Assembly (NCBI GenBank): GCA_015296085.1
Contig: DVDT01000061.1
Span: forward strand, 1-33,233
Direction: 5' to 3'
Length of the DNA stretch: 33,233 nucleotides
Source: Trichormus sp. M33_DOE_039
GTDB lineage: Bacteria; Cyanobacteriota; Cyanobacteriia; Cyanobacteriales; Nostocaceae
Part shown: piece after piece, positions 1 to 33,233 of the stretch
Layout of the letters: every line of letters starts with the position of its first letter
Numbering within the stretch: position 1 is the first letter of the stretch
Made by a program: the position numbers and the translations under genes
Notes under the pieces: generated by a model
Seen by the model: only the letters and a program-made list of their open reading frames with translations
Told to the model about the DNA's origin: nothing
Database searches by the model: none

Positions 1-141
1 CCAACCGCCTAGTGCTAGGAAGGCGCAGGGGAATAATAATATTCCTGACCACCCTACGAATACGAAGCGATCGCGCTTTAACCAGTCGTCTAGTACGTCA
101 AACCACCCTCTACTGGGGGCGCGTCCTACTGCGATGGTCAT
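1..141 (-). CDS. psbD: Photosystem II D2 protein, N-terminal 47 codons (partial)
   Basis: Only the first 47 codons are inside the window; the gene runs off the left edge. The reverse strand reads [20 protein letters not shown] and goes on through a [12 protein letters not shown] stretch, which is the highly conserved cyanobacterial D2 start. D2 is a core reaction-centre subunit of photosystem II in the thylakoid membrane, where it pairs with D1 and binds chlorophyll, pheophytin and the QA quinone. The ATG lies at 139-141 and an AGAGGA ribosome-binding sequence (complement of 151-156) sits 9 bases upstream. The visible part covers the stromal N-terminus and the start of the first membrane helix. 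It is divergent from ycf4, with a 542-bp spacer holding several hairpins. psbC usually follows psbD but would be outside the window. Confidence 0.97.
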
Positions 142-683
142 CTAACTAAATCCTCTTTTACTAAAATTGCAACGTTTCTAAGCAGAACGTCCTGGGAATT
201 TAATCCTGTAAGCGACTGCCGCGAGGAAATAACGTTTTTTTTTGACAATCTCAGTAGTTTCTGATCACTACTGAGTTTCTGAGATTCTGCCACTTGTTCA
301 AGTCAGCATTTCTCAGGCTTATGTCGTTACACGTACCATAAGCTAGTTACCTAGCTTGTGGTAACTTAATGCTTCTTAACTTATCACATTGTTCGGGTTT
401 TCGCTCAACCCACCTAGGGAAATCAAGTATTGATCACGAACCTATTAAATACTATCAATATCAGAAATTTTACAATCTGACACAACTTTTCTCAGAAATC
501 TTATTACTGGGGACTGAGACTAGGGACTGGTGACTGGGAGCAGGATGAGCCGTAACAGAGGGTGCAAAGGTTACAGGATAAGAAAAATACAATGCCCCAT
601 GCCCAATATTTGACTTGCAAGACATCCTGTTAAAATGGCAGACTTTTAATGAAAGGGAAGCACTCACAGGCTAAGGTAGTTCA
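142..683. promoter_or_regulatory. psbD-ycf4 divergent intergenic region with several hairpins
   Basis: This 542-bp gap must hold the promoters of both psbD (minus) and ycf4 (plus). It contains three inverted repeats: CTCAGTAGT/ACTACTGAG (250-258 with 267-275), which competes with an overlapping pair AATCTCAG/CTGAGATT (248-255 with 279-286); a 13-bp stem with a 4-base loop (334-346 with 351-363, one G-U pair); and GGGTT/AACCC (395-399 with 407-411). None is followed by a clear T-run, so they look like leader or operator structures rather than terminators. On the ycf4 side, 506-540 is a degenerate G-rich heptamer repeat. I could not place a -10/-35 pair with confidence and see no protein-coding gene here. 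Confidence 0.5.
506..540. repeat. STRR-like G-rich heptamer repeat
   Basis: Degenerate tandem units of the GGGGACT/GGGACTGG type, as found between genes in Nostoc-group cyanobacteria. Similar runs occur in this window at 2233-2263, 13332-13377, 13433-13480 (opposite orientation) and 24255-24277 (opposite orientation). Confidence 0.6.
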
Positions 684-1253
684 ATGACTGGATCAACAAC
701 GGTTAACAAAGGCGATCGCCTTTTGCATCAAAAAGTTCTCGGTTCGCGTAGGTTGAGCAACTACTGGTGGGCAACTGTCGTGACAATGGGAGCTACGGGC
801 TTTTTATTGGCTGGGTTATCAAGTTACCTAAATGTAAATTTACTGATAGTTACCGATCCATCTCAGTTGGTATTTATTCCCCAGGGACTAGTGATGGGGC
901 TATATGGTTCGGCAGGTTTACTATTAGCATTGTACCTGTGGCTAGCTATCCTCTGGGACTTAGGAGGCGGCTACAACGATTTCAATAAAGAAACTGGTTA
1001 CATCAAAATTTTTCGTTGGGGTTTTCCTGGCAAAAATCGCCGCATTGAAATTGATTCCCGTGTTCAAGACGCGCAATCTGTGCGCATAGAAATCCAAGAA
1101 GGCATAAATCCTCGTCGTGCGTTGTATCTCCGTGTTAAAGGCCGTCGTGATATCCCTCTGACACGGGTAGGACAGCCATTATCTCTAGCAGAGTTAGAAA
1201 CCCAAGGCGCAGAGCTAGCTCGATTTTTAGAAGTTCCATTGGAAGGATTATAA
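684..1253 (+). CDS. ycf4: Photosystem I assembly protein Ycf4
   Basis: The 189-residue product matches Ycf4 in length and layout. Ycf4 is a thylakoid membrane protein that acts as a scaffold in photosystem I assembly. Two hydrophobic segments lie at about residues 27-49 and 62-90, separated by a short loop, and a soluble domain follows. Recognisable Ycf4 features are the RRLSNYWWA entry into the first helix and the GYNDFN, FRWGFPGKNR and RALYLRVKGRRDIPLTR stretches of the soluble domain. The ATG start is supported by AAGG at 673-676, seven bases upstream. The gene is divergent from psbD, so a PSI assembly factor and a PSII core gene share one regulatory gap. A 10-bp hairpin at 1299-1334 follows and may end the transcript. 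Confidence 0.95.
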   Translation: MTGSTTVNKGDRLLHQKVLGSRRLSNYWWATVVTMGATGFLLAGLSSYLNVNLLIVTDPSQLVFIPQGLVMGLYGSAGLLLALYLWLAILWDLGGGYNDFNKETGYIKIFRWGFPGKNRRIEIDSRVQDAQSVRIEIQEGINPRRALYLRVKGRRDIPLTRVGQPLSLAELETQGAELARFLEVPLEGL

Positions 1254-1298
1254 AAGGCAAAAGATAAAAAGTGAGCCACTACTTTGGACAGGTTTCCC

Positions 1299-1334
1299 GA
1301 CTAGTAGCAAGTGGCGTTAGCGACGCTACTAGTC
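1299..1334. repeat. Hairpin repeat downstream of ycf4
   Basis: A perfect 10-bp stem, GACTAGTAGC (1299-1308) with GCTACTAGTC (1325-1334), has an inner CGT/ACG pair (1314-1316 with 1322-1324). The GTGGCGTTAGCGACGCTAC core resembles palindromic repeats common between cyanobacterial genes. It lacks an adjacent T-run, so it may be a repeat or a factor-assisted terminator of ycf4. Confidence 0.5.
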
Positions 1335-1437
1335 TGCCAAAGCTGCTCAACGCAGTGGTTCAAATTTTTGCTTTTGACTTTTTCATGCCCAATGACCCAC
1401 ACCCAAAACAGGCTAAGATACACTGGTTGAGTCAGTA

Positions 1438-2232
1438 ATGGTAATGCGGTTAAAAGTTTCACAATACTTTGTTGCACTTTTGATAGTCGGTGCTTTGATG
1501 TTGGGAGGCTGTTCTACACAGCAGGCTAATTCCAGTGCCTCGCCAACATCAGCAACAACCGAGACAACCACGACAACGGCTACTGAAGCAACACCTATAT
1601 CTGATAATACAAATGAGAGTGTTCCGGGAATGAAAGATTTACCACGTCTTGAAGGTAAAGCTACTGTGGTGATGACGGTAAAAGGTTCGCCGATTACTAT
1701 CGAAGTAGACGGTACAAATGCCCCCATCACTGCTGGTAACTTTGTAGATTTAGTCCAAAAAGGTGTTTACGATGGTCTAGTATTCCATCGTGTTGTTCGC
1801 GAACCCCAGCCTTTTGTAGTGCAAGGTGGCGATCCTCAAAGCAAAAATGCTCAAATTCCTCCTAGCAGATGGGGAACAGGTGGTTATATTGACGCAAAAA
1901 CTGGCAATGAACGTTATATACCCTTGGAAATTAAGCCAGAAGGAGAAGCCAGCCCAGTTTATAGTAAAACATTTGAGCAGGCACGCATCACTAAACAACC
2001 TCAATTAAGGCATAAACAAGGTGCGGTGGCGATGGCGCGATCGCAGCAACCTGACTCTGCATCCTCTCAGTTTTATTTTGCCTTAGCAGATTTAGGATTT
2101 TTAGATGGTAACTATGCCGTATTTGGTTATGTTACCCAAGGCTTTGATGTGGTTAACAAAATTCAGCAAGGCGATCGCATTGATTCTGCCAAAGTCACTC
2201 AAGGTAGTGAGAATTTAAAAGTTTCACAATAG
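1438..2232 (+). CDS. Cyclophilin-type peptidyl-prolyl isomerase, lipoprotein
   Basis: The 264-residue protein has a lipoprotein signal: a hydrophobic stretch ending in the lipobox LGGC with C25 as the predicted lipidated residue. A Ser/Thr-rich linker (about residues 26-60) leads into a cyclophilin domain (about 78-262). The domain shows [23 protein letters not shown] and [10 protein letters not shown]. These are the usual catalytic Arg, the Gln of the QGGD strand and the substrate-groove residues. The Trp that gives cyclosporin sensitivity in eukaryotic cyclophilins is replaced by Phe/Leu, as in most bacterial members. The protein is expected to sit on a membrane facing the periplasm or thylakoid lumen and to speed proline isomerisation during folding. 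An alternative ATG lies at 1444. Two HIP1 octamers lie in the gene. Confidence 0.9.
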
Positions 2233-2263
2233 GGACTGGGGATTGGGGACTGGGGATTGGGAA
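2233..2263. repeat. STRR-like G-rich heptamer repeat
   Basis: Alternating GGGGACT and GGGGATT heptamers run directly from the cyclophilin stop codon, ending about 45 bp before the ketoacyl synthase start. Confidence 0.7.
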
Positions 2264-2308
2264 TAGATACTAATATTCTCCCTTACACCCTTAAACCCCT
2301 GTTCCCAA

Positions 2309-3481
2309 ATGGTTGAAATTGTTATTACTGGTATTGGTTTAGTTTCTGCCTTGGGTACAAGCCTAGAGGCAAGTTGGCAAACATTAATTGCTGGTAAGTC
2401 TGGTATTAGATTAAATCAACCTTTTCCAGAATTAGCACCACTACCTCTAGGCTTGATTAGTCAACAACCAACTAAATTGAAAATATTAACTCAGCAGGTT
2501 GTAGATGCAGCACTCCAAGATGCTGGATTGTTGACACCTTTACCAGATTGTGCAGTGGTGATTGGTTCAAGTCGTAGCCATCAAGCATCCTGGGAAAATT
2601 TGGCTAGGCACATGTGTGTAAAGTCTCCCAGCCAAGATTCAGGTGTGATGGGAGAAAGATTAGAGGATTGGCTAGAGATTTTGCCTCATATGAATGCGAT
2701 CGCATCTGCCAGGCAAATTGGTGCAACAGGGGCAGTTTTAGCACCAATGGCGGCTTGCGCTACAGGGATTTGGGCAATTTCTCAAGCAGCATTGTTAATT
2801 CAATCAGGGCAATATGCAAGAGCGATCGCTGGGGCTGTGGAAGCACCAATTACACCCTTGACTATATCAGGGTTTCAACAAATGGGTGCTTTAGCCAAAA
2901 CTGGAGCTTACCCTTTTGATGTACATCGTGAAGGCTTAGTGTTGGGCGAAGGAGCAGCTGTATTTGTTTTGGAGTCAAAAGCATCAGCCCAGCAGCGTCA
3001 AGCAAAGATTTATGGTCAAGTCTTAGGTTTTGGTTTCACGGCAGACGCATATCATACTAATCAGCCAGACTTGGAAGGTAAAGGAGCGATCGCTGCTATC
3101 AAAAAAGCTCTAGAACGTAGCCATCTTAAACCACATGATTTAGATTACATTCATGCCCACGGCACAGCTACCCAGCTGAATGACCAGATGGAAAGTAGGG
3201 TTATAGAAAAGCTATTTCGCCATCCCATTGCTATTAGTTCCACTAAAGGAGCTACAGGTCATACTCTAGGAGCATCAGGAGCTTTAGGAGTTGCTTTCAC
3301 ATTGTTAGGGATGCAACATCATATTTTGCCTCCCAATATAGGATTAAATCAATCAGAATTTGATTTAAACATAGTCCAAACTGCATATCAAAGTCAGATT
3401 CGGCAAGCATTATGTTTCAGTTTTGGCTTTGGTGGACAGAATGCAGTTATTGTTTTGGGGAATGAGTTGGGAAAAAATTAG
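2309..3481 (+). CDS. Beta-ketoacyl-ACP synthase (KAS II/FabF-like)
   Basis: The 390-residue product is a thiolase-fold condensing enzyme. The Cys-His-His triad is visible as C150 in MAACATG, H284 in IHAHGTAT and H318 in KGATGHTLGASG; the glycine-rich FSFGFGGQNA near the C-terminus is also typical. The family joins an acyl chain to malonyl-ACP with loss of CO2 in fatty acid or polyketide synthesis. It is slightly shorter than standard FabF (about 410 residues), and the N-terminal GIGLVSALG is conserved. This is probably a second, FabF-like paralogue rather than the housekeeping enzyme, which usually sits next to acpP; no acpP is nearby. The start ATG has no clear ribosome-binding site. It ends in a 30-bp palindrome shared with the convergent RTX gene. 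Confidence 0.88.
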   Translation: MVEIVITGIGLVSALGTSLEASWQTLIAGKSGIRLNQPFPELAPLPLGLISQQPTKLKILTQQVVDAALQDAGLLTPLPDCAVVIGSSRSHQASWENLARHMCVKSPSQDSGVMGERLEDWLEILPHMNAIASARQIGATGAVLAPMAACATGIWAISQAALLIQSGQYARAIAGAVEAPITPLTISGFQQMGALAKTGAYPFDVHREGLVLGEGAAVFVLESKASAQQRQAKIYGQVLGFGFTADAYHTNQPDLEGKGAIAAIKKALERSHLKPHDLDYIHAHGTATQLNDQMESRVIEKLFRHPIAISSTKGATGHTLGASGALGVAFTLLGMQHHILPPNIGLNQSEFDLNIVQTAYQSQIRQALCFSFGFGGQNAVIVLGNELGKN

Positions 3482-3499
3482 CGATCGCTAATTTTTTCC
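3470..3499. terminator. Bidirectional terminator: 30-bp perfect palindrome centred on HIP1
   Basis: A perfect 30-bp palindrome has GCGATCGC (3481-3488) at its centre and A6/T6 tracts on its arms. It overlaps the ketoacyl synthase stop codon and lies 12 bp beyond the stop of the convergent RTX gene. Read from either side it gives a stem followed by a T-run, as expected of a shared terminator. Confidence 0.7.
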
Positions 3500-3511
3500 T
3501 TGAGGAGATGA

Positions 3512-6500
3512 TCAAATAAATTCAATGTGCAAATTAGTTGTAAAACCTAGTGGTTTATTTTCGATAGTGGCAAATTTAGTTCCTGCAAACAATAAACCTC
3601 CAGTTGAGGCATCATAGGCAAAATCACTAATGTTAGTACTACCAAAAATCACTTGATAAATATGAATTTTGTCACCTTGACCAAGATTAAAATCTTTAAT
3701 GATATCAATACCTTCAGAGACATTGTTGAAGACAAAATTATCTTGACCTAAACCGCCTGTGAGAATATCATTCCCATCACCACCCATCAGAGAATCATCA
3801 CCATCATCACCTATTAAAGTGTCATCATCTCCTTCCCCCATAAGAGTATCGTTACCACTACCACCAATTAAGGAATCATTACCAAAGTAACCCCAGATAT
3901 AATCATCGCCACTGCCACCATTGAGTTGATCATTTCCTTCAAAGCCGTCCAGAAAATCATTACCACCATTGCCTATTAACAGGTTATTTTGGCTATCTCC
4001 CACAATATCGTCATCTTGATTTGAGCCTTTAACATGATCAAAATTCTCTACTGCAAATGATTTAATTTCGGAAAGCTCAATAACATCGAAAAACTGATAG
4101 TTAAGGTTAACATTAATTGATGTATTGGCATCTGCTGTAGAGGCATCAATAGTATTGCTGCCAGTATTGGCATTAACAAGAACTTTCTCTATTTGAACAA
4201 GTTGATCCTGTCCTAAACCCCCATCTTTTTGAAGTACACCAGTTTGTAAGAAGGTAATATTTTTCGTGATTTGGCTATAGTCAGCCGTATCATAGTCATC
4301 TCCTCCATTTAAGGTATTGTTGCCACTACCGCCATAGAGAACATCATTACCATATCCACCATTAATCGTGTCATCGCCACCATAACCAAATAATTGATTA
4401 TCTTGATTGTCACCAATCAAAGAATCAGCCTGATTTGTACCTTTGACATCATCAAAATTCACTACTGTCCAAGATTGAGAGCCATTGACAGTTACGGTTT
4501 TTGTAGCAAGATTGGCACTAATGAAGGTGATGTCGCTTAGTCCAAAAACATCAATAGTGTTATTGGCTGTAGTGGCATCAGCCACAATTGTTTGAATGCC
4601 AATCAATTGATCTGTGCCGAGATGAGATTTTTTGACAATGTTAGAAGCTAGAAAGGTAATACTTTGACCAAGTTGACTATAGTCGGCACTATCATTTCCA
4701 GTTCCACCATCCAGAGTATCGCTGCCACCACTGCCTCGGATAGTGTCGTCACCACCATTACCAAATAGTTGATTATTTTGAGTGTCTCCGGTGATGATGT
4801 CATTGTGATTTGTGCCTTTGACATGATCGAAGTTGATCACGCTCACAGTTTTGACACCACTGCTATTGCTCACACTCAAAGTTTGGGTTTGGAGATTAAC
4901 ATTGATGGTGGCATTGTCTCCCCATGTAGTGGCATCGATGATGTGATGATTAACATTACTATTGGCAATAATCTTTTCGATGTTGATGAGTTGGTCTAAA
5001 CCCAGAGTGTCTTTATTGATGCGGTCAATGGCTGTGAGGACTAGTTGGCGACTCATTTGGCTGTAGTCGGCGATATCCATGCCACCTCCACCATTCAAGG
5101 TGTCATTGCCAGTACTACCTATGAGGATGTCATCATTTCCTCCACCGTCGAGGCTATCATTACCTTCATCACCATTGAGGATGTCGTTGCCATATCCACC
5201 CTTTAGAATGTCGTCTTCACTTCCTCCTTTGAGGAGGTCGTTGTTTTCCCCGCCTGAGAGGCGATCGCTTTGCGCTCCTCCATAGAGGCGATCATCACCG
5301 TAGCTACCTTCTAAGGTGTCTTCCCCGGTGTCTCCATAGAGGATGTCATCGCCATATCCTCCATCTAGTTTGTCGTTGCTGTAGCTTCCATAGATTGTGT
5401 CATTCCCATCCCCTCCATAGAGACTGTCATTCCCATATCCACCATTAATCGTGTCATTGCCACCATACCCAAATAATTGATTATCTTGAGTGTCACCAAT
5501 CAAAGAATCAACCTGATTTGTACCTTTGACATCGTCAAAATTCACCATTGTCCAAGATTGAGAACCATTGACAGTTACAGTTTGTGCAGCGAGATTGGCA
5601 TTAATAGAAGTAATGTTAGTCAATGAAGACACATCAATCGTGTTATTCGACGCGTTCCTATCAGCAACAATCGTTTGAATGCCAATGAGTTGATCTGTGC
5701 CAAGATTAGATTTTTTGACAGTGTTAGAAGGTAGGAAAGTAATACTTTGACCAAGTTGACTGTAATCAGCACGATTATTCCCCGTGCCACCATCCAGAGT
5801 ATCGCTACCACCACTACCTCTGATGGTGTCATCGCCACCATTACCAAATAGTTGGTTGTTGCCAGTATTGCCAGTGATGATGTCATTACGGCTTGTACCG
5901 TAAACGTGATCAAAGTTGATCACACTCACAGTTTTCACACCACTGCTATTGCTCACACTCAAAGTTTGGGTTTGGAGATTAGCATTGATAGAGGCATTAT
6001 CTCCCCATGTAGACGCATCGATGATGTCATGCAGATAGCTGCCGTTGGCAATAATCTTTTCGATGTTGATGAGTTGGTCTATACCTAGAGTGCCTTTATC
6101 GATGCGATCAATGGCTGTGAGAATGATTTGTTGATAGCGTTGGCTGTAATCGGCACTATCCATGCCACCTCCACCATTCAAGGTGTCATTGCCAGTACTA
6201 CCTATGAGGATGTCATCATTTCCTCCACCGTCGAGGCTATCATTACCTTCATCACCATTGAGGATGTCGTTGCCATATCCACCCTCTAAAATGTCGTCTT
6301 CACTTCCTCCTTTGAGGAGGTCGTTGTTTTCTCCACCTGAGAGGCGATCGCTTTGCGCTCCTCCATAGAGGCGATCATCACCGTAGCTACCTTCTAAGAT
6401 GTCTTCCCCGGTGTCTCCATAGAGGATGTCATCGCCATATCCTCCATCTAGTTTGTCGTTGCTGTAGCTTCCATAGATTGTGTCATTCCCATCCCCTCCA

Positions 6501-6622
6501 TAGAGACTGTCATTCCCATATCCACCATCAATTGTGTCATCGCCACCATAACCATATATTTGGTCATCGTTAACATCACCAACGAGAAGATTATTGAGAG
6601 AATTACCGTTAATTAGTCCCAT
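3512..6622 (-). CDS. RTX-type calcium-binding repeat protein, probably secreted by a type I system
   Basis: This protein of about 1036 residues is built of Gly/Asp nonapeptide RTX repeats (GGxGxDxLx, for example GGYGNDSLYGG). The repeats come in blocks at about residues 13-156, 243-286, 376-516, 740-784 and 866-963, separated by beta-rich segments with INVNLQTQTLSV-like motifs. RTX repeats bind calcium and fold outside the cell. There is no N-terminal signal peptide; the last 75 residues (NFVFNNVSEGIDIIKDFNLGQGD onward, acidic with a hydrophobic end) fit a C-terminal type I export signal. A unit of 361 codons is duplicated in tandem (1083-bp offset, nearly identical DNA at 5079-5285 and 6162-6368). 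I chose the ATG at 6620-6622; a TTG two codons upstream is also open. No catalytic domain is visible, so a surface or adhesion role is only a guess. Confidence 0.88.
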   Translation of the reverse strand: MGLINGNSLNNLLVGDVNDDQIYGYGGDDTIDGGYGNDSLYGGDGNDTIYGSYSNDKLDGGYGDDILYGDTGEDILEGSYGDDRLYGGAQSDRLSGGENNDLLKGGSEDDILEGGYGNDILNGDEGNDSLDGGGNDDILIGSTGNDTLNGGGGMDSADYSQRYQQIILTAIDRIDKGTLGIDQLINIEKIIANGSYLHDIIDASTWGDNASINANLQTQTLSVSNSSGVKTVSVINFDHVYGTSRNDIITGNTGNNQLFGNGGDDTIRGSGGSDTLDGGTGNNRADYSQLGQSITFLPSNTVKKSNLGTDQLIGIQTIVADRNASNNTIDVSSLTNITSINANLAAQTVTVNGSQSWTMVNFDDVKGTNQVDSLIGDTQDNQLFGYGGNDTINGGYGNDSLYGGDGNDTIYGSYSNDKLDGGYGDDILYGDTGEDTLEGSYGDDRLYGGAQSDRLSGGENNDLLKGGSEDDILKGGYGNDILNGDEGNDSLDGGGNDDILIGSTGNDTLNGGGGMDIADYSQMSRQLVLTAIDRINKDTLGLDQLINIEKIIANSNVNHHIIDATTWGDNATINVNLQTQTLSVSNSSGVKTVSVINFDHVKGTNHNDIITGDTQNNQLFGNGGDDTIRGSGGSDTLDGGTGNDSADYSQLGQSITFLASNIVKKSHLGTDQLIGIQTIVADATTANNTIDVFGLSDITFISANLATKTVTVNGSQSWTVVNFDDVKGTNQADSLIGDNQDNQLFGYGGDDTINGGYGNDVLYGGSGNNTLNGGDDYDTADYSQITKNITFLQTGVLQKDGGLGQDQLVQIEKVLVNANTGSNTIDASTADANTSINVNLNYQFFDVIELSEIKSFAVENFDHVKGSNQDDDIVGDSQNNLLIGNGGNDFLDGFEGNDQLNGGSGDDYIWGYFGNDSLIGGSGNDTLMGEGDDDTLIGDDGDDSLMGGDGNDILTGGLGQDNFVFNNVSEGIDIIKDFNLGQGDKIHIYQVIFGSTNISDFAYDASTGGLLFAGTKFATIENKPLGFTTNLHIEFI
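5079..5461 (-). repeat. Internal duplication in the RTX gene, copy 2 (best-conserved part)
   Basis: This segment matches 6162-6544 at a constant 1083-bp offset with very few differences, including a HIP1 octamer in both copies. It is the best-preserved part of a tandem duplication of 361 codons. A third, shortened copy of the unit start lies near 4290-4410. Confidence 0.8.
6162..6544 (-). repeat. Internal duplication in the RTX gene, copy 1 (best-conserved part)
   Basis: Partner of the copy at 5079-5461 in the same gene and same frame (361-codon offset). The sequence is close enough at the DNA level to suggest a recent event or ongoing gene conversion. Confidence 0.8.
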
Positions 6623-6628
6623 ACTCAA

Positions 6629-7013
6629 AATTGTGATTTTGTAACTTCTGATGCAAGCTAGATTTGTGAAGACAGATTTATGAAGTTTGGTAAAAAATTA
6701 ACAAAGCCAGAATGAAGTTACCATGTGAAAGATACTTAAGTCACCAAATGTCATATATTTTGCATACTGAAACAAAGTAAATATGGTGAGGAAATAAAAA
6801 TATTTTTCTAGCAGTGACTTGAAGATAATGGGAAGACATAATCCCGCAGGGTAGCGGTATTGCAGCATTAAGCCTTGGTTTCGCCAACGGCATAGTTTTG
6901 TGCTGAGAGTCACCCGGAAAGTGAAACTTGCTTGATCTGGGTTGCCTTCTGCTTTCTCCAGACAGAAATCGATATGATATAAAAGTCGATAAAACTTCAA
7001 AAATATTCACCAA
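6629..7013. other. Gap between the divergent RTX and transporter genes
   Basis: This 385-bp spacer holds the promoters of both neighbours. The first 200 bases are AT-rich with no gene seen. The second half contains a riboswitch-like motif (6849-6965) reading toward the transporter, followed by a possible -10 element TATGAT at 6973-6978. Confidence 0.4.
6849..6965 (+). promoter_or_regulatory. Degenerate TPP-riboswitch-like motif upstream of the transporter
   Basis: In the right order and at suitable distances I see GGGT (6849-6852), a hairpin GCC-TTGG/CCAA-GGC (6872-6891), the T-loop-like GCTGAGA (6902-6908), ACCC (6912-6915, able to pair with GGGT) and TGATCTGG (6933-6940). These match the 5' and middle parts of the thi-box/TPP aptamer. 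The conserved 3' part (GCGTAGGGA type) is missing, with CTGCTTTCTCC in its place, and no closing P1 stem was found. It may be a decayed TPP riboswitch, a variant, or chance. Confidence 0.3.
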
Positions 7014-8405
7014 ATGCTGATTCACTCCTCTGGCTTATCCAAGGTCAAGGACTCAGTTACAGAGAAAATCTTTTTCGGTAATGAACCTAGTGCCGAGTTA
7101 ATCGCCATCCTTACCGTTTACTTTGTCCAAGGCATTTTAGGGTTAGCGCGTTTAGCCGTCAGTTTCTTCCTGAAAGATGAATTATCACTGAGTCCTGTTC
7201 AGGTATCGGCACTACTGGGAATTGTGGCTTTACCTTGGATTATTAAGCCGATTTTTGGTTTTATCTCTGATGGTTTACCCATATTCGGCTATCGTCGCCG
7301 CCCATATTTGGTACTATCGGGGATACTAGGTGCTGTTTCCTGGGTGAGTTTGGCGACCATAGTTCATGATAGATGGGCAGCTACAATTGCGATCGCTCTT
7401 GGTTCTCTATCTGTAGCGGTGAGTGATGTAATTGTTGACTCATTAGTTGTGGAACGAGCTAGGGTAGAATCCCAAGCAGATGCAGGTTCACTGCAATCAT
7501 TGTGCTGGGGGGCTTCAGCATTAGGTGGCTTAATCACAGCATATTTTAGTGGCTTATTACTTGAACACTTCACAACCCGCACTGTATTTTGGGTTACGGC
7601 CACATTTCCTTTAATTGTTTCGTGTGTAGCTTGGTTAATTGCTGAATCTCCAGTGAGCAAAGATACGAGTGAGCATACCGAAAACCTAAGTATTAAGCAT
7701 CAATTAGCACAACTTCGTCAAGCCATCACCCAAAAAAGAATCTGGCTACCAACAGCATTTGTTTTTATCTGGCAAGCCACTCCAACCGCCGACGCAGCCT
7801 TTTTCTTCTTTACCACCAATGAACTTCACTTTGAACCAGAATTTTTGGGACGGGTGCGTTTAGTGACAAGCTTTGCAGCTTTAATTGGGGTGTGGATTTT
7901 CCAACGCTTCCTGAAAAGTGTGCCATTCCGAATTATTTTTGGTTGGAGTACAGTCATTTCCGCCGTCTTGGGAATGACAATGCTACTGTTGGTCACACAC
8001 ACAAACAGAGCCTTAGGCATAGATGACCACTGGTTCAGCTTGGGTGATAGCCTGATTCTCACAGTCATGGGACAAATCGCCTATATGCCTGTGTTAGTCT
8101 TAGCAGCACGACTATGCCCCCCAGGGGTAGAAGCTAGTCTATTTGCCTTATTAATGTCAGTATCCAATTTAGCAGGCATGGTTGCCTATGAGTTTGGGGC
8201 TATTCTGATGCACTGGCTAGGAATTACTGAAAGCAATTTTGATTCATTGTGGCTTTTAGTACTCATTACCAATCTCAGCACTTTACTACCATTACCCTTT
8301 CTCAACTGGCTACCAGCCGATGATTCACAACCGCAATCAGAACTAATACCCAATTTAATGTCTGGATTAATGCTAAAAGAAGCAGAATCAGAAACTGTTG
8401 AGTAA
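7014..8405 (+). CDS. Folate/biopterin transporter family protein (BT1/FBT, MFS fold)
   Basis: The 463-residue membrane protein has about 12 hydrophobic segments and the signature of the folate-biopterin transporter family: an early YFVQGILGLARLAVSF helix, PWIIKPIFGFISD, GYRRRPYLVLSG and a DVIVDSLVVERAR stretch. Cyanobacterial and plant plastid members carry folates across the inner membrane; other members of the superfamily carry pterins or related compounds. The loop charges (GYRRRPY after transmembrane segment 2-3) are in the normal place for the major facilitator fold. Its substrate here is not known from sequence alone. The upstream thi-box-like motif raises thiamine or a precursor as an option. 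It ends in a short acidic cytoplasmic tail. No clear ribosome-binding site is present. Confidence 0.85.
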   Translation: MLIHSSGLSKVKDSVTEKIFFGNEPSAELIAILTVYFVQGILGLARLAVSFFLKDELSLSPVQVSALLGIVALPWIIKPIFGFISDGLPIFGYRRRPYLVLSGILGAVSWVSLATIVHDRWAATIAIALGSLSVAVSDVIVDSLVVERARVESQADAGSLQSLCWGASALGGLITAYFSGLLLEHFTTRTVFWVTATFPLIVSCVAWLIAESPVSKDTSEHTENLSIKHQLAQLRQAITQKRIWLPTAFVFIWQATPTADAAFFFFTTNELHFEPEFLGRVRLVTSFAALIGVWIFQRFLKSVPFRIIFGWSTVISAVLGMTMLLLVTHTNRALGIDDHWFSLGDSLILTVMGQIAYMPVLVLAARLCPPGVEASLFALLMSVSNLAGMVAYEFGAILMHWLGITESNFDSLWLLVLITNLSTLLPLPFLNWLPADDSQPQSELIPNLMSGLMLKEAESETVE

Positions 8406-8477
8406 AGAAAAATCCCAATGCAAAATCCAATCTACCTGAGTTCCCAACTCTAGCTTTTTGAAAGCTAAGAGTTACTG

Positions 8478-8505
8478 TGGAGACGTGATATATTGCGTCT
8501 CTACA
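8478..8505. repeat. Imperfect 28-bp palindrome between genes
   Basis: The sequence reads GTGGAGACG on the left and CGTCTCTAC on the right around an AT-rich centre, with mismatches that would be G-U in RNA. It resembles the GTAGAGACGCGATATAT palindromes that recur between genes in Nostoc genomes. It could also terminate the transporter transcript. Confidence 0.5.
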
Positions 8506-8536
8506 AAATTCGGAAAGCTCAGAAACTAGGAAGTGA

Positions 8537-8573
8537 ATTGACCAATGACTAATGATTATTGACTATTAACCAT
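8537..8573. repeat. ATGACTA/TTGACTA heptamer repeat before the carotenoid oxygenase
   Basis: Short units such as TGACCAATGACTAATGA followed by TTGACTATTA form a degenerate STRR-like run that reaches the likely start codon. Its presence argues against starting the oxygenase at the TTG (8559) inside the repeat. Confidence 0.5.
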
Positions 8574-10073
8574 ATGCAAAGGTTAGAAAATCAACAACCA
8601 ACACTTTTAGAAAAATCCTATACTCTGGAAGACTGGCAGGGTGGATATGAATCTCTTAAAGAAGAGTTTGATTATTGGATTGATGATATAGAAGAAGAAA
8701 TCCCGCCACAATTACGAGGTACGTTATTTAGGAATGGGCCGGGATTACTTGATATCAATGGACAACGTATCCATCATCCTTTTGATGGTGACGGGATGAT
8801 TAGCCGCATCACCTTTATCAATGGTCGCGCCCATTTTTGTAATCGTTTTGTGCGTACAGATGGCTATTTGGCAGAACAGAAAGCAGGAAAAATTCTCTAT
8901 CGTGGCGTATTTGGAACGCGGAAACCAGGCGGCTTGTTAGCTAATATCTTTGATTTCAAAATTAAAAATATAGCTAACACTAATGTTATTTATTGGGGTG
9001 ATAAACTATTAGCTCTGTGGGAGGCGGCTGAACCCTACAGCCTTGACCCCTTCACTTTGGAAACTTTAGGCAAAGAATATTTCGATGAGGTTTTATCTAA
9101 GGGTGAAGGATTTGGCGCACACCCCCGTTTTGACCCTAGTTGTATTCAAGACAATGGCGCACCTTGTTTAGTAAATTTTGCTATCAAACCAGGCCCATCA
9201 ACTACAATTAAGATTTTTGAGCTAAACTCAGCGGCTAAAGTTATCAGAAAATACGCTCATCAAGTTTCTGGGTTTTGTTTTATTCATGATTTTGCCATTA
9301 CTCCACATCATTATATTTTCTTTCAAAACCCTGTTGTTTTTAATCCTATACCTTTTGTTTTTGGTGTGCGTGCTGCTGGAGAATGTATCAAATTTAAGCC
9401 TGACCAAAACACTAAAATTATAGTTATTCCCCGCTTTCCCAGAGGAGAGGATTCAGAGTTAAAAATTTTGGAAACACAATCAGGTTTTGTATTTCACCAT
9501 GTTAATGCTTTTGCAGTAGGAGATGAAATTTTTATTGACTCAATTTGTTACGATTCCTTATCAACAGTGAAACCGAAAAGTGATTTTCGCCAAGTTGATT
9601 TTGCAGCGGCTTCTCCTAGTCAACTCTGGAGATTTCATATTAATCTTCAAGATGGTCAAGTCAAGCGTAATTTAATTGAGGGTCGTTGTTGTGAATTTCC
9701 CAGCATACATCCTGATCATGGTGGACGTGACTACAGATATATTTATCTAGGTGCAAGCCATGCAGCAGACGTGAATGCACCACTGCAAGCATTACTAAAA
9801 ATTGATTTAAAGTCTGGGGAAAGACAACTTTGGAGTGCTGCACCTCGTGGTTTTACGGGGGAGCCGATTTTCGTACCACGGCCAGATGCTCAAGCAGAAG
9901 ATGATGGCTGGTTGCTGGCTGTAGTTTATGATGCTACTTGCCATCGCTCGGATGTAGTGATTTTAGATGCTCGTGATTTGAATAAAGGTGCGATCGCTCG
10001 ACTGCACCTCAAACATCATATCCCCTATGGCCTGCATGGTAACTTTACCCCAAAAACTTTTCTCTCAAATTGA
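8574..10073 (+). CDS. Carotenoid cleavage oxygenase (RPE65/CCD family)
   Basis: The product (499 residues from the ATG at 8574) is a seven-bladed propeller iron enzyme that splits carotenoids or apocarotenoids with O2. The four iron-binding histidines stand in their usual contexts: HPRFDP (H183), FIHDFAIT (H238), FHHVNAF (H308/H309) and LHGNF near the C-terminus (H488). These positions are very close to those of the Synechocystis apocarotenoid-15,15'-oxygenase, so a retinal-forming or apocarotenoid-cleaving activity is likely, though other Nostoc paralogues have different cleavage sites. A TTG five codons upstream is in frame but lies in a repeat. A hairpin terminator follows at 10091-10137. 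One HIP1 octamer is near the 3' end. Confidence 0.9.
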   Translation: MQRLENQQPTLLEKSYTLEDWQGGYESLKEEFDYWIDDIEEEIPPQLRGTLFRNGPGLLDINGQRIHHPFDGDGMISRITFINGRAHFCNRFVRTDGYLAEQKAGKILYRGVFGTRKPGGLLANIFDFKIKNIANTNVIYWGDKLLALWEAAEPYSLDPFTLETLGKEYFDEVLSKGEGFGAHPRFDPSCIQDNGAPCLVNFAIKPGPSTTIKIFELNSAAKVIRKYAHQVSGFCFIHDFAITPHHYIFFQNPVVFNPIPFVFGVRAAGECIKFKPDQNTKIIVIPRFPRGEDSELKILETQSGFVFHHVNAFAVGDEIFIDSICYDSLSTVKPKSDFRQVDFAAASPSQLWRFHINLQDGQVKRNLIEGRCCEFPSIHPDHGGRDYRYIYLGASHAADVNAPLQALLKIDLKSGERQLWSAAPRGFTGEPIFVPRPDAQAEDDGWLLAVVYDATCHRSDVVILDARDLNKGAIARLHLKHHIPYGLHGNFTPKTFLSN

Positions 10074-10090
10074 TCCCTTCAGCTTTTATC

Positions 10091-10137
10091 ACCACAGATT
10101 CATGTCTCCAATAACTTTGGGCTAGAATCTGTGGTTT
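10091..10137 (+). terminator. Stem-loop terminator of the carotenoid oxygenase gene
   Basis: An 11-bp perfect stem, ACCACAGATTC (10091-10101) with GAATCTGTGGT (10125-10135), has a 23-base loop and a short T-run (10134-10137). Confidence 0.7.
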
Positions 10138-10157
10138 TCTAAAATAATCATAAAATT

Positions 10158-10171
10158 GTAACAAAAACTAC
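10158..10171. promoter_or_regulatory. NtcA-like binding site upstream of gdhA
   Basis: The sequence GTA-N8-TAC is exact (GTA 10158-10160, TAC 10169-10171) and is flanked by T and A, giving TGTAACAAAAACTACA. NtcA is the cyanobacterial nitrogen-control regulator and gdhA is a nitrogen-assimilation gene, which supports the call. A possible -10 hexamer TAGGCT lies at 10202-10207, 30 bases downstream instead of the usual 22-23, so activation at a standard class II promoter is uncertain. Confidence 0.5.
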
Positions 10172-10257
10172 AAAATCCCTCTATTTCCCAAAAACGCGAG
10201 ATAGGCTAGGCATATATGTATCCGGTTCGCTAAAAACCGCGACTAGGAGAAAATCTT

Positions 10258-11547
10258 ATGGTTTCAACCCCTATCACTCCGTTGGAAGCTGCGACTCCAG
10301 CACATATTTGTCCATTTGACCAAGCTTGTAGTTACTTAGAAGCAGCAGGGAAAGAATTAAGATTAGATCAAGGTGTCCTGGAAATTCTCAGTCATCCGCG
10401 CAAAGTAGTGACAGTTTCTATCCCCGTCAAGCTAGACAGTGGAGATATCCGAGTGCTAGCGGGACATCGAGTCCAACATTCTGATGTTTTAGGCCCCTAC
10501 AAAGGCGGAACTCGATACCATCCGGCTGTAACATTGCGGGAAGTCTCAGCTTTAGCCATGCTGATGACTTGGAAATGTGCGTTATTAGGCATACCTTACG
10601 GTGGTGCTAAGGGAGGTATTGCGATCGACCCACAAAACTACAGTATAGGTGAATTAGAGCGCATAACTCGCCGCTATACTAGCGAATTAATTAAAGACAT
10701 TGGCCCCTCAGTAGACATACCCGCGCCAGATATGGGAACTTCCGCCCGTGAAATGGCTTGGATGATGGATACTTATTCAGTGAACGTAGGTCATGCTGTA
10801 CCTGGAGTGGTTACTGGTAAACCATTATCTATCGGTGGTTCACTGGGAAGGGAAATGGCTACTGGACGGGGTGTAATGATTATCGTGCGGGAAGCCCTAG
10901 CAGATATGGGCAAATCCCTAGAGGGAATGCGAGTAGTTATCCAAGGTTTCGGGAACGTCGGGGGTGCAGCAGCTGAATTACTCTACCAAGCAGGAGCAAA
11001 AATTATTGCTGTCTCAACGGCTACAGGTGGTGTGTATTCATCTCATGGTTTGGATATTCCCGCATTAAAAGCTTATGCAGCGGAGCATCGTCACAGTGTA
11101 GTAGGTTTCCCAAAAGCATCGGCGATTAGTAATGCAGAGTTACTCACTTTGCGTTGCGATGTCTTAATCCCAGCCGCCTTAGAAAACCAAATCACAGAAG
11201 AAAATGCTCAAGAAGTGAGGGCGCAAATTGTTGCAGAAGCAGCCAATGGCCCAGTAACTTTGGAAGCAAACCGAATTCTAGAGGCGCAAGGTGTGACTGT
11301 ACTACCAGACATCTTGGCGAACGCTGGTGGTGTGGTAGTGAGTTACCTAGAATGGGTACAAGGTTTGTCTTACCTATTTTGGGATGAGGTACGTGTTAAC
11401 CGAGAAATGGAACACTTGATGGTGCAAGCATATCAACACGTAGTCCAGCAGTCTAAACTGCGACAAGTTCCTTTGAGATTAGCAGCTTATACTCTGGGTG
11501 TGGGTAGAGTAGCAAAAGCCCTCCATGATAGAGGCTTATATCCTTGA
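10258..11547 (+). CDS. gdhA: Glutamate dehydrogenase (Glu/Leu/Phe/Val dehydrogenase family)
   Basis: The 429-residue enzyme interconverts 2-oxoglutarate plus ammonium and glutamate with NAD(P)H. The catalytic lysine is K118 in PYGGAKGG, with K106 (TWK) in the substrate pocket and D158 in PAPDMGT. The Rossmann motif GFGNVGG is at 230-236. The length fits the hexameric class with about 420-450 residues per subunit. The start is well supported by AGGAGA at 10245-10250, seven bases before the ATG. The NtcA-like site upstream suggests nitrogen control. In cyanobacteria GS-GOGAT is the main ammonium route and GDH is secondary. The gene is convergent with gnd, and the hairpin at 11659-11686 lies between them. 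Confidence 0.93.
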   Translation: MVSTPITPLEAATPAHICPFDQACSYLEAAGKELRLDQGVLEILSHPRKVVTVSIPVKLDSGDIRVLAGHRVQHSDVLGPYKGGTRYHPAVTLREVSALAMLMTWKCALLGIPYGGAKGGIAIDPQNYSIGELERITRRYTSELIKDIGPSVDIPAPDMGTSAREMAWMMDTYSVNVGHAVPGVVTGKPLSIGGSLGREMATGRGVMIIVREALADMGKSLEGMRVVIQGFGNVGGAAAELLYQAGAKIIAVSTATGGVYSSHGLDIPALKAYAAEHRHSVVGFPKASAISNAELLTLRCDVLIPAALENQITEENAQEVRAQIVAEAANGPVTLEANRILEAQGVTVLPDILANAGGVVVSYLEWVQGLSYLFWDEVRVNREMEHLMVQAYQHVVQQSKLRQVPLRLAAYTLGVGRVAKALHDRGLYP

Positions 11548-11560
11548 GTGTTTTGTTTGT

Positions 11561-11630
11561 AGTGAGGACTGTAGTTCCCTGATAAAGATTGCTACGCCAA
11601 CACAATCAAGCCTTGACTACGAACTTAAAC
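11561..11630. repeat. Possible decayed intergenic palindromic repeat
   Basis: The stretch starts GTAGTGAGGACT and ends GACTACGAAC, matching the outer arms of a palindromic repeat frequent in Nostoc-type genomes. The inner part is not self-complementary, so this copy would be decayed. Confidence 0.3.
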
Positions 11631-11654
11631 AACTGAGAATCTTCTAATTCCGAT

Positions 11655-11686
11655 AAAAAAGTGACTCTAATGTTTTAGAGTCACTT
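11655..11686 (-). terminator. Strong stem-loop terminator of gnd
   Basis: A perfect 12-bp stem, AAGTGACTCTAA (11659-11670) with TTAGAGTCACTT (11675-11686), has a 4-base loop. On the minus strand it is followed by a run of six T (complement of 11655-11660), so it terminates gnd. On the plus strand there is no T-run, although it may still slow transcripts from gdhA. Confidence 0.85.
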
Positions 11687-11719
11687 GCTAATAAGTTGAG
11701 AATTTAGAGGATTACAAAC

Positions 11720-13150
11720 TTACTTTTTAGCTTCAGTGATGGGAACCCATTCAGTGTGGAAGCTTCCGGGTTTGTCGGTGCGCAGGTAGGTGTGTGCGCC
11801 GAAGTAGTCGCGTTGTGCTTGGGTGAGGTTTTGGGGTAGGCGATCGCGGCGATAGCTGTCAAAATAATCCAAGGATGCGCTAAACGCAGGCACAGGGATA
11901 CCTAGTTTGGCAGCTGTAATAATTACTTCCCGCCAAGCTGCTTGTCTGTCGAGAATTGTTTGCTTAAATTCAGGCGCAAGTAGCAAGTTGGGCAATGCAG
12001 GATTTTCGTTAAATGCCTTCTTAATCTTATTCAAGAAGCCAGCGCGAATAATACAGCCACCTTTCCAAATCCGCGCCAATTCACTCAGATTCAAATTCCA
12101 ATTAAATGTTGCTGAAGCTGTAGATAGCAATGCCATCCCTTGAGCATAGGAGCAAATCTTGGAGCAGTAAAGGGCATCGCGGACTTTGTTAATAAAGTCT
12201 TTGGTAGCACCATCATACTTACCACTAGGGCCTGTCAACTGCTTAGAGGCTGCTATCCGTTCATCTCGAATAGAAGAGATAATCCGAGCATTTACGGCGG
12301 CGGTAATGGTGGGGATAGAAACACCCAATTCCAACGCAGTTTGCACAGTCCAGCGTCCAGTTCCCTTTTGACCGGCTGCGTCAACAATCAAATCTACTAG
12401 GGGTAGATTGGTTTCTGGGTCAACGTAGGGGAAGATATTAGCTGTAATCTCAATCAAGAAAGAATTGAGTTCGTCGGTGGTGTTCCACTCAGCAAATACT
12501 TCATGTAGTTGTTTTGCATCTAAGCCACCCGCATTTTTCAGCAAATCGTAGGCTTCTGCAATTAACTGCATATCACCGTACTCAATACCGTTGTGTACCA
12601 TCTTGACGTAGTGACCAGAGCCACCAGGGCCAACATAGGTTACACAAGGGCCATCATCGACTTGAGCTGCAATTTTGTTGAAAATTGGGGACAGATACTC
12701 ATAGGAACTTTGTGTACCTCCGGGCATCAGTGAAGGGCCATTGAGCGCACCTTCTTCACCACCACTAACACCCATACCAAGGAATCGTAAACCAACGGGT
12801 TCTAATTCTTGAGTCCGTCTTTGGGTATCTTCAAACCAAGAGTTGCCACCGTCAATAATGATATCGCCTTCATCGAGCAGGGGTTTGAGCTGCTGAATGA
12901 CCGCATCAACTGGTTTACCAGCCTGTACCATCACTAGAATTTTGCGGGGACGTTCTAATGCGGCAACAAATTCTTCTAGGGTAAAAGCAGCCTTAACGTT
13001 ACGGCCTCCGGCACGCTGTGCCATGAAAGCATCGGTTTTTTCTCTGGAGCGATTATAAACTGCAATTGGGAAGCCATTACGCTCAACGTTTAGAGCGATG
13101 TTCTCGCCCATAACGGCTAAACCAATCACACCAAAGCTTTGTAGTGTCAT
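11720..13150 (-). CDS. gnd: 6-phosphogluconate dehydrogenase, decarboxylating
   Basis: The 476-residue enzyme oxidises 6-phosphogluconate to ribulose 5-phosphate and CO2 with NADP, in the oxidative pentose phosphate pathway. This is the main source of NADPH in the dark and in heterocysts. Visible motifs are the Rossmann fold GVIGLAVMGEN (7-17), DGGNSW (100-105), the signature GMGVSGGEEGA (125-135) and the active site GSGHYVKMVHNGIEYG, with K183 and E190 at the positions known in the family. The C-terminal RRDRLPQ and YFGAHTY complete the substrate site. The length is normal. It is on the minus strand, convergent with gdhA and divergent from the Ycf66-type gene. No strong ribosome-binding site precedes the ATG. 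Confidence 0.96.
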   Translation of the reverse strand: MTLQSFGVIGLAVMGENIALNVERNGFPIAVYNRSREKTDAFMAQRAGGRNVKAAFTLEEFVAALERPRKILVMVQAGKPVDAVIQQLKPLLDEGDIIIDGGNSWFEDTQRRTQELEPVGLRFLGMGVSGGEEGALNGPSLMPGGTQSSYEYLSPIFNKIAAQVDDGPCVTYVGPGGSGHYVKMVHNGIEYGDMQLIAEAYDLLKNAGGLDAKQLHEVFAEWNTTDELNSFLIEITANIFPYVDPETNLPLVDLIVDAAGQKGTGRWTVQTALELGVSIPTITAAVNARIISSIRDERIAASKQLTGPSGKYDGATKDFINKVRDALYCSKICSYAQGMALLSTASATFNWNLNLSELARIWKGGCIIRAGFLNKIKKAFNENPALPNLLLAPEFKQTILDRQAAWREVIITAAKLGIPVPAFSASLDYFDSYRRDRLPQNLTQAQRDYFGAHTYLRTDKPGSFHTEWVPITEAKK

Positions 13151-13501
13151 AAACTATGTTTGGCTAACTCTTGCAGGTTCTTTCATCTTTAAGGGTAGTC
13201 TGAGTTTTTCTCTTCTCCCCTAAAGAAGACATTAAGAGTTAATCTAAACAATAAAAGCTCACTGCTAACACAGTTAAATAGTTTTAATTTGTATCTAAGT
13301 CAACAATTAGTTTGTAAAATTTGCGAAATTAGGGACTGGGTACTGGGAGCAGGGGGAGCAGGGAAGGCAGGGGGAGAATTTAATTCCCAAAGACGGCAGT
13401 TGCTCGAATTGGGGAGACCCCAAGAACACACTGCCTCCCCCAATGCCCCATTCCCAATTCCCAGTCCCCAATAAGTCCCTATTGAAAGGAGTAACCAAAA
13501 A
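13151..13501. repeat. gnd-ycf66 spacer with facing STRR repeats
   Basis: This 351-bp gap has no gene. G-rich heptamers run on the plus strand at 13332-13377, a TTGGGG/CCCCAA hairpin lies at 13409-13423, and C-rich heptamers run in the opposite sense at 13433-13480. The two runs are partly complementary and could fold into one long imperfect hairpin. AAGGAG at 13486-13491 is the ribosome-binding site of the next gene. Confidence 0.6.
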
Positions 13502-14272
13502 ATGCTGGCAAATGTCCTAGCTTTGGTGGTTGGCCTTGGTAGTTTAGCCATCTACATATCAGCTTTCTTTTTCCCGGAAATCCACCGCAAGAATGATTTT
13601 ATTTGGAGTGGAGTCGGACTTTTTTATGCGCTAGTTTTATGGGTGTTTGCTCCTCGCATTTCTGGAGGTCTTTTACTGGGTCATGTCGCCAGCGTGGCTC
13701 TTTTGGTTTGGTTCGGTTGGCAAACACTCTCACTACGTCGCCAGTTAACTCCCTTGCTACAGCAAACTCCAGTACCTAGTTCTCAAGAGGTGAAAACTAC
13801 ACTGCAAGAACAAGCCACTAAGTTGTCTCTACCCCAACCTTTGGCAAAATTACAGCAAGGTGTAAGTGGTTTTTTTGGAGGATTGAAAAATCGCGGTCAA
13901 CAACCTGTCACTCCCAAAATTACAACTCCAGAGCCAGAAACAACAACAAAACCTGCTGTGGAGATTATCGACAAAACAGAAGCACCAACTCAAGAGCTTG
14001 TTACTACTACTGAACCTGAATCCCCGACTGTCGCACCAGAACAGCCTACAGAAGTAGCGGCGACAACTGAAACAGAACCTCAAACTGCAACAGTACCAGA
14101 AGTAATTCCGCCCCATCCCCCATCCCCGGAACTGGTGGAAGCTGCTCAACCACATAATGAGGCTGAGGAGAAAACACCAATCCCTGTAGAAGAAATTGCC
14201 CCAGATGCGGTTTTAGCTCCCCCAGCAGAAGCTCCACCGGGAGCAGTACCGCCAGATAATCAGACTAGTTGA
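13502..14272 (+). CDS. Ycf66 family membrane protein with Pro/Glu/Thr-rich tail
   Basis: The first 80 residues contain three hydrophobic segments (about 3-24, 35-52 and 58-75) with FFFPEIHRKNDFIWSGVG and WFGWQTLSLRRQL, which I recognise as the Ycf66-type membrane domain of cyanobacteria and some plastids. Its function is unknown. The rest (about residues 85-256) is low-complexity, rich in Pro, Glu, Thr, Ala and Val, acidic and probably disordered. Codon use does not stand out. The start is backed by AAGGAG ten bases upstream, and a strong terminator follows the stop codon, so this looks like a one-gene transcript. The family call rests on the membrane domain only. Confidence 0.75.
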   Translation: MLANVLALVVGLGSLAIYISAFFFPEIHRKNDFIWSGVGLFYALVLWVFAPRISGGLLLGHVASVALLVWFGWQTLSLRRQLTPLLQQTPVPSSQEVKTTLQEQATKLSLPQPLAKLQQGVSGFFGGLKNRGQQPVTPKITTPEPETTTKPAVEIIDKTEAPTQELVTTTEPESPTVAPEQPTEVAATTETEPQTATVPEVIPPHPPSPELVEAAQPHNEAEEKTPIPVEEIAPDAVLAPPAEAPPGAVPPDNQTS

Positions 14273-14278
14273 ATATAG

Positions 14279-14317
14279 TGAAACCCAACATTTAGGTTCA
14301 TGTTGGGTTTCATTTTT
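14279..14317 (+). terminator. Stem-loop terminator of the Ycf66-family gene
   Basis: A perfect 13-bp stem (TGAAACCCAACAT at 14279-14291 with its complement at 14300-14312) has an 8-base loop and is followed by five T (14313-14317). Confidence 0.9.
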
Positions 14318-14404
14318 ATATATATGGAAGTTTAGGAGAAAATTTTTACTGTTGCTGAGATGAAGCGATCGCCTAATATTTCAATAAATATAGTCTGCAC
14401 TGTT

Positions 14405-14818
14405 ATGACCACACCACCAACCCCAGTTAAAAACTATATTGAACAACGGGATCAAGGATATTGGCTCGCAGGTACTCGTATTTCCCTGGATTCTGTGGTG
14501 TACGCTTTCTTAAATGGAGATTCACCGGAAAATATTGCCCAAAATTTTCCGTTACTTTGTTTAGAACAAGTATATGGCGCGATCGCTTTCTATCTTGCCA
14601 ACCGAGAGCTAGTTGATGCTTACTTAAAGGAAGGTGAGGCAGAGTTTGCCAAACTACAACAATCCTTGAGAGATAAGAATCTGCTTCTGTCTCAAAAATT
14701 ACAGGCTGCTCAATATGCTTTCAGTTATGCTGTCACCATTTCCGGCACTGAACTAGGGGAAGCTGGTTCAAAATGTAACACCATAATTTGCTCTGGATGT
14801 AAACCAATAGATTCATAG
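14405..14818 (+). CDS. DUF433 domain protein (antitoxin-like)
   Basis: From the ATG at 14405 the protein has 137 residues. The first 85 or so match DUF433: YIEQRDQGYWLAGTRISLDSVV, FLNGDSPENIAQNFP and LEQVYGAIAFYLANRELVDAYL, a small winged-helix-like domain. DUF433 proteins often stand before a DUF5615 (PIN-like) gene and are treated as the antitoxin of a toxin-antitoxin pair. No DUF5615 gene is present here. An upstream ATG (14360) would add 15 residues encoded over a HIP1 octamer and unlike the family, so I prefer 14405. The last 94 bases overlap the convergent DUF4926 gene, and the C-terminal residues encoded there look unlike a conserved domain. Confidence 0.75.
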   Translation: MTTPPTPVKNYIEQRDQGYWLAGTRISLDSVVYAFLNGDSPENIAQNFPLLCLEQVYGAIAFYLANRELVDAYLKEGEAEFAKLQQSLRDKNLLLSQKLQAAQYAFSYAVTISGTELGEAGSKCNTIICSGCKPIDS

Positions 14819-14973
14819 GTTTGTCCATTGCGATCGCTGAATTCTACTTCAAATGCAGTACCGTTGGCTAATAATTCAACTACTGTACCTACTTGACCAC
14901 GTAACAAATTATATTCAGGTATATCTGTTGTGAGTGCTACTATATCCAGCAACTTTGGTGTATTTGTACTCAT
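14725..14973 (-). CDS. DUF4926 domain protein
   Basis: The 82-residue protein matches DUF4926: a compact beta-rich domain with LLDIVALTTDIPEYNLLRGQ, VGTVVELL and an AFEVEFSDRNGQTYESIGL stretch. Such proteins are common in cyanobacteria, often next to small genes with toxin-antitoxin features, but their role is unknown. The coding sequence includes a HIP1 octamer. It runs against the DUF433 gene with a 94-bp overlap in opposite frames. The domain covers most of the length, so this is likely the real reading of the overlap rather than the DUF433 tail. No ribosome-binding site is obvious. Confidence 0.75.
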   Translation of the reverse strand: MSTNTPKLLDIVALTTDIPEYNLLRGQVGTVVELLANGTAFEVEFSDRNGQTYESIGLHPEQIMVLHFEPASPSSVPEMVTA

Positions 14974-15157
14974 TAGGTAAATTCGTAAATTTTAGCTGTT
15001 TGCAATATAATTTGGCTTAATTTCACTTCACCTATTGTAAGAATCACAACAAGGAATTATTTATAAATAATTTATGATACCATAATAGTACATATGAATT
15101 ACATTCATTCAAACAGTAAAATTTTGCGAATTTATAAATTTATCAGATCAAATAATT

Positions 15158-15934
15158 ATGTCTAGTACACACACAGGTATTGAGTGGACAGATAAAACAT
15201 GGAATCCTACTACTGGTTGTAATAAAGTTAGTCCAGGTTGTTTACACTGCTATGCAGAAGCTCTTACAAAACGCTTTCCTAATAATTTCGAGAATGGTTT
15301 TGATTTAACCTTGCACCCCGAAAGATTAAAAGAACCTTTAAAATGGCGCACTCCTAGCAGAATATTTGTTAACTCAATGAGTGATCTGTTTCACGAAGAA
15401 GTACCTCTTAATTTTATTCAAGATGTATTTAAAGTGATTCATGAAACACCTTGGCATATATATCAAATACTAACAAAAAGACCTGAAAGACTCTTTGATG
15501 TAGCAAATCATTTAGAATTCCATAAAAATATTTGGTTAGGTGTTTCAGTTGAAAATCAAAATTATATCCATCGAATTGACGTTCTGCGTCAAGTTCCTGC
15601 GAATGTGCGTTTTCTTTCCTGTGAACCACTTTTAGGTTCATTGAATCTTGACTTAAAAAATATTGATTGGGTTATTGTTGGTGGAGAGTCTGGACAAAAA
15701 CATCGTCCAATGAAAATTGAGTGGGCGCAAGATATTCGTGATCAATGTCAAAAAGCTGGAGTAGCATTTTTCTTCAAGCAGATCGGTGGTAGAACATCTA
15801 AAGCTGGAGGTAGATTACTAGATGGTCAAATATGGGATGAAATGCCTCCAGCTTGGCAAGAGCATTACAATGTATGGACAAAATCTATGCGAAAGACTTC
15901 TTTGAAAAAACAAACTTTGGAACTTACTGCTTAG
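15158..15934 (+). CDS. Three-Cys-motif protein (DUF5131, phage Gp37/Gp68 family)
   Basis: The 258-residue protein begins with IEWTDKTWNPTTGCNKVSPG, giving the cysteines C21, C28 and C31 (C-x6-C-x2-C), then CYAEAL. This is the Gp37/Gp68 (DUF5131) family, found in phages and bacteria. The three-Cys motif resembles a radical-SAM iron-sulfur site with different spacing. Later conserved parts are RIFVNSMSDLFHEEVP, YQILTKRPERL, WLGVSVENQ, FLSCEPLLG and WVIVGGESG, consistent with a TIM-barrel-like fold. Its reaction is unknown. The neighbour on the other strand is its known genomic partner, TcmP; their 3' ends overlap by 11 bp. No HIP1 octamer occurs in the pair, unlike in the flanking genes. Confidence 0.85.
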   Translation: MSSTHTGIEWTDKTWNPTTGCNKVSPGCLHCYAEALTKRFPNNFENGFDLTLHPERLKEPLKWRTPSRIFVNSMSDLFHEEVPLNFIQDVFKVIHETPWHIYQILTKRPERLFDVANHLEFHKNIWLGVSVENQNYIHRIDVLRQVPANVRFLSCEPLLGSLNLDLKNIDWVIVGGESGQKHRPMKIEWAQDIRDQCQKAGVAFFFKQIGGRTSKAGGRLLDGQIWDEMPPAWQEHYNVWTKSMRKTSLKKQTLELTA

Positions 15935-17051
15935 ATGGAAAATAGACTTTTACTGAATCAGCAAATGTGATTTCACCTTTCATTTTACGTCTTTTATTCG
16001 CAGGTGGATCTGCTTTTATCTTGCCTTTAGCTTCAAGACTATTAAGAGCAGCCTTGTAATTCTTACTAATGTAACGTCTGCCAACATTATGCTGCATATA
16101 AATCTCTTGCATAGTTATTGTTTGACCTGCAAATGTGTCTAATAACATTCCTTCTAATTCATCGAGAGGACGATAAAGTTCAAACAGCAAGGGTTGCATA
16201 TTGGTAGCCGGATTATATTCAAAAGAAGCTACACCTTGATTTTGATCAGAGCTTTCGTTTGCCATTATTTCCTTCATAATTTTATAGCCTGTGAAGTTCT
16301 TGCTTACAAAGATTAGGTGATGGCTAGTACGTTTTCCATTTTCATGTTTAAAACAAAAAGGTAAAACATACTTTCCACCCATTTCTTCCAAAGCTTCGCA
16401 AATAGCTTCTATAATTGTTAATTCACGCTCTTGAGGATTTAGAGGTTTGAGTTGTTCTCGTAATTGATCTGCTCTTATTTTTCCAAATAACGCATTTATG
16501 TGTTCTTCAACTATTGCATTACCTATACCCATATTGATACGGTTGTAATTAAAAAAGAAAATACAATCACAACCCCAGTCTTTTACAACTGAGTTGATAA
16601 GTTGTAAAGATAAGCCCTTATATCCCCAAGGATCTACAAAAAATAATGTTGGAATCAGGTTGAGTTGAGAAAAAGCACTAACGATATTTTCACCGACTTC
16701 AAAATTCATTACATCAGGCTTATGCTTTAACTGATCAATTCCAGGAATCACATCTATAGCTTCTTGTAAAGAATCCGTGTGTTCAGGATTGGCATCATTA
16801 AATAATGTCTTCAGCATATTCCGCATATCTGGGTCAGTAATTGCTTTCTCTAAAACTTTGATTGGTGTAGATTTTGAACCATCTTTGTATCTCCCAGGCC
16901 CAGCAAAAAGGTCTATATATGCAATTGGATATCCCGCTTTTTTAGCAGTTGGTATAATTACCTTTGCCCAAGCCCAAAAATATTTTTCAACAATTCGGGC
17001 TTTAATTAAGGATTGTTCTTTTTGCTCATCAAAGAAAGAAGGGTTGTTCAT
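15924..17051 (-). CDS. tcmP: Three-Cys-motif partner protein TcmP
   Basis: The 375-residue product matches TcmP, a family named for being encoded next to three-Cys-motif proteins. AYIDLFAGPGRYKDG (about 44-58) looks like a methyltransferase motif I, and FFVDPWGYKGLS (138-148) looks like a motif IV (DPPY-like) site, which suggests a SAM-binding Rossmann fold. The C-terminal 75 residues (YMQHNVGRRYISKNYKAALN, then a basic NKRRKMKG) look like a winged helix that could bind nucleic acid. The substrate is unknown. The gene ends inside the 3' end of the DUF5131 gene and is divergent from ileS, with a 141-bp gap. The convergent layout means the two genes are not one operon. AT-rich and free of HIP1, so likely transferred. 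Confidence 0.85.
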   Translation of the reverse strand: MNNPSFFDEQKEQSLIKARIVEKYFWAWAKVIIPTAKKAGYPIAYIDLFAGPGRYKDGSKSTPIKVLEKAITDPDMRNMLKTLFNDANPEHTDSLQEAIDVIPGIDQLKHKPDVMNFEVGENIVSAFSQLNLIPTLFFVDPWGYKGLSLQLINSVVKDWGCDCIFFFNYNRINMGIGNAIVEEHINALFGKIRADQLREQLKPLNPQERELTIIEAICEALEEMGGKYVLPFCFKHENGKRTSHHLIFVSKNFTGYKIMKEIMANESSDQNQGVASFEYNPATNMQPLLFELYRPLDELEGMLLDTFAGQTITMQEIYMQHNVGRRYISKNYKAALNSLEAKGKIKADPPANKRRKMKGEITFADSVKVYFPSKQ

Positions 17052-17192
17052 ACGTAATTACTATATGTATCGTATTAATATAGTAAATTCGAGATCAGTT
17101 AATGTCTAGAACTGAAATCTCAGAGTTTTAGACTTCCTGCCATCTTCTATAATTGATAGAACCTGTACACATAAATCTTTAGGCATGAAGCT

Positions 17193-20075
17193 GTGACAGA
17201 AACCGGAAGTTACAAAGATACTGTAAATTTACCCAAGACTAGTTTTGATATGCGGGCGAACGCCATCAAGCGTGAACCTGAGATACAGAAGTTTTGGGAA
17301 GAAAATCAAATTTTTGAGAGCCTGTCGCAAAATAACCCAGGCGAATTATTTATACTGCACGATGGGCCTCCCTACGCAAACGGCTCACTTCATATTGGTC
17401 ATGCCTTAAATAAAATTCTCAAAGATATTATTAATCGCTACCAACTGCTACAAGGGCGGAAGGTGCGCTATGTGCCTGGTTGGGACTGTCACGGCTTACC
17501 AATTGAGTTGAAGGTTTTACAAAATCTCAAGTCGGCAGAACGGCAAAATTTAACACCTCTGCAATTGCGGCAAAAAGCGAAGGAATTTGCTTTGGCGACC
17601 GTTGATGACCAACGCCAAAGTTTTAAACGCTATGGGGTTTGGGGTGACTGGGATAACCCATATTTGACGCTGAAGCCAGAATATGAGGCGGCACAAATTG
17701 GGGTGTTCGGTGAGATGTATTTAAAAGGTTACATCTATCGGGGTTTGAAGCCGGTTCACTGGAGTCCTAGTTCTAAGACGGCTTTGGCTGAGGCGGAGTT
17801 GGAATATCCTGAAGGTCATACTTCGCGGAGTATTTATGCGGCGTTTCCTGTGACGGGTTTGGCTGAGGCGGTTAAGTCTGTTTTGGGTGAGTATTTGCCG
17901 GATTTGGGTGTGGCTGTCTGGACTACTACTCCTTGGACTATTCCGGGGAATTTGGCGGTGGCGGTTAATGGCGACCTCAATTATTCTTTAGTGGAAATCT
18001 CACGCAAAGGCGCAGAGACGCAAAGTAAATTCAAGTATTTGATTGTGGCGGCGGAGTTGGTGGAACGCTTGGCGGCTACTATCTCGGCTGAGTTGACGGT
18101 GAAAGCAACTTTCAAGGGGCAGGATTTAGAACATACTACTTACCGACATCCTTTATTTGACCGGGAAAGTCCGGTGGTTGTGGGTGGTGATTATATCACT
18201 ACTGAATCGGGTACTGGGTTGGTGCATACTGCGCCTGGTCATGGTCAAGAAGACTACATTGTCGGTTTGCGTTATGGTCTGCCGATTCTTGCGCCTGTGG
18301 ATGATAATGGCAACTTTACTGAGGAAGCGGGACAGTTTGCTGGGTTGAATGTTCTGGGTGATGGGAATCAGGCGGTAATTGATGCGTTGACAGCTGCGGG
18401 TTCGTTGTTGAAGGAGGAGGCTTACGCGCATAAGTATCCTTACGACTGGCGGACGAAGAAGCCGACGATTTTCCGCGCTACTGAACAGTGGTTTGCTTCG
18501 GTGGCGGGATTTCGGGAAGATGCACTGAAAGCGATCGCTTCTGTAAAATGGATACCAGCCCAAGGTGAAAATCGCATCACGCCAATGGTGGCGGAACGTT
18601 CTGATTGGTGTATCTCTCGTCAGCGTTCTTGGGGTGTGCCAATTCCGGTATTCTACGATGAGGAAACGGGCGAACCTTTACTCAATGAGGAAACTATCAA
18701 CCATGTGCAAGCTATCATTGCCGAAAAAGGTTCTGATGCTTGGTGGGAATTGTCGGTAGAGGAATTATTACCAGAGTCCTACAGAAATAATGGTCGGTCT
18801 TACCGTCGCGGGACTGACACAATGGATGTTTGGTTTGATTCTGGTTCGTCTTGGGCTTCTGTGGTCAAGCAGCGTTCTGAGTTGCGTTACCCGGCTGATA
18901 TGTATTTAGAAGGTTCAGACCAGCATCGCGGTTGGTTTCAGTCGAGTTTGTTGACTAGTGTAGCTGTGAATGGGATTGCACCTTATAAAACTGTGTTAAC
19001 TCACGGCTTTGTTCTCGATGAACAAGGGCGCAAGATGAGTAAATCAGTGGGGAATGTGGTTGACCCACAGGTGATGATTCTGGGTGGAAAAAACCAGAAA
19101 CAAGAACCACCCTATGGTGCAGATGTGTTGCGGTTATGGGTGTCGTCGGTTGATTACACGGCTGATGTGCGGTTGGGTAGCAATATCATTAAGCAACTCA
19201 ACGATGTCAGAGGTAAGATTCGCAATACGGCGCGGTTCTTGTTGGGAAGTTTGCATGATTTTGACCCTGAAAAAGATGCAGTACCTTTTGAGAAGTTACC
19301 GCAGCTAGATCAATATATGCTGCACCGCATTCGTGAGGTGTTCCAGGAAGTAACAGAAGCTTTTGAAAGTTTCCAATTCTTCCGGTTCTTCCAAACAGTG
19401 CAGAATTTCTGCGTGGTGGATTTATCTAACTTCTATTTAGATGTAGCGAAAGATAGACTGTACATCAGTGCGCCAAACTCTTTCCGTCGTCGTAGTTGTC
19501 AGACAGTTATCCACATCGCTTTAGAGAATTTAGCACGAGCGATCGCACCTGTTCTATGTCACACTGCTGAAGATATCTGGCAATATCTCCCCTACAAAAC
19601 ACCCTACAAATCAGTGTTTCAAGCTGGTTGGGTTAAGTTAGAGGATAAATGGCATAATCCAGAGTTGGCGGAATCTTGGCAACAATTACGTCAGTTGCGG
19701 ACTGATGTGAACAAGGTTTTAGAACAAGCTAGGATAGAAAAAATGATTGGTTCTTCCCTAGAAGCGAAAGCTTTGATTTACGTCAGCGATGAAAAAGCAC
19801 GTACCGCCATTGCAACTTTAAATCCTGTTAGCGGTAACGGTATCGATGAACTGCGCTATTTATTCCTCACTTCGCAGGTTGAGTTATTAGATTCACCTGA
19901 AAAATTGCCAGATGTGAAATATAACTTGCAATCTGATAATTGGGGAATTGGGGTAGTGAATGCAGACGGCGAAAAATGCGATCGCTGTTGGAATTATTCT
20001 ACTACTGTAGGAGAATCTCAAGAGCATCCCTTAATTTGCGATCGTTGTGTTTCCGCCTTAGCTGGCGAGTTTTAA
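17193..20075 (+). CDS. ileS: Isoleucyl-tRNA synthetase
   Basis: The 960-residue class I synthetase charges tRNA-Ile with isoleucine. The HIGH motif is at 67-70 (SLHIGHALNK) and KMSKS at 614-618. The editing domain lies between them. A C-terminal zinc site has C929, C932, C949 and C952 (CDRC twice). The start is GTG; the nearby ATG at 17185 runs into a stop after three codons. Residues 271-278 (RKGAETQS) are encoded by a copy of a repeat normally found between Nostoc genes (about 18001-18027), inserted in frame in the editing domain. The last 20 codons also exist in a diverged second version at 24155-24217, on the far side of the WD40-KAP gene. A terminator follows at 20128-20154. Confidence 0.96.
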   Translation: MTETGSYKDTVNLPKTSFDMRANAIKREPEIQKFWEENQIFESLSQNNPGELFILHDGPPYANGSLHIGHALNKILKDIINRYQLLQGRKVRYVPGWDCHGLPIELKVLQNLKSAERQNLTPLQLRQKAKEFALATVDDQRQSFKRYGVWGDWDNPYLTLKPEYEAAQIGVFGEMYLKGYIYRGLKPVHWSPSSKTALAEAELEYPEGHTSRSIYAAFPVTGLAEAVKSVLGEYLPDLGVAVWTTTPWTIPGNLAVAVNGDLNYSLVEISRKGAETQSKFKYLIVAAELVERLAATISAELTVKATFKGQDLEHTTYRHPLFDRESPVVVGGDYITTESGTGLVHTAPGHGQEDYIVGLRYGLPILAPVDDNGNFTEEAGQFAGLNVLGDGNQAVIDALTAAGSLLKEEAYAHKYPYDWRTKKPTIFRATEQWFASVAGFREDALKAIASVKWIPAQGENRITPMVAERSDWCISRQRSWGVPIPVFYDEETGEPLLNEETINHVQAIIAEKGSDAWWELSVEELLPESYRNNGRSYRRGTDTMDVWFDSGSSWASVVKQRSELRYPADMYLEGSDQHRGWFQSSLLTSVAVNGIAPYKTVLTHGFVLDEQGRKMSKSVGNVVDPQVMILGGKNQKQEPPYGADVLRLWVSSVDYTADVRLGSNIIKQLNDVRGKIRNTARFLLGSLHDFDPEKDAVPFEKLPQLDQYMLHRIREVFQEVTEAFESFQFFRFFQTVQNFCVVDLSNFYLDVAKDRLYISAPNSFRRRSCQTVIHIALENLARAIAPVLCHTAEDIWQYLPYKTPYKSVFQAGWVKLEDKWHNPELAESWQQLRQLRTDVNKVLEQARIEKMIGSSLEAKALIYVSDEKARTAIATLNPVSGNGIDELRYLFLTSQVELLDSPEKLPDVKYNLQSDNWGIGVVNADGEKCDRCWNYSTTVGESQEHPLICDRCVSALAGEF
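18001..18027. repeat. Intergenic-type CGCAAAG repeat inside ileS
   Basis: CACGCAAAGGCGCAGAGACG followed by CAAAG is the ACGCAAAG/GCGCAGAG repeat seen many times between genes of filamentous cyanobacteria (from memory of such genomes). Here it is 27 bp in length, in frame, and adds about nine residues to the editing domain. Confidence 0.6.
20012..20075 (+). repeat. Direct repeat A: current 3' end of ileS
   Basis: The last 64 bp of ileS match 24154-24217 at 56 of 64 positions. With its partner it flanks the segment that carries the repeat array and the WD40-KAP gene, like the two attachment sites of an element inserted at a gene end. Confidence 0.85.
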
Positions 20076-20127
20076 TTGTTGCACCACAAAGGTTTTGTTG
20101 TTTCGTCTACGTAAATTTAATTAATCT

Positions 20128-20154
20128 AACCCTTCTCTGTGTCAGAGAGGGGTT
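20128..20154 (+). terminator. Stem-loop terminator of ileS
   Basis: A 12-bp stem, AACCCTTCTCTG (20128-20139) with CAGAGAGGGGTT (20143-20154), has one G-U pair and a 3-base loop, and is followed by a weak T-rich run. Confidence 0.75.
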
Positions 20155-20201
20155 TAATTATGTTTACTTTTCCAGCCAATTAGAAATTAATCTGTCTTTT
20201 T

Positions 20202-20400
20202 GTTTGCTAAATCTACTGAAATGAGAAAGCATTTACAACAAATGAGTTAACAAACTGCGGTTTGTTTGCTGAATCTACTGAAATGAGTTAACAAACTGCG
20301 GTTTACTTGCTAAATCTACTGAAATGAGAAAGCATTTACAACAAATGAGTTAACAAACTGCGGTTTGCTTGCTAAATCTACTGAAATGAGAAAGCATTCA
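20202..20400. repeat. Tandem array of a 62-bp repeat upstream of the WD40-KAP gene
   Basis: The core AATCTACTGAAATGAG recurs at 20210, 20272, 20313 and 20375, so the spacing is 62, 41 and 62 bp; the second unit has lost 21 bp. Full units contain GAAAGCATTTACAACAAATG and AGTTAACAAACTGCGGTTT. The unit junctions can form AACAAAC/GTTTGTT hairpins, perfect only at 20249-20266. Directly downstream a 9-bp hairpin, AGAAAGCAA (20410-20418) with TTGCTTTCT (20428-20436), uses the same GAAAGCA word. I see no coding potential. Confidence 0.85.
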
Positions 20401-20556
20401 AGCATTTTCAGAAAGCAAACAGACATATTGCTTTCTCATATTCTCCTACACCCCACACCCTTACTTGTAAACAAACTTGTAAACCTATTTACAATCAAAT
20501 ATTAACAGTGAACAATTACTACAGCCGCATAAAAAATTACTAGTAACATCACTGGT

Positions 20557-23500
20557 ATGGAACTAAACCCACGGCAAGAAGTAGCAATACCAGAACCGAA
20601 AACACCGATAATTGCAACCTTTAATTTTAATAGTCCAGTCAGGACAGTAGCCATCTCACCTAATGGACAGGATATTGCTCTAGGTTTAGAAAATGGCACA
20701 ATAGAAATCTGGAATTTACTGATTGGGCAGAAATCGGTTAGCTTGAATGGACATAAATCTTCGGTCTATTCAGTTGCCTTTAGTCCAGATGGCACAAAAA
20801 TTGTCAGTGGCAGTGGTGACACTACAGTAAGGTTGTGGAATCTCCAAGGTCAACCCCTCGCTGAACCATTCCAGGGACATAAAAATTGGGTTAATTTCGT
20901 TGCTTTTAGTCCAAATGGCCAAACAATTGCCAGTAGCAGTGGTGACAAGACAGTAAGGTTGTGGGATCTCCAAGGTCAACCCCTCGCTGAACCATTCCAG
21001 GGACATGAATCTTCAGTTTATTCAGTCGCCTTTAGTCCTCCAGATGGCAAAACCATTGTCAGTGGCAGTCATGACACGACAATGCGGTTGTGGGATTTGC
21101 AAGGACGACCCATCAGTGAACCATTCCAGGGACATGAAAATGGAGTCATTTCAGTCGCCTTTAGCCCAGATGGCAAAACCATTGTCAGTGGCAGTGATGA
21201 CAAAACAGTGCGGTTGTGGGATTTGCAAGGAAAACCCATCGGTGAACCATTCCGGGGACATGAAAATGGGGTCATTTCAGTCGCCTTTAGTCCAGATGGC
21301 AAAACCATTGTCAGTGGCAGTGATGACAAGACAGTGCGGTTGTGGGATCTACAAGGAAAACCCATTGGTGAACCATTCCGGGGACATAAAAAATCGGTCT
21401 ATTCAGTCACCTTTAGTCCAGATGGTACAAAAATTGTCAGTGGCAGTCTTGACCAAACAGTGCGGTTGTGGAATCTGCAAGAACCAAAACTGTATATTAA
21501 TCGCATCGCCGAAGCTTTTCGCAACGACAAACCCACAGGCGAAGACGCACTTGATGTAGGCAAAGAACTCCGCGCCATAGCCGATGTTTTAATGTTGCGG
21601 AGTCTTCAACCCCCCTTAGCCGTCGCCATTCTCGGTAGTTGGGGTAGTGGTAAATCTTTTGGTATGCACCTCATCAAGCAGCAAATTAATAAAATTCGCT
21701 GTCAACGACTCACCGCCAAACAAGCATGGAACAATAATGCTAATAATCCTAGTCTTTCGCCTTTTGTTGGTCACGTTTACCAAATAGAATTTAACGCTTG
21801 GAGTTACGCCAAATCTGATCTGTGGGCAAGTTTAATGCAAACAATTTTTGATCAACTTGACCGTCAGTTAACCTTAGAAAAGCAATTAGGAGAACTTACA
21901 CCTTTACTCGAAGGTGGTGATATTTGGCGTGTCCTCAATCAGATGAGTGAGAGTGATAGGAAAGAAATCTTAGAATCTGGATTGCGAGAAGACTTTAAGC
22001 AATTTAAAGATAAAACCTCAGAAAATGAACTCTGGAAAATTCTCCGTCAAGTCAGAGAAGAAGAACAAGAAAAACTAGAAGAAACCGAGAAAAAACTCCA
22101 AACAGCACAAATAGATAAAGAGCAGATTGAGCAAGAATTACAACAATATAACGAGCAAATCGAGCAACAAGTCAATAAAGAAATCAGAAACACAGCAATA
22201 GTTACTGTATTTCTAGCGCAGCTGAAAGAATTAAGTAAAGATAAATTTGGTGATTCCATCTTAAAAGAATTTTTAAATTCATATGGTTTTAAAAATAAAG
22301 AAGATTTAAAAACTCAATTGTCTTTAGATTTAAATCTATTATGTGAAAATCCTAATCTTATAGAACAAGCTGAAAAAATAATTAAAACTAAAAATGAAAA
22401 AATAGCTACTGTAATTGATAAGTCTCAAAAACTCAAATACTTTTTAGAATCACAGCCAGCTAAAATAGTAGGTTTAATCGATTTTTTTAAGAAAGACACC
22501 AAAAATTTAGTTATATTGATTATTTGGATAATTTTGCCATTCGGCGTTTATTTTGGTATTATTAAATTTCTCATACCTAATTTACCAGCATTATCAAACC
22601 TACTCACAATATTCAAGAATTCCCTTACAGCATTATTTACAATACCTGCAATCTTCCAAGGGACAAAAGTATTTAAAACCATCAGAAGATTCCAAATTCA
22701 AGCAGCCTGTTTTTTAAAATCAGCCAAAGAAAATATAGATAAAGAAAAACAAAATTTAGATGCTAAAAAACAAGAAATTATTGATATAAAAATTAACGAA
22801 CAGCGTCAGCAAACGCAAAAAATAAATGAACAATTACCAAGTGACAAACTAGCAGATAAAGAAGAAGAAATCCAAGACCTACAAGCACAAATAGAAATTC
22901 AAAAACAACGTGCCGGCTTAACTGCTCAATACACCTCACTATCAGAGTTTATCAACAAGCGTTTAGAAGAGGATGCTTATCAAAAACTCTTAGGTATAAT
23001 GCACCAAATCCAAGATGACTTACAAGATTTATCTGACCACTTGACATATAAACCAGGAAATCAAAATAAACTCAAAATTCTCAAAGAATATTTCCCCAGA
23101 GGCCCAGCTAGAATAGTTCTTTACATAGATGATTTAGACCGTTGTCCTCCCAACACAGTAGTCCAAGTTTTAGAAGCAGTACAATTACTGTTAAATACAG
23201 AAATATTCGTCGTAATTTTAGCCATAGATGACCGCTATATTAGCCGCGCTTTAGAAACAAGCTACAAAGGAGTTTTAAAACGTGGTGGAACACCTTCTGG
23301 TGTTGACTATTTAGAAAAGATTATCCAAATTCCTTATAAGATGCGACCGATAGCTGATGCAAAAATTTTAGAAAGCTACTTGAAGTCGCTAATTGATATC
23401 AAAATAGAAGAAGATTCTCAAGTAGAACCTAGTGCCCTAGAGATATCAGAATCTAGAATTAACCCATTAGATAATCCGAGTCAAGTTCTGAAAGAGGAAG

Positions 23501-24138
23501 ATATTCAAAATGAAATTCAGGGGACATTTCAAATGCAAAGGATTGAACCTGAAGCATTACAAGTGTTACAGCAACAGAGTGAAGAATTACTATTAGTTGA
23601 AAAATTCACTCAAGCAGAATTCGATACGATTAAAGAATGTTGTAAACACGTTGACCTTACCCCCAGAACAGCTAAACGCCTAATTAATATTTGCAAAATT
23701 ATCAAAATTATCTGGACACCCACACCCAATGATATAACATGGGAGCAAGAACCAAAAAAAGAAGTGAAGCAAACCTTAATTGCATTTCTTGCTTTAGCTG
23801 GCAGATATACTGGTCAAATGAGAAAAATCTTAGAAGAAATTTATTTCAAATTTGAAGAACAAAATGAACAAACAATAATTATCGAAAAAGATGAATTTAT
23901 TAAAGAATTAGAAAAGGAACATTATTTTATAGATATGTATAACAAAAGAGAATGGCATAAATTTAAAAATGACTTTATAAAAATGCCACCATCACAAAAT
24001 TTTATTTTTGAAAAGAGAACTTTTAATTTAGCCACCTCTTTTTGTTTTGTAGGTGACGTTGGCTATGACCCCGATGATTATTACAATCCTCAATATAATG
24101 CTGAAAATGGTCAAAAGATGAGCAACAATCAACAGTAA
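20557..24138 (+). CDS. WD40-propeller/KAP P-loop NTPase fusion, membrane-anchored
   Basis: The 1193-residue protein starts with seven WD40 repeats (about 20-310), enough for one complete propeller. A KAP-family P-loop NTPase follows, with Walker A GSWGSGKS (360-367) and Walker B YIDDLDRC (856-863). As in other KAP proteins, the NTPase is split by a long insert with coiled coils (about 490-550 and 720-790) and two membrane segments (about 651-673 and 682-703). Blades 2-7 lie on 126-bp DNA units, and blades 5 and 6 are almost identical. KAP NTPases include PifA of plasmid F, which blocks phage T7. A WD40 sensor joined to a signalling NTPase suggests a defence receptor, but this is inference. 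The ATG at 20557 has no clear ribosome-binding site. The gene has no HIP1. Confidence 0.85.
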   Translation: MELNPRQEVAIPEPKTPIIATFNFNSPVRTVAISPNGQDIALGLENGTIEIWNLLIGQKSVSLNGHKSSVYSVAFSPDGTKIVSGSGDTTVRLWNLQGQPLAEPFQGHKNWVNFVAFSPNGQTIASSSGDKTVRLWDLQGQPLAEPFQGHESSVYSVAFSPPDGKTIVSGSHDTTMRLWDLQGRPISEPFQGHENGVISVAFSPDGKTIVSGSDDKTVRLWDLQGKPIGEPFRGHENGVISVAFSPDGKTIVSGSDDKTVRLWDLQGKPIGEPFRGHKKSVYSVTFSPDGTKIVSGSLDQTVRLWNLQEPKLYINRIAEAFRNDKPTGEDALDVGKELRAIADVLMLRSLQPPLAVAILGSWGSGKSFGMHLIKQQINKIRCQRLTAKQAWNNNANNPSLSPFVGHVYQIEFNAWSYAKSDLWASLMQTIFDQLDRQLTLEKQLGELTPLLEGGDIWRVLNQMSESDRKEILESGLREDFKQFKDKTSENELWKILRQVREEEQEKLEETEKKLQTAQIDKEQIEQELQQYNEQIEQQVNKEIRNTAIVTVFLAQLKELSKDKFGDSILKEFLNSYGFKNKEDLKTQLSLDLNLLCENPNLIEQAEKIIKTKNEKIATVIDKSQKLKYFLESQPAKIVGLIDFFKKDTKNLVILIIWIILPFGVYFGIIKFLIPNLPALSNLLTIFKNSLTALFTIPAIFQGTKVFKTIRRFQIQAACFLKSAKENIDKEKQNLDAKKQEIIDIKINEQRQQTQKINEQLPSDKLADKEEEIQDLQAQIEIQKQRAGLTAQYTSLSEFINKRLEEDAYQKLLGIMHQIQDDLQDLSDHLTYKPGNQNKLKILKEYFPRGPARIVLYIDDLDRCPPNTVVQVLEAVQLLLNTEIFVVILAIDDRYISRALETSYKGVLKRGGTPSGVDYLEKIIQIPYKMRPIADAKILESYLKSLIDIKIEEDSQVEPSALEISESRINPLDNPSQVLKEEDIQNEIQGTFQMQRIEPEALQVLQQQSEELLLVEKFTQAEFDTIKECCKHVDLTPRTAKRLINICKIIKIIWTPTPNDITWEQEPKKEVKQTLIAFLALAGRYTGQMRKILEEIYFKFEEQNEQTIIIEKDEFIKELEKEHYFIDMYNKREWHKFKNDFIKMPPSQNFIFEKRTFNLATSFCFVGDVGYDPDDYYNPQYNAENGQKMSNNQQ
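20749..21481 (+). repeat. WD40-coding tandem repeats, 126-bp unit
   Basis: GGACAT, encoding the Gly-His at the blade start, recurs at 20749, 20875, 21001, 21130, 21256 and 21382. The spacing is 126 bp except for one 129-bp step caused by an extra Pro codon (SPPDG). The copies at 21130 and 21256 differ at only a few bases. Confidence 0.9.
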
Positions 24139-24153
24139 CAATCAAAGCATAGC

Positions 24154-24217
24154 AGAATATCAAGAGCATCCGTTAATTTGCGATCGCTGTGTTTCTGCCT
24201 TAGCTGGTAATTTTTAG
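24154..24217 (+). pseudogene. Direct repeat B: orphan 3' end of ileS
   Basis: In frame this encodes EYQEHPLICDRCVSALAGNF and a stop, against ESQEHPLICDRCVSALAGEF in the intact gene. Of the six amino-acid codons that differ, four are synonymous, and the stop codon differs too (TAG for TAA). It therefore diverged under coding constraint before it was cut off and is probably the original end of the resident ileS. No upstream ileS sequence precedes it. Confidence 0.85.
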
Positions 24218-24254
24218 GTCATAGGGGCTGGGAAAAAGATAAAGTAAAATTACT

Positions 24255-24277
24255 CCTCAATCCCCAGTCCCCAATCC
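24255..24277. repeat. STRR-like C-rich heptamers between the ileS remnant and parA
   Basis: CAATCCCCAGTCCCCAATCC is the reverse-orientation form of the G-rich heptamers seen elsewhere in the window. It ends at the stop codon of the ParA gene. Confidence 0.6.
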
Positions 24278-24278
24278 T

Positions 24279-25163
24279 TTACAACTTCTGCAACAACTCC
24301 TGAGTCAACTGCATAAATGCTTTAGAACCTGCTGACTGGGGTGCATTCAATACTGCCGGCATAAAACTATCAACAGCTTTTGCTACATTAATATCTACTG
24401 GAATTTGTGCCTTACAAATTTGTTCAACACCAAAATCCTCTACAACTCGGTGCATGACTTGTTTGTAATATCTACCAGTCAGTAAATTGGTGTTGCACAT
24501 ACTAAAGACAATTCCCAGCATTTTAATATTTATCTTCGCTTCATGTTCATGACTATCTTTTAGCTGGCCAATACGTCTTTCTAACAGTTGAATTCCTACC
24601 ACAGATAAAGGTTCTGGTTTAGCGGGAAGTAGATAGAAATCACTCGCTGCTAAAGCACTACGTGTCATTAAATTATAGCCAGGAGCGCAATCTAAAAGAA
24701 TAAAATCATACTGATCGCGTACTGGTTTTAAAATGTTATTAATTAAGACACGTTCAAACCGATTCCATACTGTTTCAAAGTCTTGTTCACCCAAAGCCAC
24801 AGTTTGTCTATGCAGCATTTCTGACACGACAAACTCATCATACAAGTCTATATCTCCTGGTAACAAATGTAGCTCTGGTAGATTACAGACTTGAGTTTGA
24901 ATGATATCTTGGATATTTAACTTAGAGTTAGGATCTGGATTAATTACTTCATCAATTAGATATCTAAATGTAAGTCTTTGTTTGCGCCGTTTAGCAAAAT
25001 CTAAAGGCGACATCAAACTAAGCGTAGCACTGATTTGAGTATCTAAATCTAGAACCAGCACCTTTTTACCGTAATTTTTAGCTAAACAAGTAGCCAAATT
25101 CACAGTGAGGGTTGTTTTCCCTACACCACCTTTCATATTTGCAGTTGCAATTACATATCCCAT
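24279..25163 (-). CDS. ParA family ATPase
   Basis: The 294-residue protein is a deviant-Walker ATPase of the ParA/MinD class. The P-loop is KGGVGKTT (11-18), with the signature lysine K11. It is followed by KVLVLDLDTQISAT (Walker A') and FILLDCAPGYN (Walker B). ParA proteins move plasmids, chromosomes or protein cargo by ATP-driven binding to DNA. No N-terminal helix-turn-helix is present, so it resembles the short ParA type. No parB gene adjoins it on the same strand; the only ParB-like gene in the window is 3.2 kb away on the other strand. AGAGGA (complement of 25172-25177) eight bases before the ATG supports the start. Its gene order after the orphan ileS end suggests it was the old neighbour of ileS. 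Confidence 0.9.
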   Translation of the reverse strand: MGYVIATANMKGGVGKTTLTVNLATCLAKNYGKKVLVLDLDTQISATLSLMSPLDFAKRRKQRLTFRYLIDEVINPDPNSKLNIQDIIQTQVCNLPELHLLPGDIDLYDEFVVSEMLHRQTVALGEQDFETVWNRFERVLINNILKPVRDQYDFILLDCAPGYNLMTRSALAASDFYLLPAKPEPLSVVGIQLLERRIGQLKDSHEHEAKINIKMLGIVFSMCNTNLLTGRYYKQVMHRVVEDFGVEQICKAQIPVDINVAKAVDSFMPAVLNAPQSAGSKAFMQLTQELLQKL

Positions 25164-25467
25164 TGGTTGATTCCTCTGATGACGCGTTCCCAGTTAATTG
25201 AACATTCCGGTAAGTTTAATATTTTCAGGTAAATTAAAAGAGTTGTGCCAGCAACATCGCCTCGATAGAGTATATAGCAACACGTCCTCATGATAATTCG
25301 TAATTTGTAATTCGTAATTCGTAGTTAAGCAAGTTTTGTTTATGTATACTAATTTGAAAAATAAGAACTATGGATAGATTCGTATAAAGCAGACACAGCA
25401 AGCAGTTTGCAATGCAAAATTCTAAATTCTAAATAGTTTAAAGTGTCAAAATTTGTCTCTGTTAAAC

Positions 25468-25500
25468 GAAAACCCCGCTTTCTTTGAGAAAGACGAGGTT
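25468..25500 (-). terminator. Stem-loop terminator, minus strand
   Basis: AACCCCGCTTTCT and AGAAAGACGAGGTT pair imperfectly around a short loop (25471-25500). On the minus strand the stem ends in GGGGTTTTCG, a T-run, so it would end transcripts coming from the small gene at 25629-25826. Confidence 0.6.
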
Positions 25501-25628
25501 CTAGAATCTCTCAATGTTCACCAATCAAATCAATTGCTGTAGTTGTTAACCCTAAAAATTATTATCAGTACAATTGAAGTTTTATGATCAATACTTCAAT
25601 TTTACTTATCCTGGAATCAATATAAATG

Positions 25629-25826
25629 CTATCTATAATAATTTAATATGGAATTTATACATAGCATTCCGGTTAATTCAGCAGCGGTTTGATTGTAGAA
25701 TATTTCAGTATTCTGCAAAACACCTCTACCATGAATTATCTCATAATGATAATAGCCATATTGATCAATGTAAACAACTAGCGTCAGTTGATTAACAGCA
25801 ATCATCGAAAGTAATTTAGTACACAT
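25629..25826 (-). CDS. Small hypothetical protein
   Basis: I do not recognise this 65-residue product. It begins MCTKLLSMIAVNQLTLVVYI, then DQYGYYHYEIIHGRG and ends near GMLCINSILNYYR. It is rich in Tyr, Ile and Asn. The start has a good AGGA ribosome-binding sequence nine bases upstream (complement of 25836-25839), and a stem-loop terminator lies about 130 bp beyond the stop, so it has the frame of a real single-gene transcript. It lies in a strand-asymmetric AT-rich region between ParA and the FtsK remnant. An open frame on the other strand (25574-25795) has no such support. A second start at M8 is possible. Confidence 0.4.
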   Translation of the reverse strand: MCTKLLSMIAVNQLTLVVYIDQYGYYHYEIIHGRGVLQNTEIFYNQTAAELTGMLCINSILNYYR

Positions 25827-25953
25827 TTTCGTGCATCCTAAGTTTAGCTGTGAGGTTTATATATATTTATTTTTCAGTTTTTTATTAGCTCTACAGGATG
25901 AAGTTAGATAAGTTTTGAATAAATATCTATACTTTCTAAATCATCTATGAAGA

Positions 25954-25987
25954 AAAAAAGCCAGATTTCTTTCAGGAACTGGCTTTT
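25954..25987 (-). terminator. Stem-loop, probable bidirectional terminator
   Basis: AAAAGCCAG (25956-25964) pairs with CTGGCTTTT (25979-25987) around a 14-base loop. On the minus strand it is followed by seven T (complement of 25953-25959). It lies beyond the FtsK remnant and before the small gene. Confidence 0.6.
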
Positions 25988-26304
25988 CAAGTTATTACAA
26001 TTGTGGAAAAGCTAAGATGATTGCTGTCAAATCATGATAAATACTGATGGTTTACTATATTTATATTTTGATTTTCTGATAAAAATTAGTATTAATACTG
26101 AATTATTTTCTAAGTTCATCACTTAGTTACTAATAGATATTAAAAGTATTGTTTATATTTTACGCATCAGCTTTTACTACAACAGGAAATTTATTTCTTA
26201 GCTAATATATAAAGTCATGTCAATTAGAAAAAAGAATATGCTCAATCAATTATGTACAAGATTAAATTTTAATACACCCACATATTTTAATCTAACGAGA
26301 ACCG

Positions 26305-26844
26305 TTATATCTGAATTTGTTTAGCAAACAAACTTTGTAACCGATGTAATTGGGGGCCAATTTGGTAGAGTAAGTCACCTTTGCCTAATAGATAGGCGGC
26401 GGATGTTTCTGTACCTCCAAGAACAATTTTAGAGTCTGCTTCGCTAGCAGCCCTCAAGGCGACTCTTCCAGGTAAATTGGAACGGATAATTGGGTTGACA
26501 ATACCTGCTTCTGGACGTTGGGTAGCGATAATGAGATGAATTCCCGCCGCTCTTGCCATTGCACCTAAACGTTTGATACTTTGTTCTAAGGCTTTGCGGA
26601 TTTCTTTTTCCGCCATAAAATCAGCATATTCATCAAAGATGCAAACGATGCGGGGTAAAGGTTGATGAGAACGTTGATTATAGGTGATTAAATCAGCACA
26701 GCTAGCTTTTTCAAACTGCTGATAACGAGATTCCATTTCTAAAACTAATTCTTCCATAAGTTCGGTAGCGCGATCGCTATCTTTCACAACTGGCGAGTGT
26801 AGCCAAGCCATGCGCTCAAACTCTAGAAATGTAACTCGCTTCGG
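26305..26844 (-). pseudogene. FtsK/SpoIIIE-type DNA translocase, 5'-truncated remnant
   Basis: The 168 codons after the only ATG (26809-26811) match the second half of an FtsK/SpoIIIE motor: RIVCIFDEYADFM (Walker B), GAMARAAGIHLIIATQRPEA, then NPIIRSNLPGRVALR and LLGKGDLLY. The Walker A half is absent. The homology continues upstream of that ATG as PKRVTFLEFER, equivalent to the DPKRV strand of the family, until about 26844, and a stop codon lies three codons further up. The gene is therefore cut at its 5' end and not simply started late. It could still be translated as a short protein but cannot hydrolyse ATP alone. It keeps one HIP1 octamer. It probably belonged to a plasmid or conjugative element or a defence locus. 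Confidence 0.8.
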
Positions 26845-26977
26845 GTATTCACAGTAAAATTACTAAACATAATTTTATTTCTATACTTAGATAGTAGTAA
26901 TTCTTATAGATTGGGTACCCTACTGTGTGTCATAATTAATACCTGTAAACATTTGCTAGTTTTATAGGGATAAAAAT

Positions 26978-28369
26978 TTGCTCTTTAACCCTGAGTTTTG
27001 CCGTAATGAAAGCGAAGTAGAAAGCAAACTCATCGTGCAATATTTATTACCACAGCTAGGTTATACTCCAGACACCTGGCATCAGGAAGTTGCTGTAGGT
27101 AGCATCCGGTTAGACTTCTTAGCCTTTGCTGCACAAGTTTTACCCTTTGTCTTAGATGCTAACTCACCATTGAGTGTAGTTATGGAGGCAAAGCATCCCA
27201 AACAAAACTTAAATAATCATGTTCTCAGGCTAAGGCATTATTTAACTAGTTTAAATGTTGGATATGGTTTATTAACTAATGGTAGAGAAATTAGAATTTA
27301 TGAAAAGTCTGAAAGTGATATTAAGCTAGTTTTTCAATGTTCAGGGAAAGAAGTTGAGGCAAAGTTAGAAGAAATTCAAGATTTAATTGGTAGAGATAGC
27401 CTCAAACAAAAACAGTTAATAGATAAGTCAGAAATTCAGATATCTCAAGAAAAACAATTCAACTTACACATTCAGGCTCAAGGCAAATTTTCTATGAAAA
27501 CAATTGCAATCTACCATAATAAAGGCGGAGTTGGCAAAACAACTGTTGCTGTTAATCTTGCTGCTGCATTGAGTAAAAAAGGCAGAAGAGTCCTCTTAGT
27601 TGATATAGACTCTCAAGCAAATACTACTTTTGCTACAGGCTTAATTAAATTTCAATTTGAGGAAGATGATGATTTAAAAGATAAAAATATTTATCATTTG
27701 ATAGAATCAGGAGAATTTAATTATATCCCGGATATTGTGAGACAATCTCAATATTTTAATAATCCTGAAATAGATGTCATCCCTTCTCATATAACTTTAA
27801 TTGAATATCAAGAAAAACTTAATAAAATTGCATCTACCAGAAGAAGACTAGTTAAAAAACTAAATATGGTAGAAAACCATTATGATATTGTTCTCATTGA
27901 TACGCCTCCTTCTAGAGATTATTATGCTGAGATAGCCTTGATAGCGGCTGATTACTTAATCATCCCCTCAGATTTAAAACCATTTGCCAATCAAGGTTTA
28001 CCAACTGTAAAAAATTTTATTAAGGACATCAATGAATATAGAGAAGATATAGGTAAAATGCCTATTAAGATTATGGGTGTTGTTGCCTCTAAAATATCAA
28101 CAAATTCTAAATTTTTACAGTACACTTTTCCAAAGCAAAGAAATGTAATTAAAGAACGCTATAATCTGCCTTTAATGGAAGCAGTAATTTATGATAGAAC
28201 TGTGCTATCAGAGTGCATGAATCAAACAATAACGGTAGGCGAACTAGAGTATCCTGACCCTAAATCTGTTATCAAGTATGCGGAACAATCTAAATCTAAT
28301 GCTCAACAATCAGCTATGGAATTTGAAATTCTAGCAGACGAAGTTCTACAAAAAATGGGAATTAATTAA
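26978..28369 (+). CDS. PD-(D/E)xK nuclease (HsdR N-terminal type) fused to a ParA ATPase
   Basis: Residues 1-125 look like the N-terminal nuclease domain of type I restriction R subunits: helix with E15, RLDFLAF with D46, VVMEAKHP with E70 and K72, then YGLLTNGREIRIYE. The D-ExK set is complete, so the nuclease is probably active. After a linker, a ParA domain starts at about M173, with KGGVGKTT at 182-189, LLVDIDSQANTT and IVLIDTPPS. The start is a TTG with a good AGGGA sequence seven bases upstream; an ATG at the ParA start (27494) could give a separate shorter product. The next gene begins two bases after the stop, so the pair is an operon. I know no characterised protein with this domain order. 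A role in defence or plasmid conflict is inference. Confidence 0.8.
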   Translation: MLFNPEFCRNESEVESKLIVQYLLPQLGYTPDTWHQEVAVGSIRLDFLAFAAQVLPFVLDANSPLSVVMEAKHPKQNLNNHVLRLRHYLTSLNVGYGLLTNGREIRIYEKSESDIKLVFQCSGKEVEAKLEEIQDLIGRDSLKQKQLIDKSEIQISQEKQFNLHIQAQGKFSMKTIAIYHNKGGVGKTTVAVNLAAALSKKGRRVLLVDIDSQANTTFATGLIKFQFEEDDDLKDKNIYHLIESGEFNYIPDIVRQSQYFNNPEIDVIPSHITLIEYQEKLNKIASTRRRLVKKLNMVENHYDIVLIDTPPSRDYYAEIALIAADYLIIPSDLKPFANQGLPTVKNFIKDINEYREDIGKMPIKIMGVVASKISTNSKFLQYTFPKQRNVIKERYNLPLMEAVIYDRTVLSECMNQTITVGELEYPDPKSVIKYAEQSKSNAQQSAMEFEILADEVLQKMGIN

Positions 28370-28371
28370 TA

Positions 28372-29094
28372 ATGAAGTTTTATCTTGTCGATGTGAAAGA
28401 TATTAATTCTGATGTTCCTCGCTCAAATTTTTCTGAAAATGATATAGAAAACCTCGCAGATACTATCCTGGAAAGTGGAGGAATTATCAGACCATTAGTT
28501 TTGAAAGAAACTGATACTGAAGTTTATAAAGTTGTTGACGGACATCTTGAATACTACGCTGCTGTAAGGGCAAAAGAAAAAGATCCAAGAAAAGGGGAAA
28601 TGGTTAATGCTTTTGTCATTTCTCCAAAACTAGAGGATCTAGTTGTAAAGCAAGCATTAATTATTGATAATTTACAAGCATCTCCTGATAAATCTATCAA
28701 ACAAACCACCACAACATTAGAACCGGACACCGCGAAATTAGAATCGCGTTTAACTAATTTAGAACTACGTCTTGAGAGACAAATCAGTAATATGATATCT
28801 GAACTTATGCAAGAAAGGCAAAGAGTAGATAATAGGTTTAAGCATTTTGAAAGTCAGATTCCTCAAAGTGGTGAAATTAATGCTCCACTTCATTTATTAA
28901 ATACATTAGACGAAAATAGTTTGTTTCTTAAATTAAAACGTTCTAGGATTAGTGGAGCAGAAAAAGTTGCTAAATCTATAGTAGAAGCTAGGAAGAAAAA
29001 ACCCCAGAAAGAGTTTGATAACTATCGTGATGTAAAGCAGTCCGTTAAAGGAATGGGTGATATAACTATTTTAACTATTATTGATGAGTGGTAA
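28372..29094 (+). CDS. ParB-like N-terminal domain protein with coiled coil and HhH-like C-terminus
   Basis: The 240-residue protein starts with a ParB/Srx-like domain (1-90): FSENDIENLADTILESGGII, RPLVL and YKVVDGHLEYYAAVRA. In canonical ParB the last motif is GERRxxAA and binds CTP; here it reads GHLEYYAA, so CTP binding is doubtful. A coiled coil follows (about 115-160). The end (about 180-240) has ISGAEKVAKSIVEARKK and VKGMGDITILTIID, which resembles a helix-hairpin-helix DNA-binding pair. It lacks the usual ParB helix-turn-helix middle domain. It is translationally close to the nuclease-ParA gene (2-bp gap), so the two likely act together. A hairpin at 29158-29178 may end the operon. Confidence 0.75.
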   Translation: MKFYLVDVKDINSDVPRSNFSENDIENLADTILESGGIIRPLVLKETDTEVYKVVDGHLEYYAAVRAKEKDPRKGEMVNAFVISPKLEDLVVKQALIIDNLQASPDKSIKQTTTTLEPDTAKLESRLTNLELRLERQISNMISELMQERQRVDNRFKHFESQIPQSGEINAPLHLLNTLDENSLFLKLKRSRISGAEKVAKSIVEARKKKPQKEFDNYRDVKQSVKGMGDITILTIIDEW

Positions 29095-29157
29095 ATATGA
29101 TAAATATAAGCTGAAAAACATTTAGTTTGCATATTTAAATAAAATTAAAGTCTTGTA

Positions 29158-29178
29158 GGGTGGGCATCTTGCCCGCCC
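29158..29178. repeat. GGGTGGGC hairpin repeat after the nuclease-ParA/ParB operon
   Basis: GGGTGGGC (29158-29165) pairs with GCCCGCCC (29171-29178) around a 5-base loop. This GTAGGGTGGGC...GCCCGCCC hairpin is a common repeat between cyanobacterial genes and may act as a terminator. A decayed GTGCGTTA...TAACACAC palindrome follows at about 29259-29302. Confidence 0.65.
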
Positions 29179-29312
29179 ATGTTGTGCAAGTTAAATGTGC
29201 AATAGCTTATTAGTTTAGTGAGTATGAATGATGCAGTGTTACACACTAATATTATAAAGTGCGTTAAGCTAAACATCTAAATTATTGCCTGCCGTAACAC
29301 ACCCTCATCATT

Positions 29313-30266
29313 TTACTTCTGTGCTTTCTTCGCTAACTTCAACTTAATTACTTTACCTACTGTTCTAGGAACACCATAAAACTTACTAAATACCAAATTC
29401 CATAAATAACCATATTTGGGAAAATGCTTCACTAACAAAACATCAGAAATTATATGAAATCTTGGCGGTTTTAAAGCTGGGTCTTTATCTATATACCTAA
29501 TTTGTTCTGGTTTTGGCATCCAATGACCGATAATTGTATCTTTTTCAAAGAAATTAGCTTGCACAAATAACCCAGATAATCTATCAAACCCGCTTGTCGG
29601 TATCCATGTTACTGCACCCATTACTTTAGTAGCTTGAGAAAGTTCTGGGAGTGCTTGCTGAATTAAATCATTACGCCAAACTATATTATTAAAATTCTCA
29701 AAATGATAGCCATTATTATCCGTTCTATTAATAAAAGGCCAGAATAAATAACGCCAATCAAAGTTTTTACCTAAAGGTGCAATGGGAACTTCCAATAAAC
29801 CTTGAAAGTTACCCTGATTATAGGGATAGGGATTTTCCGGTGTCTTCTTGCAAATTTCTAATTGTTCAACATCGGGAATTGCTTCCCAAGCTTGTTTAAT
29901 CCTTGCTTCATCCTTAATATCAATATTTAGTTTTTGCAGTCTCAACACCCAACTTTCAGGAAATCGCTGAAAGTATTTCTCTACTACTGCACGAACTTGT
30001 GGATGTACATAATCATCATCATCTAAAGCTAAAATGTATTTACCTTGAGCGTTGAGTAAACCCACAAACCTCTGTGGCATTTCTCCTTTATAGGGACTAA
30101 CTATAACTGTGACTCTAGGATCATCAATAGGTTTAATTTTTACCTTGGGTGGATAAACTAATACAAATTGCACAGAACCTTCTATTTTGAGAAGATTTTC
30201 TAACCAATAATCGGAAAATTTACCCAATGTTGGCGTAATTATAGAAAGTAAAGGTTGATTATTCAT
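29313..30266 (-). CDS. Glycosyltransferase family 2 protein
   Basis: The 317-residue protein has a GT-A fold: LSIITPTLGKFSDYWLENLL at the N-terminus and the nucleotide-sugar-binding ILALDDDDYVHP (about 93-104) holding the DxD-type acidic cluster. Such enzymes move a sugar from a nucleotide donor to a growing polysaccharide, lipid or protein. The acceptor cannot be told from sequence. There are no strong membrane segments, although the basic C-terminus (VGKVIKLKLAKKAQK) may touch the membrane. It is divergent from a family-4 glycosyltransferase, with a 347-bp gap, so the two may work in the same surface polysaccharide pathway. No HIP1 octamer and no clear ribosome-binding site. Confidence 0.85.
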   Translation of the reverse strand: MNNQPLLSIITPTLGKFSDYWLENLLKIEGSVQFVLVYPPKVKIKPIDDPRVTVIVSPYKGEMPQRFVGLLNAQGKYILALDDDDYVHPQVRAVVEKYFQRFPESWVLRLQKLNIDIKDEARIKQAWEAIPDVEQLEICKKTPENPYPYNQGNFQGLLEVPIAPLGKNFDWRYLFWPFINRTDNNGYHFENFNNIVWRNDLIQQALPELSQATKVMGAVTWIPTSGFDRLSGLFVQANFFEKDTIIGHWMPKPEQIRYIDKDPALKPPRFHIISDVLLVKHFPKYGYLWNLVFSKFYGVPRTVGKVIKLKLAKKAQK

Positions 30267-30613
30267 AGTTTTTGTTTGGCAAAATATTAAATAAAAGCCT
30301 GGATTAAATCTATGTATAATATGCAGCTAATTTTGATTAACGCTAGTTTTTACATAGATGAAAATATTTATACACTTGTCAAACGGTAAGTATATCAAGA
30401 GTGTCTAGATGTTGCCTACAGCAATCCTATCTTATGACTCAAAAGCAATCATGCAGAAGTTTTCCTGAAACATAGCTGATGAGATGCGGTGAGGATGATG
30501 AAGGCTGTTACCGAGTATACAAAGCTGATTTGAATATTGGGATTATTTGCGGTTATATTTTACAAGTAAAGTATAAAGGTTATCAAAAATACTAATTCAT
30601 CTAGGGTTTATTT
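30267..30613. other. Gap between divergent glycosyltransferase genes
   Basis: This 347-bp AT-rich spacer should carry both promoters. I see no gene, repeat or strong hairpin. AGGG at 30603-30606 is the ribosome-binding site of the right-hand gene. Confidence 0.5.
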
Positions 30614-31852
30614 ATGCGTATTCTTATGCTCTCATCAACATTTCCCTATCCACCGAGTCGTGGTGGTACGGAAATTAGAACCTTTAATTTGCTGAAATAC
30701 CTCCAGCAAAAACATGATGTAACTTTAGTTACGCAGTACAGTCAAGGTGTGTCCGATGTAGAGGTAGAACAATTACGCAAGTATGTAACTGAATTACTGA
30801 TTTTTCCTTTACCAGCAGATCCCCAATCTAAAAATACTGTGACTGGATTGTTAGCAAAAACGGGACGGTTTCTAGAATCCGTCATCAAGGCGACACCACC
30901 TAACGTACTGCATCGCTATTCACCAGAAATTCAGGCTTTTGTCGATAATTGCGTTGTGGCACAAAAGTATGATGTGATTACCTGCGAACACAGCGTGAAT
31001 GAGATATACATTCGTCCTGAATTTCGCCATCGTGTGAATACAGTGATTGATGTCCACAGTTCAGTACACGGCTGGATACGCGATCATTTAGAAATGGGGG
31101 CAGCACAAAATGCTATGCGCGATCGCCTCTATCTTAACCTTGTCTTGAAGCGTTACGAGCAGCGATACTGTAGTAAATTTTCTAATATTGTTGTCACTAC
31201 AGAAGACGATCGCCAGGAATTTCTTAAACTCCGTCCAGACATCGACATTCAAGTGATTCCCAACGGTGTAGATTTAGATTTATTTCCCTATCGTCACCAA
31301 GATCCAAGCGGACACAGTTTAATCTTTGTCGGTGCGATGGATGCTTCCCACAACATTGATGCAGCTAGGTTTTTTGCGTTTGCTGTTTTCCCAGAATTAC
31401 AAACACGTTATCCTAATGCCACATTCAATATTGTCGGTGCTAGACCGACACCAGAAGTTTTAAGTCTCGAAAAAATTCCCGGTGTCAAAGTGATGGGACG
31501 TGTGCCTTCAATGGTAGATTATCTCCATAAATCTACTGTGTGTGTAGTCCCACTGCGGACAGGTTTTGGCATTAAAAACAAAACCTTGGAAGCTATGGCC
31601 GCAGGTGTACCGGTAGTAGCCAGCGATCGCGGTTTAGAAGGACTAAATGTAGATGGTGATGGTGTACCATTAGCAGCATTAAGAGCCAATCACCCCGCAG
31701 AATATGTTGATGCGATTAGTGAATTATTTGAACATCCACCACTCCGCGCAGAATTATCTCATAACGGTAGACAATTGGTAGAAACGGAGTTTACCTGGGA
31801 AATCGCTGGTCAACGTTATGAGCAAGTTTGTTTGGGTTATGGTAGGAGGTAG
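30614..31852 (+). CDS. Glycosyltransferase family 4 protein
   Basis: The 412-residue protein has a GT-B fold. The N-terminal acceptor domain opens with MRILMLSSTFPYPPSRGGTE, where the glycine-rich loop is typical. The C-terminal donor domain has IPNGVDLDLFPYR, FVGAMDASHNIDAA and GFGIKNKTLEAMAAGVPVVA, whose E326 belongs to the nucleotide-binding E site of family 4. It probably adds a sugar, from a nucleotide donor, to an exopolysaccharide, glycolipid or heterocyst-envelope precursor in the cytoplasm. The start is supported by AGGG seven bases upstream. Two HIP1 octamers lie in it, so it looks resident, in contrast to the operon at 26978-29094. Confidence 0.88.
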   Translation: MRILMLSSTFPYPPSRGGTEIRTFNLLKYLQQKHDVTLVTQYSQGVSDVEVEQLRKYVTELLIFPLPADPQSKNTVTGLLAKTGRFLESVIKATPPNVLHRYSPEIQAFVDNCVVAQKYDVITCEHSVNEIYIRPEFRHRVNTVIDVHSSVHGWIRDHLEMGAAQNAMRDRLYLNLVLKRYEQRYCSKFSNIVVTTEDDRQEFLKLRPDIDIQVIPNGVDLDLFPYRHQDPSGHSLIFVGAMDASHNIDAARFFAFAVFPELQTRYPNATFNIVGARPTPEVLSLEKIPGVKVMGRVPSMVDYLHKSTVCVVPLRTGFGIKNKTLEAMAAGVPVVASDRGLEGLNVDGDGVPLAALRANHPAEYVDAISELFEHPPLRAELSHNGRQLVETEFTWEIAGQRYEQVCLGYGRR

Positions 31853-31987
31853 GAGAATTTTAGATTTGGGATTTAACAAATAGTAAGAAACTTTAGCAGC
31901 AGTTGTTACTTCTTTCTACCTAGACCGTCTGCATATAATTTGCACACGAAACCTATCTATTAGTGCCTCCGTTATCTGAGAAATGAT

Positions 31988-33139
31988 ATGAAGTTGAGAA
32001 GCTATAAAAATTTATGCGTATTGACACTCCTCAGCTTGAGTTGTATCCAGGCTGCTAATGCGATCGCTCCTGTGAATCCTACAACTAAACTATCTCAAGA
32101 AGTTGTTACACTGCGGCAACAGGGTTCAAAAGGATTGCAAACATTCCTCAAGGCTCATACTAACCAACTCAATGATCCCAAAGTTCGGACGGCTCTAGAT
32201 GCACTCTGTCAGCAACGAGACTGTTACGCTTCCCGTCTTTACTGGTACACTGACTTAGCAAAAGCTAAAGCTGCTGCTCAAGCGAGTGGTAAACCAATTT
32301 TATCTTTGCGTTTACTGGGTAGACTCGACCAAGATTTGAGTTGTGCAAATAGTCGGTTTTTTAGAGTTGCCCTTTACCCCAATGCAGACATATCCAAAGT
32401 TCTGCAAGACCGTTTTATTCTCCACTGGGAATCAGTACGTCCCGCACCCAAAGTGACAATTGATTTTGGTGATGGTCGCAAATTAGAACGGACAATTACA
32501 GGTAATAGTATTCACTACATTTTAGATAGTTCTGGTCGTCCCATTGATGCAATTCCAGGATTGTACGGGCCGAAAGCTTTCTTAAAACAACTCCAGCAAG
32601 CTGAAGTAGCCGTTAAGGAATATAGTCAGCTTCCTAGTGCTAATCGGAATGGCTTTTTACAAAAGTATCATCGCGATCGCCTGCAAGCAATCGAAACCCA
32701 ATGGTCAGCTGATTTATCCAAGTTGGGTATACAATCTCCCCCTGAACGCACAGCATCAGTTAATCCCTCTGAGCCAGCCACAGCAGAAATAGCAGCTCCT
32801 TTAGCTGTTTCTAAAATGGTAGTGGAACGTCCATTGCTCAGGAGTATACAACCCAGAAGCGATCGCAATAATTTGGTAAGAATTACCGACGAGGATGCTT
32901 GGAACAAGATAGCTCAACTTTATACTGTGGATACGAAGTTGGATCAAAACAGTATTGCTTTGATTAAAGCTAAAACTAAACAGAATAATTTAGAGAAATT
33001 GGTGAAAAATTTTGAAGCAGCAATGGCTGTAGATACAGTCAGAAACGAATATATGCTGCATAGCCAAATTCATCAATGGTTTGTGGAAGGTAATCTCATT
33101 TCTTGCACCTGGAAATATGAATGTCAAAACCACAACTAA
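31988..33139 (+). CDS. Exported protein of unknown function, possible thioredoxin-like domain
   Basis: The 383-residue protein begins with a clear signal peptide (basic MKLRSYK, a hydrophobic stretch, cleavage likely after ANA at residue 25), so it is exported to the periplasm or lumen. Residues about 90-200 (AKAAAQASGKPILSLRLLG, FFRVALYPNADISKVLQDRF, YILDSSGRPIDAIPGLYGPK) resemble the thioredoxin-like domain of proteins that place a CxxC after KPILL; here only one Cys (LSCAN) is left, so redox activity is unlikely. A Pro/Ser-rich linker (about 250-275) leads to a helical C-terminal part. I do not recognise the family. Three HIP1 octamers are in the gene. The C-terminal 15 residues (SCTWKYECQNHN) look unlike the rest and could reflect a frame change near 33100. 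Confidence 0.7.
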   Translation: MKLRSYKNLCVLTLLSLSCIQAANAIAPVNPTTKLSQEVVTLRQQGSKGLQTFLKAHTNQLNDPKVRTALDALCQQRDCYASRLYWYTDLAKAKAAAQASGKPILSLRLLGRLDQDLSCANSRFFRVALYPNADISKVLQDRFILHWESVRPAPKVTIDFGDGRKLERTITGNSIHYILDSSGRPIDAIPGLYGPKAFLKQLQQAEVAVKEYSQLPSANRNGFLQKYHRDRLQAIETQWSADLSKLGIQSPPERTASVNPSEPATAEIAAPLAVSKMVVERPLLRSIQPRSDRNNLVRITDEDAWNKIAQLYTVDTKLDQNSIALIKAKTKQNNLEKLVKNFEAAMAVDTVRNEYMLHSQIHQWFVEGNLISCTWKYECQNHN

Positions 33140-33233
33140 GTGCAAGATGAGCAAGGCGTTCAATATCAAGTAAAAGAAGATACACAACTATATGAGGGAA
33201 AATAGATTCAAGAGCAGTTTGTGCAGCCTGACC

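What the first reader, a model, noticed from the sequence alone, without database searches (positions are those of the whole stretch)
20012..24217. WD40-KAP gene inserted between two versions of the ileS 3' end
The last 64 bp of ileS recur at 24154-24217 with 56 of 64 identical positions and encode the same C-terminus (18 of 20 residues). Four of the six changed amino-acid codons are synonymous, so the two ends evolved separately as coding sequence. Between them lies a HIP1-free segment with one large gene. This is the pattern of an element that enters at the 3' end of a coding gene and brings its own version of the gene end. The use of ileS as such a target, with a single KAP NTPase as cargo and no integrase, seems undescribed.
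Basis: partly seen in the sequence, partly recalled or inferred. Interest (0 to 1): 0.85.

Follow-up and report, generated by a model that had tools for sequence, protein, structure and literature searches.

The report
Cargo genes displacing ileS gene ends
In filamentous cyanobacteria the tail of an essential gene (ileS) is a repeated landing place for defence-like genes, which come with a fresh copy of the gene's end and leave the old end downstream as a scar, probably by ordinary DNA recombination.

Summary
The repeat is real: 20008-20074 (end of ileS) recurs at 24150-24216, 88% over 67 nt, around a WD40-KAP NTPase gene. It is not a one-off. Of 132 Nostocaceae ileS loci, 10 carry a partial displaced ileS end at E<1e-4; three weaker ones have other support. 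Cargo differs between loci: KAP, Uma2, HNH, PIN, ParE, caspase-like. Of 88 loci with parA nearby, 29 are near-empty, with at most 200 bp. Other gene ends rarely show this: 2 of 513 against 8 of 125 for ileS. In G006 and G009 the working ileS end switches parentage between -109 and -82, next to the -98 edge of the scar in G006, a HIP1 octamer. Mosaic ileS ends exceed a shuffle control across the family but do not peak at -98. Best reading: an integrase-free recombination hotspot, homologous on the ileS side and non-homologous on the other. A recombinase acting in trans is not excluded.

The parts
17193..20075 (+). ileS, isoleucyl-tRNA synthetase, intact, 960 aa, with C-terminal zinc finger
   Evidence: ORF and Pfam
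19978..19985 (+). HIP1 octamer GCGATCGC at -98..-91 of ileS; present at this place in 118 of 132 loci
20008..20074 (+). functional ileS end, first copy of the repeat
20199..20452 (+). 41-89 nt direct repeats in the spacer upstream of the KAP gene
20557..24138 (+). cargo gene: WD40 repeats plus KAP P-loop NTPase, 1193 aa; Walker A GSWGSGKS at 360, Walker B VLYIDDLDR at 854, hydrophobic stretch near 648-676
24150..24216 (+). displaced ileS end (scar), starting at -68 of ileS
24217..24278 (+). 62-nt spacer between scar and parA, as short as in near-empty sites of relatives
24279..25163 (-). parA-like gene, right border of the variable interval in 88 of 132 loci

Best explanation
The ileS-parA interval is an integrase-free gene-exchange hotspot. 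Incoming DNA from a relative carries the last part of ileS and what lies downstream of it. It recombines with the resident ileS by homology on the left (supported by mosaic ileS ends) and is joined on the right, within the resident ileS end, without long homology (inferred). The tRNA synthetase stays whole because the incoming DNA supplies a complete end; the cargo lands behind it; the old end remains downstream as a scar. Scars can later serve as short homology arms for further exchanges (inferred from G006). In this window the WD40-KAP gene is the cargo and 24150-24216 is most likely the end of an ileS that once stood next to parA. The KAP protein is most likely a membrane-associated NTPase with a WD40 sensor of the conflict or defence kind (from domains only).
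For: 11 displaced ends in 10 of 132 loci, reversed control none below E=1.5. Enriched at ileS against other gene ends, 8 of 125 vs 2 of 513 (Fisher 6e-5, loci related). Near-empty sites, 29 of 88, and L224 against L131 as an occupied and empty pair. In 7 of 11 copies the own end ranks fifth or lower. G006 and G009: the functional end follows G000 left of -98 (20 of 23 and 22 of 23 sites) and L086 from -98 on (18 of 22 and 17 of 22). L086 and G006: -98..-1 is 95% and the Uma2 region 97% identical, while -420..-99 is 73-78% and the gene body 87-92%. Mosaic ileS 3' parts: 53 of 132 loci with gain of at least 8, against 18-28 in ten column shuffles. No integrase in the cargo ORFs scanned. About eight distinct scar edges from -174 to -46.
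Against: All scar edges lie in the last 174 nt of a 2.9 kb gene, and two of about eight fall exactly on HIP1 at -98, one more inside it; a random join would spread, unless long repeats are lost. In G006 scar edge and functional switch nearly coincide. No displaced parA end was found in 88 intervals against 7 with ileS ends, an asymmetry that simple flank recombination does not predict. Single-locus mosaic gains, such as 16 for G006, lie within the range of shuffles (maximum 20). Parents were chosen after seeing identities. For the window itself the donor end is not identified.
Confidence: 0.6

Rival explanations
1. Site-specific insertion at the ileS end by a recombinase acting in trans, with the HIP1-containing block at -98 as the preferred site; incoming units carry a replacement gene end.
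For: Scar edge exactly at -98 for the X unit (G006, L082, L080) and for L224, and inside HIP1 for L083; post hoc chance 0.0016 and 0.011 for eight events over 129 positions. Functional switch in G006 and G009 between -109 and -82, in L086 between -106 and -73. No displaced parA ends.
Against: Other edges lie at -174, -86, -74, -68 (this window) and -46. No integrase in scanned cargo. Family-wide breakpoints do not peak at -98; only 3 of 53 intervals overlap it. The block is among the more conserved parts of the ileS end, so homologous crossovers there are expected.
Confidence: 0.2
2. Single-crossover (Campbell-type) integration of a circular molecule that carries cargo plus a piece of ileS end; the scar edge is the edge of the homology on the circle.
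For: Direct repeats flank the cargo with a complete first copy and a left-truncated second copy. The X|-98 join occurs with different ileS-end types in G006 and in L082 (50 of 61 identical).
Against: No circle, replication gene or plasmid relative seen; near-match plasmid search of 20076-24300 negative.
Confidence: 0.12
3. Local duplication of the ileS end within one genome, followed by or together with insertion of cargo between the copies.
For: Own end is the best match to the displaced end in L082 and L227 (rank 1 of 132) and second in G000 and L133.
Against: In 7 of 11 copies other genomes' ends are closer, with own rank up to 70. In the window the differences are mainly synonymous, as for two coding alleles.
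Confidence: 0.05

Closest known systems
[quoted passage not shown] 2017, PMC5635113; abstract and passages seen)
   Same: Variable cargo between the same core genes, excess recombination in the flanking core gene, no integrase seen.
   Different: Here the flanking gene's end is itself displaced and left as a scar, on the ileS side only.
Displacement of effector modules in Vibrio by recombination akin to homology-facilitated illegitimate recombination (Kirchberger et al. 2017, PMC5361080; one section and passages seen)
   Same: Anchor homology upstream, non-homologous join downstream, old part shifted behind the new cargo, no integrase.
   Different: There the displaced parts are immunity genes, proposed to be kept by selection; here the displaced piece is a decaying end of a housekeeping gene.
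HIP1-linked recombination (review PMC4390886; passages seen)
   Same: Two scar edges coincide with a HIP1 octamer.
   Different: The review reports hints of site-specific and illegitimate recombination and states that no evidence links HIP1 to homologous recombination; insertion at gene ends did not appear in the passages seen.
KAP NTPases of defence systems (QatA, PifA models of PADLOC)
   Same: Similarity of the NTPase part, E = 3.8e-20 to QatA and 4.3e-7 to PifA.
   Different: WD40 N-terminus; match covers only part of the models; neighbours are ileS and parA.

Membership tests
Recombination-driven, integrase-free hotspot | different cargo between the same core genes in relatives | tested here: met
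Recombination-driven, integrase-free hotspot | excess recombination in the flanking core gene | tested here: inconclusive
   ileS ends are mosaic beyond shuffles (53 vs 18-28 of 132), but no other core gene was compared
Recombination-driven, integrase-free hotspot | no integrase or other mobility gene in the cargo | tested here: inconclusive
   none among 18 cargo proteins of relatives and KAP, except one sub-threshold transposase match in L080; not every ORF of every locus was scanned
Homology-facilitated illegitimate recombination | homologous anchor on one side | tested here: met
   switch of parentage in functional ileS of G006, G009, L086; not shown for the window
Homology-facilitated illegitimate recombination | non-homologous join on the other side | tested here: inconclusive
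   the X unit at 26 other loci shows no HIP1 in the 45 nt displayed after the match, but 16 of those matches end earlier in X; donor of the window's cargo unknown
Integrase-borne island in a gene 3' end | fixed attachment point | tested here: not met
   scar edges at -174, -98, -93/-91, -86, -74, -68, -46
Integrase-borne island in a gene 3' end | recombinase gene on the element | tested here: not met
   KAP is the only ORF of at least 80 aa listed on its own between the copies, apart from ORFs overlapping it or ileS; Pfam WD40 and KAP_NTPase
Qat defence system | QatA with QatB, QatC and QatD partners | tested here: inconclusive
   seven neighbouring proteins scanned: none named so in Pfam; partner models were searched in PADLOC for three proteins only

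The most novel reading that the evidence does not exclude
HIP1, the abundant cyanobacterial octamer of unknown role, is a preferred joining point for incoming DNA: cargo is spliced at the HIP1 inside the ileS zinc-finger codons, so that a housekeeping gene end works as an integrase-free docking site for defence and toxin-antitoxin genes across a family.
Probability: 0.17. Interest if true: 0.75.

Novelty: new variant of a known kind. Interest (0 to 1): 0.5.

Why it matters
The scars record gene arrivals next to an essential gene without mobile-element machinery, and give a simple signature (intact gene end, cargo, truncated old end) by which such gains can be found in any genome. The HIP1 edge of some scars makes a long-open question, whether HIP1 takes part in recombination, directly testable.

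Tried and rejected
Rejected: chance repeat; the second copy as a gene (it decays in relatives); KAP as the defining part of an element (G008 has it without a repeat, G010 and G006 keep remnants); the HIP1-free stretch as proof of foreign origin. Tested and weakened: I first took sites separating G000 from G009 in G006 as proof of an imported ileS end. A fuller count showed that G006 is mostly G009-like over the whole gene except -412..-225, where G009 has another linker, so that comparison alone proves nothing; searches replaced it. A family-wide peak of breakpoints at -98 was looked for and not found. Low G+C of the KAP stretch (0.36 for 20076-24149, 0.403 for the rest of the window) fits foreign origin but is no proof. 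KAP-part relatives: 27 of 217 family genomes at E<=1e-20; in 29 loci with short flanks, ileS was found beside KAP only in G008. Plasmid search: no match. Literature searches (open-licence papers only) listed nothing that I recognised as describing ileS as such a site; one search listed two papers on ileS, genomic island and integration site that I did not open. Not done: structure prediction, a tree of displaced ends, a formal recombination program, a survey of other core genes.

Full report
Observation. The end of ileS (20008-20074) recurs at 24150-24216 with 88% identity over 67 nt. In the own 7.0 Mb genome the search gave these two places only (40 of 63 candidates scored). Between them lies one large gene, 20557-24138, a 1193-residue WD40-KAP NTPase with Walker A and B motifs and a hydrophobic stretch between them. 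The second copy keeps the ileS frame with mainly synonymous changes, as expected of two alleles that diverged as coding sequence.

Same-genus relatives. The ileS-parA interval varies among the 13 genomes of the genus. G011 has 282 bp. G009, G004, G002 and G012 have a gene homologous to the Uma2 gene of G006 (Pfam run on the G006 protein). G007 has two other small ORFs. G008 has ileS-Uma2-KAP-parA with a 73-74% identical KAP protein and no ileS-end repeat. G010 has Uma2 and a 45-residue KAP remnant. G006 has ileS, Uma2, a unit X (HNH protein and a 134-aa protein), a 61-bp ileS-end fragment, a KAP remnant and a second ileS-end copy next to parA. In G001, G003, G005 and G010 parA is elsewhere: on another contig in the drafts G001 and G005, far away on the same contig in G003 and G010.

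Wider survey. I assembled 132 ileS loci: 13 of the genus; 76 further named ones (80 returned by one genome-contig scan, 4 duplicates dropped); and 43 family loci. Of the family places listed, I entered 106 in a script, of which 63 duplicated loci already held by coordinates; the rest of the listed places and those not listed were not fetched. No two of the 132 are identical; six have under 1 kb of downstream sequence. A profile of the last 180 nt of ileS found 11 displaced ends in 10 loci at E<1e-4: G000, G006 (two), L082, L086, L098, L106, L133, L214, L224, L227; the reversed sequences gave nothing below E=1.5. Blastn with the last 150 nt found the same eleven at E<1e-5 and none on the minus strand at that level. 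L083 (E=0.042), L216 (0.059) and L080 (0.61) are weak, and a minus-strand hit at 0.058 (L102) shows the noise. I accept L080 and L216 because X is followed by GCGATCGCTGCTG and what look like the last letters of an ileS end just before parA, and L083 because its left flank equals that of L086.

Controls. In 131 loci (window excluded), 8 of 125 ileS 3' ends had a same-genome downstream partial copy of at least 55 bits, against 2 of 513 other ORF 3' ends; for 5' ends, ileS 0 of 67 and others 2 of 463. Fisher p for the 3' comparison is 6e-5, rough because loci are related. In the 88 loci with parA within 8 kb downstream, 7 contain a displaced ileS end and none a displaced parA end (thresholds 1e-5 and 1e-3); p = 0.014.

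Whose ends are they? Rank of the own functional end among 132 as a match to the displaced end: G000 2, G006 fragment 43, G006 second copy 5, L082 1, L086 11, L098 44, L214 17, L106 70, L133 2, L224 5, L227 1. So 7 of 11 point to exchange, 4 of 11 do not. For the window the best match is G003 (0.896) against the own end (0.881), one nucleotide apart.

Recombination in ileS. G006 and G009 follow G000 left of -98 (20 of 23 and 22 of 23 separating sites) and L086 from there on (18 of 22 and 17 of 22); the switch lies between -109 and -82. L086 follows L083 on the left (19 of 24) and G006 on the right (9 of 11). Between L086 and G006 the gene body is 87-92% identical, -420..-99 only 73-78%, but -98..-1 is 95% and the Uma2 region 97%. 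So the gene end travels with its cargo. A two-parent test on the last 900 nt gave a gain of at least 8 in 53 of 132 loci, against 18-28 in ten column shuffles: mosaics are in excess, but single loci are not proven by it. Breakpoints spread over the 900 nt without a peak at -98; 3 of 53 intervals overlap -99..-91.

G006. It carries two scars. One reading is successive displacement: KAP arrived with one end, later Uma2 and X with another. The other is that an X-bearing locus, as in L080, L216 and L082, took up the KAP part from a G000-like donor by recombination in the scar. The fragment is 95% like G000's end, and only 50 of 61 positions agree with the L082 scar although both follow the same X flank. 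I cannot decide between these; under the second, scars act as homology arms.

Near-empty sites. 29 of 88 loci have at most 200 bp between ileS and parA. In the window the scar is followed by 62 bp and parA. In G006, L082, L086, L216, L080 and L224 the scar also stands 36-123 bp from parA, but in L098 and L214 parA is about 5.5 kb further on, and L106 and L133 have no parA hit in the 8 kb searched. The clearest pair is L224 and Nostoc carneum NIES-2107 (L131): L224's scar plus spacer aligns with ileS-spacer-parA of L131, and cargo stands left of GCGATCGC; L224's functional end is followed by a similar spacer too.

Scar edges. About eight: -174 (L227), -98 (X unit in G006, L082, L080; L216 alike), -98 (L224), -93/-91 (L083/L086), -86 (L098/L214), -74 (L106), -68 (G000/G006), -46 (L133). 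HIP1 stands at -98..-91 in 118 of 132 ileS genes. Post hoc chance for two of eight exactly on -98 is 0.0016, for three of eight inside HIP1 0.011. At 26 other genomic places of X none shows GCGATCGC in the 45 nt displayed after the match; 10 of these matches reach the end of X, 16 stop earlier.

Cargo. Eighteen cargo proteins of relatives were scanned: Uma2, HNH (in two genomes), PIN (L106, from two overlapping readings, and below cut-off in L224), ParD and ParE (L133), ParE (L227), caspase plus FGE-sulfatase domain (L106), weak HicB/FitA-like (L224, below cut-off), a sub-threshold transposase match (L080), a sub-threshold DUF, and five without a match, one of these from G007, which has no scar. 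No integrase was named. Most named ones are toxin-antitoxin or conflict-type.

Mechanism. Favoured: homologous recombination on the ileS side and a non-homologous join on the other. Shown: recurrence, near-empty sites, differing cargo, gene ends that travel with cargo. Inferred: the incoming molecule, the right-hand join, the uptake route, and the function of KAP. The nearness of the switch and the scar edge to HIP1 in G006 is the best hint for a recombinase or for HIP1-directed joining.

Literature seen. Oliveira 2017 (PMC5635113, abstract and passages); Kirchberger 2017 (PMC5361080, section 13 and passages); HIP1 review (PMC4390886, passages); PMC10907252 (passages; KAP NTPases named once). 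Other papers were seen as search listings only.

Noticed in passing
L018 (G003) and L021 (G009), ileS before the zinc finger; L082 has a longer match span too: ileS proteins of 1098 residues against about 960 in most relatives: a long in-frame insertion in the linker.
   Followed up: partly
26305-26811 (-): Stand-alone 168-aa FtsK-like protein matching the C-terminal part of the SspH model (9.6e-47), 93-96% identical in the relatives where it was found.
   Followed up: no
26978-29094 (+): ParA-like protein with weak HSDR_N-like matches at its N-terminus, followed by a ParB_N protein.
   Followed up: no
25 of 88 ileS-parA intervals over 5 kb, e.g. L098, L214: A common interval size of about 5.2-5.9 kb with unexamined content.
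   Followed up: no
L020:7490-9062 (G005) and L091:1444-3559: Two other genes with a partial downstream copy of their own 3' end.
   Followed up: no
G003 and G010 chromosome-size contigs: parA lies far from ileS on the same contig, so the ileS end also borders larger rearrangements.
   Followed up: no
20199-20452 (+): Direct repeats of 41-89 nt upstream of the KAP gene; the region is partly kept in G006.
   Followed up: no
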